DNA from: Alphaproteobacteria bacterium | Lineage (GTDB): Bacteria; Pseudomonadota; Alphaproteobacteria; Rhizobiales; GCA-2746425 | Direction of reading: 5' to 3' | DNA: 64,000 bases | Assembly: GCA_024743215.1 (NCBI GenBank) | Contig: JANSWZ010000003.1 | Span: 62,001 to 126,000, forward strand | In this document: piece by piece, positions 1-64,000 of the stretch | Layout of the letters: each line of letters starts with the position of its first letter | Position numbering within the stretch: the stretch's first letter is position 1 | Position numbers and translations under genes: made by a program | Notes under the pieces: model-generated | Seen by the model: only the letters and a program-made list of their open reading frames with translations | Database searches by the model: none | What the model was told of the DNA's origin: nothing

Positions 1-494
1 CCCAGGCTGATTTCGTCGAACAGAAGCAGGTCGGGATTGGACATCAAAGCGCGGCCAATGGCGACCATCTGCTGTTGTCCACCTGACAGAGCTGTGGATG
101 GCACATTGCGGCGTTCTTTGAGAATTGGAAACAGTTCAAACACCGCTTCCAGGTTCCAGGAACCGCTGCGGCCAACCTGACCGCCGATCTTAAGGTTTTC
201 CTCTACGGAAAGTGAGGGAAATAACTGGCGGCCTTCCGGCACCATGGCAATGCCAAGTCCGGCGACCTGATCTGCCCGTAAAGCGCCAACCGGACTTCCC
301 TGCCACTGCACCATATCCGGTTCACTTTTCAGCAATCCCGTTATGGCCCGCATAAGCGTGGTTTTGCCTGCGCCATTGGCTCCGATAATGGCAATGATCT
401 CACCCTTTTTGACTTCGCAATTGATGCCAAACAGGGCCTGAAAGTCACCGTAATAGGCTTCGAGGTTTTGAATTTTGAGGATCGGGTCAGACAT
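1..494 (-). CDS. livF: Branched-chain amino acid-type ABC transporter ATPase, LivF-like (C-terminus cut by window edge)
   Basis: Cytoplasmic ATPase of a HAAT-family importer; the visible 164 residues hold the Walker A loop (GANGAGKT) and reach Walker B (LLLFDEIS) at the window edge, so the C-terminal third is missing. The ATG at 494 overlaps the end of the preceding livG-like gene by 8 bases, which indicates translational coupling. LivH and LivM permeases are not in the window and presumably follow off the left edge. The transported compound need not be an amino acid: the operon begins with catabolic enzymes, so the importer probably brings in their substrate (inference). Confidence 0.9.
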   Translation of the reverse strand, partial: MSDPILKIQNLEAYYGDFQALFGINCEVKKGEIIAIIGANGAGKTTLMRAITGLLKSEPDMVQWQGSPVGALRADQVAGLGIAMVPEGRQLFPSLSVEENLKIGGQVGRSGSWNLEAVFELFPILKERRNVPSTALSGGQQQMVAIGRALMSNPDLLLFDEISL

Positions 495-1215
495 CGACTT
501 CGATCCCCATATAGATTTCCTTGACCTGCTTGCTGTCCATGATGGCTTTCGGTTCGCCCTCGGCAATCTTGCGGCCAAAATCAATCACAACGAGGCGGTC
601 AACGACAGCCAGCAAAGCGTGCACAATATGTTCGATCCAGATGATGGATATGCCGGTCGAGCGAATGTCCTTGATGGTGTCGACGAGCGAATGACATTCT
701 TTTTCGGTCAGGCCACCAGCAATTTCATCCAGCAATAGCAGCTTGGGCTTTGCGCAAAGTGCGCGGGTCAATTCAAGGCGCTTGCGTTCCAGCAACGTCA
801 AATTTCCAGCCAGAATATTTGCTTTTGGCAAAAGCCCGGTTTGTTCAAGCGCACTGAGGCATTGCTCGTTTGCCTCTGATTTGGTGAGGCCAGCTCCATG
901 GGTTGCTGCCACAAGAGCGTTTTCGAAAACAGTCATCGCGCCAAAGGGCTGCGGTATCTGAAATGAGCGTGCAATGCCGCTGCGGCAGCGCTTCGCGGCG
1001 CTCATGCCTGTTATATCGGTGCCATTGAACCAGATGCTGCCAGAATCGGGCGTCAAAGCACCAGTGATCAGATTGAACATGGATGTTTTGCCAGCGCCAT
1101 TGGGCCCAATGACGCCCAGAGCTTCGCCGCTTTGCAACTCATAGCTCAGCTCATCAGATACTGTGATAGCACCGAATGCCTTGGAGACATCCTGCAGTTT
1201 CAAAACAATTGACAT
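487..1215 (-). CDS. livG: Branched-chain amino acid-type ABC transporter ATPase, LivG-like
   Basis: Second ATPase of the same importer, 242 aa, close to the usual LivG length. Walker A is GPNGAGKT at about residues 37-44 and Walker B is LLLLDEIAGG. The canonical LSGGQ signature is replaced by LTLLERKRLE, a variant that I believe recurs in a subgroup of HAAT ATPases, so it is not by itself a sign of decay. The gene lies 67 bases downstream of the substrate-binding protein gene and overlaps the next ATPase gene. Function as an importer ATPase is secure; the substrate is unknown. Confidence 0.9.
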   Translation of the reverse strand: MSIVLKLQDVSKAFGAITVSDELSYELQSGEALGVIGPNGAGKTSMFNLITGALTPDSGSIWFNGTDITGMSAAKRCRSGIARSFQIPQPFGAMTVFENALVAATHGAGLTKSEANEQCLSALEQTGLLPKANILAGNLTLLERKRLELTRALCAKPKLLLLDEIAGGLTEKECHSLVDTIKDIRSTGISIIWIEHIVHALLAVVDRLVVIDFGRKIAEGEPKAIMDSKQVKEIYMGIEVDV

Positions 1216-1282
1216 GGTGTTTCCAAAATTGCCTCACCGGTCCTGAGACCGATGAGGCGGGTATCGGGTGCGTTGGATCAGA

Positions 1283-2569
1283 TCAGCCGATCAGCTGCAA
1301 TTCGCCACCAACCGGAATTTCCGGTGCAAGCTTGTTTGCTGTAATGACCAGCTCTAATGCGTCACCCTGTTTCTGCCACTGGCCGGCGACCAGCGGTGTC
1401 TTGGTGACGTTCTTGACCGGGCCTTTTGACCAATCAACAGGACCAACGATTGTGTTGAGATTTGTTGCGGCAATCGCTTCAACAATGGCTTCCGGATCAT
1501 CCAGGTCTGATGCCCGTGTGATCACATCTGCGGCCACTTCAAACAAGGCATGTTTAAAGCCGATTGGCTGCGTCCAGGCGCGGCCGGTATCAGCAACATA
1601 GCTGTCTGCCAGGTCCTTCGCTGATACTTGTGTCAGACTGGATGAGAACGGATGATTTGGTGACCACCAGATTTCAGAAGACAGACCATTGGCCCGCTCA
1701 CCGAATGAATTGACAACGGATGGGAACAGAAGCGCTTTACCAATGGTGACAATCTTTGGATTGAAACCCTGCTGCGCTGCCTGCGACCAGAAATTGGCAA
1801 AGTCTGGCGGGATCATGTTGCCGGTAACGATCTCACAACCAGCTTCCTTGAAAGCTGAAATCTGCGATGAGAAATCGTCAGACAATGGCTGATACCGACC
1901 CGGATCGACAAGATTGTATCCGGCAGCTGCAAGCGGCTTTGGCAGACCAAGCTCGGGATCGCCCCAGGCATTTCCATCCGCATCATTGGGGAAGAGACCG
2001 GCAACGTTCTTGGTGACGCCACTTGCGCTCCACATGTCCAGGAATGCGCCAATTACATCTTCAAGACCCCAGAAGAAATGGTAAGTGCTTCGGAATCCCT
2101 CGGCAGGATTGCCGTTGCGGCCAAAGAAGTAAGGTTGCCATGGGCAATCGGTGGTGATGCAGGGAACGTCGTTGATTTCAGCCTGATCAGCTACCGGATT
2201 TGTTGTTTCCGGTGTGGAAGCTGCAACAATGAGGTCCACCTCGTCGCTGAGGATCAATTCGGCCGCAACTTCCGAAGCACGGTTGGGGTTGGATTGGGAA
2301 TCTTTTGAGATGATTTCAACATCATATGTTTTGCCATTGTTCATCAGGCCGCCAGCGAAGGCTTTCTGAATCCCTGCCAGGACAAAATCATCCGCTTCAG
2401 TAAACGCGGCGACAGGGCCGGTGCGTGGGCTTACATGGCCAATTTTGATAACCGGATTGGCTGCATAGGCCCGGCTGTGACGCAGTATGGCTGGTGCTGC
2501 AATTGTAGCGCCCAGACCGGTGAGAACGGTTCGGCGTGTGACGCTGGCATGATTGGTTTTTCTTGTCAT
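1283..2569 (-). CDS. ABC transporter substrate-binding protein with Tat signal (LivK-like, Peripla_BP_6)
   Basis: Periplasmic ligand-binding protein of 428 aa. The N-terminus carries a twin-arginine signal (TRRTVLTG at about residues 11-18, then a hydrophobic stretch and an AYA-type cleavage site), so it is probably exported folded. The mature part begins with IKIGHVSPRTGPVA, typical of the HAAT binding-protein fold. It sits between the catabolic enzymes and the ATPase genes of one operon. A ligand metabolised by the adjacent cyclase, SDR and dehydrogenase is the natural inference; none can be named from sequence alone. Confidence 0.88.
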   Translation of the reverse strand: MTRKTNHASVTRRTVLTGLGATIAAPAILRHSRAYAANPVIKIGHVSPRTGPVAAFTEADDFVLAGIQKAFAGGLMNNGKTYDVEIISKDSQSNPNRASEVAAELILSDEVDLIVAASTPETTNPVADQAEINDVPCITTDCPWQPYFFGRNGNPAEGFRSTYHFFWGLEDVIGAFLDMWSASGVTKNVAGLFPNDADGNAWGDPELGLPKPLAAAGYNLVDPGRYQPLSDDFSSQISAFKEAGCEIVTGNMIPPDFANFWSQAAQQGFNPKIVTIGKALLFPSVVNSFGERANGLSSEIWWSPNHPFSSSLTQVSAKDLADSYVADTGRAWTQPIGFKHALFEVAADVITRASDLDDPEAIVEAIAATNLNTIVGPVDWSKGPVKNVTKTPLVAGQWQKQGDALELVITANKLAPEIPVGGELQLIG

Positions 2570-2612
2570 AGTCTTCCTCCTGAATTCCCGTCCTCCACAA
2601 AAGGCGGGTGAT

Positions 2613-3542
2613 TTATTCCAGTATTGTATCGAGTTTCCTCAGATGCGTCGTGACACGGTTGCGGGTTGCTTCGGCTGTCTCTGATGTCCAGTTGCGAAAG
2701 CCCTCACCGGATTTCATGCCCAGTTTACCCTCGGATACAAGGCGCTCCAGATAAGGTGACGGCGCGCCACTTGCCTCCAGATCGGCCAACACGTTTTGAT
2801 GAATATCAAGGGTCAGATCGGTGCCGACAAGATCGGCATTTTCCAGTGGGCCAAGCACTGCAAGGCGGCGGCCGAAACTGGATTTGATCACGCTGTCAAC
2901 AGCCTCTGCAGAGCAGACACCGTTTTCGACCAGGCTGACTGCCTCACGCCACAAAGCGTGCTGCAGGCGGTTGCCGATGAAGCCGGGCACGTCCTTTTCG
3001 ACCCGAACCGGAGTCTTGCCGATTTCAGCCAGAATGGCGACCATCTGCTCCATTGCCAAATCTGTGGTCCATTTGGTTCGAATGACTTCGACCAGCGGGA
3101 TCATATGCGGCGGGTTCCACCAATGGGTTCCCAGCGCACGACTGCGGTCGCCGAGATTTTCCATGATGCTGGTAATCGGAATGACCGATGTGTTGGATGC
3201 CAGCAGGCAATGGGCCGGAGCCAGGGCTTCGACATCAGTGAAAATCTGCTGCTTCAACGCCAGTTTTTCCGGCGCAGCCTCGACCACAAGATCGGCGGTG
3301 CTGACTGCATCAGACAGATCGGAGCAGGGTGTCACGTTGTTTGTGATGGCGGGCACATCATCAGCAGGCACACCCAGAGCGATCAAACTGTCAGAAATGC
3401 GGGCCTTCAGGGTCGCCAGACTGTCTGCAACCGGATCGTAAACACGGACAGCATATCCAGCGCGAGCAAAGGTCAGGGCGATGCCATGACCCATAAGACC
3501 CGCACCGATGATTGCTATGTTGCGCAAGGTTGCTGAAGACAT
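2613..3542 (-). CDS. 3-hydroxyacyl-CoA dehydrogenase family protein
   Basis: NAD-dependent dehydrogenase, 309 aa. The N-terminal Rossmann fold starts IIGAGLMGHGIA (about residues 9-20). The catalytic-region motif GTHWWNPPHMIPLVEV is present, as is a C-terminal helical domain ending in KLGMKSGEGFRNW, characteristic of the 3-hydroxybutyryl-CoA / L-gulonate / carnitine dehydrogenase superfamily. Its ATG directly abuts the stop codon of the SDR gene. The family oxidises a 3-hydroxy group next to a carboxyl or thioester; whether the substrate here is a CoA ester or a free acid cannot be told. Confidence 0.88.
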   Translation of the reverse strand: MSSATLRNIAIIGAGLMGHGIALTFARAGYAVRVYDPVADSLATLKARISDSLIALGVPADDVPAITNNVTPCSDLSDAVSTADLVVEAAPEKLALKQQIFTDVEALAPAHCLLASNTSVIPITSIMENLGDRSRALGTHWWNPPHMIPLVEVIRTKWTTDLAMEQMVAILAEIGKTPVRVEKDVPGFIGNRLQHALWREAVSLVENGVCSAEAVDSVIKSSFGRRLAVLGPLENADLVGTDLTLDIHQNVLADLEASGAPSPYLERLVSEGKLGMKSGEGFRNWTSETAEATRNRVTTHLRKLDTILE

Positions 3543-4352
3543 TTAACCCGCCGTATATCCGCCATCTGCATACAGGATATGCCCTGTATAAAAGTCAGAT
3601 GCTTTTGAGGCCAGGAACAGCAACGGGCCGACCAGATCTTCCGGTTCGCCAAGCCGTCCTTTTGGTACGCGTGCCAGGAAGCCGGCACGCACAGCCTTGG
3701 CTTCATCGGTATCTCCAAACATCCAGGCGGTGAGGGGTGAACGGAATACGGTTGGCGCAATGGCGTTGACCGTGATGCCGGTTGGACCTAATTCGCAGCC
3801 CAGCGCCTTTGTAATGCCGTCTACGGCAGACTTTGATGCACAATATGCACTGTAGCCTGCTGGATGACCGAGCAGACCACGGGCAGAGGAAACCAGAACA
3901 ATTTTTCCGGTGTCCGTTGTGCCGGCGTCAATCTGTGCGGTCATCTGGACGCTTGCGACTTTCGCCAACATCCAGGACTGGGTAACATTTGCGTCCATTA
4001 CAGATGTGAAGGTTTCGACCGGCATGTCTTTGATTTTTGCAACCTTGTTCATGCCTGAGGCTACAACAAGAATATCGAGTTGGCCAAAGCGTTTGACAGC
4101 TGCCTCAACCATTGCGCTGCATTTGGCTTCGTCATCGGGGCGTGTATTCAGCGCCTCAACTTCAGCACCGGCGGCTTTGCATTCGGCCTCGATTTCCGCC
4201 AATGCATCGGCATTGCCTGCAGCCAGCACCAATTTGCAACCGGCACCTGCAAGTGCTTTTGCGGCGACGGCACCAAATGCACCAGACGCACCGGTAATCA
4301 GTGCAACCTTGCCTTTGACATTGAACATGTCGAGTGGATTTTCAAAGCTCAT
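3543..4352 (-). CDS. SDR-family oxidoreductase
   Basis: Classical short-chain dehydrogenase of 269 aa. It has the nucleotide-binding motif TGASGAFGAVAA, an NxxxS region, the active-site pair YSAYCASK (YxxxK), and a C-terminus ending in ADGGYTAG. The last glycine-motif position is shifted (GASGAFG for GASGGIG), which is tolerated in the family. The start codon overlaps the stop of the cupin gene (ATGA). Likely role is an NAD(P)-linked alcohol/ketone step in the pathway shared with the neighbouring hydroxyacyl-CoA dehydrogenase. Confidence 0.88.
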   Translation of the reverse strand: MSFENPLDMFNVKGKVALITGASGAFGAVAAKALAGAGCKLVLAAGNADALAEIEAECKAAGAEVEALNTRPDDEAKCSAMVEAAVKRFGQLDILVVASGMNKVAKIKDMPVETFTSVMDANVTQSWMLAKVASVQMTAQIDAGTTDTGKIVLVSSARGLLGHPAGYSAYCASKSAVDGITKALGCELGPTGITVNAIAPTVFRSPLTAWMFGDTDEAKAVRAGFLARVPKGRLGEPEDLVGPLLFLASKASDFYTGHILYADGGYTAG

Positions 4353-4711
4353 CAGGCTGCTCCTGGCCGCTTGCCGTCCGGATAGGGGATCACAACAAGC
4401 ATGTTGCAGGTGTGTTTGGACCGGTTCACGATTTCACGCATTTCATTGGGCGCTATTGTGCAAGAATCCATTGCACCAAGAACGGTCTCCTCACCATCAA
4501 TGATGACGGTCATTTCACCGGACAGAACCACATAGACTTTTTCAAAAGGTGTGGCATCGGGCCCGGCGCCACCCCCCGGCAGGAATTGAGAATAACCAAT
4601 CCACTGGTTTTCAGGGCCGCCATCTTCAAAGCCCTGGAGCCGGAGCCCTACGACGCCCCAATGATTGGGGGCATCATAAGATTCCGTATCAGCGAAGCGT
4701 TTGACATGCAT
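4352..4711 (-). CDS. Small cupin-domain protein
   Basis: Single-domain cupin of 119 aa. The stretch GAGPDATPFEKVYVVLSGEMTVIIDGEE corresponds to cupin motif 1 with most usual metal-binding histidines absent; the second motif is weak (IAPNEMREIVNRSKHTCNMLVVI). It could be a binding protein or a degenerate metal cupin. Both ends overlap neighbours by ATGA (cyclase stop at its start, SDR start at its stop), so it is tightly co-translated within the catabolic operon. No reaction can be assigned. Confidence 0.8.
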   Translation of the reverse strand: MHVKRFADTESYDAPNHWGVVGLRLQGFEDGGPENQWIGYSQFLPGGGAGPDATPFEKVYVVLSGEMTVIIDGEETVLGAMDSCTIAPNEMREIVNRSKHTCNMLVVIPYPDGKRPGAA

Positions 4712-5550
4712 CAGAAGGACTCGCCAGCTTCGATGCGGTATTGCTGGCCTTTGTCGATCATGGCAACCAGTCGGATGATGCAGCCATCACCGCGATCCCA
4801 ATTCCATGGGAAGAAGGCAAAGGTACAGCGTTTTCCGGTGATCGCATCCAGATCGCCGCCCACGTTTTCAATACCCAGAATGCCGTTTGAGAACAGGATG
4901 TTATGAACCGGTTCCCACTCGGGGAATGCATCTTTCCAGTCAATGCCGCCGGACCATTCTTTATATTCAGCCTCAAGATGGGGCAGGATTGGACCATTGC
5001 GCTGAGGACCGATGGCTGTTGCCAGAGGGTGGTCGTTTGCCTGTGTATCATGACCAACAACCTTGATGCCTTTCTCCACCATCCACTCGGCGGCGGACGG
5101 AACAAGGCCCGGGCAATAGGCAAAATAATCGCCATCTTCATATTGCTTGTGCCAGCCAGTGTTGATGATCAGAACGTCATTCTTGCGAATGGCATGGCCA
5201 CAGGCTTTTTCCAGATCGTCAGCTGTAATCTGCTCCCATTTCTTTTTTGGAATGGACACAACAAGGCCAGATCCGAAGAAATGCGGCAGTGGTACTTCGT
5301 CGATAAAGGGTGTGCCGGGAACCACATGGGCAGGAGCGTCAATATGTGTGGTTACATGCATTGTGGTCGTGAGAGTCTGGCTTAGCACGCCGGATTTCGC
5401 CATATAGTGCTTGCGTTCTATCTGAACATCTCGAAAATATGGCCAGTTGGGGCACTGGAAGCCATAACGGTGGGAGAGGTTGTAAAACTCAACCCCCATG
5501 TCGTTGTCTAGATTGTCTTGAAATTCTATGCCGCGGACTGTGATGCTCAT
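4711..5550 (-). CDS. Cyclase-family metal-dependent hydrolase (PF04199; kynurenine formamidase/isatin hydrolase-like)
   Basis: First gene of the operon, 279 aa from the ATG at 5550, which has GGGAGGAG six bases upstream; an in-frame TTG at 5565 lies before that ribosome-binding site and is less likely. The family's metal site is seen as HVTTHIDAPAH (HxxTHxDxPxH), with later conserved stretches IINTGWH and GHDTQANDHP. Family members hydrolyse cyclic amides or formamides (kynurenine formamidase, isatin hydrolase) using Mn or Zn. The first step of the operon pathway is therefore probably a ring opening or amide hydrolysis (inference). Cytoplasmic, no signal peptide. Confidence 0.87.
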   Translation of the reverse strand: MSITVRGIEFQDNLDNDMGVEFYNLSHRYGFQCPNWPYFRDVQIERKHYMAKSGVLSQTLTTTMHVTTHIDAPAHVVPGTPFIDEVPLPHFFGSGLVVSIPKKKWEQITADDLEKACGHAIRKNDVLIINTGWHKQYEDGDYFAYCPGLVPSAAEWMVEKGIKVVGHDTQANDHPLATAIGPQRNGPILPHLEAEYKEWSGGIDWKDAFPEWEPVHNILFSNGILGIENVGGDLDAITGKRCTFAFFPWNWDRGDGCIIRLVAMIDKGQQYRIEAGESF

Positions 5551-5591
5551 GCTCACTCCTCCCAAAGTTCAGCAAATTGATCAAATGTATT

Positions 5592-5625
5592 GCATTACGA
5601 TACATATGTACCATAATGCGGTCAA
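5592..5625 (-). promoter_or_regulatory. Predicted promoter with overlapping palindromic operator between the catabolic operon and iclR gene
   Basis: A palindrome spans 5592-5619: outer arms GCATTA and TAATGC, centre TACATATGTA, with 12 of 14 base pairs symmetric about 5605.5. On the minus strand TTGACC (5625-5620) and TATCGT (5602-5597), 17 bases apart, fit a sigma-70-type promoter for the cyclase operon, so the palindrome covers the spacer and -10 element. An IclR-type dimer encoded next door is the likely binder. Promoter elements are my reading by eye. Confidence 0.6.
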
Positions 5626-5679
5626 GAGTTTTTGGATTATTTCTCCAACAATCCATTTCTTTGGCGAAAGGATGTAGGA

Positions 5680-6483
5680 ATGACATCTGCAGAAACCGAT
5701 TCGTTAGGTTCGACACTTCCAATGGAGCAAGCTGTCACGCGCAAATCTGCGCAACATCAGGGTGTGCAAGTTATTGCCCGTGCGGCCGAAATTCTTCGCG
5801 TTCTGAAGCATGATAATGGCGGCCTCAGTCTGGGCCAGATTTCAGATCGGGTGGGTCTGCCGCGTTCCACTGTCCAGCGCATCGTCAATGCATTGCTGGC
5901 AGAAAAGCTGATCATGAATACAGCGGCCGAAGGCGGGTTGCGCCTGGGGCCGGAAATCCAGTCACTGGCAGCGGCAGGGCGGGTAGATGCGGCTGAATTG
6001 CTGCGGCCTATCATGTCGACAATAGCCGAACGCACGGGTGAGACCGTCGATCTGGCTGTGCTGCGAGACGATCATCTGGTGTTCGTTGATCAGGTTGTCG
6101 GCACACACCGTGTGAGAACTGTTTCAGCGGTTGGCGAAAATTTCCCCTTGATCTCCACGGCTAATGGCAAAGCCGCCTTGGCTTTGCTTGATGACGAAAT
6201 AGCAGCCACGCTGGCGGCGCGCGAGTTGAAAGCCAGCCAGTCGGACAAAGCCTTATCTACGCTCATTGCTGAGCTTGAGGACATTCGCGCCACTGGCCTT
6301 GCCTGGGACTTTGATGAGCATACTGAAGGTATTTCTGCCGTTGGTTACGGATTTCGCGACCCCACAGGCCAAATCTATGCCCTTTCCATTCCCGTGCCGT
6401 CCTATCGGTTTTCCAAAACCAAAATGGAAATTGCAGCTTTGCTGAAAGTCATGGTTCCGCAAATTGACGGGATGATTTCCTGA
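5680..6483 (+). CDS. IclR-family transcriptional regulator
   Basis: DNA-binding regulator of 267 aa from the ATG at 5680, which has AAAGGA upstream; the reading frame stays open to an ATG at 5632 but the internal start has the better site. An N-terminal winged helix-turn-helix (about residues 30-90; LSLGQISDRVGLPRSTVQRIVNA) is followed by the IclR effector domain (MSTIAERTGETVDLAVLRD, then NGKAALALL). Divergent from the catabolic operon with the palindrome between them, it most likely controls that operon and itself in response to the substrate or an intermediate. Confidence 0.9.
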   Translation: MTSAETDSLGSTLPMEQAVTRKSAQHQGVQVIARAAEILRVLKHDNGGLSLGQISDRVGLPRSTVQRIVNALLAEKLIMNTAAEGGLRLGPEIQSLAAAGRVDAAELLRPIMSTIAERTGETVDLAVLRDDHLVFVDQVVGTHRVRTVSAVGENFPLISTANGKAALALLDDEIAATLAARELKASQSDKALSTLIAELEDIRATGLAWDFDEHTEGISAVGYGFRDPTGQIYALSIPVPSYRFSKTKMEIAALLKVMVPQIDGMIS

Positions 6484-6571
6484 AATCTTTCGGGCCATCG
6501 TTCTTTGCATTGGATGTTCGCCGATAAGGCGCTATGGATGTTGAAACCCTGACATCCAGAAGCTCACAATC

Positions 6572-8005
6572 ATGGTGCAAAACACTTCCTCGAATGACGA
6601 AAGTGATCCGCTAGACGGACCAGATGCTGCTGCGCCGGAATGGACGATCCATGATCCGGAGACCGGCGGAATGGCGACCATCTTTGTGGATGCTGTTCTG
6701 CTTGCGATTGAGGGCAGTGATAAAGCCCTGGCGCGCCAACTGACCACTGATCTGCATGAAGCAGATTTGGCGGATTTGATTGAAGCTCTGCCAGCACCAG
6801 AGCGTTCACGGCTGATTGCACTGCTTGGGTCTGACTTTGATTTTACGGCCCTTACCGAGTTGGATGAAGGCGTTCGTCTGAGCCTTTTGGAAAACCTGCC
6901 AGTTGATTCGGTTGCTGAAGGGCTTTCAGAACTCGACAGTGATGATGCTGTTTTCATTCTGGAAGATCTGACTGATGAAGATCAGGCGGAAATTCTGGAT
7001 CAGCTTCCCGCTCTGGAAAGGGTCGTTCTTCAACGGTCTTTGAATTACCCCGAAGAATCCGCCGGACGGCGCATGCAGACCGAGTATATTGCTGTTCCAC
7101 CGTTCTGGACGGTGGGGCAGGCGATTGACTATATGCGTGATACGGATGATCTGCCCGAGAGTTTCTATGAATTATTCGTGGTCGATCCCACCTACCGTCT
7201 TTTGGGAACTGTGGCGCTGGATCGTCTGTTGCGCACCAAGCGTCCCGTTTCTGTCTCTGATATTATGGGTGAAACTGCCCATACTGTGCATGCGGAAGAA
7301 GATCAGGAAGAAGTTGCCCGAACCTTTGAGCGCTACAATCTGGTGACCGCCGCTGTTGTCGATGAATCGGAGCGCCTGGTTGGTGTGCTGACTATTGATG
7401 ACATTGTGGATGTTATTCAGGAAGAACATGAAGAAGATTTCAAGCGCATGGCCGGTGTCGGCGACGAGGAGATTTCGGATAATGTCTTCAATGCCGTGCG
7501 CAGTCGCTTTATCTGGCTGATGGTCAATCTTGGCACGGCTGTGCTGGCTTCCGTTATCATCGGTCTCTTCGATGCCACGATCCAGCAGATGGTCGCTTTG
7601 GCCGTTCTGATGCCTATCGTGGCCAGCATGGGCGGCAATGCGGCTACTCAAACCATGACCGTTGCTGTGCGCGCTTTGGCGACACGTGAACTGGATTCCT
7701 ACAATGTGCGCCGCATTATTCTGCGTGAAAGCACCGTGGGTCTGATTAATGGGTTTCTGTTTGCGATTGTTATCGGCCTGGTAACTGCCATGTGGTTTGG
7801 GAATGCTGCGCTGTCTGTAGTCATTGCGCTGGCCATGATCATCAATATGTTTTCTGCCGGTCTGGCAGGCATCCTGATCCCCATTGTGCTCGACAAGCTG
7901 AAGGCCGACCCAGCCATTGCGTCTGGTGTGTTTGTGACAACAGTGACTGATGTTGTCGGTTTTTTCGCGTTTCTCGGGCTTGCAGCCTGGTGGTTCGGGA
8001 TTTGA
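6572..8005 (+). CDS. mgtE: Magnesium transporter MgtE
   Basis: Inner-membrane Mg2+ channel of 477 aa, usual family length. The order is an acidic N-terminal superhelical domain (residues about 15-150), the linker YPEESAGRRMQTEYIAV, two CBS domains (about 160-280), then five hydrophobic segments in the C-terminal 180 residues with the pore-region motif VLMPIVASMGGNAATQT. Expected to be gated by cytoplasmic Mg2+ through the CBS/N domains. No recognisable Mg2+ riboswitch was seen in the 88-base gap upstream. The following acetyltransferase gene starts 7 bases after its stop. Confidence 0.95.
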   Translation: MVQNTSSNDESDPLDGPDAAAPEWTIHDPETGGMATIFVDAVLLAIEGSDKALARQLTTDLHEADLADLIEALPAPERSRLIALLGSDFDFTALTELDEGVRLSLLENLPVDSVAEGLSELDSDDAVFILEDLTDEDQAEILDQLPALERVVLQRSLNYPEESAGRRMQTEYIAVPPFWTVGQAIDYMRDTDDLPESFYELFVVDPTYRLLGTVALDRLLRTKRPVSVSDIMGETAHTVHAEEDQEEVARTFERYNLVTAAVVDESERLVGVLTIDDIVDVIQEEHEEDFKRMAGVGDEEISDNVFNAVRSRFIWLMVNLGTAVLASVIIGLFDATIQQMVALAVLMPIVASMGGNAATQTMTVAVRALATRELDSYNVRRIILRESTVGLINGFLFAIVIGLVTAMWFGNAALSVVIALAMIINMFSAGLAGILIPIVLDKLKADPAIASGVFVTTVTDVVGFFAFLGLAAWWFGI

Positions 8006-8012
8006 GGGTGCT

Positions 8013-8456
8013 ATGATTATCCGCGCGATCAAACCCGAAGACAAAGTGGCCTGGCAAGGTTTATGGCATGGCTATCTTGCTTTTTACAACGTGACTTTGA
8101 GTGACAAGGTGACGGAAAGCACATGGTCACGCATTGCAGGTGGGCAGGGCGGCTTTTTTGCGCTTGTGGCGGAAGATAATGACGGTGTCGTCGTTGGCTT
8201 TTCTCATTGTCTGATGCACTTCAACACCTGGGATATTGAACCGCGCTGCTATCTTGAGGATTTGTATGTTGCCGGATCGAAACGCGGTGGTGGCGTTGGC
8301 CGAGCCCTGATCGAAGCTGCTTCCGCAGAAGCCAGACGCCTTGGTGCCAATCATCTTTATTGGTTCACCGATGCGGGAAACCAAACTGCGCGGCACTTGT
8401 ATGACCGAATTGGAACTTTGAGCGACTTTGTCCGGTATGATAAAAAACTGCCCTGA
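8013..8456 (+). CDS. GNAT-family N-acetyltransferase
   Basis: Protein of 147 aa from the ATG at 8013, preceded by GAGGG that overlaps the mgtE stop codon; the frame is open further upstream into mgtE but the internal start is supported by the ribosome-binding site and by the N-terminus MIIRAIKPEDK typical of GNATs. The acetyl-CoA loop is seen as LEDLYVAGSKRGGGVGRALIEAA (split R/QxxGxG motif) and the C-terminal motif as YWFTDAGNQTARHLYDRIG. The acceptor is unknown. It may be co-transcribed with mgtE. Confidence 0.88.
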   Translation: MIIRAIKPEDKVAWQGLWHGYLAFYNVTLSDKVTESTWSRIAGGQGGFFALVAEDNDGVVVGFSHCLMHFNTWDIEPRCYLEDLYVAGSKRGGGVGRALIEAASAEARRLGANHLYWFTDAGNQTARHLYDRIGTLSDFVRYDKKLP

Positions 8457-8570
8457 CTGCAGTGATTGTGAGATCTGAAGAAGCGGATATCACTGTGATA
8501 AGATTGTCTGGCTGATGAAGTTTCGTGCTATCATCTGAGCCAACGAAATTTGTGCTGATTTGGACGTATT

Positions 8571-9197
8571 ATGACTGCTAGAACTGCCACAACAGTCAAG
8601 GCACGGCTCACAGAGCTTTTTGTATCTCTATCAAAAACGGCTGTAGATGTTCTCAAGTCCATCCCCGTGCTTGTCTGGTTGCTGCCGTTTGTTCTGTCTC
8701 TGATTATTTGGGCCATTTCTACAACGCCAATAGGGTGGATGACTGACAAGCCGGTTCAGGAAATCGCTGCGCCCGTTGTCATCGGGATGACCGCTGCATT
8801 GGTGCTTGCGGTTCATCGATGGGTCGGCGCGAAATTCTCTCTTCTCCTGGCCTGTTTTGTCTGGTCATTGTTTTTCAGAGAGCTTCATTTTTGGGGCACC
8901 AATAACGGGTTCTACATAGCATTTGTGGCCATCATGATCTGGGGCTGGCTGAGCCGAAACCAAATCAGTGAGTTTCTGCAGTGCCGCGTGATCCGGTTTT
9001 TTCTGAGTGGTGCATTCCTGATTTACTTCCTTTCGAAAATTGTTGATCGGGGTTATCTGGCCTTCCTGCCTGAATTTGCGGTCTGGCGTCACAATCTGGA
9101 GGAAACGCTGGAGACGTGTGGCCACCTTATGGTGTTTGCATTGGTGGTTATGACATTGCGGGTTGCAACATTACGGAAACAGCAAAATCAAGGATAG
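8571..9197 (+). CDS. Uncharacterised multi-pass membrane protein
   Basis: 208 aa, not recognised. An N-terminal charged stretch is followed by about five or six hydrophobic segments: roughly residues 30-50, 66-82, 87-102, 112-126, 140-156 and 184-198. Conserved-looking polar residues lie at membrane edges (RELHFWGTN, and EETLETCGH before the last segment). Start is the ATG at 8571 with a poor ribosome-binding site. It is flanked by two acetyltransferase genes on the same strand but separated by gaps of 114 and 48 bases, so operon membership is unclear. Confidence 0.7.
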   Translation: MTARTATTVKARLTELFVSLSKTAVDVLKSIPVLVWLLPFVLSLIIWAISTTPIGWMTDKPVQEIAAPVVIGMTAALVLAVHRWVGAKFSLLLACFVWSLFFRELHFWGTNNGFYIAFVAIMIWGWLSRNQISEFLQCRVIRFFLSGAFLIYFLSKIVDRGYLAFLPEFAVWRHNLEETLETCGHLMVFALVVMTLRVATLRKQQNQG

Positions 9198-9245
9198 TTC
9201 GCGCCAGCCACGATCCTGCCCAATTGTTAACGAATCATTCACATC

Positions 9246-9824
9246 ATGGACAGTTCAACGATACATATCCGAGTAGCTGAAATTGGCGATGCCGCTGCTT
9301 TGTCACAGGTGCATCGGGCGTCCTGGTTCAATGCCTATCATGGTATTTTGAATGGGACAGCGCTGCGTGAATCCATTGCACGGCGCAACCAGCATTGGTG
9401 GCATTCGGCGGTTGAAAAGTTGAATGCAGAACCCGCTTCCATCGGCGGGCGCATGGGCGGTGGCGGCGCTAGAGTGCGGCAGTCGCGGCTTCTGGTGCTT
9501 GAATTTGATAGCAGTGTTGTCGGCTATGCCAATTTTGGCACCGGTCGCCGCAATTTCCCACCTCATGCAGTTTCACGCTGGGGCGAGATTTTCGAATTGT
9601 ATCTGCTGCCGGAGTACCAGGGGCTGGGATTTGGTCGGACTTTGTTTGATCGTGTGCGTGCAGAGTTGAAAGACATGGAGCATGGACCGCTGATTGTCTG
9701 GGCACTTGAGGCCAATGATCAGGCGACCGGTTTTTATACGGCACTTGGCGGAGAAGCCTTTGTGCGGTCTCACGAAATGTTTGGCGGCATACAGGCGCCA
9801 ACCATCGGATTTCGTTGGATTTAG
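9246..9824 (+). CDS. GNAT-family N-acetyltransferase
   Basis: 192 aa acetyltransferase. The acetyl-CoA-binding region is ELYLLPEYQGLGFGRTLFDRV (QGxGFG), preceded by the conserved N-terminus IRVAEIGDAAALSQVHRASW. A glycine- and arginine-rich insertion (about residues 66-78, IGGRMGGGGARVR) sits before the beta4 strand and is unusual. The C-terminus NDQATGFYTALGGE matches the family. Substrate unknown. The start ATG has no strong ribosome-binding site. It belongs to a different GNAT subgroup from the gene at 8013. Confidence 0.85.
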   Translation: MDSSTIHIRVAEIGDAAALSQVHRASWFNAYHGILNGTALRESIARRNQHWWHSAVEKLNAEPASIGGRMGGGGARVRQSRLLVLEFDSSVVGYANFGTGRRNFPPHAVSRWGEIFELYLLPEYQGLGFGRTLFDRVRAELKDMEHGPLIVWALEANDQATGFYTALGGEAFVRSHEMFGGIQAPTIGFRWI

Positions 9825-10032
9825 AGGCCAGCATTTTCAGGTTTGGACAGATATTTCGGGTCCCCAATGTGCATCCGTGAGCCATTTGGAGCCGCAACAT
9901 AATGCGATCGTCACCTTTAAAACCTAAGTAAAACGAAAGTTCAGCGCTAAATTCGCGGCTTTATCTTGAAAGATGGCGCGGCTTGCGGCATGACCGCCGC
10001 AATGACTGCTCAAACATATGAGGCTGCTGCAG

Positions 10033-10560
10033 ATGAATCTGGACAAAATCGCTATTGGCAAAAATCCGCCTGAAGACATAAATGTTATCATTGAAGTTCC
10101 GATTGGTGATGAACCGATTAAATATGAGTTGGACAAGGAATCGGGTGCTTTGTTTGTCGACCGCTTTCTGTTCACGCCGATGCGTTATCCCGGCAATTAC
10201 GGATTTGTGCCCCATACGCTTTCAGAAGATGGCGACCCGGCAGACGTGATTATTGCCAATACGCGCCCCCTGATGCCCGGGTCCGTTATCAATTGCCGCC
10301 CGATTGGTGTGCTGGTGATGGAAGATGAATCTGGTGGTGACGAGAAAATTCTCGCTGTTCCGTCACCCAAGCTGACCCAGCGCTATGATCATGTGAAAGA
10401 TCACACTGATCTGCCAGAGATTACCCTGAAGCAGATCGAGCATTTCTTCACTCACTACAAGGATCTGGAGCCCAACAAATGGGTAAAGATTGTTGGCTGG
10501 GAAGATTCAGCAACTGCCAAGAAAATGCTGATTGATGCGGTTGCCCGTGCTGGCAAGTGA
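10033..10560 (+). CDS. ppa: Inorganic pyrophosphatase
   Basis: Family I soluble pyrophosphatase, 175 aa; hydrolyses PPi to two phosphates with Mg2+. Key motifs are [40 protein letters not shown] and the Asp cluster DGDPADV. The carboxyl half [23 protein letters not shown] is strongly conserved in alphaproteobacteria. I chose the ATG at 10033 over that at 10018 because homologues start close to the [10 protein letters not shown] segment and GAGG lies 9 bases upstream. Monocistronic, ending at a strong convergent terminator. Confidence 0.95.
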
Positions 10561-10581
10561 TCTGATACGACAATCAAATTC

Positions 10582-10620
10582 GAAAGGGGTCTGGCGTGGT
10601 CAGGCCCCTTTTCGTTTCAG
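10582..10620. terminator. Bidirectional rho-independent terminator between ppa and pgi
   Basis: An 11-bp stem (10583-10593 with 10601-10611, one G-T wobble) with a 7-base loop is followed by TTCGTTTC on the plus strand; on the minus strand the stem ends in TTTCG. It lies in the 73 bases between convergent ppa and pgi and suits both. Confidence 0.8.
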
Positions 10621-10633
10621 ATGTCCTTTTATG

Positions 10634-12280
10634 TCAGTCCTTGTCGCGTAGCTTATGAAGCTGCTTCAACAGACCTACTGTTGAGCCATCCATGGGCTTG
10701 CTGCTGGGTTCACCCTGAACCAATGGCAATAAATTATTGGCGAGGACCTTGCCCAGCTCAACACCCCATTGATCGAATGAGTTGATATTCCAGATCACGC
10801 CTTCGACAAAGACACGGTGTTCATAAAGCGCAATCAGCTTGCCAAGCATGCCCGGTGTAAGCTTGCTGTAAACCATGGTGACCGACGGGCGATTGCCGGG
10901 AAATACCTTGTGCGGAGCAAGCGCCGCAATGTCACTTTCCGACATGCCGACTTTGCGCAATTCAGCTTCCACTTCATCGCGTGACTTGCCGAGCATAAGT
11001 GCCTGGCCTTGAGCCAGGCAGTTTGACAGCAACAGATCATGATGAACGCCAAGTGTTCCGGCTTCTTCATGGGCATTGGCCGCAACAAGGAATTCGCAGG
11101 GAACGATTGTTGTTCCCTGATGGATCAATTGATAGAACGCATGCTGACCGTTGGTGCCCGGCTCTCCCCATACAATCGGTCCGGTTGCGCCGATGGCGGC
11201 TTTGCCGTCAAGCGTCGTTTGTTTGCCATTGGATTCCATATCCAATTGCTGAAGATAGGCGGGGAACCGGGACAGGCGCTGATCATAGGGCAGCACTGCG
11301 CGGCTTGGGAAATCACAGATGGAGCGATGCCAGATACCGGTCAATGCAAGCAGAACCGGAAGATTTTCATGGAGAGGTGCCTTGGCGAAGTGCCGATCCA
11401 TGGCATGCCCACCTGCCAGAAACTCGTCGAAATTATCGGGGCCGATGGCAATCATGATGGGCAGACCGATTGCCGACCAAAGAGAGTAGCGGCCTCCAAC
11501 CCAATCCCAAAATCCAAACACGCGTTCTTCGGGAATGCCAAACTGTTCAACACGATCCAGATTGGTGGAAATGGCCGCAAAATGATGCGGTACAGCCGCA
11601 TCATCGAGATTGGCTGACAGCCATGCCCGGGCGGAGCGGGCATTGGTCATGGTTTCGATGGTGGTAAAGGTTTTCGATGCGATGATGAAAAGCGTTGTTT
11701 CCGGATCCAGTTCGTCGAGCGTGTCGGCCATATGTGCGCCGTCGACATTGGAGACATAGTGCAGCCTTGGCCCATCGTGGTAGGGCTTCAGCGCCAGGGT
11801 CGCCATGGCTGGTCCAAGGTCTGAACCGCCAATGCCGATATTCACGACATCGGTGAAATGCTTGCCGGTTGCTCCATTGATGGTGCCACTGCGCACGCCA
11901 TCGGAGAAAATGCGCATGGCGGCCAGTACGCCGTGGACCGGTCCAACCACATCTTCGCCATCGGTTTCAATGTCGGCGTCCAAAGGGGCACGCAGAGCCG
12001 TGTGCAGCACCGCCCGATCTTCGGTGGTGTTGATCTTCTCTCCGGACAACATTGCATCGCGACGTTCCACAACTTCGCAATTGGATGCCAGATCAAGCAG
12101 CATATCCTTGGCTTTTTGCGACATTTGGGTTTTTGAGTAGTCCAGCAGAATACCAACAGCCTCAGCCGAGAAATTGCCAAACCTGTCCGGATCATAATCA
12201 AATAAGGCTTTGATCTGGATATCGGCTTCCGAGGCGCGCAGCGCCTTTAGCGGCTTGAAGCGGTTCTGGTCTGTCATCAT
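10634..12280 (-). CDS. pgi: Glucose-6-phosphate isomerase
   Basis: 548 aa cytoplasmic isomerase converting glucose-6-phosphate and fructose-6-phosphate. Signature regions are [36 protein letters not shown], the catalytic-region [19 protein letters not shown], and the second PROSITE-like motif [17 protein letters not shown]. The ATG overlaps the edd stop, making it the last gene of zwf-pgl-edd-pgi. In this setting it mainly feeds fructose-6-phosphate from gluconeogenesis back into the Entner-Doudoroff cycle (inference). Confidence 0.97.
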
Positions 12281-14106
12281 GCTACTCCATACAGTGTAGA
12301 GGCACCGGTATCAGCAGTGCCAGCGACGGCTCGGAAGGTTGCAAACATTTCGCGACCCATGCCGAAATCATTGGCCGTCAGATCAACCACTGCCAAATCA
12401 CGTTTTGCCAGTTCATCGGCATCGACCAACAGTTCCATAGTGCCTGCTTCCGCGTCCAGACGCATAATGTCTCCGTCGCGGATTTTACCGATGACGCCGC
12501 CACAAGCAGCTTCCGGTGTAACATGGATTGCTGCGGGAACCTTACCGGATGCGCCAGACATGCGCCCATCGGTTACAAGCGCCACTTTCAGACCGCGCTC
12601 CTGCAACACACCAAGTGTTGGCGTCAGCTTATGCAATTCCGGCATGCCGTTGGCACGGGGGCCTTGAAACCGCACGACCGCAACAAAGTCGCGGTTAAGT
12701 TTGCCTTCCTTGAACGCTTCCAGAACGTCATTTTGATCATGGAAGACGAGGGCTGGTGCCTCTACGAAGCGATGGTCCGATTTAACAGCGGAAATCTTGA
12801 TGACGCTGCGGCCCAGATTGCCTGACAGCATTTTCAGTCCACCATCGCTCTGGAATGGGGTGCTGAATGGGCGCAGAACATTTTCATCATGACTTTTTTC
12901 TGCCACAGGCACCCAGTTCACGCCGCCCTTTTCGGTCAGCCTGGGTTCCGTACGATAGCCATTCATGCCTGTGCCCCAAATGGTGCGAACATCTTCATGC
13001 ATCAGACCGCCATCCAATAGCTGGCTGATCAGGTAACCCATGCCGCCAGCCGCGTGGAAATGGTTCACGTCGGCCAGACCGTTGGGGTAAATGCGGGACA
13101 GCAGCGGCACCGCGTCTGACAGATCGGATATGTCATCCCAGGTCAGCTTGATGCCTGCAGCAGCTGCCATGGCAACCAGATGCATGGTGTGGTTTGTCGA
13201 GCCGCCAGTGGCATGAAGGCCAACCACGCCATTGATGATAGCGCGTTCATCAATCACTTCCCCCACTGGGGTGTAATCATTGCCAAGTGCCGTGATGGAA
13301 AGCGCACGTTCCGTTGCAGCCTTGGTCAACGCATCGCGCAAGGGTGTGTTCGGATTGACGAAGCTGGCCCCCGGCAGATGCAGGCCCATGATTTCCATCA
13401 GCATCTGGTTGGAATTCGCAGTGCCGTAGAATGTGCAGGTTCCGGGACCGTGATAGGATTTGGATTCTGCATCCAGCAATTCGGCTCTGCCAACTTTGCC
13501 TTCTGCAAAGAGTTGCCGTATCCGGGCTTTTTCACCATTGGGCAGTCCAGTTGGCATGGGACCGGCTGGAATAAATACCGCCGGCAAATGGCCAAAGGTG
13601 AGGGATGCAATCAGAAGGCCGGGTATGATCTTGTCGCACACGCCCAGGAAGACAGCTGCATCAAACATGTTGTGAGACAGGCCCACGCCTGCAGCCATGG
13701 CAATGACATCGCGGGAAAACAGCGACAATTCCATGCCCGGTTGTCCCTGTGTCACGCCATCGCACATGGCAGGAACGCCTCCAGCGACCTGTGCCACACC
13801 GCCAGCCTGATGGGCGGCTTGCTTGATCAGGTTCGGAAACTGTTCAAATGGCTGATGCGCAGACAACATGTCATTGTAGGAGGTGATAATGCCAATATTG
13901 GCAAGGCGGTCCCCCGCCAGCGCTTCCTTGTCATGCGGGCTGCAGGCCGCAAAACCATGGGCAAGATTGCCGCAGGATAATTGCGTGCGTACTGGTCCGT
14001 CCTGACCCGCTTTGCGGATGCGTTCAAGATAGGCAGACCGTGTTGGCTGACTTCTTTCGATCAGGCGTTCTGTAACCTCGGCAATGCGTGGTTGAACGTC
14101 GGTCAT
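12277..14106 (-). CDS. edd: Phosphogluconate dehydratase (Entner-Doudoroff)
   Basis: 609 aa, full family length. Dehydrates 6-phosphogluconate to 2-keto-3-deoxy-6-phosphogluconate using an iron-sulfur cluster. Family motifs seen are [36 protein letters not shown] and [21 protein letters not shown]. It follows pgl by 30 bases and overlaps pgi by ATGA-type coupling. The partner aldolase eda is not in the window. Confidence 0.97.
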
Positions 14107-14136
14107 GTGATTGTCTCCAAAAAAACAAGCGGTGCG

Positions 14137-14853
14137 CTATGGGCACCAAAAAATTGTCAATTCTTTTTCGTTCTGACGCAGGACAGCTCGAATCGGCATG
14201 TCCTCGATGGGGCCTTCGCTTAGAGCTGTGGCCAAAACCTGCTGCTTCTCTTCGCCTTCGATGTGAAGGGCCAGAAAGTCGGCTTTCAGCAATGCAGGCA
14301 GGGTGAAGGTAATGCGTGGCTCGCCCGCGCCCGGTGCATGCATTTCAATAAAGGTATCCTCATTGCCCAGATTAAGCGCCGCAGACAATTTGTCTCCTTC
14401 CGGAAAAAAGGATGCGGTGTGTCCATCGCCGCCCATGCCGAGAATAGCGGCCGTGATGGGAATGCCCACGGAGTCAAACTGATCTTCCAGAGTTTTCAGC
14501 CCAGCCACTGGCGTTTCATCGCCGGTGTAAAGCGGAAAGAAGTTAGCTGCAGCGGCTTTTCCGGTCAGCAGATTGGCTTTCACCAATGCCGCATTGGATC
14601 GCTCGCTGGTTTCATCGACCCAGCGCTCATCGACAAGCGTGACGGTGACGCCAGCCCAATCAATATCTTTTTCGCTCAGTTTCTGAAAAAACAGCTTTGG
14701 TGTGGAGCCGCCGGATACGGCAAGCAATGCCCTGCCGTTTGCCTGAAGTTCCCGGTCCAGAGCTGCGGCAATTTGAGCTGCAAGCTCTTCGGCGAGGCTT
14801 TCTTTGTCGGCCAGCATATTTTTGTCAGTTCCACTCATCATATCACTCATCAT
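14137..14853 (-). CDS. pgl: 6-phosphogluconolactonase
   Basis: 238 aa DevB-type lactonase. Motifs are LLAVSGGSTPKLFF, VTLVDERWVDETSERSN and AILGMGGDGHTASFFP. Hydrolyses 6-phosphogluconolactone made by the upstream zwf. The start is ambiguous among four in-frame ATGs (14853, 14850, 14841, 14838), all overlapping or abutting the zwf stop at 14843, so it is translationally coupled whichever is used. Confidence 0.95.
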   Translation of the reverse strand: MMSDMMSGTDKNMLADKESLAEELAAQIAAALDRELQANGRALLAVSGGSTPKLFFQKLSEKDIDWAGVTVTLVDERWVDETSERSNAALVKANLLTGKAAAANFFPLYTGDETPVAGLKTLEDQFDSVGIPITAAILGMGGDGHTASFFPEGDKLSAALNLGNEDTFIEMHAPGAGEPRITFTLPALLKADFLALHIEGEEKQQVLATALSEGPIEDMPIRAVLRQNEKELTIFWCP

Positions 14854-16318
14854 CGTGCCATGTGCGACCTTCGCGCTCGATCAGTGCGACCGATGCCGCA
14901 GGACCCCACGTTCCAGCTGTGTATTTTTTGGGTGTATCGGAGGAACTGTCCCAGGCTTGGAGGATGGGGTCGACCCATTCCCAGGCAGCTTCAACTTCAT
15001 CACGGCGCATAAACAGGGTTGCGTTGCCGCGAATGACATCCATGATCAAACGTTCATACGCATCCGGGCTGCGCACTTCGAACGCATCAGCAAAGCTCAT
15101 GTCCAGCGGGACGTGCCGCAGACGCATGCCACCAGGGCCGGGATCCTTGATCATCAGCCACAGCTTTACGCCTTCATCCGGCTGCAGGCGGATAACCAAT
15201 CGGTTTTCTGCAACGCCGCCCGCACCCGTGTCGAAGATTGAATGGGGAATGGGCCGGAACGCAACAACGATTTCCGAGGAACGCTGAGGCATGCGTTTTC
15301 CGGTGCGCAGATAAAACGGCACACCAGCCCAACGCCAGTTTTCGACAGATGCTTTGATGGCTACAAATGTGGCGGTCTTGCTGGTGTCGTCTTCCAACTC
15401 TTCCAGATATCCCGGAACCGCACCTTCCGGTCCGGCACCGCTGGTATATTGGCCGCGAACTGTCAGTTTTTCAGCTGTTTCACCGGTGATTGGCTGCAGT
15501 GACCGCAACACTTTGAGCTTTTCATCGCGCACAGCGTCGGCATTCATGGACATTGGTGGTTCCATGGCCACCAGGCACAACAGCTGAAGAATATGGTTCT
15601 GAACCATATCGCGCATGGCGCCGGATGTGTCGTAATATGGGCCACGTGTACCGACACCAATGGATTCCGCCACGGTGATCTGAATATGATCCACATGGGC
15701 CGCATTCCAGATTGGCTCAAACAGAGCATTGGCAAAGCGCAATGCCATCAGGTTCTGTACGGTTTCCTTGCCCAGATAGTGATCGATCCGGAAAATCTGT
15801 TCTTCACGGAAAACCTTGCCAATGGAATCGTTCAATTCTTTGGCTGAAGCGAGATCCTTGCCGATTGGTTTTTCAATCACCACACGGGTTTTCTCAGTGA
15901 TCAGGCCGGTGCTGCCGATATATTCACAAATCTGTCCGAACAGGCCCGGTGCAACGGCCAGATAGAAGGCACGCACCCTGTCGGGAAACGGATCAAGTCT
16001 GGCTTTCAGTTCCTGCCAGCCCGCATCATCGGTCACATCGACAGACACATAGGACAGGCGTTTGAGAAATGCTTTGACCGTATCGGGGTCGCGTTCTTCC
16101 TCGGGTAAAAACTCTTCCAGAGCATCATTCGCTTTGGTCAGATATTCTTCCTGAGACAAGGGGCGGCGAGAGACTGCAATAATGCGGCTGTCACCAACAA
16201 TCTGACCATCTTGATGTCTGTGATAAAGAGCGGGGATAATCTTGCGTTGTGCAAGATCTCCGGTTCCACCAAAAACGATCAGATCGAATTCTTCCACCGG
16301 AATAATTTGGCTGCTCAT
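14843..16318 (-). CDS. zwf: Glucose-6-phosphate 1-dehydrogenase
   Basis: 491 aa, first gene of the Entner-Doudoroff operon. NADP-binding motif FGGTGDLAQRKIIPAL at the N-terminus and active-site signature RIDHYLGKETVQNL are intact. I chose the ATG at 16318 (MSSQIIPVEEFD) with GGGG upstream rather than the in-frame GTG at 16333. Divergent from the alpha-2-macroglobulin gene; a promoter candidate lies about 50 bases upstream of the start. Confidence 0.96.
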   Translation of the reverse strand: MSSQIIPVEEFDLIVFGGTGDLAQRKIIPALYHRHQDGQIVGDSRIIAVSRRPLSQEEYLTKANDALEEFLPEEERDPDTVKAFLKRLSYVSVDVTDDAGWQELKARLDPFPDRVRAFYLAVAPGLFGQICEYIGSTGLITEKTRVVIEKPIGKDLASAKELNDSIGKVFREEQIFRIDHYLGKETVQNLMALRFANALFEPIWNAAHVDHIQITVAESIGVGTRGPYYDTSGAMRDMVQNHILQLLCLVAMEPPMSMNADAVRDEKLKVLRSLQPITGETAEKLTVRGQYTSGAGPEGAVPGYLEELEDDTSKTATFVAIKASVENWRWAGVPFYLRTGKRMPQRSSEIVVAFRPIPHSIFDTGAGGVAENRLVIRLQPDEGVKLWLMIKDPGPGGMRLRHVPLDMSFADAFEVRSPDAYERLIMDVIRGNATLFMRRDEVEAAWEWVDPILQAWDSSSDTPKKYTAGTWGPAASVALIEREGRTWHDDE

Positions 16319-16365
16319 AAGGCCCCATTTCACATCGTGTTTGCAAAAATTGAATTTGAAAGTGA

Positions 16366-16393
16366 CTTATACGCAAAACCAGCTACGGGGCAA
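16366..16393 (-). promoter_or_regulatory. Candidate sigma-70 promoter for zwf-pgl-edd-pgi
   Basis: On the minus strand TTGCCC (16393-16388) and TATAAG (16371-16366) are separated by 16 bases, 48 bases before the zwf ATG. Read by eye; no operator was recognised. Confidence 0.4.
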
Positions 16394-16524
16394 CTTTTGC
16401 ACCGCAATATGAATTTTGTCTTTTGGTCTTTTTTGCCTTGATCCTGTCATTTGGGCATCTTCAACTTATGGGATAAGATGAGAATTGGAAGCGCATGCTT
16501 CTTGGGGTGCACTAGGGAGATAAA

Positions 16525-19500
16525 ATGAGATTTCTGGTTCCATTTTCTGTGAGCAATGCATCATGCATTGCTTTTGCGCTGGCGCTTTCGCTGAGCGCGT
16601 CCGTTTTCGGCACGCAAGCTGAAGCGCAGGAAACCCAACGCATTGTTCAAACCACTGAAAATGCCGATTATTTCGGGTTTGATTACCGGACGGTTAAAGA
16701 TGTGTCAGAAAAGCAATGTGCGCAGGCCTGTATATCAGATCAGCAATGCAAGGCTTTCACCTATAATCAGGCAGCGGGCTGGTGTTTTCTGAAAGATCAG
16801 TCCGGAGAGCTGCAAAGCGCAGAAGGGGCTATTGCGGGCCGGATTGTAGAAAAGACGGTTCGGGCCCCGGATAGTTTTAACAACCCCGCCGAACTGGCGT
16901 TTCTGACGAAAGACCTGGTGCGGGCGCAGGATGCGCTGCGCGCTTCATTTGCGGCCATTAGCCCTCGGGGCGATACCGATAATCTGCCCGGTCGCTTTTC
17001 TGCTGCCGCCCTTGTGAACGACTTTTCATCCATGCGCCAATTGGCGAGAATCTGGGTGACTGTCGATCCACTGAACATCGCTGCCTGGCGCGCTTTTGCT
17101 GATACATATTGGCGCAGCCGATCCAAAAAATGGCAGGAAACGCGTGACTATCGCAGTTTTGCCATCAGCGGCGCGCTCGAAACTTATCGCTTGGCTCAGG
17201 GTGATGCAGACAAAGCTGCTGCATTGGATCTTCTGGCGCGCGCACTTGTACTGTCTGACCGTTACAGACCTGCTTTGGAATCCTATAAAGTCAGTCTGGA
17301 ACTGGCAGAGAATCCAAGAGTTCGGACGGCTTATGAGGCGCTGGATGCCGAGCATGGCTTCCGCATGCTCGATTATTCGGTCGACAGTGATGCGGCCAAT
17401 CCGAGTGCATGCGTGCAGTTTTCAGAGCGCCTGGATGCAGATGATACTGAATATACGGATTATTTGCGTCTGGATGGAACCGAACCTGCAGATGTGCGGG
17501 TTGCCAACAAGGAAATCTGTGTAGGTGGCCTGACACATGGTGAGCGCTATCGCCTGGATTTGCGTGCAGGTCTTCCAGCGGACATCGGTGAGCGGATTGA
17601 TAATGTTGTCTCGCTGGATATCTATGTGCGCGATCGTTCGCCAAATGTGCGCTTTACCGGATCGGCCTATGTGCTGTCCCGCAGCCATACCAAAGGCATT
17701 CCGCTTGTAACTGTCAATATGGATGCCGTGGATATCTCCGTGCACCGTGTGGGTGATGCAGCCATTGCAGAACTGCTGCGAGATGGCCGCTTCAATCGTC
17801 CCCTGAACAATGATTCGCTGAGTGGGTTGAGTTCCGATCTGGCTACGCAAGTTTGGTCTGGTGTTCTAGAGACTGATGGTGAGCTAAATGCTGACACGAC
17901 AACTTTAATGCCCGTGTTCCGTGTTGTCGGCGATCTGCAGCCCGGGGCATATGTAATGGTTGCTGACGGTCCGAAAACCAATGAAAGTTACTGGCAGCCC
18001 AAGGCAACACAATGGTTTGTGGTCAGTGATCTGGGTCTGTCCAGTCTGTCTGCTGATGATGGCTTGCACGTTTTCGCCCGTTCGCTTGAAACATCGACGC
18101 CTTTGCCGGGTGTTGCGGTCAAGCTGATTGCGCGCAGCAGTGAGATTTTGGGCCGGGGCGAAACCGATGCCAATGGCTATGTTCAATTTGCGCCCGGCCT
18201 GTTGCGCGGCGAAGGTGCATTGCAGGCGGCCACGCTTGTGGCGGAAACCGACGCGCCGGATTATGCCCTGCTGGATCTGGAGCAAACCGGGTTTGACCTG
18301 ACCGATCGGGGGGTCGATGGGCGCACATCACCGGGCGCTGTGGATGTGTTTTTATATACAGAGCGCGGGGTCTATCGTCCGGGTGCCGAGGTTCATGCAA
18401 CCGCATTGCTGCGTGATGCTGATGCCGAAGCCCTGCCCGGATTGCCAATCACATTTGTGATGAAGCGCCCCGATGGTGTTGAGCAGATACGCAAAATATC
18501 AACCAATGACAGCACTGGCGGCCATTCTGCCTCTTTCATGCTTCCTACGAGTGCTTTGCGCGGCAGCTGGGACATGCAGATTTACACCGATCCCGATGCG
18601 GCACCGGTGTCAACCAAACGGTTTCTGGTTGAGGATTTTCTGCCAGAGCGGATTGATTTTGATCTGACCCTGAATGATTCAGAGCTGCGAGCAGGAGAGG
18701 TTGCCACAATGGGTGTGGCTGCACGCTATCTGTTTGGCGCACCTGCCGTGGGGCTGCCGATTGAAGGCGGCATCAGCATTGTGGCACGCCAGCCTGTGGA
18801 CGGGCCATTTAAAGGCTTTGTCTTCGGTTTGTCGGATGAAAATTTCACACCGGTGAATGACCGGTTCACGCCGGGCGTAAGAACGGATGCGTCAGGGAGC
18901 GTTCAGTTTGACCTGGCTGTTCCGTCAGTCCCTGAAACCACATTGCCATTGGCGGCCAAAATCTCGGTCACGATGAGTGATGGTGGCGGGCGCCCGGTTG
19001 AGCGCCAGATTGACGTTCCACTGGCTGCAACCGGCCCGTCCATCGGTATCCGTCCGTTGTTTGATGGCTCTGCGCCTGAAGGAGGATCAGCTGGTTTTCA
19101 ACTGGTGGCCCTTGATGAAGAAGGCACGCAGATTGCGGCAACACAGGCAAACTACGAGCTGAATCGGATCAGCCGATCCTATCAATGGTATCGCAAGTCA
19201 AATGGTCGGTGGGGCTGGGAGCCGATTACCCGGACAGACCGGGTCGCGACAGGTTCGCTTGATTTGATGCAGGACCAGTTTGCGCGGCTTGATTTAACGG
19301 TGGACTGGGGGTCGTACCGCCTTGACGTGATTTCTGGCGAAACTGTTGCCAGTTATGATTTTTACGCGGGCTGGTATGTCGAAAAATCCGCTTTTGATAC
19401 GCCGGATGCGCTTCAGGTTGGTGTTGACCGCACGCTCTATACCGCTGGTGATGTGGCAAAAGTTCGGCTGAGTGCTGACCGGCCCGGCAAGCTGCAATTG

Positions 19501-22071
19501 CTTGTTGCCAATGAGGAATTGCTGGCAAGCTACCAGTTTGATGTAATCGAGGGAGAGCAGAGTTTTGATGTGCCCGTCGGTGAAGACTGGGGCGCTGGTG
19601 CTTATGTTCTGGCGACACTTCATCACCCGATGGATGCGGCCAATGGTCAGCTGCCAACACGGTCCATCGGGGTGGAATGGCTGGGCGTTGATCCTGCGCC
19701 TCGCACGCTTTCCGTAGCGATGGATCTTCCCGAGAAAATCAAACCTCGTACTACATTAACGGTGCCTGTGACTGTTTCCGGTGCGGGCGACGGCAGCGCT
19801 CATATTGTTGTTGCGGCTGTTGATCTCGGCATCCTGAATTTGACCCGCTACGCGCCTCCGGAACCTGAAAAATGGTATTTTGCCAAACGCCAATTGGGGG
19901 CCACGCTTCGGGATCTATATGGTCGGTTGATCAATGGTCTTTCCGGCACACAGGGGCGGCTTCGTGTTGGCGGGGATGCGGCAACTGCCGGTCTGGCCAT
20001 GGAAGGCAATCCACCGGCGGAAAAACCCGTGTCGCTTTATTCCGGAATTGTTGATCTGGATGAAAATGGCGCAGCAACGATTTCGTTTGATGTGCCACAG
20101 TTCAACGGCACACTGAAACTGATGGCCGTGGCGTGGAGTGAGCGGAAGCTTGGCAGCACCAATGCCGAGGTGATCGTTCGCGATCCAGTGGTTATGACCA
20201 CAACATTGCCGCGTTTTCTGGCACCTGGAGATCAATCTCGTCTGCTGGTTCAGTTTGACAATACGGACGGTCCTGCTGGCGAATATGATCTGATGGTTAC
20301 CGCCTCCAGTGGGCTGGATCTTGGTGAAACCGCAGAAGGTATCGTCACACTGGATGAAGGCGGCACAGCGCGGGTTCTGGTTCCATTGACAGCAAGTGCG
20401 GTTGGTAATGCCGACTTGCAAATCAGCCTCACCGGACCGGATGATCAGACCATTTTGAAGGATTTGGTGCTGCCGATGCGGGCCAACACACGGCCTTTGC
20501 ATGATGCAAATTCTGTTGTGTTGACACCGGCCAGTGCCGATGGAAATTCCTTCACAATCAGCTCTTCTGTACTGGATGCCTATGTGCCTGGAACGGGAAC
20601 TGTGTCCATAGCACTTGGTGCGGGTGCAGGGCTTAATCCGGCTGCCTTGTACAACCAGCTGGACAATTATGGCTATCGATGCTCGGAGCAGACAACCAGC
20701 CGGGCACTGCCATTGCTGTCACGTCCAATCAGCTCTGCATCTGATCGCAAGACAATTGAAGATGCGATTACGCGTCTGGTCAGCTATCAGACCAGCGCCG
20801 GGTCGTTTGGTTTGTGGGGCTCTTCCGCCAGTCGGGATTTATGGTTGGATGCTTATGTCAGTGATTTCCTGACCAGAGCCCGAGAGGCCGGTTTTGAAGT
20901 GCCAGAGGTTGCTTATGAGCAGGCGATCAACAATCTGAAAAACACCTTGTCATTCAACACAAATATTGATGCAGACGCCAATCCGATGGCTTATGCGCTT
21001 TATGTGCTGGCGCGTAACGGGTCGGCTACGCTTGGTGATCTGCGTTACTTTGTCGACGCTAAATTTGATGCGTTTTCGACGCCCATAGCCAAAGCACAAC
21101 TGGCGGGAGGTCTGGCGCTCTATGGTGAAAATACGAGAGCAACCAAGGCATTTGAAGCGGCCAAAACCACCTATCTGGACCGTCGTAAGATAAGGCCATC
21201 TCGCTCCGGTCCGCGTGACTATGGAACGAATATGCGAGACGGTGCGGCGATCATGTCGCTGATTGCCGAAAGTGGCCTGAACCAGATCGAGACAGCTGAA
21301 CTAGCTGAGGCGGTCACAGCGGATCGACAACGCGATAGATATCTGAGCACCCAGGAAATGGCCTGGTTGCTGATGGCATCAGGCTCTCTGGCCAAGGTCA
21401 ATGAGACGCTTGATGTGGATGTCAGCCATGCGGGCATTCAATTGGAGAAAGATGCTTCTGGTGATGGTAGTGGTGTTATCTCATTCAGCTTTGATGAAGA
21501 GGCGATGGCGGAAGGGAATGTTGTGATTCGCAACAATCTGCAGCGCAGCGTGCCTTTGCGGGTTGAAACAAGCGGCGTTCCCAAAACGACTTCGGGGTCT
21601 TCAGAAAATGGGTTCATTGTTGCCCGGGAGTTTTTCAATCGGGATGGTACGCCAGCTGATTTGGAAACTCTGTCACAGAATGACCGGTTGGTTGTTGTTC
21701 TGACCGTGCGCCAGATGGTCAATCGGACAGACAAGCTGCTTTTGGTGGATCCTTTGCCTGCCGGTTTTGAAATTGATAATCCCAGTCTTCTTCAAAGCGC
21801 CAGCAGTGGCCTGAATTGGCTCCCCAATTCAACACCGCCTGAGCATTCTGCGTTTCTGGATGACCGGTTTGTGGTCGGTTTTGATGGCAAGGCATTTGAG
21901 GAAATGCCCGTGACAGACGGGTCGAATGTCTGGACTTTCGCCTATCAGGTTCGTGCAATTTCTCCAGGTGAGTTTACCTTGCCGCCAACTCATGTTGAAG
22001 ACATGTACTGGCCGCAAATCCATGGAACCAATGAGGGAATGAGCATTAGTATCGTAGGTCCGCTGCGGTAG
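16525..22071 (+). CDS. Alpha-2-macroglobulin family protein with N-terminal PAN/apple domain
   Basis: 1848 aa exported protein. A Sec signal peptide (about residues 1-35, ending AEA-Q) is followed by a PAN/apple-like domain (about 45-100; CAQACISDQQCKAFTYN with paired cysteines). A long series of macroglobulin beta-sandwich domains comes next (MG2-like FLYTERGVYRPGAE near residue 608). The thioester motif is CSEQ at residues 1386-1389 inside YRCSEQTTSRALPL, with the alpha-helical thioester domain after it. Bacterial alpha-2-macroglobulins are thought to trap invading proteases in the periplasm. No lipobox is visible, so the mature protein may be soluble or anchored otherwise. Ribosome-binding site GGGAG precedes the ATG; pbpC follows after 14 bases, the classic pairing. 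Confidence 0.93.
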   Translation: MRFLVPFSVSNASCIAFALALSLSASVFGTQAEAQETQRIVQTTENADYFGFDYRTVKDVSEKQCAQACISDQQCKAFTYNQAAGWCFLKDQSGELQSAEGAIAGRIVEKTVRAPDSFNNPAELAFLTKDLVRAQDALRASFAAISPRGDTDNLPGRFSAAALVNDFSSMRQLARIWVTVDPLNIAAWRAFADTYWRSRSKKWQETRDYRSFAISGALETYRLAQGDADKAAALDLLARALVLSDRYRPALESYKVSLELAENPRVRTAYEALDAEHGFRMLDYSVDSDAANPSACVQFSERLDADDTEYTDYLRLDGTEPADVRVANKEICVGGLTHGERYRLDLRAGLPADIGERIDNVVSLDIYVRDRSPNVRFTGSAYVLSRSHTKGIPLVTVNMDAVDISVHRVGDAAIAELLRDGRFNRPLNNDSLSGLSSDLATQVWSGVLETDGELNADTTTLMPVFRVVGDLQPGAYVMVADGPKTNESYWQPKATQWFVVSDLGLSSLSADDGLHVFARSLETSTPLPGVAVKLIARSSEILGRGETDANGYVQFAPGLLRGEGALQAATLVAETDAPDYALLDLEQTGFDLTDRGVDGRTSPGAVDVFLYTERGVYRPGAEVHATALLRDADAEALPGLPITFVMKRPDGVEQIRKISTNDSTGGHSASFMLPTSALRGSWDMQIYTDPDAAPVSTKRFLVEDFLPERIDFDLTLNDSELRAGEVATMGVAARYLFGAPAVGLPIEGGISIVARQPVDGPFKGFVFGLSDENFTPVNDRFTPGVRTDASGSVQFDLAVPSVPETTLPLAAKISVTMSDGGGRPVERQIDVPLAATGPSIGIRPLFDGSAPEGGSAGFQLVALDEEGTQIAATQANYELNRISRSYQWYRKSNGRWGWEPITRTDRVATGSLDLMQDQFARLDLTVDWGSYRLDVISGETVASYDFYAGWYVEKSAFDTPDALQVGVDRTLYTAGDVAKVRLSADRPGKLQLLVANEELLASYQFDVIEGEQSFDVPVGEDWGAGAYVLATLHHPMDAANGQLPTRSIGVEWLGVDPAPRTLSVAMDLPEKIKPRTTLTVPVTVSGAGDGSAHIVVAAVDLGILNLTRYAPPEPEKWYFAKRQLGATLRDLYGRLINGLSGTQGRLRVGGDAATAGLAMEGNPPAEKPVSLYSGIVDLDENGAATISFDVPQFNGTLKLMAVAWSERKLGSTNAEVIVRDPVVMTTTLPRFLAPGDQSRLLVQFDNTDGPAGEYDLMVTASSGLDLGETAEGIVTLDEGGTARVLVPLTASAVGNADLQISLTGPDDQTILKDLVLPMRANTRPLHDANSVVLTPASADGNSFTISSSVLDAYVPGTGTVSIALGAGAGLNPAALYNQLDNYGYRCSEQTTSRALPLLSRPISSASDRKTIEDAITRLVSYQTSAGSFGLWGSSASRDLWLDAYVSDFLTRAREAGFEVPEVAYEQAINNLKNTLSFNTNIDADANPMAYALYVLARNGSATLGDLRYFVDAKFDAFSTPIAKAQLAGGLALYGENTRATKAFEAAKTTYLDRRKIRPSRSGPRDYGTNMRDGAAIMSLIAESGLNQIETAELAEAVTADRQRDRYLSTQEMAWLLMASGSLAKVNETLDVDVSHAGIQLEKDASGDGSGVISFSFDEEAMAEGNVVIRNNLQRSVPLRVETSGVPKTTSGSSENGFIVAREFFNRDGTPADLETLSQNDRLVVVLTVRQMVNRTDKLLLVDPLPAGFEIDNPSLLQSASSGLNWLPNSTPPEHSAFLDDRFVVGFDGKAFEEMPVTDGSNVWTFAYQVRAISPGEFTLPPTHVEDMYWPQIHGTNEGMSISIVGPLR

Positions 22072-22085
22072 AGCGGAGAACCGCC

Positions 22086-24158
22086 ATGGCTCTGAGCCTC
22101 AGACACCGTTTGTGGTTGCTGGTTCCAGCGCTGCTGGGACTGGCTGTGTTGTCCGGCGGACTCATGGCCCTGCAATCTGTGCATCAGATTGTCAGGAACA
22201 CGCCACCGGTACATCTGGAGCAACCTCAATCAGTCACAGTGGTTGCATCCAATGGTGAATTGCTGCGCCCGTTTACCACTGTCGGTGGCTACTGGCGTAT
22301 TCCGGTTGAACTGGAAGAGGTGGACCCAAGGCTGATCACATTTCTTCTGGCCTATGAGGATCGCCGTTTCTTCGATCATGACGGGATTGACCGGCGTGCC
22401 ATGTTGCGTGCGGCCTTCCAACTGCTCACGAATGGTCGCGTGATATCAGGTGCATCAACCCTGTCGATGCAGGCGGCCCGCCTGTTGAGTGATGAGACAA
22501 CCCGAACACTGGCTGGAAAGATACAGCAGATCGTTCAGGCGAAGCGGCTGGAAGAGCAGCTCAGCAAGCAGGAAATCCTGACGCTTTACCTCAATCATGC
22601 GCCCTATGGGGGTAATCTGGAAGGTGTGCGGGCAGCCAGCTGGGCTTATTTCGGCAAGGAGCCTGCGTGGCTCAATCTTGCTGAAATTGCCCTGTTGATT
22701 GCTCTGCCACAGGCACCCGAAACAAGGCGTCCGGATCGGTTTACTGACAGGGCAATGTCAGCCCGGAAACGCGTCCTCCAACGTTTGGAAACAGCTGGGC
22801 TGATTTCCCCAGAAGATGCGAAGCGGGCTGCAGCCGCGCCCATTCCTTATCAGCGCAAACATTTCCCCATGCTTGCGCCTCATGTCGCGCAGGAATTGCG
22901 CGGGGTGGATGAACCTGATCTGGTCATCGAAACCACCATAGATTACGCGTTGCAGGCCTCACTTGAAAAGCACATTACGCAGCGCAGTGCGGGGCTGGGC
23001 AAAGGCTTTTCAATTGCAGCCCTGGTGGTGGATCATCAAACCGGAGCTATAAAGGCTTCTGTAGGTGGTCCGGGCTTGCTGTCAGGCAATGCAGCCGCGC
23101 ATTTGAATATGATCCGCGCTGTACGGTCACCGGGGTCGACGTTGAAGCCCTTGATTTACGGCCTTGGATTTGAGGCTGGAATTGCGCATCCTAATACGTT
23201 GGTTGATGATCGGCCTGCCGCTTTTGCAGATTACGTGCCTGAAAATTTCAACACCGGGTTTCATGGCACCATGACTATTTCGGAAGCGCTTCAGCTTTCT
23301 CTCAACATTCCGGCTATCGCTGTATTGGACAAGGTTGACCCGCATCGGCTGGCCAGCCGCTTGCGCCGTGCCGGAGCCGCCCCGCGCTTTCCCGATAGTG
23401 CCAGGCCGGGGTTGGCGATGGGGCTGGGCGGCGTCGGACTGACACTGGAAGAGCTTGTGCGTCTGTATGGTGCGCTTGCGGGGCAGGGGTCTGCGCTGGA
23501 GCTCAAGATCCGCCCTGATGTGAATGTTTCTTCTTCTGCGGCTCGTGTGCTGAGTGTTTCGGCCACCGATCTGCTTGTCAAATCGATGCTGCAAACCTCG
23601 CAACACAAACAAAGCGGCCTTGCCGGCCCGGTTTACAAAACAGGTACGTCTTACGGCTACCGAGATGCATGGACGATTGGTTTTGATGGTCGGCATGTGG
23701 TGGGCATGTGGGTGGGGCGGCCTGACAATGCACCTGCGGGACATATTACGGGTGCCACGGCGGCGTTGCCGATCTTCATGGATGTGTTTGCGCGTCTGGA
23801 AAGCCACCCACATCCAGCGCTGAACGGTGATGCGCTCTTGGCTAATGTCGATTTGCCAGTGCATTTGAAACGGTTTGGGCAGAATAATGGCACCGGCAAT
23901 GCGGTTGCATCTGCCAGGCCTGTGATTGCCTTTCCGCCAGCAGATGCGAGTTTACAAGTGCGTGCCGATGGTGCGGTTGCGCTCAAGGTTCGCGGTGGCT
24001 CTGCACCCTTTACGTGGTTGGCTGACGGGCGACCGGTCGCCAGCCGTGCGTTGCGCCGGGAAAGCTCGTTTCGGCCATCGGGCCCTGGCTTTTCGACTTT
24101 GACCGTGATTGACGCCAAAGGGCGGACAGATCAGGTGAGTGTGCGCTTGACGGAGTGA
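22086..24158 (+). CDS. pbpC: Penicillin-binding protein 1C
   Basis: 690 aa bifunctional peptidoglycan synthase anchored by an N-terminal membrane segment (about 9-30). The GT51 transglycosylase domain has catalytic Glu91 in YEDRRFFDHDG and the second motif GASTLSMQAARLL. The transpeptidase domain carries STLK with Ser351, SLN (in SLNIPA) and KTG at 518-520. A C-terminal BiPBP_C-like domain (about 610-690) follows. Co-transcribed with the alpha-2-macroglobulin gene, consistent with joint repair and defence of the cell wall after breach (known hypothesis for this pair). Confidence 0.95.
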   Translation: MALSLRHRLWLLVPALLGLAVLSGGLMALQSVHQIVRNTPPVHLEQPQSVTVVASNGELLRPFTTVGGYWRIPVELEEVDPRLITFLLAYEDRRFFDHDGIDRRAMLRAAFQLLTNGRVISGASTLSMQAARLLSDETTRTLAGKIQQIVQAKRLEEQLSKQEILTLYLNHAPYGGNLEGVRAASWAYFGKEPAWLNLAEIALLIALPQAPETRRPDRFTDRAMSARKRVLQRLETAGLISPEDAKRAAAAPIPYQRKHFPMLAPHVAQELRGVDEPDLVIETTIDYALQASLEKHITQRSAGLGKGFSIAALVVDHQTGAIKASVGGPGLLSGNAAAHLNMIRAVRSPGSTLKPLIYGLGFEAGIAHPNTLVDDRPAAFADYVPENFNTGFHGTMTISEALQLSLNIPAIAVLDKVDPHRLASRLRRAGAAPRFPDSARPGLAMGLGGVGLTLEELVRLYGALAGQGSALELKIRPDVNVSSSAARVLSVSATDLLVKSMLQTSQHKQSGLAGPVYKTGTSYGYRDAWTIGFDGRHVVGMWVGRPDNAPAGHITGATAALPIFMDVFARLESHPHPALNGDALLANVDLPVHLKRFGQNNGTGNAVASARPVIAFPPADASLQVRADGAVALKVRGGSAPFTWLADGRPVASRALRRESSFRPSGPGFSTLTVIDAKGRTDQVSVRLTE

Positions 24159-24164
24159 GCGCTG

Positions 24165-24272
24165 TGGATCCTCGGAACAAGTCCGAGGATGACGGGTTTA
24201 GATGTCAAGCAAAGCCGGTGGGCTGAATTCCCACCCCTTCTCCGTCACCCTCGGACTTGTTCCGAGGGTCCA
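24165..24272. repeat. Long inverted repeat of a dispersed palindromic element between pbpC and cobM
   Basis: Two 31-base arms (24165-24195 and 24242-24272) are inverted copies differing at two positions. Each arm is itself palindromic around CCTCGGAACAAGTCCGAGG. A smaller hairpin (GGTGGG 24217-24222, CCCACC 24230-24235) lies in the 46-base loop. The element resembles the CCTCGG...CCGAGG repeats scattered in many alphaproteobacterial genomes. Placed between convergent genes, it may also stop transcription both ways. Confidence 0.8.
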
Positions 24273-24287
24273 GGCAACCGCCAATCA

Positions 24288-25049
24288 TCAGGCACTGCGC
24301 TTTGGCCTTAGAATATGGGCATGAGCGCCGTCATATAACGCGCTGTCGCGGAATTCGTCTTGCTCTGCCAGAGCCTTCCCGACAAAAATGAGTGCCGTGC
24401 GGGTGATTTTTGCGAGCCGGGCTTTTTCGCGGATGGTGCTTAATGTGCCGTGGAGAAATGCTTCATCGGGCCAGCCGACACGATAGGCGATGATGGCTGG
24501 ACAATCTGCGCCATAAAGCGGGATCAGTTTGCGCTCAATGTCCCGCAAATTGCGCACTGACAGATGGATGGCCAGTGTGGCACCGGATTGCCCCAGGACT
24601 TCCAGATCTTCTCCCGGCGGCATGGAAGAAGACTTCATGGCTGTGCGGGTGAGGATAACTGTCTGATTGATTTCGGGAACGGTCAATTCACGGCCCAGTT
24701 TAGCAGCGGCTGCTGCATAAGCGGGCACGCCGGGAGTGATTTCGTAGGGGATGTCTGCAGCCTGTAAGCGACGGATTTGCTCTGCAATGGCGCCATAAAG
24801 TGACGGGTCGCCAGAGTGAACACGTGCCACATCTTCGCCGCGCGCATGCGCGGCCTCGATTTCAACCATGATCTGGTCCAGCGTCATGGAGGCGGTATCG
24901 GTTACTGTCCCCGGGGCCTCGGCGACCACTGCTTCGGGAACCAGCGATCCTGCATAAAGGCATAGTTCACAGGATTTGATGATGCGCAGTCCGCGCACAG
25001 TTATGAGTTCGGGGTCACCGGGTCCAGCCCCGATAAAATGCACGGTCAT
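24288..25049 (-). CDS. cobM: Precorrin-4 C11-methyltransferase (CobM/CbiF)
   Basis: 253 aa SAM-dependent tetrapyrrole methylase. Opens with VHFIGAGPGDPELITVRGLRII, has SGDPSLYGAIAEQ and TPGVPAYAAAAAKLGRELT, and ends in the family's TALIFVG stretch. Methylates C11 of the corrinoid macrocycle. The ATG overlaps the stop of the cbiG-cobJ fusion gene. Last gene of the six-gene cbiX-cobH-cobL-cobI-cbiG/cobJ-cobM operon. Confidence 0.94.
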   Translation of the reverse strand: MTVHFIGAGPGDPELITVRGLRIIKSCELCLYAGSLVPEAVVAEAPGTVTDTASMTLDQIMVEIEAAHARGEDVARVHSGDPSLYGAIAEQIRRLQAADIPYEITPGVPAYAAAAAKLGRELTVPEINQTVILTRTAMKSSSMPPGEDLEVLGQSGATLAIHLSVRNLRDIERKLIPLYGADCPAIIAYRVGWPDEAFLHGTLSTIREKARLAKITRTALIFVGKALAEQDEFRDSALYDGAHAHILRPKRSA

Positions 25050-26869
25050 TCGGCAGCCTCCTTGGTGATTGTTTCGCGTTTCCTGGCGTAGCCGCGCGGG
25101 GTGTAAACTCTTGTTCCGCCATCAAAGGCAAGTCGGCGTGATGCGCTGGAACCGACCAGCACAACCGTCAGCATATCCACATCATCAACATTCAAATCGC
25201 CCAGATCGACAATGCGCAATTGCTCTTCCGTGCGGCCAAGATTTGAACCCAGAATGACGGGTGTATCTGCTGGTCTGTGTTGCAACAGAATTTCCTTGGC
25301 GTAGGCCAGTTGCGTCCTGCGGCGTTTGGAAACCGGATTATAGAACGCAATGACAAAATCACCTGTTGCTGCGCCCTCTATTCTGGTCTGAATGGCTTCC
25401 CACGGTGTCAAAAGATCGGACAGGGAGATCGTGCAAAAATCATGGCCAAGAATCGCGCCAGCGCGTGCCGAAGCGGCCTGTAGTGCTGAAATGCCGGGTG
25501 TGGTGATGATCTCCACCCGCTTTGCGCCATCGGGCAATTCGGTCTGATCAAGACATTCCCAGACCAATGTTGCCATGGCGTAGATACCAGGGTCGCCTGA
25601 GCATACAAGGGCAACCGACTTTCCTTCACCTGCCAGCACCAAAGCATGGCGCACGCGGTCTTCTTCCGCGCCCAATGGAAAATCGTGGCGTGTTTTGCCA
25701 TTTGCCTGCGCGCCCAGCAGATCAAGATACAGCGAATAGCCGACCAGATGATCAGCACCCGCAACCAGCCGGCTCACCTCTGGCGTCTGCCAGTCAGGCT
25801 GGCCTGGCCCAAGACCCACAACTGATAGACGACCGCGGGCGCGGCCGATTGTTTGCGGCTCAATGATATTGGTTGCCTCTGCAATGGCGCAGGTGCCTTG
25901 ATCTATCTTCTGCTTTTCAACAATCAGGTGCCCGGTTGTGCCAACGCCGGACAGCGCGCCAGCTTCCGCAACCCCGTGGCAACCAACTTCCGCGAAGACG
26001 ATATCGGACGGATTTTTGAGGCGCGGCGTTTCTGCTTCGAGTGTTTCGGCACTTAGAAAACGAGCCGGAACGCCAAAATGATCGGCCACAGCATGGATTG
26101 CAGCTTCATCTGCCTTGACCGTGTGAGAACAGATACAACTCAGCGCCAATGGGCTGAGATTGGCATCTGCCAAAACCTGTTCTGCCAGTGCGATCATCCG
26201 AATCGGATCTGCATTGCGAATGGCACCCAGCCCCATGACAAGTTTTTTGGGATGATAAACCAGATGGGTGGTTGAGCCTGTCTGGTGTTTCACAGTGCTT
26301 TCCAGCAACAGTTCTCCGCTGTCTGATTGCGGCAGCTTGTTTGCATCAAATGGCAATTTGCCTCGAATTTTGACCCGTCCGCCGTTCAGCAACGCTGCCA
26401 TGAAGGGTTTTGCATCTGCCTTGTTTGCGAGCCTCCAACCCTGCGGCGGTTCGTCCAGCGCGACGCCAAAATGTGCATCTCCGGCGGTGGTGATTGCGGC
26501 GTGGCCTGCAAGATCATCTGCAATCTTTCGAGCCAGAGCGTTAGCCCCATTATGCCCACCCAAAAGCGGTACAATGGATTTCCCATTCTCATTGATCGCA
26601 AGGACTGGTGGCTCACTGTGTTTGTCACTGAGATGTGGCGCGACCGCGCGGATCAGAATGCCGGAGGCGCACAGGCCGATGATGGGCCGTCCAGCTGAAA
26701 AAAGCGTACCGATATGTGAGATCGCATCATCGAACAGGACGGTGATCGACGGGTCACCATCAAGGCGTTTTTGGGAACCGTGAATATCCGCCTGCAGAGT
26801 CTTCGCCAGCTGTTGTGCCAGCGGCAGAGCCGCTTGGGTCAGGACAATGATGACGGGTTGCGTGTTCAT
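25046..26869 (-). CDS. cobJ: Fused cobalt-precorrin-5A hydrolase (CbiG) and precorrin-3B C17-methyltransferase (CobJ)
   Basis: 607 aa two-enzyme protein. Residues about 1-330 are CbiG: N-domain with GLCASGILIRAVAP and PLLGGHNGANALARKIA, C-domain with LGAIRNADPIRMIALAEQVL and FAEVGCHGVAEAGAL. Residues about 345-600 are CobJ/CbiH: RLSVVGLGPGQPDW, LVCSGDPGIYAMATLVWE, and PVILGSNLGRTEEQLRIV. CbiG opens the ring-contraction lactone in the cobalt-early route; CobJ methylates C17 and contracts the ring. Fusing them puts consecutive or near-consecutive steps on one chain. Overlaps cobI and cobM by ATGA. Confidence 0.93.
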   Translation of the reverse strand: MNTQPVIIVLTQAALPLAQQLAKTLQADIHGSQKRLDGDPSITVLFDDAISHIGTLFSAGRPIIGLCASGILIRAVAPHLSDKHSEPPVLAINENGKSIVPLLGGHNGANALARKIADDLAGHAAITTAGDAHFGVALDEPPQGWRLANKADAKPFMAALLNGGRVKIRGKLPFDANKLPQSDSGELLLESTVKHQTGSTTHLVYHPKKLVMGLGAIRNADPIRMIALAEQVLADANLSPLALSCICSHTVKADEAAIHAVADHFGVPARFLSAETLEAETPRLKNPSDIVFAEVGCHGVAEAGALSGVGTTGHLIVEKQKIDQGTCAIAEATNIIEPQTIGRARGRLSVVGLGPGQPDWQTPEVSRLVAGADHLVGYSLYLDLLGAQANGKTRHDFPLGAEEDRVRHALVLAGEGKSVALVCSGDPGIYAMATLVWECLDQTELPDGAKRVEIITTPGISALQAASARAGAILGHDFCTISLSDLLTPWEAIQTRIEGAATGDFVIAFYNPVSKRRRTQLAYAKEILLQHRPADTPVILGSNLGRTEEQLRIVDLGDLNVDDVDMLTVVLVGSSASRRLAFDGGTRVYTPRGYARKRETITKEAAE

Positions 26870-27579
26870 GAAGAAGATGCCTGTCCCGGGCGGCTGCCCT
26901 TATCGATCAGGATCATGGAGAAGTAGGGCGCGCGGTTCTCTGGAATATCTGCCAGCGGTGCAACGCGTTCCTGTTCCAACGTTGCACGCTCGACATAGGT
27001 CGCTGCCGAAGTCAGTCCTTCAGCTTCGATGAGTTTGCTTAGCCGACCCATGTGGCGACCTACTTTAATGATGGCTGCAGCTTCACAGTTCCGCAATTGG
27101 ATTGCGATTTCTGCATCTTCGAGGGGCCCAGGAATGACCGTTAGAATGCTGTTCCGGCCTGCCAGCGGATGACCGGCTGCGGCGGCGCATGCTGTCAACG
27201 ACGAGACGCCCGGAACGACAATGCAGGAGTGTTCTTTCTCCAGCAGATCGTACAGATACATGAAGGAGCCATAGAAAAAAGGATCGCCTTCGCACAACAC
27301 CACCACGTCGCGTCCGGCGCTCAAATGCCGTGAGATGTTGTTCGCTGCACCTTCATAGACCTCATGTGGAAACCGGTCTGGCAGCATGGGCACCTCGATA
27401 GGAAGCTCTTCTACGCCTTGTGTGAAATGAGCGGCAGCGATGCTTCTGGCAAAGCTCTCTCCGCTTTCCGGCGCGGGATAAGCGATGACATCAGCATTTG
27501 AAATCAGCCGGGCAGCTTTCAAGGTCATCAATTCCGGATCGCCCGGACCGACGCCTACGCCATAAAGAGTTCCGCTCAT
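26866..27579 (-). CDS. cobI: Precorrin-2 C20-methyltransferase (CobI/CbiL)
   Basis: 237 aa tetrapyrrole methylase. Starts TLYGVGVGPGDPELMTLKAARLI, has CEGDPFFYGSFMYLYDLL and PGVSSLTACAAAAGHPLAGRN, and KVGRHMGRLSKLIE near the C-terminus, as expected for CobI. Methylates C20 of precorrin-2 or its cobalt form. Overlaps cobL and the cbiG-cobJ gene by 4 bases each. Confidence 0.94.
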   Translation of the reverse strand: MSGTLYGVGVGPGDPELMTLKAARLISNADVIAYPAPESGESFARSIAAAHFTQGVEELPIEVPMLPDRFPHEVYEGAANNISRHLSAGRDVVVLCEGDPFFYGSFMYLYDLLEKEHSCIVVPGVSSLTACAAAAGHPLAGRNSILTVIPGPLEDAEIAIQLRNCEAAAIIKVGRHMGRLSKLIEAEGLTSAATYVERATLEQERVAPLADIPENRAPYFSMILIDKGSRPGQASSS

Positions 27580-28838
27580 GCCTTATTTTCCTTCTGCCAA
27601 AACCATTGTGTGATTGGCATTGCTGGTTTGAACCCATGAACGGCACCCAGGGGCTCCGCACGGGCTATGCTGATGCGGGATAATTCACCGCCATGTTCAC
27701 CATAGGCTGATAACAAATCAGCCTCGGATTCGATTGTCACCGAATTGCAGACAAATCGACCGCCGGGTTTGAGAAAGCGCAGCGCCGCTTCAATTCCATC
27801 TTTGGAAATGCCCCCGCCCATGAATATCGCATCGGGCTTCGGGCAGTTCAGATCATGATCCTGCAACGGCAATTCGCCATGCGAGGCGGCATAAAGATTG
27901 GTCAGTCCGAACCGATCGGCATTTTCGCGCTGATGTTCTTTTGCGTCCTCATCAATGTCGAAAGTGTAGGCAGCTCCGCCTGGCGCCAGACGCAAAAACT
28001 CGACGGCTACAGACGCCGAACCGGCACCCACATCCCAAATGATATCGCCGGGCTGCGGGGCGAGCCTCGAAAGTGCAAGACTGCGCAACTCGCTCTTGGT
28101 CATTTTTCTGAATTTGGAAAAATGGTGATCGGGCAGGCCCGGCGCGCGAGACAGAATGCGAGCGTTTGTCCCGGCAACGCAATGAATGGCCACCGTGTTC
28201 AGATCATTATCGGGATCGGCTTCAAATGCTGCGTCGAAAAGGGATTCGCTGTCTTTCGCAACGCCATCAATTCTGTTTTCCTTACTGCCATCAAGATGGG
28301 ACAGAACGCTGATTGTTGCGTTTTCATACCCAAGCTTCACCAGATGTGTGCAGATGGTTTTCGGCGTTTTTGCATCTGCTGACAGAACAACCAGTCTAGC
28401 GCCGGGCGCGATGGCATCCCGGATGGTGCTGTCATCGCGGCCATGCAGTGTGTGCAGGATTGCCTTGTGCTGTGGCCAGCCCATGCGGGCACAGGTCAAT
28501 GCAAATGCAGAAATTCCTGGAAAAATAGACATTTCCTCGATGGGAAATTTCGTCAGAAGCCAGTTGCCGACGCCATAGCAAAGCGGATCACCCGTTGCGA
28601 TGATGGCGACGTTTTGAGCCCGACAGGCTTCTATGGCTGGCAGCGTGGCCGAGAAAGGACTGCTCCATTCAATGCGTGGGCGCTCATCTTGCGGGATCAT
28701 GGCAAACAGACGTGGTGAGGATACAAGAACATCGGCGGCGTCCAGTGCCGTTCGGGCCTGGGCGGACAGGCTGTTCAGCCCGTCTGCCCCCATACCGATC
28801 ACTGATAGCCAAGGCCTGTTTGGCGTCTGTTCAGCCAT
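27576..28838 (-). CDS. cobL: Precorrin-6Y C5,15-methyltransferase (decarboxylating) CobL (CbiE-CbiT fusion)
   Basis: 420 aa. The N-terminal CbiE half (to about residue 205) begins WLSVIGMGADGLNSLSAQAR. The C-terminal CbiT half (about 235-410) has the Rossmann SAM motif IIWDVGAGSASVAVEFLRL and GGGISKDGIEAALRFLKPGG. Catalyses two methylations (C5, C15) and loss of CO2 from the C12 acetate. Overlaps cobH by 8 bases at its 5' end. Confidence 0.94.
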   Translation of the reverse strand: MAEQTPNRPWLSVIGMGADGLNSLSAQARTALDAADVLVSSPRLFAMIPQDERPRIEWSSPFSATLPAIEACRAQNVAIIATGDPLCYGVGNWLLTKFPIEEMSIFPGISAFALTCARMGWPQHKAILHTLHGRDDSTIRDAIAPGARLVVLSADAKTPKTICTHLVKLGYENATISVLSHLDGSKENRIDGVAKDSESLFDAAFEADPDNDLNTVAIHCVAGTNARILSRAPGLPDHHFSKFRKMTKSELRSLALSRLAPQPGDIIWDVGAGSASVAVEFLRLAPGGAAYTFDIDEDAKEHQRENADRFGLTNLYAASHGELPLQDHDLNCPKPDAIFMGGGISKDGIEAALRFLKPGGRFVCNSVTIESEADLLSAYGEHGGELSRISIARAEPLGAVHGFKPAMPITQWFWQKENKA

Positions 28839-29472
28839 GGGTTGCTTCTCCCAGCGCCAACGCGTTGACCGTTGCGGCTGCGTAGGCTGAGCCGCCCCGT
28901 CTGCCGGTCAGTGCGATGAAGGGCAAGTTCAGTGTGTTTTCAACCAGGGCCTGTTTGGATTCCGCTGCGCCAACGAAACCAACTGGGAAACCCAACACCA
29001 GGGCAGGCATCGGAGCGCCTGCTGCAATCAATTCCAGAACCCGAAACAAGGCGGTTGGCGCATTGCCGATGGCAAGGATGGCACCCTCAAACTGGTCGGC
29101 AAGGACATCCATTGCAGCGGCAGAGCGCGTGGTCAGGTCTTTGGCGGCAATGATGTTGGTTTCGGTGTCATCCAGCGCACAGAGCGTTCTGTTGGCTGCA
29201 GGCAGGAGCCGTTTTGTGATTCCAGCTTCGACCATTGTTACATCGCAGATGATTGGAGCCTTGTTGGCGAGCGCTTTTGCACCGGTTTGGGCGGCACCAT
29301 CGGAAAATTTCAGATCGTCCAACACATCGATCATGCCGCCGGTATGAACCAGACGCCGCGCAACGCCGTGCATCGCCGCGGGCAGCGCCGAGAAATCCAC
29401 TTCTTCGGCAATGATCTCGAAAGACCGCCGATAGATTTCTGCCGGATCCTTGATGTAGTCAAACTGGCTCAT
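28831..29472 (-). CDS. cobH: Precorrin-8X methylmutase (CobH/CbiC)
   Basis: 213 aa. Moves the methyl group from C11 to C12 to give (hydrogeno)cobyrinate. Family features seen are YIKDPAEIYRRSFEIIAEE, RRLVHTGGMID with the active-site histidine, IICDVTMVEAGI, and GAPMPALVLGFPVGFVGAAESK. Seven bases downstream of cbiX and overlapping cobL. Confidence 0.94.
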   Translation of the reverse strand: MSQFDYIKDPAEIYRRSFEIIAEEVDFSALPAAMHGVARRLVHTGGMIDVLDDLKFSDGAAQTGAKALANKAPIICDVTMVEAGITKRLLPAANRTLCALDDTETNIIAAKDLTTRSAAAMDVLADQFEGAILAIGNAPTALFRVLELIAAGAPMPALVLGFPVGFVGAAESKQALVENTLNLPFIALTGRRGGSAYAAATVNALALGEATHG

Positions 29473-29478
29473 TGCAAC

Positions 29479-30573
29479 TCATTCATCCAGCAATGTTTTC
29501 GGGCCCATGGGATGGTCCGCATGAGGATATGGGTGATGGCTGTGTCCATCATCATGGCTATGCCCGTCATCGTGCGTGTGATCATGGTCGTGATGATGGT
29601 GCTGATGCATATTTGCCCGGATTTCAGTTTCGCAGGCACCCGTGCAGTCGCCATTTGGCTTGCACAGATTGCAAAGCTCATTCTTGCCTTCCACATGATG
29701 GTGGTGGCTTTCCTGAGCCAGGCCGACCTGATCCTCAAAGCCAAGCACTTGTGTTCGGTATTTACACATCTGGCAATTCATCAGGTTTTCGCCAGCTATG
29801 ATTTCGCGGACACGCTCGGCAAAGGTTTCGATGACCAGCGGATGGTCATTCAAAAAACCGGCTTTCAGAAATTCTGTGTCAGGCTGTTCTGCAGCTACTG
29901 TATCCACACCATCATAAATCCGGCGCACAAGAACGCCAGTGAACAGGAAGTATGGAAACACGATGACGCGCTTGAAGCCCATTTTGGAGATGTTCTGCAG
30001 GGCTGGTTCCACGAGCGGAAAGGTGACACCGGAATAGGCGACTTCGCCCCAACCAAATCCGAAACCTTCCCAAAGCAGGCGCATGACTTTGGCGATGTTG
30101 GAATTTGCATCCGGATCAGATGCGCCGCGCCCGACGACCATCAGCAGGGTTTCATGGTTTTCAACCGTGTTTGGTGCGCTATCAATACACTCCTGAATGC
30201 GGTCACTCGCGGCCTTCAGCATTTTGGGATCGATGCCCAATTCCCGGCCATATTCAATTTTGACGCCTGGGTTTTTGGCCTGATAGGTGTTCAGAACTGA
30301 TGGAATGTCGTTTTTGGCGTGACCTGCAGCAAACAGCATGCCCGGAACGGCCAGTATTCGCGTGCAACCCTGATCGCGTAGCTTGTCCAGGCCATCGCCG
30401 ATGATCGGGTTTGCAAACTCCAGATAGCCATATTCAACGGGCCAATCGGGGAAATGGGGGCGCAGGCGTTCTGCCAAAACGGAGAACTGGCCGACCGCGT
30501 TGCGGTTACGGCTGCCATGTCCGCAGACCATCACGCCGAATTTGTCGGGGCTACCGGGGTTTGTTTCGCTCAT
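29479..30573 (-). CDS. cbiX: Sirohydrochlorin cobaltochelatase CbiX, long form with Cys motifs and His-rich tail
   Basis: 364 aa from the ATG at 30573 (AAGG just upstream; ATG 30576 is also possible, and the frame opens to 30615). Two chelatase repeats are visible: VCGHGSRNRNAVGQF in the first, VVGRGASDPDANSNI in the second. The C-terminus has the redox-cluster motif MNCQMCKYR (MxCxxC), further cysteines in CNLCKPNGDCTGAC, and a tail of about 17 histidines that could hold cobalt. Inserts Co2+ into sirohydrochlorin, marking early cobalt insertion. Probably the first gene of the operon; 218 bases separate it from the next upstream gene. Confidence 0.92.
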   Translation of the reverse strand: MSETNPGSPDKFGVMVCGHGSRNRNAVGQFSVLAERLRPHFPDWPVEYGYLEFANPIIGDGLDKLRDQGCTRILAVPGMLFAAGHAKNDIPSVLNTYQAKNPGVKIEYGRELGIDPKMLKAASDRIQECIDSAPNTVENHETLLMVVGRGASDPDANSNIAKVMRLLWEGFGFGWGEVAYSGVTFPLVEPALQNISKMGFKRVIVFPYFLFTGVLVRRIYDGVDTVAAEQPDTEFLKAGFLNDHPLVIETFAERVREIIAGENLMNCQMCKYRTQVLGFEDQVGLAQESHHHHVEGKNELCNLCKPNGDCTGACETEIRANMHQHHHHDHDHTHDDGHSHDDGHSHHPYPHADHPMGPKTLLDE

Positions 30574-30791
30574 CATCCTGCCTTCTGTGGTGTCATGGCA
30601 GGTTTGCGCAACCATGCAATATGGTCGTCATCTAATTGAAATGTCCGGTTTTGGTTCCGCATTTGGGTCAACCGCACCGACGATCACTTTCAGTCCCTGC
30701 CAGGACGCATTTCATGAAGGGGTTGAGTACCCGCAGTGGGCATCCACGTCAATTGACATGTGCGACGTACCAAAGGTGCGGTCGCGACCTG

Positions 30792-31400
30792 TCAGCGCGC
30801 TGTGTGGTGTGTGTGGCCTGATTTCTGGGGTGCATTGCCGATCCAAACCGGATTGTCTGCGCAGGAATAGGACCGGGCGTTGGCGTCGGCAAATTGGCGG
30901 GCCAATGCCAAAGGGTCTTCATTTTCCAGGCTGTCCACAAAGCCCATGTGGCAGACCTCATTGTCGTCAATTTTCGTGATGACCCACGCCCCGTCATCCA
31001 AATCGCCAGCGTCATCATAGAAGCGCCATAGCTGCAGCGCGGCCATGGGGCGATTGCCGTCAAACCGCCATTCGACTTGTAAATCGGGATGATGGGCCCG
31101 GTTAAAACCCTGATTAAGCACAAGACCGGTGGGGCGTTCCTTGTGGAAGGAGACCGTCCATTGTGCATCGCTAATCGAGAGCCAGACATCTACATCAAAC
31201 ACGCCTGGACAGCGATAACCGATAAGGGCATCTGTCTCTTCAACGATGGTGCAGTCTTCGTTGGGCGCGTAGCTGGAAATGATTGCATCATTGGCGGATA
31301 GAAGATTCGGGCCTAAGCTGACGATCGCCAGAACCATAAACAAAAGGCCGCAATGAAACGGCCTTTTGCTTAGTCTTTCAATGCAGGCGCGTTTGGGCAC
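30792..31400 (-). CDS. Small secreted protein of unknown function
   Basis: 202 aa if translated from the GTG at 31400, which lies three bases after the yggT stop; this version has a plausible signal peptide with a basic N-region and a hydrophobic core near residues 17-30. A shorter product from the ATG at 31337 would lack the basic N-region. The mature part holds five cysteines and aromatic-rich strands (VDVWLSISDAQWTVSFHKE, LQLWRFYDDAGD). I do not recognise a family. An inverted repeat falls within the first 60 coding bases, so the start is uncertain. Confidence 0.6.
   Translation of the reverse strand: MPKRACIERLSKRPFHCGLLFMVLAIVSLGPNLLSANDAIISSYAPNEDCTIVEETDALIGYRCPGVFDVDVWLSISDAQWTVSFHKERPTGLVLNQGFNRAHHPDLQVEWRFDGNRPMAALQLWRFYDDAGDLDDGAWVITKIDDNEVCHMGFVDSLENEDPLALARQFADANARSYSCADNPVWIGNAPQKSGHTHHTAR
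31341..31368 (-). terminator. Hairpin with T-rich tail downstream of yggT, inside the next open frame
   Basis: Perfect 10-bp arms (31341-31350 and 31359-31368) with an 8-base loop; on the minus strand the stem ends TTTTGTTT. It could terminate yggT transcription or attenuate the downstream secreted-protein gene. Confidence 0.5.
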
Positions 31401-31403
31401 GCG

Positions 31404-31694
31404 CTAAAAAACGTTCGGATAAATATAATATCGGATGATGTTCTGAAGCAGGAAAATGCCCAGAATCACAATGATGGGAGAAATATCCACCGAACCGAAA
31501 GCCGGTACGAAACGCCGTACGCGCGACAAAACCGGTTCAGTCAGTTGATGGAGCGTGTTGCCGATGGTGGCGACAACCTGGTTACTGCCATTGATCACGT
31601 TGAACGCGTAAAGCCAGGAAAACACAGCTGATATGATCAGCACCCACACATAGAGTTGCAGCACCACAAGGATTACATCAAGAATAGCCCGCAT
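31404..31694 (-). CDS. YggT-family membrane protein
   Basis: 96 aa from the ATG at 31694 (MRAILDVILVVLQLY, the conserved family start; an upstream ATG at 31706 adds four residues). Two hydrophobic segments (about 3-25 and 70-90) flank the conserved LTEPVLSRVRRFVPAFGSVDISPIIVIL. The family is linked to envelope and cell-division functions or osmotic stress, without a settled role. It may be co-transcribed with the secreted-protein gene after it. Confidence 0.9.
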   Translation of the reverse strand: MRAILDVILVVLQLYVWVLIISAVFSWLYAFNVINGSNQVVATIGNTLHQLTEPVLSRVRRFVPAFGSVDISPIIVILGIFLLQNIIRYYIYPNVF

Positions 31695-32011
31695 TGCTCT
31701 GCCCATTGCCTGTTATCGTTAGATGGGATGTAGCGTTGGAACCGCCTGGTCGCAAGCGCAAAAGCAAAAAAGAAACACGCCCGCAACGCAAACACCGTGC
31801 GGGCGTGATCATGATTTGGTTGGAACGCAATACTTGATGCCAACCTGCCAGTACACTTGCAAGGGTCTTGCCAGTTTGCGGAAACGCGAGATGTGGTTGT
31901 AGCTATGCTGAATGCATCAAGATATTGAGAAATTCACGATTAATTAAGTCCTAATTCGTGCAAATTGCATCGCATTCGGCAAGTGATCTGCAAATTGCAA
32001 GAGCTGAGGGC
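31695..32011. other. Intergenic region without a clear gene
   Basis: 317 bases between yggT and the amidotransferase gene, both on the minus strand. It contains a strong terminator (31776-31807) and, before it on the minus strand, an open frame of about 35 codons (31811-31915) ending in TGA just before the stem but with no usual start codon. The region 31920-31970 is AT-rich. No tRNA or riboswitch was recognised. Confidence 0.6.
31764..31807 (-). terminator. Rho-independent terminator (minus strand)
   Basis: Perfect 10-bp stem CACGCCCGCA (31776-31785) with TGCGGGCGTG (31798-31807), 12-base loop, followed on the minus strand by TTTCTTTTTTG. It would end transcripts of the amidotransferase/TerB operon or of a small gene in the gap. 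Confidence 0.8.
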
Positions 32012-32788
32012 TCAGGCCGTCTTTTGTTCAGCAGATCTGAGGTTTCCACGCGTATCGCTGGCGAGCCATACTGTCAAAAACCGGCCCAGCCAATCCCGGA
32101 TGGGCGCATCATACATCATGCGGCCTTCAATATGCGCATGTCTTTGCTGGGCGCTTGGCAGTTCCAGCCTGTCCCGCCCATGTACCAACCAGCGGCGCAT
32201 CATGGCTTCTGTGAGTTCCGTGTGAAACTGCACTCCAAAGGCTGAGGTGCCGACCTGAAAAGCCTGTTCCTGAAACAGATCAGCGGTTGCCAGCAATGTG
32301 CCACCCGTGGGTAATTCAAAGCCTTCTCTGTGCCATTGGTAAATCATGCTGGGCCAGTCAGGCAGCAAGCTGTTTCCAGCTTCCGTGGCGTAGAGGGGAT
32401 AATAACCGATTTCGGCATGTTCTTTCGGATGGGCTGTGACATTCCCGCCCAATGCACGAACCAGCATTTGCGCGCCCAGGCAGATGCCGAGAAATGGGAC
32501 TTCCTGTTTCAGGCAGTGCCCGCACCAGTCGATCTCGTCACGCACATAGGCATCGTCATCATTGGCACTCATCGGGCCACCGAACACGACAGCACCTGCA
32601 TAATGGGTCAGGTCAATCGGAAGGGGATCACCTAAGGGTGGTTTGCGGATATCCAACTCGTAGCCCTGCCGTTCAAGCCATTGGCCCACGCGGCCCGGGC
32701 TAGAGCCTGCCTGATGAAGGACGACTGCAATTGTTCCGCTTGAATGTTGGGCCGAGAGGCCGGATGCCTGAAACGGCTTCGGATTCAT
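32012..32788 (-). CDS. Class I glutamine amidotransferase (GMP synthase-like)
   Basis: 258 aa stand-alone GATase1 domain. Nucleophile Cys103 lies in GICLGAQML; the His189/Glu191 pair lies in GVQFHTELT; the oxyanion region is VVFGGPMSAND and the family's YQWHREGFELP is present. The family hydrolyses glutamine or gamma-glutamyl compounds. No synthase partner domain is attached, so the ammonia acceptor or actual gamma-glutamyl substrate is unknown. The ATG overlaps the stop of the TerB-like gene. Confidence 0.88.
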   Translation of the reverse strand: MNPKPFQASGLSAQHSSGTIAVVLHQAGSSPGRVGQWLERQGYELDIRKPPLGDPLPIDLTHYAGAVVFGGPMSANDDDAYVRDEIDWCGHCLKQEVPFLGICLGAQMLVRALGGNVTAHPKEHAEIGYYPLYATEAGNSLLPDWPSMIYQWHREGFELPTGGTLLATADLFQEQAFQVGTSAFGVQFHTELTEAMMRRWLVHGRDRLELPSAQQRHAHIEGRMMYDAPIRDWLGRFLTVWLASDTRGNLRSAEQKTA

Positions 32789-33237
32789 TCGGCCAGTTTC
32801 CTGGCACGTTTCTTCAGGATCATTCGATCCCGAGACGACACGCCCAGCAGTTCTGCAATGCGCCAGACAAGATTGTCTTCAAATTCGTGAACAACGCCGT
32901 CTGCATAGACCATATCCCAGATCATGGCCAGAATATCGAGACGCTCTTCTTCACTGAGATGGCGTTTCAGGACGCTGGTGAAGCCGTAAAGATCGACCGC
33001 TTCCTTGTCCGCCGTGCTGGCATCTTCAATCAACTCATCTGCTTGTTCCAGAGTGAGTTCATATTTACTTTGAAGAACGGCCTGCAACTGGCTTTTTTCT
33101 TCATCGGTAATAACGCCGTCGATAGAAATGGTGTGGACCAGCAGTGCCGCAGCAGCCAGACGTGGGTCCGTCTCCGCAAAGTGCGGCTCTTCGTCGCCTG
33201 TGAAGGTACCAATTAGTGTTTTGAGCTTAGCAAACAT
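32785..33237 (-). CDS. TerB-like (tellurite resistance/DUF533-type) protein
   Basis: 150 aa from the ATG at 33237. All-helical acidic protein with the TerB pattern of repeated acidic metal-site motifs (HTISIDGVITDEEKSQL and DMVYADGVVHEFEDNLVWRIA). The frame continues upstream to 33870, but that part is antisense to the ATP-grasp gene and is probably not translated. Likely cytoplasmic, function unknown. Coupled to the amidotransferase gene and divergent from the Anbu cluster across 165 bases. Confidence 0.8.
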   Translation of the reverse strand: MFAKLKTLIGTFTGDEEPHFAETDPRLAAAALLVHTISIDGVITDEEKSQLQAVLQSKYELTLEQADELIEDASTADKEAVDLYGFTSVLKRHLSEEERLDILAMIWDMVYADGVVHEFEDNLVWRIAELLGVSSRDRMILKKRARKLAE

Positions 33238-33402
33238 AGAAATTACATACGGCGCAATGACAGCGGCATCAAGGACTTGAAACGCAGAAACTTGATGTAG
33301 CTGGTAAAAAGTCCCGAGAAAACGATATCTGGAGAATATCTTGGCTGATGCAGCGCAGCAAAGGGTCTTGCAATGCGTGCAAGCTGCTCTAAGCTGAATT
33401 TC

Positions 33403-34872
33403 ATGAGCAACAACAAAACCGCCTTTGATGAGATGTACGGTGACCGGCCCATGGAAAGCGGTCCTGCTACAATTACGGATCCAGCTGACACGTCCTGTCG
33501 TGCGCCTTATGAAACCTTCAATGCGTGGTTTGGCGACGAGGATATGAAACGCCTCAATGCCAAGGCAACAGAAGCGGAATCCATATTTCGCAGGACGGGT
33601 ATTACCTTTAACGTCTACGGCGAAAAGGCAGCAGCTGAGCGTCTTATTCCGTTTGATATCATTCCGCGCATCATTGCGGCCCCTGAGTGGAACCGATTGG
33701 CGCGTGGCATTGAACAGCGTGTTCGCGCCATCAATGCGTTTCTGCATGATATTTATCACCGTCAGGAAATTCTGAAAGCTGGCCGTGTTCCCGCACATCT
33801 GATAGCGCAGAACATAGCGTTTGAGCCAAGCATGATCGGCATGTCTCCTCCGGGCAACGTCTATACCCATATTGTGGGAACAGACATTGTGCGCACCGGT
33901 CCCAATGAGTTTTTTGTTCTGGAAGATAATGCCCGCACGCCGTCCGGTGTGTCTTACATGCTGGAAAATCGCGAAACGATGATGCAGATGTTTCCGGAAC
34001 TGTTTTCACGCAACAAGGTGCGGACGATTAGTGATTATCCAAGGCTGTTGCGCCGCAGTCTTTCCAGTGTTGCGCCGCCGGGCTGCGAAGGTAAGCCGAC
34101 CGTTGGTGTGCTGACACCCGGTATTTTCAATTCTGCCTATTTCGAACACTCCTTTCTGGCGGACCATATGGGCGTGGAACTGGTGGAGGGGCATGATCTG
34201 CGTGTGATCGATGGCAAGGTGAAAATGCGTACGACAAGCGGCTATAAAACGCTTGATGTGATCTACCGACGGATTGATGATGATTATCTTGATCCTTTGA
34301 CCTTCCGAACCGACTCGATGCTGGGTGTTCCGGGCATTATGGATGTTTACCGTGCTGGCAATATTACCATTGCCAATGCGCCGGGCACAGGCGTTGCCGA
34401 TGACAAGGCCATTTATTCCTACATGCCTGAAATTGTTGAGTTTTATACCGGAGAGAGCGCAATTTTGAAGAATGTGCCAACCTGGCGCTGTTCTGAGGCG
34501 GATTCCCTGAAATATGTGCTGGAGCACCTTGCAGAACTTGTTGTGAAAGAGGTTCACGGCTCCGGTGGCTATGGAATGCTGGTTGGCCCTGCTGCCAGCA
34601 AGAAAGAATTGGCTGAGTTCAGAACCAAATTGCAGGCACGGCCGTCCAATTATATTGCGCAACCAACCCTGTCATTGTCGACGGTTCCAATCCTGACCAA
34701 GAAGGGGCTCGCGCCGCGCCATGTGGATTTGCGACCTTATGTGCTGGTTTCGAAAAACAAGATTGACATTATTCCTGGTGGCCTGACGCGCGTTGCACTG
34801 AAAAAAGGTTCTCTGGTTGTGAATTCAAGTCAGGGAGGCGGCACCAAGGATACCTGGGTGCTGGAGGAATAG
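33403..34872 (+). CDS. Circularly permuted ATP-grasp protein (COG2308/DUF404-DUF407)
   Basis: 489 aa from the ATG at 33403 (an ATG at 33373 is also in frame). Conserved features are NAFLHDIYHRQEILKAG, FFVLEDNARTPSGVSYMLENRE, YRRIDDDYLDPL, AVKEVHGSGGYGM-like (here VVKEVHGSGGYGMLVGP), VDLRPYVLVSK, and the C-terminal NSSQGGGTKDTWVL. ATP-grasp enzymes join a carboxylate to an amine. In this genomic context (alpha-E, transglutaminase, Anbu) the family was predicted by comparative genomics to make a peptide or peptide tag; the substrate is unknown. Four bases separate it from the alpha-E gene. Confidence 0.9.
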   Translation: MSNNKTAFDEMYGDRPMESGPATITDPADTSCRAPYETFNAWFGDEDMKRLNAKATEAESIFRRTGITFNVYGEKAAAERLIPFDIIPRIIAAPEWNRLARGIEQRVRAINAFLHDIYHRQEILKAGRVPAHLIAQNIAFEPSMIGMSPPGNVYTHIVGTDIVRTGPNEFFVLEDNARTPSGVSYMLENRETMMQMFPELFSRNKVRTISDYPRLLRRSLSSVAPPGCEGKPTVGVLTPGIFNSAYFEHSFLADHMGVELVEGHDLRVIDGKVKMRTTSGYKTLDVIYRRIDDDYLDPLTFRTDSMLGVPGIMDVYRAGNITIANAPGTGVADDKAIYSYMPEIVEFYTGESAILKNVPTWRCSEADSLKYVLEHLAELVVKEVHGSGGYGMLVGPAASKKELAEFRTKLQARPSNYIAQPTLSLSTVPILTKKGLAPRHVDLRPYVLVSKNKIDIIPGGLTRVALKKGSLVVNSSQGGGTKDTWVLEE

Positions 34873-34876
34873 GGCT

Positions 34877-35818
34877 ATGCTGGGCAAAACCGCTAATGGC
34901 CTGTTCTGGCTTTTCCGTAACATTGAACGCACTGAAAATACGGCCAGACTGGTGGATACCGGCCTGCGCATTGCATTGACACGCTCATCTGGTGATGAGG
35001 AAGAGTGGGTGTCAGTTCTGGCAACTGCTGGAGCGCTGAGCAGTTACAAGCTGACGCATGATGCAGTGTCTGGTGATGGTGTGGTTGATTTTCTTTTGCG
35101 AGATAAATCCAACCCGTCCAGTGTGATTGCGGTCCTTGAGCGCGCGCGCAACAATGCCCGGACGGTGCGCACCGCTTTGACCCGCGAAGTCTGGGAAACC
35201 GTCAACGAAGCCTGGATGGAACTCGATGCGGCCTTGAAGCCGACGATCAAACCACGCGAATTACCTGCACTTCTGGAAACCATTCGTCAGCAAAGTGCAC
35301 GCATGCGTGGTGCCCTGCATGGAACGATGCTGCGCAATGACATGTATAATTTCTGTCGGCTGGGCACATTTGTTGAACGCGCGGATGCAACGGCCCGTAT
35401 TCTCGATGTGAAATACTACGTGCTGCTGCCCTCGGTGTCCTATGTCGGCTCTTCATTGGATAATGTGCAATGGGAATCGATATTGCGGTCCGTATCCGCC
35501 CATCGATCCTATCGTTGGGCGTATGATGATGACTATCAGGCTGCGACCATTGCGGACTTCATGATCCTGAATTCGCGCATGCCTCGATCTTTGGCGTTCT
35601 GCTACAATAAAATCGTGTCAAATCTGGGTTATCTTGAATCGGACTATGACGCTCGTCATGCCTGTCATGATCATGCAGATGCCATTCGTGCCCGTCTGAA
35701 GGGGAAGGTCGTTGAGGACATATTCGATCAGGGCCTTCACCAGTTTATCCGGGATTTTGTTCGCGACAATAATCGTCTTGGACTGCTTATAGATGAGGCT
35801 TATCGTTTCAATAGTTGA
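34877..35818 (+). CDS. Alpha-E domain protein (COG2307/DUF403)
   Basis: 313 aa, helical throughout, beginning MLGKTANGLFWLFRNIERTENTARLVD, the hallmark of the family, with GTFVERADATARILDVKYY in the middle. The activity is not known; it nearly always accompanies the circularly permuted ATP-grasp protein and the two are sometimes fused, so they likely act as one enzyme or complex. Same-strand neighbour 4 bases upstream, transglutaminase 43 bases downstream. Confidence 0.9.
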   Translation: MLGKTANGLFWLFRNIERTENTARLVDTGLRIALTRSSGDEEEWVSVLATAGALSSYKLTHDAVSGDGVVDFLLRDKSNPSSVIAVLERARNNARTVRTALTREVWETVNEAWMELDAALKPTIKPRELPALLETIRQQSARMRGALHGTMLRNDMYNFCRLGTFVERADATARILDVKYYVLLPSVSYVGSSLDNVQWESILRSVSAHRSYRWAYDDDYQAATIADFMILNSRMPRSLAFCYNKIVSNLGYLESDYDARHACHDHADAIRARLKGKVVEDIFDQGLHQFIRDFVRDNNRLGLLIDEAYRFNS

Positions 35819-35861
35819 TGTCCGTTTTTGGGCACTGATGGCAACCAACAGTTAGAAGATC

Positions 35862-36668
35862 ATGCTGCTTACCATTTCTCATGTGACTGAATATCTGTAC
35901 AGCAATCCGGTTTCGTATGCGCTTCAGCAATTGCGGCTGACGCCCAAATCGCGTGCGGGACAGACCGTTAAAGAATGGAATACGCAAATTTCCGGTGGGA
36001 CCGTGAATCTGTCCTATGAGGACCACAATAATAATCGTGTTGACCTGGTAGAGATCGAACCGGATGTCAGCCGGGTTGAAATTCGCTCCAACGGGCAAGT
36101 GGAAACCAGCGACACATCGGGAATTATCGGCTCGCATGGCGGTTTTGCACCTCTGTGGATGTTTGAACGCAGTACTGATTTGACGGCACCTGGACCACAC
36201 ATTCGCAAATTGGCGCGGGAGATCAAACTGGACGAAACTGTTGAGGGCATGCATGCTTTGTCGGCTGCAATTCTCGGCAATGTCGACTACGAGACGGCCA
36301 CCACCCATTCTGCCACCACTGCTGAACAGGCCTTGGCGCTTGGGACCGGTGTCTGTCAGGATCACACGCATATTTTCATATCAGTGTGTCGACTTGCCGG
36401 AATTCCGGCACGCTATGTCAGTGGTTATCTGCTGATGGAAGGGCAGACCGACCAAGTGGCCAGTCATGCATGGGCCGAAGCCCATCTGCCAGCACTGGGT
36501 TGGGTTGGGTTTGACGTTTCCAACGGCATTTCTCCAGATGAGCGCTATGTTCGGGTGGCCACAGGTCTGGACTATCGTGACGTCGCGCCAATTCGGGGGG
36601 TCCGGTTTGGCTCACAAGGCGGAAATCTGGATGAAACTCTGGTTGTCTCGATTCGTGTAGAGCAGTAG
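35862..36668 (+). CDS. Transglutaminase-like cysteine peptidase (COG1305)
   Basis: 268 aa, no signal peptide, so cytoplasmic. An N-terminal beta domain (about 1-110; ISHVTEYLYSNPVSYALQQLRLTP) precedes the transglutaminase fold. The catalytic triad is Cys165 (GTGVCQDHTH), His202 (ASHAWAEAHLP) and Asp218 (GFDVSNG). Members linked to the ATP-grasp/alpha-E pair are thought to cleave or cross-link peptides. Third gene of the cluster. Confidence 0.92.
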   Translation: MLLTISHVTEYLYSNPVSYALQQLRLTPKSRAGQTVKEWNTQISGGTVNLSYEDHNNNRVDLVEIEPDVSRVEIRSNGQVETSDTSGIIGSHGGFAPLWMFERSTDLTAPGPHIRKLAREIKLDETVEGMHALSAAILGNVDYETATTHSATTAEQALALGTGVCQDHTHIFISVCRLAGIPARYVSGYLLMEGQTDQVASHAWAEAHLPALGWVGFDVSNGISPDERYVRVATGLDYRDVAPIRGVRFGSQGGNLDETLVVSIRVEQ

Positions 36669-36725
36669 GGTCCGGCGTCAGGTTCGAGCACAGGATTCGC
36701 ACCCCATGGAAAGAGTGTCGCGCAA

Positions 36726-37463
36726 ATGACTTATTGCGTTGGTCTAAAGCTCGATAAGGGCTTGGTCTTTATGTCGGATACCCGCACGAATGCGGGCGTC
36801 GACAATGTTTCAACATTTAAAAAAATGCACACTTGGGAAGTTCCCGGTGACCGCGTCATTACACTTTTGACGGCGGGCAATCTGGCAACCACGCAGGCCG
36901 TGATCAGCATGCTGGATGAACGCAGCAAAGCGCCGGAAGACCGCAACCCGTCAGTGCTTGAAGCGCCGTCCATGTTTCGGATTGCCGCCATTGTGGGCGA
37001 GGTGTTGAAAGAGGTTATCCAGGCCAATGCAAATGTTGGCCAAAAGGGCGACAGTTCCTTCAGCGCAACGATGATTATTGGCGGACAGATCAAAGGCATG
37101 GATCCGCGGATTTTTCTGGTTTATCCAGAAGGAAACTTTATTGAAGCCACTGACGATACACCCTTTTTTCAAATTGGTGAGACCAAATACGGAAAACCTA
37201 TTCTTGTGCGTGCTTACGATCCGGGCATGGGTTTTGAAGAAGCGGTGAAACTGTTGCTGGTTTCTTTCGACAGCACGGTCAAATCAAATCTGTCAGTGGC
37301 CTTGCCATTTGATGTCCAGACTTATGAGACAGGCACTTTAGCGGCTGGACGACACGTCCGGATCACCGAAAACAATCCACATTACAAAGCCATTTCTGAC
37401 AATTGGAGTGATGCTTTGCGGGAGGCTTTTGTCAGTTTGCCGGACTTCAGATTTGGCGATTGA
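36726..37463 (+). CDS. Anbu-type proteasome-like peptidase
   Basis: 245 aa. Starts MTYCVGLKLDKGLVFMSDTRTNAG: after removal of Met1, Thr2 is the N-terminal nucleophile, with the conserved Asp and Lys-region of the HslV/proteasome beta fold following. FSATMIIGGQIKG and FFQIGETKYGKPIL are typical of Anbu (COG3484). Anbu forms open helical rings without an ATPase partner in characterised homologues, and its substrates are unsettled. GGAAAG lies about 10 bases before the ATG. Fourth and last gene of the ATP-grasp/alpha-E/transglutaminase/Anbu cluster. Confidence 0.92.
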   Translation: MTYCVGLKLDKGLVFMSDTRTNAGVDNVSTFKKMHTWEVPGDRVITLLTAGNLATTQAVISMLDERSKAPEDRNPSVLEAPSMFRIAAIVGEVLKEVIQANANVGQKGDSSFSATMIIGGQIKGMDPRIFLVYPEGNFIEATDDTPFFQIGETKYGKPILVRAYDPGMGFEEAVKLLLVSFDSTVKSNLSVALPFDVQTYETGTLAAGRHVRITENNPHYKAISDNWSDALREAFVSLPDFRFGD

Positions 37464-37483
37464 TGGAGCCTAGCAGCGCATTC

Positions 37484-38797
37484 CTAAATCACGTGGGCAA
37501 ATGATCCCATAACAGTGTCGCGGCGCAGCCCAATGGGCCCGATTGTGATGCCGGACGCATCTTCTGCTTCGAAAAGCGCATCGGCCGTGCCTGTGCGCAT
37601 TGTGCTTGCATAGTGAAATTCATGACCCGCCAGCGTTGATGTGAAAGGCTCTGTCTGGAGTGGCTTCAGCTTGCGGTAACCCAGATGCAATTTGCGTTCG
37701 GCAAAACTGGTCTCAAGAGGCAATAATCCCAACATTTTGTGGCTGTGTTTGTCGTTGCAGACCAACCAGTCGCCGAGAACCATATAGCCCCCGCATTCGC
37801 CGTAGATGATAGCGTTTCTGGCTTGGGCTGCGTTCATGCCTTCGCGGAACTTCTCCGCGTGGGCAAGAGGACCAGCGTGCAGTTCAGGGTAGCCACCAGG
37901 CAGAAAAACGGCGTCTGTATTCAAGGCTGGAGCTTCGTCATTCAACGGCGAGAAGAAACTCAGGCTGGCGCCTGCGGATTGCCAATTTGTCAGTTGGTGC
38001 GGATAGCAAAAAGCAAAAGCCTCATCGCGGGCGATGGCAATGGTTTGGGCGAGCGGTTTACTTGCCGTTTGCTGTGCCAGTTGTGTTTGCAAAGGGGCTG
38101 CGGCATCGATAAGTGCTGACAGGTCAATATGGCGGGTGACAATGTCTGCTGCCATATAGAGGAATGTACCGAGTTCTGTGTGTTCTTCCGCCTGAACCAG
38201 ACCAAGATGGCGTGCAGGCAGAGAGAGAGCCGGATTGGTTCTGACATGACCCAGAACAGAAATATCTGTGTCCTGGAAACCGCTTTTCAGAATGTCAAAA
38301 TGGCGCTGTGAGTTGACTCGGTTTAAAATGACGCCCGCCAGACGCGTTGATTTACGAAACTCCGCAAAACCCTTTGCAATGGCGGCGGCAGATTGACCGA
38401 TGCCCTTGCAATCAATGATCAAAACTATGGGCAGGCCAAGACTGTCTGCGATGTCAGCGGTCGACCCTTGGCCACTCGCAGCCCCATCAAACAGGCCCAT
38501 GGCACCTTCGATCAGCAGCAGATCGGCTGCGTGTGTGGCTGTTACCGCCCAATGCTGCAGGCATTGTTGTGACATGGCGAAACCATCAAGATTAAACGAA
38601 CTGTGCCCACAGGCAGCTTCATGAAAGCGGGGATCAATGTAATCCGGGCCGCTTTTAGCTCCGGCAACCGAGATGCCCTGATTTTTCAGGGCGCGCAGCA
38701 GGGCAAGGGTAATAAGTGTCTTGCCGGAATTGGAACCGGGTGCTGACAGGACCAGACCATGCGGGGCCTTGGGCGGAATTCGTGTTTGTGGTGTCAT
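37484..38797 (-). CDS. cobB: Cobyrinic acid a,c-diamide synthase (CobB/CbiA)
   Basis: 437 aa from the ATG at 38797, which overlaps the cobA stop; the frame extends to 38869 but only inside cobA. The N-terminal P-loop-like motif is SAPGSNSGKTLITLALLRAL, KSGPDYIDPRFHEAA follows, and the C-terminal class I amidotransferase has GECGGYMVLG with the nucleophilic cysteine. Amidates the a and c side chains of (cobalt-)cobyrinate using glutamine and ATP. Convergent with the Anbu gene, 20 bases away. Confidence 0.94.
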   Translation of the reverse strand: MTPQTRIPPKAPHGLVLSAPGSNSGKTLITLALLRALKNQGISVAGAKSGPDYIDPRFHEAACGHSSFNLDGFAMSQQCLQHWAVTATHAADLLLIEGAMGLFDGAASGQGSTADIADSLGLPIVLIIDCKGIGQSAAAIAKGFAEFRKSTRLAGVILNRVNSQRHFDILKSGFQDTDISVLGHVRTNPALSLPARHLGLVQAEEHTELGTFLYMAADIVTRHIDLSALIDAAAPLQTQLAQQTASKPLAQTIAIARDEAFAFCYPHQLTNWQSAGASLSFFSPLNDEAPALNTDAVFLPGGYPELHAGPLAHAEKFREGMNAAQARNAIIYGECGGYMVLGDWLVCNDKHSHKMLGLLPLETSFAERKLHLGYRKLKPLQTEPFTSTLAGHEFHYASTMRTGTADALFEAEDASGITIGPIGLRRDTVMGSFAHVI

Positions 38798-39648
38798 CCC
38801 ACTTTGCTTTGCGTGCGATTGTTGAGCGGATCCTTTTCCAATACGCGCCCTTCCAGCGCGCCCAGCCAATCCAACGCGGAACGAAGGCGAACAACTTCTC
38901 CCAGAACCACCATCGCAGGCGGTGCCATTTTTTGCGCCTCAGCAGCGCTGACCGCTTCACCCAATGTGGTTTCCAGAATGTTTTGATTGGGCAAGGATGC
39001 GTTGCAGATGATGGCCATTGGCTCGGTGGGGGAGCGTCCGGCATTGATTAACTTCGTGGTGATCGATCCCAGGTGCTTCATCGCCATATACATGACGATC
39101 ACCGGAGCACCTTTGGCAACGCCATGCCAATCTATGGCGGTCGGTGTGAGCCCTGTCTGATCATGACCTGTCAGGAAGGTAACCGCTTGGTTAATGTCCC
39201 TGTGGGTGACCGGTATACCGGCATAGGCCAGCCCGCCAATGCCGGCAGAGATGCCAGGAATAATGCGGAAATGTATTCCGGCATCCACAAGTGACAAAGC
39301 TTCTTCACCACCGCGCCCGAATACAAAGGGGTCACCTCCCTTAAGCCGACAGACCCGCTTGCCCTCTTTGGCAAGTTCAATCAGCCTTAAAGAGATATCG
39401 CGTTGTTTGGGGGAGGGTTTGCCGCCGCGCTTGCCGGCATATTCGCGAATCGCAGAAGGATTTGCGTGTGCCAGCACGTCTTCACCGACCAGGGCATCAT
39501 AGATGATGACATCTGCTTGTTGCAGCGCATTTACAGCATGCAATGTCAGCAAGCCCGGGTCACCGGGCCCGGCGCCGACAAGCCACACCCAGCCGGGTTC
39601 AAAACGCGGCAGGTTGAAAAATGGTTCTGGAGAAGTCTTCATGTTCAT
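38794..39648 (-). CDS. cobA: Uroporphyrinogen-III C-methyltransferase
   Basis: 284 aa SUMT. VWLVGAGPGDPGLLTLHAVNAL, DALVGEDVLAHANPSA, RLKGGDPFVFGRGGEEAL and GIPVTHRDINQAVTFLTGH are all characteristic. Makes precorrin-2 from uroporphyrinogen III and so serves cobalamin and possibly siroheme. It is a stand-alone methylase with no CysG dehydrogenase/chelatase part; precorrin-2 dehydrogenase is not in the window. Divergent from cbiD over 90 bases. Confidence 0.95.
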   Translation of the reverse strand: MNMKTSPEPFFNLPRFEPGWVWLVGAGPGDPGLLTLHAVNALQQADVIIYDALVGEDVLAHANPSAIREYAGKRGGKPSPKQRDISLRLIELAKEGKRVCRLKGGDPFVFGRGGEEALSLVDAGIHFRIIPGISAGIGGLAYAGIPVTHRDINQAVTFLTGHDQTGLTPTAIDWHGVAKGAPVIVMYMAMKHLGSITTKLINAGRSPTEPMAIICNASLPNQNILETTLGEAVSAAEAQKMAPPAMVVLGEVVRLRSALDWLGALEGRVLEKDPLNNRTQSKVG

Positions 39649-39738
39649 GGGCGCAAATTAGCGCGAAGTGCGCCGGTTTGAAAGCGGAACTGCGACATTC
39701 ATCTTTGCAATCGCGCGGTGGGGCCTTAGAGCTATGAT

Positions 39739-40857
39739 ATGAATACGCGAAAACCAACAGATCGGGCATTGCGCAGAGGCTGGACGACGGGTGCCTGCGC
39801 GACCGCCGCTACGAAAGCGGGCCTGTCGGCACTGTTTACAGGCGCGTTTCCGGACCCGGTTCAAATTACGCTGCCAAAAGGCGAAACGCCTGTGTTTCCT
39901 TTGTGTCGTGAGCATCTGGATGGTGACAGAGCCATGGCCAGTATCATCAAGGATGCCGGTGATGATCCTGATGTGACCCACGGGGCTGAAGTGATTGCTA
40001 CGGTCTACAGGGGTTTGCCCGGCTCGGGTATCTGTTTCAAAGCGGGGCCAGGTGTCGGCATGGTGACAAAGGCAGGCCTGCCGATTGCGCCCGGAGAGCC
40101 TGCAATCAATCCGGTGCCCCGGAAGCTGATGCGGGAAGTGGTCGAGGCTCTTTGTGTCGAATTTGATCAACCGGCAGATATTACCATCGAAATTTCCATC
40201 GCTAACGGTGCCGAACTGGCTTTGAAAACCTGGAATCCGCGATTGGGCATTGTGGGTGGCTTGTCCATTCTCGGCACGACAGGAATTGTGCACCCCTTTT
40301 CCTGTGCTGCCTGGATCCACTCCATTCACCGGGGAGTTGATGTTTCAAGGGCGGCGGGATTAAATCACATTGCGGGGTCCACAGGCTCTACGTCTGAAAC
40401 CACTGTTCAGGCCCTTTACGATCTTCCAGATATTGCCCTTATGGATATGGGGGACTTTGCCGGGGGACTATTGAAATATGTTCGCACCCACCCGGTTTCG
40501 CGGCTGACAATTGCTGGAGGTTTTGCAAAATTGATCAAACTGGCACAGGGCGCTCTTGATTTGCATTCGGGTCGATCACAAGTCGATTTTAATTGGCTTG
40601 CGGGACGAATTGAGGCTTTGGGTGGTTCACCAGAGCTAATCAAAAATTCCCGCATTGCCAACACCGCTGCGGAAGTGCTTTCATTGGTTCAAGAAGATAC
40701 GCGCGAGTTGGCAGAAGCCCTGACACTTGACGTGGCGCGCGCTGCAGAACGGACCGCACAATCCGCCTTGAACAAGGGGGACTTCAGGAGTTCTGTTTCT
40801 GTGGATATACTGGTTGTGGGACGTGATGGTGAAGTCTTGGCCAATACGGCCTCCTGA
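39739..40857 (+). CDS. cbiD: Cobalt-precorrin-5B C1-methyltransferase CbiD
   Basis: 372 aa. The N-terminal RRGWTTGACATAATKAGL and LPKGETPVFPL are diagnostic, as are the central IVGGLSILGTTGIV and the AGSTGSTSETTVQAL segment. CbiD methylates C1 in the cobalt-early route; the oxygen-dependent route uses unrelated CobF instead. First gene of a short plus-strand pair with cobK, 39 bases apart. Confidence 0.93.
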   Translation: MNTRKPTDRALRRGWTTGACATAATKAGLSALFTGAFPDPVQITLPKGETPVFPLCREHLDGDRAMASIIKDAGDDPDVTHGAEVIATVYRGLPGSGICFKAGPGVGMVTKAGLPIAPGEPAINPVPRKLMREVVEALCVEFDQPADITIEISIANGAELALKTWNPRLGIVGGLSILGTTGIVHPFSCAAWIHSIHRGVDVSRAAGLNHIAGSTGSTSETTVQALYDLPDIALMDMGDFAGGLLKYVRTHPVSRLTIAGGFAKLIKLAQGALDLHSGRSQVDFNWLAGRIEALGGSPELIKNSRIANTAAEVLSLVQEDTRELAEALTLDVARAAERTAQSALNKGDFRSSVSVDILVVGRDGEVLANTAS

Positions 40858-40896
40858 TTGGGTTTGAACCCTGAAGCGTGATAGGAACTGGCAGTC

Positions 40897-41682
40897 GTGG
40901 AAACAGTGCCGACACCAATGATTGAGGGCGTTGCGCCAATGGAAGGGGCGCGGTCCGTCCTGTTGCTTGGCGGAACGACAGAGGCGTTTCGTCTGGCTCA
41001 GATGTTCGCCAATGATCCTGGGGTTGATATCATCACGTCACTTGCCGGCCGAACCAGTTCACCACGGCAACCGGCGGGTCGTCTGCGGGTTGGCGGTTTT
41101 GGTGGCGCCGATGGACTGGCCGAGTTTATTGTCAGCGAGGGCATTCAGGCTGTGATCGACGCGACACATCCATTTGCTGCAACCATGACAGATCACGCCG
41201 TTTATGCAGCACAGCGCACGGGTATTCCGCTGTTGCTGCTGAGCCGTTCACCCTGGGAGAAAACGGATCAGGATCAATGGATCGATGTGCCGGATATTGC
41301 AACGGCAGTTGAAAGTATTCCCAGGCGCGCAAGAGTGCTGCTGGCCGTTGGCCGTCAGGAAGCCCCTGCCTTTTCTAAACGCATGGATTGCTGGTTCCTG
41401 ACCCGAATGATGGAACCGCCTGATACGCTGGTCCCGCCAGGAAAGGTTCTGGTTGAACGACCGCGTGACAATGCCGATGAAGAATGCGCGCTGATGTCGG
41501 ATAACCGCATCAACTGTGTCGTAGCAAAGAATTCCGGTGGGCCGGGCTATGCCAAAATCGAGGCGGCCAGTTGGATGGGCCTTCCGGTCATCATGGTGGT
41601 CCAACCCCCAAAACCCGAGGCTGTTCGGGTCTCGATTGTTGGCGATGCTGCCGTATGGCTTCGACGTTTGTTCAGCCAATGA
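40897..41682 (+). CDS. cobK: Precorrin-6A / cobalt-precorrin-6A reductase (CobK/CbiJ)
   Basis: 261 aa from the GTG at 40897, which has AGGAA nine bases upstream; ATG 40918 would give a 254-aa form. VLLLGGTTEAFRLAQMF, VIDATHPFAATMTDHAVYAA and VAKNSGGPGYAKIEAASWMGLPVIMV are the conserved blocks. NADPH-dependent reduction of the macrocycle before CobL acts. Directly follows cbiD. Confidence 0.93.
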   Translation: METVPTPMIEGVAPMEGARSVLLLGGTTEAFRLAQMFANDPGVDIITSLAGRTSSPRQPAGRLRVGGFGGADGLAEFIVSEGIQAVIDATHPFAATMTDHAVYAAQRTGIPLLLLSRSPWEKTDQDQWIDVPDIATAVESIPRRARVLLAVGRQEAPAFSKRMDCWFLTRMMEPPDTLVPPGKVLVERPRDNADEECALMSDNRINCVVAKNSGGPGYAKIEAASWMGLPVIMVVQPPKPEAVRVSIVGDAAVWLRRLFSQ

Positions 41683-41857
41683 ACATGGGTTTGTGCGGCG
41701 TTAACGGTAAACACCGCACCTGCCCGGACAAGGTCCTGCCCCAATAAAAAAGCCTTAGATGGACTTCCCGCAAACGAAGCTTTGCGAAATTGTGCGCTGC
41801 AAGGTAAAAGACAACACACCGCTTTCGAATACGTTCACTATCAGGGTTTCCCAATTT

Positions 41858-44800
41858 ATGGCCATTTCCAAAATTCTTGTCGCCAACCGTTCTGAAATTG
41901 CCATTCGCGTATTTCGCGCTGCCAATGAACTGGGCTTGAAAACCGTCGCTGTCTTTGCCGAAGAAGACAAGCTTGCGCTGCATCGTTTCAAATCTGATGA
42001 GGCTTACCAGATTGGCAAGGGACCGCATCTGAAAGAGCAGATGGGGCCAATTGAAGCCTATCTCTCGATTGAGGAAATTCTGCGGGTCGCCAAGGAGTCT
42101 GGTGCTGATGCCATTCATCCTGGATATGGGTTTCTGTCTGAAAGCCCCGAATTTGTAGATGCTTGTACAAAAGCTGGTGTCACCTTCATCGGACCAACTG
42201 CCGATACGATGCGTTCACTGGGTAATAAAGTGTCGGCGCGTAACCTTGCAGTTGAGGCCGGAGTGCCGGTTGTTCCGGCAACCGACCCGCTTCCTGACGA
42301 TATGGATGAAGTGCATCGTCTGGCTGAGGAAGTTGGCTATCCTGTGATGCTGAAAGCCTCGTGGGGTGGCGGTGGCCGCGGCATGCGGTCGATACGCTCA
42401 GCGGATGATCTGTCCCGTGAAGTGCTGGAAGGCAAACGCGAAGCGCGTGCTGCCTTTGGCAAGGATGAGGTCTATTTGGAAAAGCTTGTCGAGCGGGCGC
42501 GCCATGTTGAAGTGCAGCTTCTGGGTGATTCCCACGGTAATCTGGTGCATCTGTTTGAACGTGATTGTTCGGTGCAGCGGCGCAACCAGAAAGTCGTGGA
42601 GCGGGCTCCGGCGCCCTATTTGTCGCAGGAACAACGCGATGAATTGTCCGACTACGCTCTGAAAATCGGCAGAACAGCTTCTTACCGGGGTGCGGGAACT
42701 GTTGAGTTCCTGATGGATGTCGATACCGGAAAGTTTTACTTCATTGAAGTGAACCCAAGGGTTCAGGTCGAGCACACTGTGACTGAAGAGGTCACTGGCG
42801 TTGACATCGTGAAGGCGCAAATTCATATCGCCGAGGGTGCCGTGATTGGCGAGGAAGCTTCCGGCGTGCCAAAGCAGGAGGATATGCGCCTCAACGGCCA
42901 TGCGATTCAGTGCCGTATCACCACGGAAGACCCGGAACAGAATTTCATTCCTGACTATGGCCGTATCACTGCCTATCGCGGGGCCACCGGTTTTGGTATT
43001 CGCCTTGATGGCGGTACAGCCTATTCAGGCGCTGTGATTACGCGTTTTTACGATCCATTGCTGGAAAAGATCACAGCCTGGGCGCCAACGCCTCTGGAAG
43101 CCATTCGGCGGATTGATCGTGCGTTGCGGGAATTTCGTATTCGCGGTGTTGCGACCAATCTCCTGTTCCTTGAGAATATCATTTCCCATCCCGATTTTCA
43201 GGAAAACCGCTACACAACTCGCTTCATTGATACGACACCGGAGCTGTTTGCCACATCGACCCGCAAGGATCGGGCAACCAAGCTTTTGACCTATATTGCC
43301 GATGTGACCGTGAATGGCCATCCGGAAGCCAAAGACCGACGCCGACCCGACCCGGAAGCGGCGAAACCTGTGGTGCCACGGTTTGAGGGAACGCCGCCTC
43401 CTGGCAGCAAACAACGTCTCGACATGGATGGGCCGGCAGAGTTTGCCAAATGGATGCGCGCTGAAAAACGGGCGCTGATTACAGACACCACCATGCGTGA
43501 TGGGCATCAAAGCCTCCTGGCGACGCGGATGCGGACCTACGACATGGTTAATGTCGCTGACGCTTATGCCACAGCGCTGCCAAATCTTCTGTCTTTGGAA
43601 TGCTGGGGCGGCGCGACGTTTGATGTGGCGATGCGCTTCCTGCAGGAAGATCCGTGGGAGCGCCTGGAGAAAATTCGCGAGGGCGTGCCGAATCTGCTTT
43701 TGCAAATGCTTTTGCGTGGTTCAAACGGCGTTGGATATACCAATTACCCCGACAATGTGGTGAAGGATTTTGTTGCAAAGGCAGCATCGGGCGGCATTGA
43801 TCTGTTCCGTGTCTTTGACTGCCTCAACTGGGTTGAAAATATGCGCGTCTCGATGGATGCCGTGTGCGAAGCCGAAAAACTGTGTGAGGGCGTGATCTGC
43901 TACACCGGCGATATCATGGACCCGGACCGTGCCAAATACAGCCTGAACTACTACGTTAAACTGGCCAAGGAACTGGAAGCGGCTGGGGCTCATATTATCG
44001 GCCTGAAGGACATGGCAGGCCTCTTGAAGCCAAATGCGGCAAGGGTTTTGATCAAGGCTCTGCGCGAAGAGACCGAATTGCCAATTCATTTCCACACCCA
44101 TGACACATCAGGTATTTCTGCAGCAACTGTGTTGGCCGCTGTGGAATCCGGCGTTGATGCGGTGGATGCTGCCATGGACGCATTCTCCGGCCTCACTTCC
44201 CAACCATGTCTTGGTTCAATTGTCGAAGCCTTGAAGGGGTCTGAACGGGATACCGGTCTTGATCCGAAAGCCATTCGCCGGATCTCATTTTACTGGGAAG
44301 CGGTGCGTAACAAATATGCGGCCTTTGAGCCTGATCTGAAAGCTGGTGCTTCTGAAGTTTATCTCCATGAGATGCCCGGTGGTCAGTTCACCAATTTGAA
44401 AGAGCAGGCCCGCTCACTGGGGCTGGAAAGCCGCTGGCATGAAGTGGCACAGACCTATGCTGATGTGAATCAGATGTTCGGTGATATTGTGAAGGTGACT
44501 CCATCTTCCAAAGTCGTTGGTGATATGGCCTTGATGATGGTCTCGTCAGGCCTGTCTGTTTCTGATGTTGAAGATCCGAATAAAGACATCGCTTTTCCTG
44601 AATCCGTTGTTCAACTGATGCATGGTGATTTGGGGCAGCCGCCCAATGGTTGGCCCGTTGATCTGCAGAAAAAGGTCCTGAAGGGCGAAGAGCCGATCGT
44701 TGTTGTTCCAGGATCATTGTTACCGCCGGCAGATATGGACCAGGAGCGTGCGACCATTGAAGAGGCGATCGAACGCCCGGTCAGCGACTACGAGCTTGCG

Positions 44801-45322
44801 TCCTATCTGATGTATCCAAAGGTGTTCACGGACTTTGCGCGTGCGCAGGCTGTCTATGGACCTGTTAGTGTCTTGCCGACGCCGGTTTACTTTTATGGTC
44901 TGGAATCTGGTGACGAGATTCTGGTGACGCTGGAAAAGGGCAAAACCCTTGTTGTGCGTTGTCAGGCCATTGGCGAGCCGGATGAAGATGGCATGGTGCG
45001 GGTGTTCTTTGAACTGAACGGTCAGCCTCGCATCATCAAGGTGCCGGACCGTAACCGTGCCGATGCTGTTGTTGCGCGGCAAAAGGCGGATGACAGTAAT
45101 GATGCACATGTCGCTGCACCGATGCCGGGCGTTATTTCGCAAATCAACGTCAAGTCGGGTCAGGACGTCACTGCAGGTGATGTGCTGCTGTCCATTGAGG
45201 CCATGAAAATGGAAACGGCGATTCATGCCGAAAGAGATGGCAAGGTGACTGAGGTGCTGGTGAAAGCTGGTGATCAGATCGATGCCAAGGATCTTCTGGT
45301 CGTGGTCGAAGCCTCCGAATGA
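41858..45322 (+). CDS. pyc: Pyruvate carboxylase
   Basis: 1154 aa single-chain enzyme making oxaloacetate from pyruvate, bicarbonate and ATP. Biotin carboxylase domain about 1-450 (ILVANRSEIAIRVFRAA, KASWGGGGRGMR, EVNPRVQVEHTVTEE). Carboxyltransferase domain about 530-810 (TTMRDGHQSLLATR, GLKDMAGLLKP, HFHTHDTSG), then the PYC_OADA region. The biotinyl domain carries Lys1117 in EAMKMETAIH. The ATG at 41858 (AGGG 11 bases upstream) matches homologues; the frame also opens at 41759. The stop codon sits in the loop of a perfect 14-bp hairpin. Confidence 0.97.
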   Translation: MAISKILVANRSEIAIRVFRAANELGLKTVAVFAEEDKLALHRFKSDEAYQIGKGPHLKEQMGPIEAYLSIEEILRVAKESGADAIHPGYGFLSESPEFVDACTKAGVTFIGPTADTMRSLGNKVSARNLAVEAGVPVVPATDPLPDDMDEVHRLAEEVGYPVMLKASWGGGGRGMRSIRSADDLSREVLEGKREARAAFGKDEVYLEKLVERARHVEVQLLGDSHGNLVHLFERDCSVQRRNQKVVERAPAPYLSQEQRDELSDYALKIGRTASYRGAGTVEFLMDVDTGKFYFIEVNPRVQVEHTVTEEVTGVDIVKAQIHIAEGAVIGEEASGVPKQEDMRLNGHAIQCRITTEDPEQNFIPDYGRITAYRGATGFGIRLDGGTAYSGAVITRFYDPLLEKITAWAPTPLEAIRRIDRALREFRIRGVATNLLFLENIISHPDFQENRYTTRFIDTTPELFATSTRKDRATKLLTYIADVTVNGHPEAKDRRRPDPEAAKPVVPRFEGTPPPGSKQRLDMDGPAEFAKWMRAEKRALITDTTMRDGHQSLLATRMRTYDMVNVADAYATALPNLLSLECWGGATFDVAMRFLQEDPWERLEKIREGVPNLLLQMLLRGSNGVGYTNYPDNVVKDFVAKAASGGIDLFRVFDCLNWVENMRVSMDAVCEAEKLCEGVICYTGDIMDPDRAKYSLNYYVKLAKELEAAGAHIIGLKDMAGLLKPNAARVLIKALREETELPIHFHTHDTSGISAATVLAAVESGVDAVDAAMDAFSGLTSQPCLGSIVEALKGSERDTGLDPKAIRRISFYWEAVRNKYAAFEPDLKAGASEVYLHEMPGGQFTNLKEQARSLGLESRWHEVAQTYADVNQMFGDIVKVTPSSKVVGDMALMMVSSGLSVSDVEDPNKDIAFPESVVQLMHGDLGQPPNGWPVDLQKKVLKGEEPIVVVPGSLLPPADMDQERATIEEAIERPVSDYELASYLMYPKVFTDFARAQAVYGPVSVLPTPVYFYGLESGDEILVTLEKGKTLVVRCQAIGEPDEDGMVRVFFELNGQPRIIKVPDRNRADAVVARQKADDSNDAHVAAPMPGVISQINVKSGQDVTAGDVLLSIEAMKMETAIHAERDGKVTEVLVKAGDQIDAKDLLVVVEASE

Positions 45323-45337
45323 AATTCGGAGGCTTCG
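45307..45337. terminator. Perfect 14-bp hairpin across the pyc stop codon
   Basis: CGAAGCCTCCGAAT (45307-45320) pairs with ATTCGGAGGCTTCG (45324-45337), leaving a 3-base loop that contains the last two bases of the TGA. No T-tract follows, so it may stabilise the mRNA 3' end or act in a rho-independent stop only weakly. Confidence 0.6.
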
Positions 45338-45388
45338 CGCCGCGCTTAGGGTCTGAGCCCAATCCAGCCGCCCAATTGAGGCCTGTTC

Positions 45389-46441
45389 CTAGTATCCGGT
45401 GAGTTCGCCCTGCATGGTGTAGGCGATTTCCTCTTCAAGGCGGATTGTGGGCTTCTTGCCGACATGTTGCTCATGCTCTTCGCACCATGCCAATGCTGCA
45501 TCACGACCGAGATCACGCAGATAGGTCAAAAATTTCCACTCGGCATTGACCTTGGACGATGCCGAAAGCGGCGCGTCCGTATCGACCAATGCGATCCGGT
45601 GCATACGGATGTCTGAATACTCATCGGGTGACAGAACGCCCTCTTTGAGCTTGCGCGAGACAAATTCAATCGCGCGCAATTCCCGCAGCAACGATGCGTT
45701 GAACGTGATTTCATTGACACGATTGTGGATATCGCGGGCCGATTTAGGGGTTTCTTTCCGGGAAATCGGGTTGATCTGGACCAGCAAAATGTCATCGGTA
45801 CTGGTGCCGCGGAAAAAGGGAAACAGCACGGGGTTGCCCATAAACCCGCCATCCCAATAGGGAACGCCGTCGATTTCCACGGCCTGAAACATGGAGGGCA
45901 GGCAGGCTGATGCCAGAACCGATTCAGCGGTGATCTCGTTGGTTTCAAACACCCGGACCTTGCCATTGTGCACATTGGTGGCGCCCAGAAACAATTTTAC
46001 GCCTTTACAGCGGCGCACCCGTTCGAAATCCACGAGTTCTTCCAGAATATCGCGCAGCGGATTGAGGTTGAGCGGGTTGTAATCATAGGGCGAGTAGAAG
46101 CGGGTCATGACATCGCCCATCAGATAGCCCGGAGACATATCCATTGACCAGTTTCCGAACATCATGTCCACAAGGGTGCGTTGAACTGGTGAAAAGTTGG
46201 AAGCGTCGCTGACAGCTTTCCAGAAACGATGCAGATGTTCGCGTGCGCCTTCTGCACCATTTTCTTCAAAGCCATCTGCCAGCACGACCGCATTCATGGC
46301 ACCAGCGCTGGTGCCGGAAATGCCTTCAATGTCCAGTGTACCGCGCTCCAGAAGGGCGTCGAGTACGCCCCAGGTGAAGGCGCCATGGGAGCCGCCGCCT
46401 TGAAGAGCCAGATTAATAGGCATTCCCTGGGGGTTGGGCAT
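45389..46441 (-). CDS. Patatin-like phospholipase (DUF3734-type)
   Basis: 350 aa. Catalytic dyad motifs are visible: oxyanion loop LQGGGSHGAFTWG, nucleophile GTSAGAMNA, and DGGFMGNP with the aspartate. A C-terminal extension (about 220-350) matches the DUF3734-like part of bacterial patatins. No signal peptide. It follows bdhA by two bases, a pairing seen in other alphaproteobacteria; a role in releasing lipid or polyhydroxybutyrate-associated acyl groups has been suggested only by context. Start ATG 46441, with 46423 as an alternative. Confidence 0.9.
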   Translation of the reverse strand: MPNPQGMPINLALQGGGSHGAFTWGVLDALLERGTLDIEGISGTSAGAMNAVVLADGFEENGAEGAREHLHRFWKAVSDASNFSPVQRTLVDMMFGNWSMDMSPGYLMGDVMTRFYSPYDYNPLNLNPLRDILEELVDFERVRRCKGVKLFLGATNVHNGKVRVFETNEITAESVLASACLPSMFQAVEIDGVPYWDGGFMGNPVLFPFFRGTSTDDILLVQINPISRKETPKSARDIHNRVNEITFNASLLRELRAIEFVSRKLKEGVLSPDEYSDIRMHRIALVDTDAPLSASSKVNAEWKFLTYLRDLGRDAALAWCEEHEQHVGKKPTIRLEEEIAYTMQGELTGY

Positions 46442-46443
46442 GT

Positions 46444-47226
46444 CTATAACGCCGTCCAGCCACCATCGACTGATAGAGGCGTTCCGGTGATCTGTGCTGC
46501 TGCGTCACTGCATAGAAACGCAACGATATCGCCAACCTGTTCTGTGGTGGCAAAGTCTTTGGTTGGCTGGCGTGCCAGCATGACTTCACGAATAACTGTC
46601 TCACGGTCCATCCCATGCGCCTTCATCTGCTCAGGAATTTGGGATTCGACAAGAGGTGTCATGACATAGCCGGGGCACACTGCGTTGCAGGTGATGTTCT
46701 TTTCGGCCAGTTCCAGAGCAACAGATTTTGTAAAGCCGACAACACCGTGCTTGGCCGCTACATAGGCGGATTTGTAAGGGGAGGCAGTGAGGCCATGGGC
46801 TGATGAGATATTTATTATGCGGCCCCAACCGAACGCCTTCATACCGGGAACTGCGGCTCTGGTTGTGTGAAACACCGAAGACAGATTGATGGCCATGATG
46901 GCATCCCATTTCTGCGGTGGAAACTCTTCCACTGGCGCTACAAACTGAATTCCGGCATTGTTGACGAGGATGGAGATCGGACCGAGTGTTTCGGTCGCCT
47001 GCTCCACCAAGGACACGCATGCATCGGCCTTTGACATGTCAGCGGACAGGAATGCGGCCTTCACGCCGAATTCCTGAGCTATGTCTTCAGCCAGCTTATG
47101 GTCTTCTTCGCTGTCGGTGTAGGAATTGATGGCGACATTGATGCCAACCTTTGCAAGCTGACGAGCGATGCCGAGGCCAATTCCGGAGGTTGAACCGGTG
47201 ATAATAGCGTTCTTGCCTTGCAACAT
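46444..47226 (-). CDS. bdhA: 3-hydroxybutyrate dehydrogenase
   Basis: 260 aa SDR. Cofactor motif TGSTSGIGLGIA, NNAGIQ, and catalytic S-Y-K (NISSAHGLTASPYKSAYVAAKHG); the segment GIQFVAPVEEFPPQKWDAIMAINLSSVFHT and the C-terminal VDGGWTAL are typical of BdhA. Oxidises D-3-hydroxybutyrate to acetoacetate with NAD+ in ketone-body/PHB breakdown. First gene of a pair with the patatin gene. Confidence 0.93.
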   Translation of the reverse strand: MLQGKNAIITGSTSGIGLGIARQLAKVGINVAINSYTDSEEDHKLAEDIAQEFGVKAAFLSADMSKADACVSLVEQATETLGPISILVNNAGIQFVAPVEEFPPQKWDAIMAINLSSVFHTTRAAVPGMKAFGWGRIINISSAHGLTASPYKSAYVAAKHGVVGFTKSVALELAEKNITCNAVCPGYVMTPLVESQIPEQMKAHGMDRETVIREVMLARQPTKDFATTEQVGDIVAFLCSDAAAQITGTPLSVDGGWTAL

Positions 47227-47401
47227 GAATTGATCCTCTGTTTTGAAATTTGGAGCTGGTACAGGAATTTGGTGTGCTTCCTACGAATAATCCTTATATA
47301 GGGTCCGCATAAATTATTTTGCAACGCACAATCTGAGTATGGCGTCGGTATTGCCCGGCGTGAGCAGATTGAGATTGCGTTGCCAGAGATGGAATTGCCG
47401 G

Positions 47402-48637
47402 ATGGAGTATCTTTCCAAAGTCATGTCGCGGCGCGACAGCGTTGGCGTTGATGTTGGTGGTGTGCGTGTTGGTGGCAGCACGCCTGTTGTTGTGCAATCG
47501 ATGACCAATACCGACACTGCTGATATTGATGCGACGGTCAAACAGGTTGCGGCGTTGTCTCGCGCCGGATCCGAGTTGGTGCGCATTACCGTTGACCGGG
47601 ATGAGGCCGCAGCAGCAGTTCCAATCATTCGCGAGCGTCTGGATATTTTAGGCATTAATGTGCCGTTGATTGGCGATTTTCACTATATCGGACACACATT
47701 GCTGGCTGATCATCCTGCCTGCGCTGATGCATTGGCAAAATACCGTATCAATCCGGGCAATGTCGGGTTTGGTAACAAGAAGGACCGGCAATTCGCGCAG
47801 ATTATCGAAACTGCGATTGAGCGCGACAAGCCAGTGCGGATCGGCGTCAATTGGGGATCGCTTGATCAGGAATTGTTGACCCGGCTGATGGACGAAAATG
47901 CCAAATCCCCAAAACCCCTTTCTGCGACTGAAGTGATGCATGAGGCGATCATTCAGTCCGGACTGATTTCAGGTCGATTGGCTGAGGATATCGGGCTGCC
48001 GAAAGACAAGATTATTCTGTCAGCCAAGGTCAGCCAGGTGCAGGATCTGATTGCCGTTTACACCAGTCTTGCGGAGCGTTGCGACTATGCGTTGCATCTT
48101 GGGCTGACGGAAGCTGGCATGGGCTCCAAAGGCATTGTTGCCTCCTCTGCGGCGCTTGGCATTCTGCTGCAACAGGGCATTGGTGATACCATCCGAATTT
48201 CACTGACCCCGGCACCCGGCGGTGACCGCACACGGGAAGTGCAGGTCGCGCAGGAATTGCTGCAGACCATGGGTTTCCGATCCTTTGTGCCCATTGTCGC
48301 TGCCTGTCCGGGGTGTGGACGCACCACATCGACAGTATTTCAGGAACTGGCTGAACGGATCCAAAGCGATTTGCGCGACAGTATGCCGGCCTGGCGGGAA
48401 AAATATCCAGGTGTTGAAGCATTGAAAGTGGCTGTCATGGGCTGCATCGTGAATGGGCCTGGCGAGAGCAAACATGCCGATATTGGCATTTCTCTGCCAG
48501 GCACGGGGGAAACCCCCGCGGCCCCCGTTTTCATTGATGGCAAAAAGTCTGCCACTTTGCGTGGCGCTACGATTGCTGATGATTTTCAAATCATGGTCGG
48601 TGACTATATCGAGAAGCGTTTCGGGGCCGGCGGCTGA
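47402..48637 (+). CDS. ispG: 4-hydroxy-3-methylbut-2-enyl diphosphate synthase (IspG/GcpE)
   Basis: 411 aa from the ATG at 47402; starts at 47339 and 47423 are possible and the ribosome-binding sites do not settle it. TIM-barrel part has [20 protein letters not shown] and [11 protein letters not shown]. The 4Fe-4S site is [10 protein letters not shown] with the third cysteine in [10 protein letters not shown]. Converts MEcPP to HMBPP in the MEP isoprenoid pathway. Divergent from bdhA. Confidence 0.95.
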
Positions 48638-48656
48638 CGCTGACCCTAAAGGGCCG

Positions 48657-49217
48657 TTACTTTTTCCAAATCCGCACTTCTCCGCCAGCAAAGTGCGGAT
48701 AGTCTTCCTGATCCTGCATGAATGCCCGGACTTCCTCAAAGGCCAATGGGCGAAAATTATTGCTATCAACGCCCACATCCATGCTCTTTGAGAAGGCCTC
48801 GCTGTCCAGCCTGCCGTGAACGTGGCCGAACAAGTGCCAGGAACCGCGCCAGGCCTTGTTCCATTCTCGCATTGGATAGTGACACAGAATGATACGCTGG
48901 TTGTCGAGCGATATGGTTTTCATCAAATCAATGGAAGCAAAGCTGCCAGCGCAGTCACGCACCGTTTTATGGTCATGATTGCCTTCGATCAGATGAATGC
49001 TTCCATTCAGCCGATTGACGAAGACACTGGCCGGTTGATCTGATCCCATAGAAAAATCACCCAGATGCCAGACGGTGTCCTTGGGACTAACCATTGCATT
49101 CCAATTGGCGATCAGTGTTTCATTCATTTCTCTGACCGTTTCGAAGGGACGCTTGGAAAGGTGAATGATCGGCTGATGGTCAAAATGGGTGTCAGATGTA
49201 AAAAATGTCTCTGGCAT
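48657..49217 (-). CDS. Metallophosphoesterase
   Basis: 186 aa calcineurin-like phosphoesterase. All metal-site motifs are present in order: DTHFDH, GDFSMG, EGNHDHK, CHYP and GHVHG. The small size and HFDH motif match the predicted-phosphohydrolase group often found in phages and bacteria; the substrate is unknown. Convergent with ispG. No good ribosome-binding site precedes the ATG, which abuts a short AGGGTCTG-type repeat. Confidence 0.9.
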   Translation of the reverse strand: MPETFFTSDTHFDHQPIIHLSKRPFETVREMNETLIANWNAMVSPKDTVWHLGDFSMGSDQPASVFVNRLNGSIHLIEGNHDHKTVRDCAGSFASIDLMKTISLDNQRIILCHYPMREWNKAWRGSWHLFGHVHGRLDSEAFSKSMDVGVDSNNFRPLAFEEVRAFMQDQEDYPHFAGGEVRIWKK

Positions 49218-49408
49218 CTAGGGTCTGGACTCCATTGGGAGATTAAAACGGCTTACTACACAACGCCCCTTCGGGATGATCCTGCTTTTAGGCAGGATGT
49301 CGGCGCAATGGCTTCAAAACCAGATGGTTTCCTGCGTCTTTGCTTCTGACCCTGACCAATAGCACATCCATCAGTTCAACCTCTCGATTGAGTCCAAGCC
49401 CCGGGCGC

Positions 49409-50323
49409 TCATGATGTACGGTTGGCGATGAAACTGGCTGTCTGCTTCAGCGTATCGGCGGCTGGGCCATATGGCCTGAGCAAATCATGGGCTTCATCGA
49501 TTTGCGCGCTGAGGTGGGCTTTGGCCGTTTTCAGTCCCATAAAGTCTACAAGCGTTGCCTTGCCCGCTGCTGCATCCTTGCCAGCTTCTTTGCCGAGCGC
49601 TGCCGCATCGCTTGTCCGGTCAAGAATATCGTCCGCCAGTTGAAACGCCAGGCCGATGGTGTTGCCAAATTTTTCAAATCGCTTCTCATCATCTGGCGAT
49701 CCGCCAGCCAGGATTACTCCTGCGGTGCAGGCAAAGCGCAGCAGAGCGCCAGTCTTCATGGCCTGCATGGATTTTATGCTGGTCTCGTTCTGCTGCGGCG
49801 GCACCGCTCCGCGCCGACCTTCAGCGGCTATGTCCAACACCTGTCCGCCGACCATGCCGGATGCACCGGCGGCTTTGGCAAGACCGGAGACCACTTTCAG
49901 ACGGATCGCCGGATCAGCGTGCACATGTTCGTGTGCCAAAAGATCAAAGGCCAGGGTCTGCAATGCGTCACCAACCAGAATTGCGGTCTCTTCATCAAAG
50001 GCGATGTGGGTGGTTTTCTTGCCGCGCCGCAGATCATCATTGTCCAGTGCCGGCAAATCATCATGGACCAGACTGTAGCTGTGAATGCATTCAAGAGCTG
50101 CGGCGGCGCGCAGGACGCCGCTATCGTTGCGGCCAAACAAGGCAGCGGTCTCAACCAGCAAAAATGGGCGCAAACGTTTGCCGCCATTCAATGTGGCGTA
50201 GCACATGGCATCCAGCAATCGTTGCGGTGCACCGGTGCGGGCCTCGGCATCAACTGCAGATTTCAACACATCGCTGAGGGTCTGCCCATGGCGCAATAAT
50301 TTTTCGTTCAAAGTGTTTGACAT
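49409..50323 (-). CDS. ispA: Polyprenyl (farnesyl) diphosphate synthase
   Basis: 304 aa trans-prenyltransferase. First Asp-rich motif LVHDDLPALDNDDLRRGK, second LADDILDRTSD, and GGKRLRPFLL near the N-terminus. The insertion in the first motif (DDxxxxD) fits bacterial short-chain farnesyl/geranylgeranyl synthases; chain length is inferred, with farnesyl likeliest. Not linked to xseB or dxs as in many genomes. Confidence 0.9.
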   Translation of the reverse strand: MSNTLNEKLLRHGQTLSDVLKSAVDAEARTGAPQRLLDAMCYATLNGGKRLRPFLLVETAALFGRNDSGVLRAAAALECIHSYSLVHDDLPALDNDDLRRGKKTTHIAFDEETAILVGDALQTLAFDLLAHEHVHADPAIRLKVVSGLAKAAGASGMVGGQVLDIAAEGRRGAVPPQQNETSIKSMQAMKTGALLRFACTAGVILAGGSPDDEKRFEKFGNTIGLAFQLADDILDRTSDAAALGKEAGKDAAAGKATLVDFMGLKTAKAHLSAQIDEAHDLLRPYGPAADTLKQTASFIANRTS

Positions 50324-50543
50324 TTATAGGGCTAAAACAGGCAAGAATACCGGTCCGATCTGTGACTGACATGCCCTTGAACCACAGCGGCGCGCGTGAG
50401 AGCAAGCCAAGAGTGCGCATCTTGAACATAGAGTTACATGCCGGATAACGTAAACACGATGATTGACGGCTGATGGAAAAAATGATTCCTGCGACGCCAC
50501 CATGTTGTATGGATAATCGGGCTGAGACAACGATTCAGGGGCA

Positions 50544-51302
50544 GTGGCAGGCAGGACATTGGCACGGGGCAAAAAACCAATAACAAAGAAACCAGATGGC
50601 CCGGTCTTGCGCGCGCGAAACTCGCTGCGAAAATGGACCCGTTGGTTTCTTCTTGCAGTGTTGCTAGTTCTGGTCTCGCCACTTCTGCTGATACCCGCCT
50701 ATGTGTGGGTGACGCCGCCGGTTTCCAACCTCATGCTTTGGCGTCTGGCACAGGGTCATGGTGTGACCCGAAACTGGACACCCGTTGAGCAATTGTCGCC
50801 AAATCTCATAAATGCAGTGCTTTCCAGCGAAGATGGCCGGTTTTGCCTGCATCACGGTGTTGACTGGCAGGCGGTTGAAATTGTGATTGATGATCTGATC
50901 GATGGTGGCACACCGCGCGGGGCAAGCACGGTTACAATGCAGACGGTCAAAAACCTGTTCTTGTGGCCCAGCCGTTCCTATGTGCGCAAAACGCTGGAAG
51001 TACCGCTGGCAATCTATGCGGACTTCTTCTGGTCCAAGGAGCGGGTCGCAGAGATTTATCTGAATATGGTGGAATGGGGGCCGGGGCTGTATGGCGCCGA
51101 AGCGGCTTCGCGGCGTTATTTTGGCAAAACTGCAGGGCGGTTGACCATGCGCGAAGCCAGTCTTCTGGCGACGGCCTTGCCAAACCCGCTTGCGCGCAAT
51201 CCCCGCAATCCCAGCGATGGGCATCAACGGCTTGCTAAAACCGTGGATGCCAGGGCGCGCAAGGCTGCCGGACTGTTTTCCTGCGTGACAGGGGAAAGCT
51301 GA
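50544..51302 (+). CDS. mtgA: Monofunctional biosynthetic peptidoglycan transglycosylase
   Basis: 252 aa from a GTG at 50544 (AGGGG just upstream). A basic cytoplasmic tail and one membrane segment (about 34-56) precede a GT51 domain with catalytic Glu in SSEDGRFCLHHGVDW, then RGASTVTMQTVKNLFLW, ERVAEIYLNMVEWGPGLYGAEAASRRYFGK. Polymerises lipid II into glycan strands. Divergent from ispA and convergent with ggt, so probably monocistronic. Confidence 0.93.
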   Translation: MAGRTLARGKKPITKKPDGPVLRARNSLRKWTRWFLLAVLLVLVSPLLLIPAYVWVTPPVSNLMLWRLAQGHGVTRNWTPVEQLSPNLINAVLSSEDGRFCLHHGVDWQAVEIVIDDLIDGGTPRGASTVTMQTVKNLFLWPSRSYVRKTLEVPLAIYADFFWSKERVAEIYLNMVEWGPGLYGAEAASRRYFGKTAGRLTMREASLLATALPNPLARNPRNPSDGHQRLAKTVDARARKAAGLFSCVTGES

Positions 51303-51313
51303 ACCGATCGGCC

Positions 51314-53113
51314 CTATTCCCCGATGACTGTGCCTTCGCGGCGCGGATCGGCTCCGCCGATCAGCTTGTCATCATCCATGACAATGCCATGTAGACCGGA
51401 ATTCAAATCGCGTACCGAGACCTCATAGCCGAGCGCTTCCAATGCCGGGCCAAGGTTTTCGGCCGGAGTGCCAGCTTCCAGATCGTAAGTCCCGAAGCGG
51501 TTGATCAAATGAGGCATGTTGATGGCAGATTGCAGGCTGAGGCCCCAGTCGATGTGAGCAATCAGGGTCTTGGCGACATAGCCGATGATGCGGCTGCCAC
51601 CGGGGCTTCCTACTGCCATATAGGGCAGGCCATCCCGCATTACGATGGTTGGCGCCATGGATGAGCGTGGCCGTTTGCCGGGTTCAACCCGGTTTGCAAT
51701 CGGGTAGCCATTGGAATGGCTGCGAAATGAAAAGTCTGTAAGCTCATTGTTCAGCAGGAACCCGCCGGCCATCAAACGTGATCCAAAGCCGTTTTCAATT
51801 GTTGTCGTCATTGAAACGACATTCCCAGCTTTGTCACGTATGACGAAATGGCTGGTTGAGGGCAGCTCTATGGACTCGTCATCTGCCTGATACAGCGCGT
51901 GATCAAATTCCGGCTCGCCGGGTGTGACTGTTTCAAGCCGGTTTTCGCGCATCAGAACTCCGCGATTGGCCAAATATCCATCGGCAATCAGGCCTTTTGT
52001 CGGCATGGGTACAAAGTCGCTGTCGGCCATGTACCGACCACGATCTGCGAAGGCCAGACGTGAAGCATCGCCGATGAGGCGCCAGGCCTGAGCACTGTTC
52101 GGGCCGAGCCCTTTCAGGTCATAAGCACGCAAGGTTCCCAGAATCTGACCGACTGTCAGCGCTCCTGAGGAGGGGGGGCCCATGCCGCAGACATTAAATC
52201 CACGATAGTCGACACAGATTGGCGCGCGCTCCTTGATCCGATAAGCCGCCAGATCTTCCAATGCCAAAACACCGGGATTTCCCGAAGTTGACTGCACGGT
52301 TTTGACAATTTCCTGAGCAATCTCACCTTTGTAAAAGGCCTCGGTGCCTTGTTGAGACAGCATCCGCAAAGTGTTTGCATAGTCGGCATTGACGCGTTTG
52401 TCTCCCGCCTGCAGCGGTGTGCCATCTTCCCGGAAGAAATAGGCTTTCGTATCTTTGAAACGTGAGAGCCGGTCTGCATCATTGGCTATGGAACTGGCAA
52501 GCCTTGGAGATACCTCAAAACCGCTGTCTGCCAAATTGATTGCGCTGTCAAACAAGGTTGCCCAGGGCATGGAGCCATAGCGACCATGGACCGCCTCCAG
52601 CAGCAAAGGCGTGCCTGGCACACCGACCGAACGCCCGCCCACCACAGCGTCAAAGAACTTCAATGGCTCGCCGTTTTCATCGTGAAACAGGGTTGGCGTA
52701 GCCGCTGTTGGCGCCGTTTCACGGCCGTCAAAAGTCGTCAGTCGTTCGTTCGTTGCATCCCAATAAACCAGAAAAGCGCCGCCGCCCAAACCAGATGATT
52801 GAGGCTCCACAAGACCCAGCATCAACTGCACTGCCACCATTGCATCAATGGCGTTGCCACCGTTGCGCAAAACGGCCGCACCTGCTTCGCTGGCAAGCGG
52901 GTTTGCTGTGGCGATCATCCAGTTTTTGGATCTTGTGCCCCTTACATTTTTTCCCACAAGGTTGATCTCAACCGGAGGCTCTGTTGGTGCTGAGGTGCCT
53001 GATTCAGGCGCTACATCGTCGGTGGCCTGTTGTGCGCTGGCGGGTTGTGCGTTGGCGTAAAAAGCCATCGCAACCGAAAGAAGCAGAACACGCAGGAAAC
53101 TGGAATTCTTCAT
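51314..53113 (-). CDS. ggt: Gamma-glutamyltransferase
   Basis: 599 aa from the ATG at 53113, which gives a clear signal peptide (MKNSSFLRVLLLSVAMAFYA..., cleavage near ASA-Q) and has GGA upstream; the frame opens to 53233. The precursor cleaves itself before Thr420 in LPSTSHFVIRD. Glutamate-binding RNGGNAIDAMVAVQLMLG and the C-terminal GSPGGSRIIGYVAKT are present. Periplasmic cleavage or transfer of gamma-glutamyl groups, e.g. of glutathione. Confidence 0.94.
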   Translation of the reverse strand: MKNSSFLRVLLLSVAMAFYANAQPASAQQATDDVAPESGTSAPTEPPVEINLVGKNVRGTRSKNWMIATANPLASEAGAAVLRNGGNAIDAMVAVQLMLGLVEPQSSGLGGGAFLVYWDATNERLTTFDGRETAPTAATPTLFHDENGEPLKFFDAVVGGRSVGVPGTPLLLEAVHGRYGSMPWATLFDSAINLADSGFEVSPRLASSIANDADRLSRFKDTKAYFFREDGTPLQAGDKRVNADYANTLRMLSQQGTEAFYKGEIAQEIVKTVQSTSGNPGVLALEDLAAYRIKERAPICVDYRGFNVCGMGPPSSGALTVGQILGTLRAYDLKGLGPNSAQAWRLIGDASRLAFADRGRYMADSDFVPMPTKGLIADGYLANRGVLMRENRLETVTPGEPEFDHALYQADDESIELPSTSHFVIRDKAGNVVSMTTTIENGFGSRLMAGGFLLNNELTDFSFRSHSNGYPIANRVEPGKRPRSSMAPTIVMRDGLPYMAVGSPGGSRIIGYVAKTLIAHIDWGLSLQSAINMPHLINRFGTYDLEAGTPAENLGPALEALGYEVSVRDLNSGLHGIVMDDDKLIGGADPRREGTVIGE

Positions 53114-53460
53114 AGCTTTAATCCGTCCAATCACATCGCATGAAATCTGGTCGGCGATGTTGAATCTCATAGTCAGGTCGTGAGTCACTTGTAGCCTGCC
53201 TTTAATCGGCATCAAAGCCCATTCGATAGCCAAGCTGCTGAACTTCCCAGGTCACACAAGCGTGTTGGGCATGTTCTTCATCGTTTAACTTCAATTATCG
53301 TATCAAGCACGGTGTCAGGATGCGTGCAAATTTTGATGGCATGAATTGATTAATATCGTGAGTAAAAAAAATCAATCCGGCTTTCGCTGCCAAATTTCTT
53401 TCAGGATTGTGGAAAACTGGTGCAGACTTTCCATACAGCACCAATTCTGTTTCTCATACG
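53114..53460. other. Intergenic region without a recognised gene
   Basis: 347 bases between ggt and the FAD-subunit gene. On the minus strand a run of eight T (about 53371-53364) follows a weak stem and may end the coxG-S-M transcript; the rest presumably holds the ggt promoter. No coding frame with support, repeat or RNA seen. Confidence 0.5.
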
Positions 53461-54261
53461 TCAGATCATTGTTTTCATAGCTTTTTGCGCCATGACTTTA
53501 ACGAGGTTGGCGCGATAAGCGGCAGAGCCGTGAATGTCTGATAGCAGATCACTCTCATTCATGGATGTCGGGGTCAGGGCCTCTACAGACCAATCATCTG
53601 ATAGCGCCGCTTCCATGTCTCTATGACGAAAGACGCCGTCTGAACCTGCTCCGGTGACGGCCACAATCACGTGTTCGTCTGCATATCGCGCGACAAACAC
53701 GCCAGCCATTGCGTAGCGGGAAGCTGGGTTTGCGAATTTTGCATAGGCGGCTTTCGTCGGAATTTTAAAATCAACTTTTGTGATCAATTCACCTTCCTGA
53801 AGGTCGGTTTCAAACAGGCCTGTGAAAAAGTCTTCTGCAGCAATCGTGCGGCTATTGGTGTGAATGGTGGCAGCCAGAGCCAGCGCCGCTGCCGGATAGT
53901 CCGCTGCCGGATCATTATTCGCAATTGATCCGCCTAATGTGCCCATATGGCGTACATGTGGGTCTCCGATATGGGCCGCCAGTTCTGCCAGCGCAGGAAG
54001 GGTCTGTTTGACCTGCTGTGATGCTGCAACTTCCGCATGGGTTACAGCGGCACCTATGGTGAGCTGTTCTTCGGTGGAACCTATGCCCATCAGTGCTGAA
54101 ATGTGCCGCAAATCAATGACATCGGAGGGGGCCGCCAATCTCTGTTTCATGGTGGGTAACAGGGTTTGACCGCCAGCCAGAAACTTTGCATCTGCGCCGT
54201 TTGTGAAAAAGTGGACCGCGTCTTCCACACTGGTTGGGCGATGGTAGGTGAGGTGAAACAT
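53461..54261 (-). CDS. FAD-binding subunit of a CO/xanthine dehydrogenase-type enzyme (CoxM-like)
   Basis: 266 aa. FAD motifs are FLAGGQTLLPTMKQRL and THMGTLGGSIANNDPAADYPAA (here RHMGTLGGS). A CO-dehydrogenase C-terminal domain follows. Passes electrons from the 2Fe-2S subunit to an acceptor through FAD. It is the last gene of the G-S-M set; the molybdopterin large subunit that should complete the complex is not next to it or elsewhere in the window. Confidence 0.9.
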   Translation of the reverse strand: MFHLTYHRPTSVEDAVHFFTNGADAKFLAGGQTLLPTMKQRLAAPSDVIDLRHISALMGIGSTEEQLTIGAAVTHAEVAASQQVKQTLPALAELAAHIGDPHVRHMGTLGGSIANNDPAADYPAAALALAATIHTNSRTIAAEDFFTGLFETDLQEGELITKVDFKIPTKAAYAKFANPASRYAMAGVFVARYADEHVIVAVTGAGSDGVFRHRDMEAALSDDWSVEALTPTSMNESDLLSDIHGSAAYRANLVKVMAQKAMKTMI

Positions 54262-54274
54262 AGGTTTTTCCCGA

Positions 54275-54784
54275 CTATGACGCGCTTGACGTTGATGATT
54301 GGTCAGACATGCTGGATCCGGTCATCTCATCGGCCGCTGCTTTTATGGATTTCACAATGTTCTGGTAGCCGGTGCAGCGGCAAATATTGCCCTCCAACTC
54401 GGACCGAATTGTGGCTTCATCCAGAGTGTTGCCATATCGGTTGATCATGTCGACTGCCGCGATGATCATGCCGGGCGTACAAAATCCGCATTGCAATCCA
54501 TGATGCTCCTTGAAGGCTGCTTGCACCGGATGTAACTGATCGCCAGCGGCGATGCCCTCAATTGTTGTGATCTCGGCACCATCTGCCTGCACTGCAAGCA
54601 TGGTGCAGCTTTTGACAGCTTTACCATTGAAATTGATCACACATGCTCCGCATTGGGAGGTGTCGCAGCCAATATGAGTGCCGGTCAGTTTCAAATGATC
54701 TCGGATGTAGGTGACCAGCAGGGTCCTGGCTTCAACAGTGTGAGAAACGGTTTCGCCGTTTACCGTCATGGAGATTTCGTTCAT
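54275..54784 (-). CDS. 2Fe-2S subunit of a CO/xanthine dehydrogenase-type enzyme (CoxS-like)
   Basis: 169 aa from the ATG at 54784 with GAGG six bases upstream (in-frame GTG at 54796 is less likely). The plant-type cluster motif is [11 protein letters not shown] followed by a fourth Cys (SCTML), and the second cluster is [10 protein letters not shown] with [12 protein letters not shown]. Family length is normal. Thirteen bases before the FAD subunit gene, 43 after the CoxG-like gene. Confidence 0.92.
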
Positions 54785-54827
54785 ATGCATCCTCACAATT
54801 CATTTGCGATCAATGGGTGTTCGGTCT

Positions 54828-55475
54828 TCAGGACAGGACCAGTACGACCGCTATCAGAACCGCAAGTGTGATCAGTCCCCACATCATTGGCCCGCCAAGT
54901 GTTCCCTTGCCAGCTTCCACTTCCAGAGCCTCTTCCGCGTCGTGAACCGCTTCGCCAATTTCTCGTGCTACATCTGTGATGTTGTCACCATGGCCTATGT
55001 CTGAATCTGAGGGTTGATCTGTTTCATTGCTCGGAACGGCACCGAGTTTTGCCGCAAGGTTTCCGAAGAATTCATCTGCCATTCTTTTGGCAGCGCCATC
55101 CACCAGGCGTGAGCCGAGTTGCGCCAGTTTGCCACCAACCTGCGCTTTTGCCGTGTAGGTAAGGATGGTTTCGTTACCCTCCTCGGCCAGGGTAATATCA
55201 GCGCCGCCCTTGGCAAAGCCCACAGCACCGCCCTTGCCTTCACCCGTTATCTTGTAGCTCTTTGGTGGATCGAGATCAGACAGGGTAACGGTTCCCTTGA
55301 AATTCGCCTTGATGGGACCGACTTTTGCCGTCACCTGGGCTGCCATTTCCGTATCTGATGTTTTCTCAAGGCTCTCGCATCCTGGAATACACTCTTTGAG
55401 AATGTCAGGATCGTTGATGGCTTCCCAAACGGTTTCGCGCGGCGCGGGGATGCGGTATTCGCCAGACATATCCAT
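54828..55475 (-). CDS. CoxG-like SRPBCC protein with C-terminal membrane anchor
   Basis: 215 aa. An SRPBCC domain (about 1-150; YRIPAPRETVWEAINDPDILKECIPGCESLEK, AQVGGKLAQLGSRLVDGAAKRMADEFF) is followed by an acidic linker and a hydrophobic tail (about 195-214). CoxG recruits CO dehydrogenase to the membrane in Oligotropha-type systems. GGGAG eight bases before the ATG. First gene of the three-gene set. Confidence 0.9.
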   Translation of the reverse strand: MDMSGEYRIPAPRETVWEAINDPDILKECIPGCESLEKTSDTEMAAQVTAKVGPIKANFKGTVTLSDLDPPKSYKITGEGKGGAVGFAKGGADITLAEEGNETILTYTAKAQVGGKLAQLGSRLVDGAAKRMADEFFGNLAAKLGAVPSNETDQPSDSDIGHGDNITDVAREIGEAVHDAEEALEVEAGKGTLGGPMMWGLITLAVLIAVVLVLS

Positions 55476-55632
55476 GGCTTAGACTCCCAATTCTGTTCAG
55501 ACCCCGGTTTATCCTGAAAATGCACTAAGGGCTGCTATTCAGCAAGTGGTTGGCGTGTAAACTCTTTTCAATCATCGCTTGGGTCAACAATGGGGATTTG
55601 CTATAGCGCGCCAATGATATTGCGGAGCCAAG

Positions 55633-56544
55633 ATGATCAATAATGTAAAAATGCTGGAAACGGCTGGCTGGGAAGACTACGCCCTTTTGGACAGTGGTGA
55701 AGGACGCAAGCTGGAACGTTATGGCTCAGTGATTGTCGACCGTCCGGACGCGCAGGCCATCTGGAAACGCTCCAGCCCCCAATTGTGGGATGAGGCGCAG
55801 GCTGTTTTTTCTGCCGATAAGGATGAAGAGGGCGCAGGACGCTGGAAGCGGGCACCGGGTCTGGATGATGAATGGAACATGTCGTTTCAGGATGTGCGCT
55901 TTATCTGCCGTTTTTCCGCTTTTCGGCATGTAGGCGTCTTTCCGGAACAGGCCGCCCACTGGGCCTGGTTTGCAGAGCGCATTTCACGCGCAAAGGCGGC
56001 TGGGCGCACGCTGAAAATACTCAATCTGTTTGGCTATACCGGCGTCGCATCTCTGGTTGCCGCTGCAAGCGGTGCTGAGGTGACCCATGTGGATGCGTCC
56101 AAGAAGGCCATTGCCTGGGCGCGTGAAAATCAGGCGCTTTCAGGATTGGACAACAAGCCGATCCGTTGGATTTGCGATGACGCGGCAAAATTCGTTGCCC
56201 GCGAAGGGCGACGCGGCAATGTTTATGATGGCATTATCCTTGATCCGCCCAAATATGGTCGCGGCCCAAAAGGCGAAGTCTGGCAGGTGATGGAAGATTT
56301 ACCTGGCTTAATGGATGATTGCAGGGCAATCCTTGCGCCCAAAGCCGATTTCATGATCCTGACAGCCTATGCGATCCGCGCCAGTTTCTTCATGGCGCAT
56401 GAGTTGATGCGCGACAGGGTGGGCGATATGAGCGGTACTTTGACCAGTGGCGAACTGGTCCTGACAGAACAGACACCGCAAAGCGCGCAAGCGCAGTACA
56501 CACGCAGGCTTTCAACGTCCATGTATAGCCGCTGGGAGGCCTGA
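55633..56544 (+). CDS. Class I SAM-dependent methyltransferase (RlmI/RlmK-like, probable rRNA)
   Basis: 303 aa. The SAM-binding motif is KILNLFGYTGVASLVAAASGAEVTHVD, with the motif IV loop LDPPKYGRG of rRNA/N-methylating enzymes, and SFFMAHELM near the end. The N-terminus (to about 110) is not a recognisable PUA domain. Ribosome-binding site GGAG precedes the ATG. Three bases separate it from a SpoU-type gene, suggesting a joint role in RNA modification. Confidence 0.85.
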   Translation: MINNVKMLETAGWEDYALLDSGEGRKLERYGSVIVDRPDAQAIWKRSSPQLWDEAQAVFSADKDEEGAGRWKRAPGLDDEWNMSFQDVRFICRFSAFRHVGVFPEQAAHWAWFAERISRAKAAGRTLKILNLFGYTGVASLVAAASGAEVTHVDASKKAIAWARENQALSGLDNKPIRWICDDAAKFVAREGRRGNVYDGIILDPPKYGRGPKGEVWQVMEDLPGLMDDCRAILAPKADFMILTAYAIRASFFMAHELMRDRVGDMSGTLTSGELVLTEQTPQSAQAQYTRRLSTSMYSRWEA

Positions 56545-56546
56545 AA

Positions 56547-57419
56547 ATGGTTCATGACAGAAATTCCGACGAACGTGGCAGTCCTGAAAAACGGATTTCA
56601 GGACAGGTGAAGCAAATCTCCAGCGTGTCCAATCCGATTGTCAAAGACATTCGTGGACTGGCTCTGCGCAAGAATCGCAATAAATCAAATCTGTTTCTGG
56701 GTGAGGGGCTGAAACTGGTCACTGATGCGCTGCAGAAAAAATGGCGTATTCAAGATATCATCTATGGGAAATCGTTTTCCGATCAGGATGCAATTGCACA
56801 AGCCGCCGCCAAAGTGCGTGCAGCCGGCGGCTCAGTGCTGGAGGTTTCCAATCAGGTGCTGGAGAAGATCTCCAGAAAAGATAATCCGCAAATGGTGCTG
56901 GGTGTTTTTGAACAGAAATTCGAAGCCTTGCAGTATGTGCGCCCAAAAGACGGCCAGCTTTGGGTTGCGCTGGATCGTGTGCGTGATCCCGGCAATCTGG
57001 GAACAATTTTGCGCACAGCAGATTGTGTTGGCGCAAAGGGTGTTATTCTTGTGGGCGATTGCACAGACCCCTATTCGATAGAGGCAGTTCGTGCCTCTAT
57101 GGGGTCGATCTTTCACATGCCATTGGTGAAGGCGTCTGAAGGCGAATTTCTGCAGTGGAAAGAGCGCAGTTCTGCTTCTGTTGTCGGAACCCATCTTGCG
57201 GGTGCTGTTGATTATCGGACGGTCGATTATTCTGGTGTGAACGTGGTTCTGATGGGCAATGAGCAACAAGGACTGACAGACAGTTTGGCCGCAGCCTGCA
57301 ATCAATTGGCGCTGATTCCGATGGCCGGTCAGGCTGACAGTCTCAATCTGGCGGTATCGACCGGGGTTGTGTTGTTTGAGGCGCGACGCGCAGAGTTGAA
57401 CATCCAAATCACGGCTTGA
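56547..57419 (+). CDS. TrmH/SpoU-family RNA 2'-O-methyltransferase
   Basis: 290 aa. An N-terminal substrate-binding domain (about 20-100; SNPIVKDIRGLALRKNRNKSNLFLGEG) precedes the SPOUT knot with VALDRVRDPGNLGTILRTADCVGAKGVIL, EAVRASMGSIFHMPL and VLMGNEQQGL plus ADSLNLAVSTGVVLFEA. GGAGG at the end of the upstream gene serves the ATG. Target nucleotide unknown (RlmB-like or TrmH-like). Confidence 0.92.
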   Translation: MVHDRNSDERGSPEKRISGQVKQISSVSNPIVKDIRGLALRKNRNKSNLFLGEGLKLVTDALQKKWRIQDIIYGKSFSDQDAIAQAAAKVRAAGGSVLEVSNQVLEKISRKDNPQMVLGVFEQKFEALQYVRPKDGQLWVALDRVRDPGNLGTILRTADCVGAKGVILVGDCTDPYSIEAVRASMGSIFHMPLVKASEGEFLQWKERSSASVVGTHLAGAVDYRTVDYSGVNVVLMGNEQQGLTDSLAAACNQLALIPMAGQADSLNLAVSTGVVLFEARRAELNIQITA

Positions 57420-57694
57420 TTTTGCGTTTTTGAACCAAGCCCGCTTTGGCACAAAAAATGTGTGACTGGGCGCTTTCAAATCCCAGAAAGACTTCATCTT
57501 CCGGCTTCAACACGACCCGTTCCTTAATGCTCGCCGGAATTTCCACACCGTCTGCAGAGCAATTGAAGAAGGTTTCAGCCCGTCTGGACGATGGTGTCGC
57601 AGATACTCTGAAGTCGTCTTCTCTTGGAAGGTCATGAGCAGTCTGAAAGCCTTCTCGAAACAGCACCGTCCGGGACGAAGGGTTTGAGTGTGGC
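57409..57694 (-). pseudogene. Possible 3' remnant of an ABC-transporter ATPase gene (TOBE-like tail)
   Basis: An open frame fills the space between the SpoU gene and apbE and runs into apbE out of frame, without a good start codon of its own. Its last 45 residues (ADGVEIPASIKERVVLKP, EDEVFLGFESAQSHIF) resemble the TOBE tail of sugar ABC ATPases (pattern G..V.L.F....HLF). No Walker motifs exist nearby. Either a decayed gene end or a chance frame. Confidence 0.3.
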
Positions 57695-58699
57695 TCAACG
57701 CTGAATAAGATGGCTTTCCAAATCGGGGTCACAAAATCCACCTGTTCCGAAGCAGCGGAAGTCACTGTTTTTCCTTTGAACGAAGACCGCATCAAGTTGA
57801 TGCTCGTTTGCCAGCGCTATGCCTGGCTCCAGACCCTTGACCAAAAGCGCTGTCGCCCAGGCATCTGCGGACATGCAGTTGGGAGCCGCAACCGTGACAG
57901 AGGCGATGTCATTTTCGACTGGCGCATCCGCACGTGAATCCATTGTGTGGGATACAAAACTGCCATTCATGAACCGCCGTTGTCTGTAATCGCCCGAGGT
58001 TGCCAGGGCGATGTCTGTGCCGTCAAAGGCAATCAGCGTGTCACGCCGGTGCAGATCCGGTCGCTCGATTGATAATGTCCATGGCTCACTATTGGGTTTT
58101 CCTCCGCTGGCGCGTAACTCACCATCTATTGAAACAAGGTAGTCCTGGATGTTTTCGCGCTCCAGTGTCCGGGCCAGTTCATCAACGCCGAACCCCTTCG
58201 CAATGCCGCAAAGGTCAAGCGACAGATGAACCCGCTTTCGGATCATGTGTGTGTTTGCATCAACATCAATTGCCAAATGGGCTGGATAGGAGTGAGCTGG
58301 TTTATTGTGAGGCTCATCTGCATGTCCACCGGGACCAAATCCCCACAAACCCACCAAATCACCGACATTCAAGTCAAAGGCACCATCGGACAATTCGCCA
58401 ACCTCCAGTCCCCTGCACAGTACGGCTAACATTTCCTTAGGTACTGATATCCATTCACCCTCCGCGGCCCGGTTCAGGCGGTTCAGAGCGGAGTTACTGA
58501 TCCAGGGAGACATTTGTGCATCGACCCGGTCAACCGCATGCTGAAGCCTTGACTGAAGGGCGGCAACGTTCCGGCCCAAAGGCGCGTAAAACTCTGCTGA
58601 ATAGCGTGTGCCCATTGTCGAACCGTTCAGCCGGTATCTGCAGGGGGCGAATGACCTGCTCAGGTTGTTGATTTCGAGTGCGGGGCTATCAGTAGACAT
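57695..58699 (-). CDS. apbE: FAD:protein FMN transferase
   Basis: 334 aa from the ATG at 58699. ApbE motifs are NGSTMGTRYS, LDLCGIAKGFGVD, VSIDGELRASGG, ATSGDYRQRR and ADAWATALLV. It attaches FMN through a phosphoester to Ser/Thr of target proteins. Unlike most ApbE proteins it shows no signal peptide or lipobox, so it may act in the cytoplasm. Overlaps the PepSY reductase gene by 11 bases; the exported DUF2271 protein is the probable substrate (inference). Confidence 0.92.
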   Translation of the reverse strand: MSTDSPALEINNLSRSFAPCRYRLNGSTMGTRYSAEFYAPLGRNVAALQSRLQHAVDRVDAQMSPWISNSALNRLNRAAEGEWISVPKEMLAVLCRGLEVGELSDGAFDLNVGDLVGLWGFGPGGHADEPHNKPAHSYPAHLAIDVDANTHMIRKRVHLSLDLCGIAKGFGVDELARTLERENIQDYLVSIDGELRASGGKPNSEPWTLSIERPDLHRRDTLIAFDGTDIALATSGDYRQRRFMNGSFVSHTMDSRADAPVENDIASVTVAAPNCMSADAWATALLVKGLEPGIALANEHQLDAVFVQRKNSDFRCFGTGGFCDPDLESHLIQR

Positions 58700-60896
58700 C
58701 TTCAAGATACCTGTTCTGTTGTTTCAACAGACTGACAGAGATGCCCAATGGCAGCAGTATCTGATCAATTGTGGCACGGACCGCTGTGGCCATGGCCTGT
58801 CCGCCGCACACCATTATCTGTGCGCCATTTGCTATCTGAGCTCTGATTATCTGGGCGTCTTCAGCTACCCGGTCCTGGACATATTGCCGCTTGGGGCCCT
58901 GAGAGAATGCCGGTTTCACACGGGAGAGATGTTGTTTCTGCAAACAGGACATGATCTGTTGTTGATAGATAAAATCCGTGCCGGGGTTGCGACCACCCCA
59001 GAAAAGCAACATCGGTCGTTTTATCCTGTTGTGCCGCGCAAATCCGGCAAAGGGAGCCATGCCAGTACCCGCACCGATCATGATGATTGCTCCTGAACCA
59101 CTGGCAGGTCTGAAGAGCGGGTTGGTTTTGATGAAACCGCTGATTTTTGCGCCCGGACGCAGACTGTGAAGGTGAGTGGAGCAAAGCCCGTTGCGGTGGC
59201 GCTTAACGCAGATTTCAACAAAGCCATCTCGTGATGCGGAGGCGAGCGAGTAGAAACGTGGCGCTGCATCGCCGGGCGGTGTTATGCCGATCAGATCGCC
59301 AGCTTCAAAGGCGATTGATTTTGCAGGCGTTTGCGGAAGTGCAAACCGCAATACAGCAATATCGGCGTCTTCTGTTTCTTTGTTTTTGATGATTTCTGTC
59401 AGCTTCCATTCATGACTTTTTGGCTGCTGCGGTAAATGGTTCAATGCCAGCTCAAGGTCCAACGCGCTGCTCAGTTTTGCGCCCCATCCCCTGAAGGATT
59501 GGGGGCACTGTTGATTGATGGTGTTGAACTCCATCAGAAGCGGAAATCCCTTCTTGATGAGGACTGCTTCAGTCCGTTTTGCAAATCCGCAAAAGTCTGG
59601 AAAGCGCGTGTCTCCAAACCCAAGCACAGCAATTCTTGCGTTTCCCGGGCCCGAAAGGTTTGATATTTTTCCCAGGAATTTATCCGCAGAGGCTGGCGCA
59701 TCTCCATCGCCATATGTGCTGGTCAGAACCAGCAGATTTTGTGCCTGGCAATGTTCATACGACACATCATTCATGGCGCATAGATGGACCTTTTGTCCGC
59801 GCGCTTTCAGGGCATTGCGAAGCGCTTCAGCAAATCCCCAAGTGGCGTTTCCCTGACTGCCCACGAGTATGATCGTGTCTGAGGAAACAACCGGATCATT
59901 GTTGGATAGTCGCGGTGCGGTGCTTTTGCGCTTCCACCAGATAAGTGCACCTGTTGTGCTCAAAACCGGAAGGCCTATTGCAGCTATGCCAAGAACAAGC
60001 GCCAGAATGGCTGATAGCCAACCGCCACCCTGACCGGTGTGCAGCATATAGACGGTCTCATAGAGTTTTTGGCCAAAGCTGTTTGGCGCAAATGAAATCA
60101 GTGTTCCGGTTGCCTGATCGACATAGCCCTGACCGGCACTGCTGTTGAATGCGAAGACATCTTCTGTGTCTCCGGCAAAGGGGAAAATCAATTCCCTTAG
60201 ATGAAGGACCGGGATTTGTTGGAGTGCTTCCAGCTGGGCGATCGGTCTGGGTGTCGTGCCGGCAACATTTGCCGGATATGGGGCATCCATATTGCTGCCA
60301 TCAGGGGCCAAATCAAATGTCGCCAGCGACATGTAAAGGCCTGTCACAGAAGACAAAAGCAGTCCGGCCACAGTGAGCTTGCCAATGCCGATGTGGAGGC
60401 GTTGAGACAAGGTTCCTGTTGTCGGCATGAAGTAATTTCCTACCCCGCCGCACCGCTTCACCAACAGCCAGGTTCCTGTCACCGTTAAGGCCAGCAGAAT
60501 GAAGGCTGAGAAACCCGTCAGAATCCGACCGCGATTTCCCAGAAAAAGAGAGCGGTGAAGTTCAAGCATGAAAGCTTCGAGCGCACTTGTTTCTGTTTCT
60601 GGTGCTGGTGTGCCAAGTCCTGTGGCGGGATCAATGATGGCTTTCCAATTGCCAGTATCATTGTTGCCATAAGCGATGATTGTGCCATTGGCCTTTCTGG
60701 ACAGGCGTTCAACACCGGATTGCTGGCTGGCAACGCGGTCCGCAAGTAACGCAACACTGTGTTGGGTGACAGGTGTTGGCGCGCCAACTGCAAGGTCAAG
60801 ACCCGGTTGAACCGCGAGAAAAGCACCGCTTACTGCCAGAACGCTGATGAGCAGCGCAATCAGAAGACCGGGAGCTGAATGGAGGGTTCGCATCAT
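58689..60896 (-). CDS. PepSY-domain membrane flavoreductase with flavodoxin and FNR-like domains
   Basis: 735 aa. The N-terminal half has PepSY-TM architecture: hydrophobic segments about 8-29, 122-146, 172-192 and 295-325 with histidines that can bind heme (ELHRSLFLGNRG, RLHIGIGKL, MLHTGQGGG). From residue about 345 come a flavodoxin domain (VGSQGNATWGFAEALR, TSTYGDGDAP) and a CysJ-like reductase with RFYSLASAS for FAD and MIGAGTGMAPFAGF plus FWGGRNPGTDFIY for NAD(P)H. Moves electrons from NAD(P)H across the inner membrane to a periplasmic acceptor. Middle gene of the DUF2271-PepSY-apbE set. Confidence 0.92.
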   Translation of the reverse strand: MMRTLHSAPGLLIALLISVLAVSGAFLAVQPGLDLAVGAPTPVTQHSVALLADRVASQQSGVERLSRKANGTIIAYGNNDTGNWKAIIDPATGLGTPAPETETSALEAFMLELHRSLFLGNRGRILTGFSAFILLALTVTGTWLLVKRCGGVGNYFMPTTGTLSQRLHIGIGKLTVAGLLLSSVTGLYMSLATFDLAPDGSNMDAPYPANVAGTTPRPIAQLEALQQIPVLHLRELIFPFAGDTEDVFAFNSSAGQGYVDQATGTLISFAPNSFGQKLYETVYMLHTGQGGGWLSAILALVLGIAAIGLPVLSTTGALIWWKRKSTAPRLSNNDPVVSSDTIILVGSQGNATWGFAEALRNALKARGQKVHLCAMNDVSYEHCQAQNLLVLTSTYGDGDAPASADKFLGKISNLSGPGNARIAVLGFGDTRFPDFCGFAKRTEAVLIKKGFPLLMEFNTINQQCPQSFRGWGAKLSSALDLELALNHLPQQPKSHEWKLTEIIKNKETEDADIAVLRFALPQTPAKSIAFEAGDLIGITPPGDAAPRFYSLASASRDGFVEICVKRHRNGLCSTHLHSLRPGAKISGFIKTNPLFRPASGSGAIIMIGAGTGMAPFAGFARHNRIKRPMLLFWGGRNPGTDFIYQQQIMSCLQKQHLSRVKPAFSQGPKRQYVQDRVAEDAQIIRAQIANGAQIMVCGGQAMATAVRATIDQILLPLGISVSLLKQQNRYLEDVY

Positions 60897-60912
60897 CGGA
60901 TCGGGCCTCCGG

Positions 60913-61395
60913 TCAGTGACTGATCGTAACCGATTTCACGAAACCTTTTCCGCGAGCAGAGGCCTGCGATTTGTCAGGATTTAGTTCAAGGGTTGCTTCG
61001 CCGCGATAATCAGCAACATCTTCAACAGCAGTATCGACGTGAAGTTTGTATCCGGCATTCAACAGAGCGTCTGCAATGTCTGCCTGGACTTCAAAACTGC
61101 GACCGGAACCAACACTGGCACCGGACACACCATCGACCGGGCGCCCCGATTTGGAAACACCTCGAAACCATCCACGCAGATGGCGGCGATATTTCTGCTT
61201 TCCGCCGCGCACAGCGACCGTTGAATGAAACTGGCCGTCCGGTTTTGTGAGGTAAAGAGCCACATAAGCCGGCGGTCCGCGAAAGGATTTCATGTTAACC
61301 GTGGCCGTTACCTTTTTCGCTTCAGCCTGGTCAACGGATATGATGGCTGCGCAAAGGCTTGCTGCAATCGCTACGGATGTAAAAAGCTTGTTCAT
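60913..61395 (-). CDS. Exported DUF2271 protein with flavinylation-like motif
   Basis: 160 aa from the ATG at 61395, which has GAAGGA nine bases upstream. A signal peptide (about 1-26, ending AEA) precedes the DUF2271 domain. Residues 88-94 read D-G-V-S-G-A-S, matching the D-x-x-S/T-G-A-T/S motif modified by ApbE, so Ser94 may carry FMN. First gene of the operon with the PepSY reductase and apbE; likely the periplasmic electron acceptor. Confidence 0.85.
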   Translation of the reverse strand: MNKLFTSVAIAASLCAAIISVDQAEAKKVTATVNMKSFRGPPAYVALYLTKPDGQFHSTVAVRGGKQKYRRHLRGWFRGVSKSGRPVDGVSGASVGSGRSFEVQADIADALLNAGYKLHVDTAVEDVADYRGEATLELNPDKSQASARGKGFVKSVTISH

Positions 61396-61523
61396 GGCGG
61401 GCATTCCTTCAACGTTTCGGAACTGACAAATGTTCATGAAACGTATCTGGCACCATCAAGCTGACAGCGGCCTGAAGACTGGCGATTGGTTTTAAATCGA
61501 CTTTTGGAAAGATAATGCCCGGC

Positions 61524-62333
61524 TTAAACGCGCCAGTTCAGCAGCCGTTTTTCAATCACACCAATTCCAAGGCTGACAAACACACCGAGAATGGACAGGA
61601 TCGTGACGCCGACGAACAGGCGTTCCAGGTCATAGAGCGATCCGGCCTCTAATATGTAAGCACCGATGCCGAATTCAGCGCCCAGCATTTCAGCGGCCAC
61701 AAGCAAAATGATGGCAATCGCCAGGCTGATGCGCAGTCCTGACAGAATGCCCGGCATGGCGCCGGGCAGCACAATTTTCCTGACAATGGAAAACCACGAC
61801 AGGGAAAAACTTTGGCCCATGCGAATGAGCGAGCGGTCGACATTGTCGACAGCGCCATAGGTGGCAACGACTGTCGGCGTGAATGTGCCAAAGGCGATCA
61901 GGGCATATTTTGATGTTTCATCAATGCCAAACCAGATGACAAACAATGGCAGGAGCGCGATTTTCGGGATCGGGAAAATGGCGGCGACCAATGGCACCAG
62001 ACCGGCACGGATCAGAGAAAACAGACCAATCAGAATTCCAATGCCTATGCCAAGGGACACACCAATGCTCGCTCCAACAATCAGTCGCATGATGGAAGGG
62101 AGAAGATGTTTCCACAAAAGCCCGCTTTGCCAAAGATCAACAAAGGTGGCGAAGACATCAGAGGGTATTGGTAAAGTCAGGTTTGTTATAAACCCGGTTC
62201 TGGTGCCAAGTTCGATAAAGCCGATCAACACAACAAAGACAACGATACCCACCCATTTTCTGGATTGCGGCGCAAATCCGCCGCCACGAAAATCTACGGT
62301 TTTGCGGGTGGAGTCTTGCCGTATTTCAGACAT
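61524..62333 (-). CDS. ABC transporter permease, nitrate/sulfonate/taurine type (SsuC/TauC-like)
   Basis: 269 aa with six predicted membrane segments and the coupling loop EAA-like region GTFTPTVVATYGAVDNVDRSLIRMGQSFS. RKIVLPGAMPGILSGLRISLAIA is typical of the family. Overlaps the ATPase gene by 8 bases. Belongs to the importer whose binding protein is cut by the right edge; the ligand is undetermined. Confidence 0.92.
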   Translation of the reverse strand: MSEIRQDSTRKTVDFRGGGFAPQSRKWVGIVVFVVLIGFIELGTRTGFITNLTLPIPSDVFATFVDLWQSGLLWKHLLPSIMRLIVGASIGVSLGIGIGILIGLFSLIRAGLVPLVAAIFPIPKIALLPLFVIWFGIDETSKYALIAFGTFTPTVVATYGAVDNVDRSLIRMGQSFSLSWFSIVRKIVLPGAMPGILSGLRISLAIAIILLVAAEMLGAEFGIGAYILEAGSLYDLERLFVGVTILSILGVFVSLGIGVIEKRLLNWRV

Positions 62334-63093
62334 TCAGCAATTCCTTATCGGCGGCAAGGGCCTCATCGCGCATCAGATTCCACAGGTGCTTTTGTTGCCG
62401 TTCCAGTTCCGGGTCGCCCAATTCACGCTCGCCAAGAGGGATTGTCACATCCACTATTTCCCGTATGCGACCGGGCCTGCGTGACAACACCACAATCGAG
62501 TGGCCCAATCGGACAGCTTCATTGAGATTGTGGGTGACGTAGACTGATGTGAAGGGGTCTCGTGTCCACAGGCCGACAAGATCATCCATCAACAATTCTC
62601 GCGTCTGGCTGTCGAGCGCTGATAGTGGCTCATCCATCAACAGGATGGCTGGTTTCACGGCCAGTGCCCGTGCAATGGCAACCCGCTGCTTCATGCCGCC
62701 CGATAATTGTTTGGGATAGGCTTTGGCAAATTCCGTCAGCTTTGTGCGGGCCAGCACATTGGCGATGATTTCTGTCACGCGGGCAGAGGGCATTCGATGA
62801 TCTTCCAGTACCAGGCTGATATTGCCCTCGACCGTGCGCCACGGCAGCAGGGCAAAATCCTGGAAGACATAGGTTAGGGGATTGATGCTGTCAGTTGGCG
62901 GCGTGCCGATCTGGACAATTTGGCCGGTGGTGGGCTGTTCCAAACCGCCGATGAGACGCAGAAGCGTAGACTTACCGCACCCGGACGGGCCAACAATGCA
63001 GACAATTTTTCCGGCTGGAATAGCAAGATCAATCTCGCTCAGGACCTCCAGGTCACCATAGTGATGGCCAACGGCTTCTAATCGAAGGTCCAT
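62326..63093 (-). CDS. ABC transporter ATPase, nitrate/sulfonate/taurine type (SsuB/TauB-like)
   Basis: 255 aa. Walker A VGPSGCGKSTLLRLIGGLE, Q-loop YVFQDFALLPWRTV, signature LSGGMKQRVAIARAL, Walker B LLMDEPLSALD and the switch histidine VTHNLNEAV are all intact. Located 86 bases after the binding-protein gene, with a hairpin terminator in the gap, and coupled to the permease. Confidence 0.95.
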   Translation of the reverse strand: MDLRLEAVGHHYGDLEVLSEIDLAIPAGKIVCIVGPSGCGKSTLLRLIGGLEQPTTGQIVQIGTPPTDSINPLTYVFQDFALLPWRTVEGNISLVLEDHRMPSARVTEIIANVLARTKLTEFAKAYPKQLSGGMKQRVAIARALAVKPAILLMDEPLSALDSQTRELLMDDLVGLWTRDPFTSVYVTHNLNEAVRLGHSIVVLSRRPGRIREIVDVTIPLGERELGDPELERQQKHLWNLMRDEALAADKELLNV

Positions 63094-63113
63094 ATTGCTT
63101 TCCGTGTCATTGT

Positions 63114-63148
63114 AAAAAGAAAAGGACGAGCGCTTGCTTGGCTCGCCC
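63114..63148 (-). terminator. Intra-operon hairpin terminator between binding-protein and ATPase genes
   Basis: On the minus strand an 8-bp stem (63148-63141 with 63131-63124, one G-T pair) and a 9-base loop are followed by TTTTCTTTTT. Probably lowers expression of the ATPase and permease relative to the binding protein. Confidence 0.65.
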
Positions 63149-63179
63149 TTCTGGTGATCGTGCTCTCAGGGTCGAGACC

Positions 63180-64000
63180 CTAGTTTGCGTAGGATGAATC
63201 GACCAATGTATCTATGGTGACACTGTCCTTGACCAGCTTTTCAGATTTGAACCAGTCCAGTTGATCCTGTACGGATGCAGTGTTCAAAGCCGCATTCGGA
63301 CTGATCCGCATCGCGCCATTGCGGATGCTTGGTGCTGCTTTTTCATATGGCCGGTCTGTATAGACATATTTGTGGACAAGCTTCACCATTTCTTCAGCGG
63401 CTTCATCGCCTGCCGTTTTATCAACCAATGCAGCGTTGAAATCATCTGCGCCTTTGGAAAAAGCACGCAAAAAGGCCAGACTCGTGTCACGATCATTGGC
63501 GGCCTTGTCAGCCGAGGTGAAGACGACTGTCACCTGATAGTCTGGAATGTAGTCCGCGACATTGCCGATAATATGCACGGCTCCCGAACCATCCAACGGT
63601 TTGGCGATGTGGGGCACAATGGACCAGGCATCCACCTGACCGGACTTCAGGGCACCGATAATCGCGCCGACTTTCTGCAATGGCTTGAAGGAGACCGCGA
63701 TGCCTTCTTTGGCCGCAATTTTTGCACCCATATAGTGAAATGAAGAGCCCGACTGGGTCATGGCAAAGCTTCGGCCATCCAGCTTGGATGGCTCGGTCAT
63801 GCCGTCTTTGAAGGCTGCATCGGACACAAGGATTTTCTGACCATCAATGGCTGGGTCTTCCATCAATGCGCCGCCAATCACTTTGGCCGCTCCTTTTTCG
63901 GCAAGGGAAATCAAGCCACCTGAAATTGCGGTCACTGCATAGTCAACATCTTTGGACGCGACTGCGACTGCCATGGGTTGGGCCGCCTGGAAGAATTTGA
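63180..64000 (-). CDS. ABC transporter substrate-binding protein, NMT1/SsuA-like (N-terminus beyond window)
   Basis: At least 273 residues; the frame runs through the right edge (in-frame codons continue before the Met at 63974), so the signal peptide is not seen. Features of the SsuA/THI5-like fold are visible: VASKDVDYAVTAISGGLISLAEKG, GRSFAMTQSGSSFHYMGAKIA, GALKSGQVDAWSIVPHIAKPL and PDYQVTVVFTS. The ligand may be a sulfonate, a pyrimidine or another small organic anion; nothing here decides. Start of the importer operon. Confidence 0.9.
   Translation of the reverse strand, partial: KFFQAAQPMAVAVASKDVDYAVTAISGGLISLAEKGAAKVIGGALMEDPAIDGQKILVSDAAFKDGMTEPSKLDGRSFAMTQSGSSFHYMGAKIAAKEGIAVSFKPLQKVGAIIGALKSGQVDAWSIVPHIAKPLDGSGAVHIIGNVADYIPDYQVTVVFTSADKAANDRDTSLAFLRAFSKGADDFNAALVDKTAGDEAAEEMVKLVHKYVYTDRPYEKAAPSIRNGAMRISPNAALNTASVQDQLDWFKSEKLVKDSVTIDTLVDSSYAN

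Follow-up and report, generated by a model that had tools for sequence, protein, structure and literature searches.

Where does an exported flavoprotein receive its covalent flavin when the flavin transferase encoded beside it is not itself exported? For covalent flavins beyond the cytosol, attachment usually follows export and so depends on FAD being present in the periplasm. In the window analysed here, i.e. the whole stretch of 64,000 nucleotides, an ApbE-type FMN transferase without a visible export signal is encoded together with a DUF2271 protein that carries one, and with a PepSY membrane flavoreductase.

Gene content and relation to known flavinylation systems

The three genes are all encoded on the minus strand in the order DUF2271-PepSY-ApbE, and Pfam assigned to them the domains proposed in the initial annotation. 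The ApbE start, either TTG 58705 or ATG 58699, overlaps the PepSY stop. The features of the locus are:

60913-61395, minus strand: exported DUF2271 protein, predicted flavoprotein, 160 aa (PF10029, 94.8 bits)
61114-61134, minus strand: predicted ApbE flavinylation motif D88-G-V-S-G-A-S94, with Ser94 as the putative FMN acceptor
58689-60896, minus strand: predicted PepSY_TM cytochrome fused to flavodoxin, FAD- and NADP-binding domains, 735 aa (Pfam)
57695-58705, minus strand: leaderless FAD:protein FMN transferase ApbE (PF02424, 239 bits)
61412-61444, no strand assigned: inverted repeat ACGTTTC-N19-GAAACGT upstream of DUF2271, read from the sequence itself
61524-63974, same strand: SsuABC/NMT1-type ABC transporter directly upstream of DUF2271

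The inverted repeat is possibly an operator, or may be due to chance. The ABC transporter was considered as a part of the system and rejected, as it does not adjoin the cluster in any of the 20 same-order loci inspected. The three-gene set itself does not reflect chance, as dozens of genomes show the same gene order and a leaderless ApbE as well.

The general system is not new but was published in 2021, when Méheust et al. reported 3220 PepSY-like flavinylation clusters, 2833 of them with DUF2271, and showed that the cognate ApbE of an A. ursilacus DUF2271 protein attaches the flavin to the residue of the motif (PMC8238504). As in the clusters described there, the locus encodes a PepSY_TM protein (PF03929, 131.5 bits; the published clusters are defined by PF03929 or PF16357, and a subset of their PepSY_TM proteins has a NAD-binding domain) beside apbE and DUF2271, the latter with the [S/T]GA[S/T] target motif, here SGAS. 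It differs from the system as presented in that paper by its gene order, by having no DUF4198 gene, by the complete flavodoxin-FAD-NADP half of its PepSY protein, and by its DUF2271 protein, which belongs to a short divergent subtype. Furthermore, the cognate ApbE in that account had its signal peptide truncated for expression, whereas the ApbE investigated here is leaderless.

The DUF2271 protein and its flavinylation motif

The DUF2271 leader reads MNKLFTSVAIAASLCAAIISVDQAEA, followed by KK, and is of the Sec type, with an AxA site and no twin arginine. It is kept in the relatives, whose leaders are N-positive and have a conserved AxA site. A cytosolic ApbE paired with a cytosolic target would call for a target free of export signals, and a Sec-type leader was instead found in the relatives examined. 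The structure model of the protein (pLDDT 84.7) gave no significant match in a PDB fold search (best E 0.037).

The sequence D88-G-V-S-G-A-S94, numbered from the MNKLF start, is present as first described and fits the rule D-x-x-[S/T]-G-A-[S/T]; a seven-residue motif suffices for ApbE (review, PMC12052999). The initial annotation had named lack of conservation as one observation that would speak against its reading. In an alignment of 35 sequences, in which the relatives are 26–47% identical, G92, A93 and S94 never vary (35/35); position 88 is mostly D and otherwise N or S.

A predicted di-heme cytochrome fused to a diflavin reductase

The 735-residue PepSY protein, ending in RYLEDVY, comprises PepSY_TM, Flavodoxin_1, FAD_binding_6 and NAD_binding_1 domains according to Pfam. 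Its membrane half contains four hydrophobic helices, and this even number together with the basic short loops places the flavodoxin/FNR half in the cytosol. Four histidines (H6, H114, H168 and H286) are invariant in the 35-sequence alignment. A profile of the membrane half matched the Pseudomonas aeruginosa PepSY protein FoxB (7abw, E 8e-10) with the conserved histidine positions aligned, and two heme sites with two conserved histidines each have been described for 7abw (PMC11334425). The helices and the two histidine pairs thus predict a FoxB-type di-heme cytochrome, in line with the membrane heme initially proposed. The ferri-siderophore reductases FoxB and HiuB share the PepSY_TM fold and the four heme histidine positions (7abw; PMC13001220); FoxB (382 residues in 7abw), however, has no flavodoxin/FNR half.

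In the cytosolic half, CysJ was the best curated model, and P450 reductase and CysJ were the best PDB matches by both sequence and fold. Together with the presence of flavodoxin, FAD and NADP domains, this indicates a reductase of the NADPH diflavin (CPR/CysJ-like) type, in keeping with the flavoreductase initially proposed. The top 50 hits of the fold search with the PepSY protein were diflavin-reductase proteins only, the link to FoxB coming from the membrane-part profile. A single-sequence scan of the genome contigs with the PepSY protein gave no match. The fusion protein was also considered as an alternative ApbE target, and this was rejected since a motif occurs only sporadically (5/35).

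The ApbE is leaderless across the lineage

The closest PDB match of the ApbE was 6nxi, an FAD:protein FMN transferase. Residues S237, H253 and D281 of the ApbE encoded here are conserved with the same spacing as the catalytic S241, H257 and D285 of Vc_ApbE (review, PMC12052999), and both fold and catalytic Ser/His/Asp place the protein in the enzyme family. The signal peptide or lipobox of a canonical periplasmic ApbE was found neither here nor across the relatives. An in-frame stop lies 35 codons before TMGT, the motif opening the ApbE fold, and the residues in between are hydrophilic, with a Kyte-Doolittle mean over 11 residues of about 0.4 at most. As only these 35 hydrophilic codons are available, no leader is encoded regardless of the start codon; the true start, which the initial annotation wished to see tested, is either TTG 58705 or ATG 58699.

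The presence of leaders was judged by a hydropathy rule, i.e. the maximum 11-residue mean before the fold, and applied to 80 named loci gathered by PepSY profile from Devosia, Pseudomonas, Massilia, Rhodobacteraceae, Mesorhizobium, Marinobacter and others. DUF2271 directly precedes PepSY in all 80, and ApbE follows PepSY in 62, none of which showed an obvious leader. The median maximum was 0.16 for these 62 ApbEs versus 2.27 for the DUF2271 leaders. The leaderless pattern recurs in the other genomes with this DUF2271 subtype, often with only 21–43 open codons before TMGT; in a few high-GC relatives, the frame upstream of ApbE stays open over a long distance. Except for one fused copy, second ApbEs of the same genomes had twin-arginine (Tat) or lipobox leaders, demonstrating that the method sees leaders where they are present. 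The clash between a leaderless ApbE and a Sec-exported target, pointed out when the locus was first annotated, is thus real and lineage-wide.

A leaderless ApbE is also known from Klebsiella, where it serves a soluble fumarate reductase; that target is cytosolic, unlike the Sec-leader-bearing target here (PMC12052999). Among the DUF2271 loci of DUF4198 type (L055-L096), the ApbEs mostly showed no obvious leader either (e.g. MTRQVLVPLELSP...), and leaderless ApbEs may be common for DUF2271 in general. Single-chain ApbE-DUF2271 fusions with clear Sec leaders were observed at four loci (L097, L099, L100, L114); in this third arrangement, the two parts leave the cytosol as one chain.

The genome of the window itself contains a second ApbE, which is Tat-exported and encoded in an NQR operon (L034:9869-14968, contig C6). 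The FMN_bind protein in the NqrC position of this operon carries DGISGAS.

Sole-ApbE genomes, a gene fusion and ApbE phylogeny

Twelve of the 35 genomes have no intact ApbE other than the leaderless one, which must be the enzyme acting on DUF2271 in them, provided that the protein is modified at all. FMN_bind proteins were found in none of these 12 genomes versus 16 of the 19 with a second ApbE (Fisher p 3e-6, uncorrected for relatedness). Based on this distribution, the leaderless ApbE appears to be dedicated to its own DUF2271, and the exported ApbEs to other targets.

One genome (G027) encodes a second copy in which PepSY_TM, flavodoxin and ApbE form a single frame of 814 residues (L152:697-3138), without the FAD/NADP half. 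The ApbE domain stands after the cytosolic flavodoxin, and the fusion adjoins a DUF2271 gene carrying DGITGAS. In a tree of 110 sequences, the leaderless ApbEs and the fusion formed one group, separate from exported ApbEs and from DUF4198-associated ApbEs, with support of 96/95 without the long-branch sequence L072 and 90/77 when it was included.

A different situation was found in 10 marine gammaproteobacterial genomes with DUF2271-PepSY and no local ApbE, where the motif is kept and the single ApbE is exported. These genomes suggest that modification of the motif may be possible in the cytosol as well as in the periplasm and that DUF2271 is likely periplasmic. The broader proposition that all ApbE-less clusters rely on an exported ApbE was rejected, as 5 of 18 such genomes hold a leaderless ApbE elsewhere, and the comparison was for this reason limited to the 10 single-ApbE genomes.

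Together, the sole-ApbE genomes, the fusion and the tree favour cytosolic flavinylation before Sec export. The option of FMN addition before export, raised in the initial annotation as one way out of the conflict, is the one supported by the first two of these.

Alternative explanations

Another exported ApbE might flavinylate the periplasmic DUF2271, the leaderless ApbE serving some other, cytosolic target. The window genome does have the Tat-exported enzyme of the NQR operon, which could serve DUF2271 too, and the marine Gammaproteobacteria make periplasmic modification seem possible. We nevertheless regard this explanation as unlikely: in 12 genomes that have this cluster, the leaderless ApbE is the sole intact one, its gene lies inside the DUF2271 operon, and the PepSY fusion protein, as a candidate for the other target, has no conserved motif. 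Export of the leaderless ApbE by a non-classical route, e.g. carried by a partner, would remove the clash with the Sec-exported target. This is quite improbable, as the cluster has no conserved Tat partner or secretion signal, the DUF2271 leaders are Sec-like, and the fusion places ApbE behind a cytosolic flavodoxin domain.

It is less probable still that the DUF2271 domain stays on the cytosolic side, with an uncleaved N-terminal helix as its anchor, and encounters ApbE and flavodoxin there. Both partners are predicted to be cytosolic, but the N-positive leaders with their AxA site, the occurrence of the same DUF2271 subfamily where all ApbE is exported, and the signal peptide of the published DUF2271 protein (PMC8238504) argue against such anchoring. 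There is a similarly slim chance that the motif is a relic and that DUF2271 here carries no flavin. Residue 88 does vary among the relatives, but replacing the motif Asp (Asp to Ala) had only a minor effect on modification by ApbE (review, PMC12052999), a DUF2271 relative is flavinylated at the same motif (PMC8238504), and G92-A93-S94 is invariant among relatives of 26–47% overall identity.

Genomic context points to iron or metal reduction

An OmpR-type response regulator and a histidine kinase, with PmrA/QseB and QseC as the nearest curated models, are encoded just past the window end at 64000 (L033:8466-10480). Of the clusters of this subtype, 30 of 35 and 57 of 80 have homologues of the two nearby, and none of 45 other DUF2271 loci has the pair beside it; the two-component system thus travels with this DUF2271-PepSY subtype. 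Right behind the pair lies a ferric-reductase-like membrane flavoprotein (L033:10500-11864), with homologues near 11 of the 80 relatives. A small exported PepSY_2 protein stands in front of the cluster in loci inspected. Directly behind ApbE, the relatives often encode a member of a protein cluster typified by a VIT1 family iron transporter (21 loci, e.g. L173:9206-9904) or by a P-type ATPase (16 loci, e.g. L208:9175-11085); for each of these three protein clusters, one representative was identified by Pfam.

Caulobacter CC_3059-3063 similarly combines DUF2271, ApbE and a ‘sulfite reductase flavoprotein (heme)’ in one neighbourhood and is listed as iron-responsive and Fur-regulated, but it has a DUF4198 and a transporter gene where an OmpR-type two-component system is found here (PMC3751524). 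The VIT1 and P-type ATPase neighbours and this Fur-regulated cluster point to a role in iron or metal reduction. DUF2271 was absent from four other genomes of the same genus, which suggests that the cluster is an accessory element in this organism.

Proposed mechanism and its implications

Most likely, the products of the three genes form an electron line that leads from NADPH in the cytosol to a flavin-tagged protein beyond the inner membrane. The computational support consists of the order of the genes, their domains, the conserved motif, the lack of a leader on ApbE, the genomes with a sole ApbE and the fusion; we infer the binding of heme and FMN at this locus, the direction of flow, the acceptor and the export after modification. 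In the PepSY protein, electrons would go from NADPH to FAD and on to FMN within the cytosolic diflavin-reductase half, then cross the inner membrane via two hemes b on the four conserved histidines and reduce the covalent FMN on Ser94 of periplasmic DUF2271. This protein would in turn pass them on within the periplasm, with ferric iron or another metal complex as the most likely acceptor. The sequence-level tests were favourable to the route through flavodoxin/FNR and membrane heme to a periplasmic FMN that the initial annotation had suggested. The leaderless ApbE, with FAD and Mg2+ at hand in the cytosol, would attach FMN to the short linear motif of the DUF2271 precursor, and the flavinylated chain would then be exported through Sec. 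We consider this explanation as a whole, from the NADPH line to Sec export after flavinylation, to be the probable one.

Sec passes unfolded chains, which counts against export with FMN attached. Sizable rigid cargo reportedly passes the SecYEG pore, and passage of an FMN-bearing chain is plausible. The pore has been probed with preproteins carrying sizable rigid molecules (Bonardi et al. 2011, cited in PMC5355892). A Salmonella ApbE moved to the cytosol, as summarized in a review, did not complement, which also speaks against the proposal, although the target was a different one. In the open-access literature we found neither a report of Sec export of flavinylated chains nor a discussion of the conflict between a leaderless ApbE and a Sec-exported target, and the locus apparently represents an undescribed, conserved relocation of ApbE within a known kind of system.

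A whole ApbE clade has, on balance, probably been relocated to the cytosol, where it loads FMN onto an exported carrier before Sec and requires no periplasmic FAD supply. If true, attaching FMN first would give exported flavoproteins a second route of assembly and would test the tolerance of the Sec channel. There are also consequences for surveys in which a signal peptide on ApbE or its target is a prerequisite for counting flavinylation, and an operon with a sole ApbE offers a simple genetic system for locating flavinylation.
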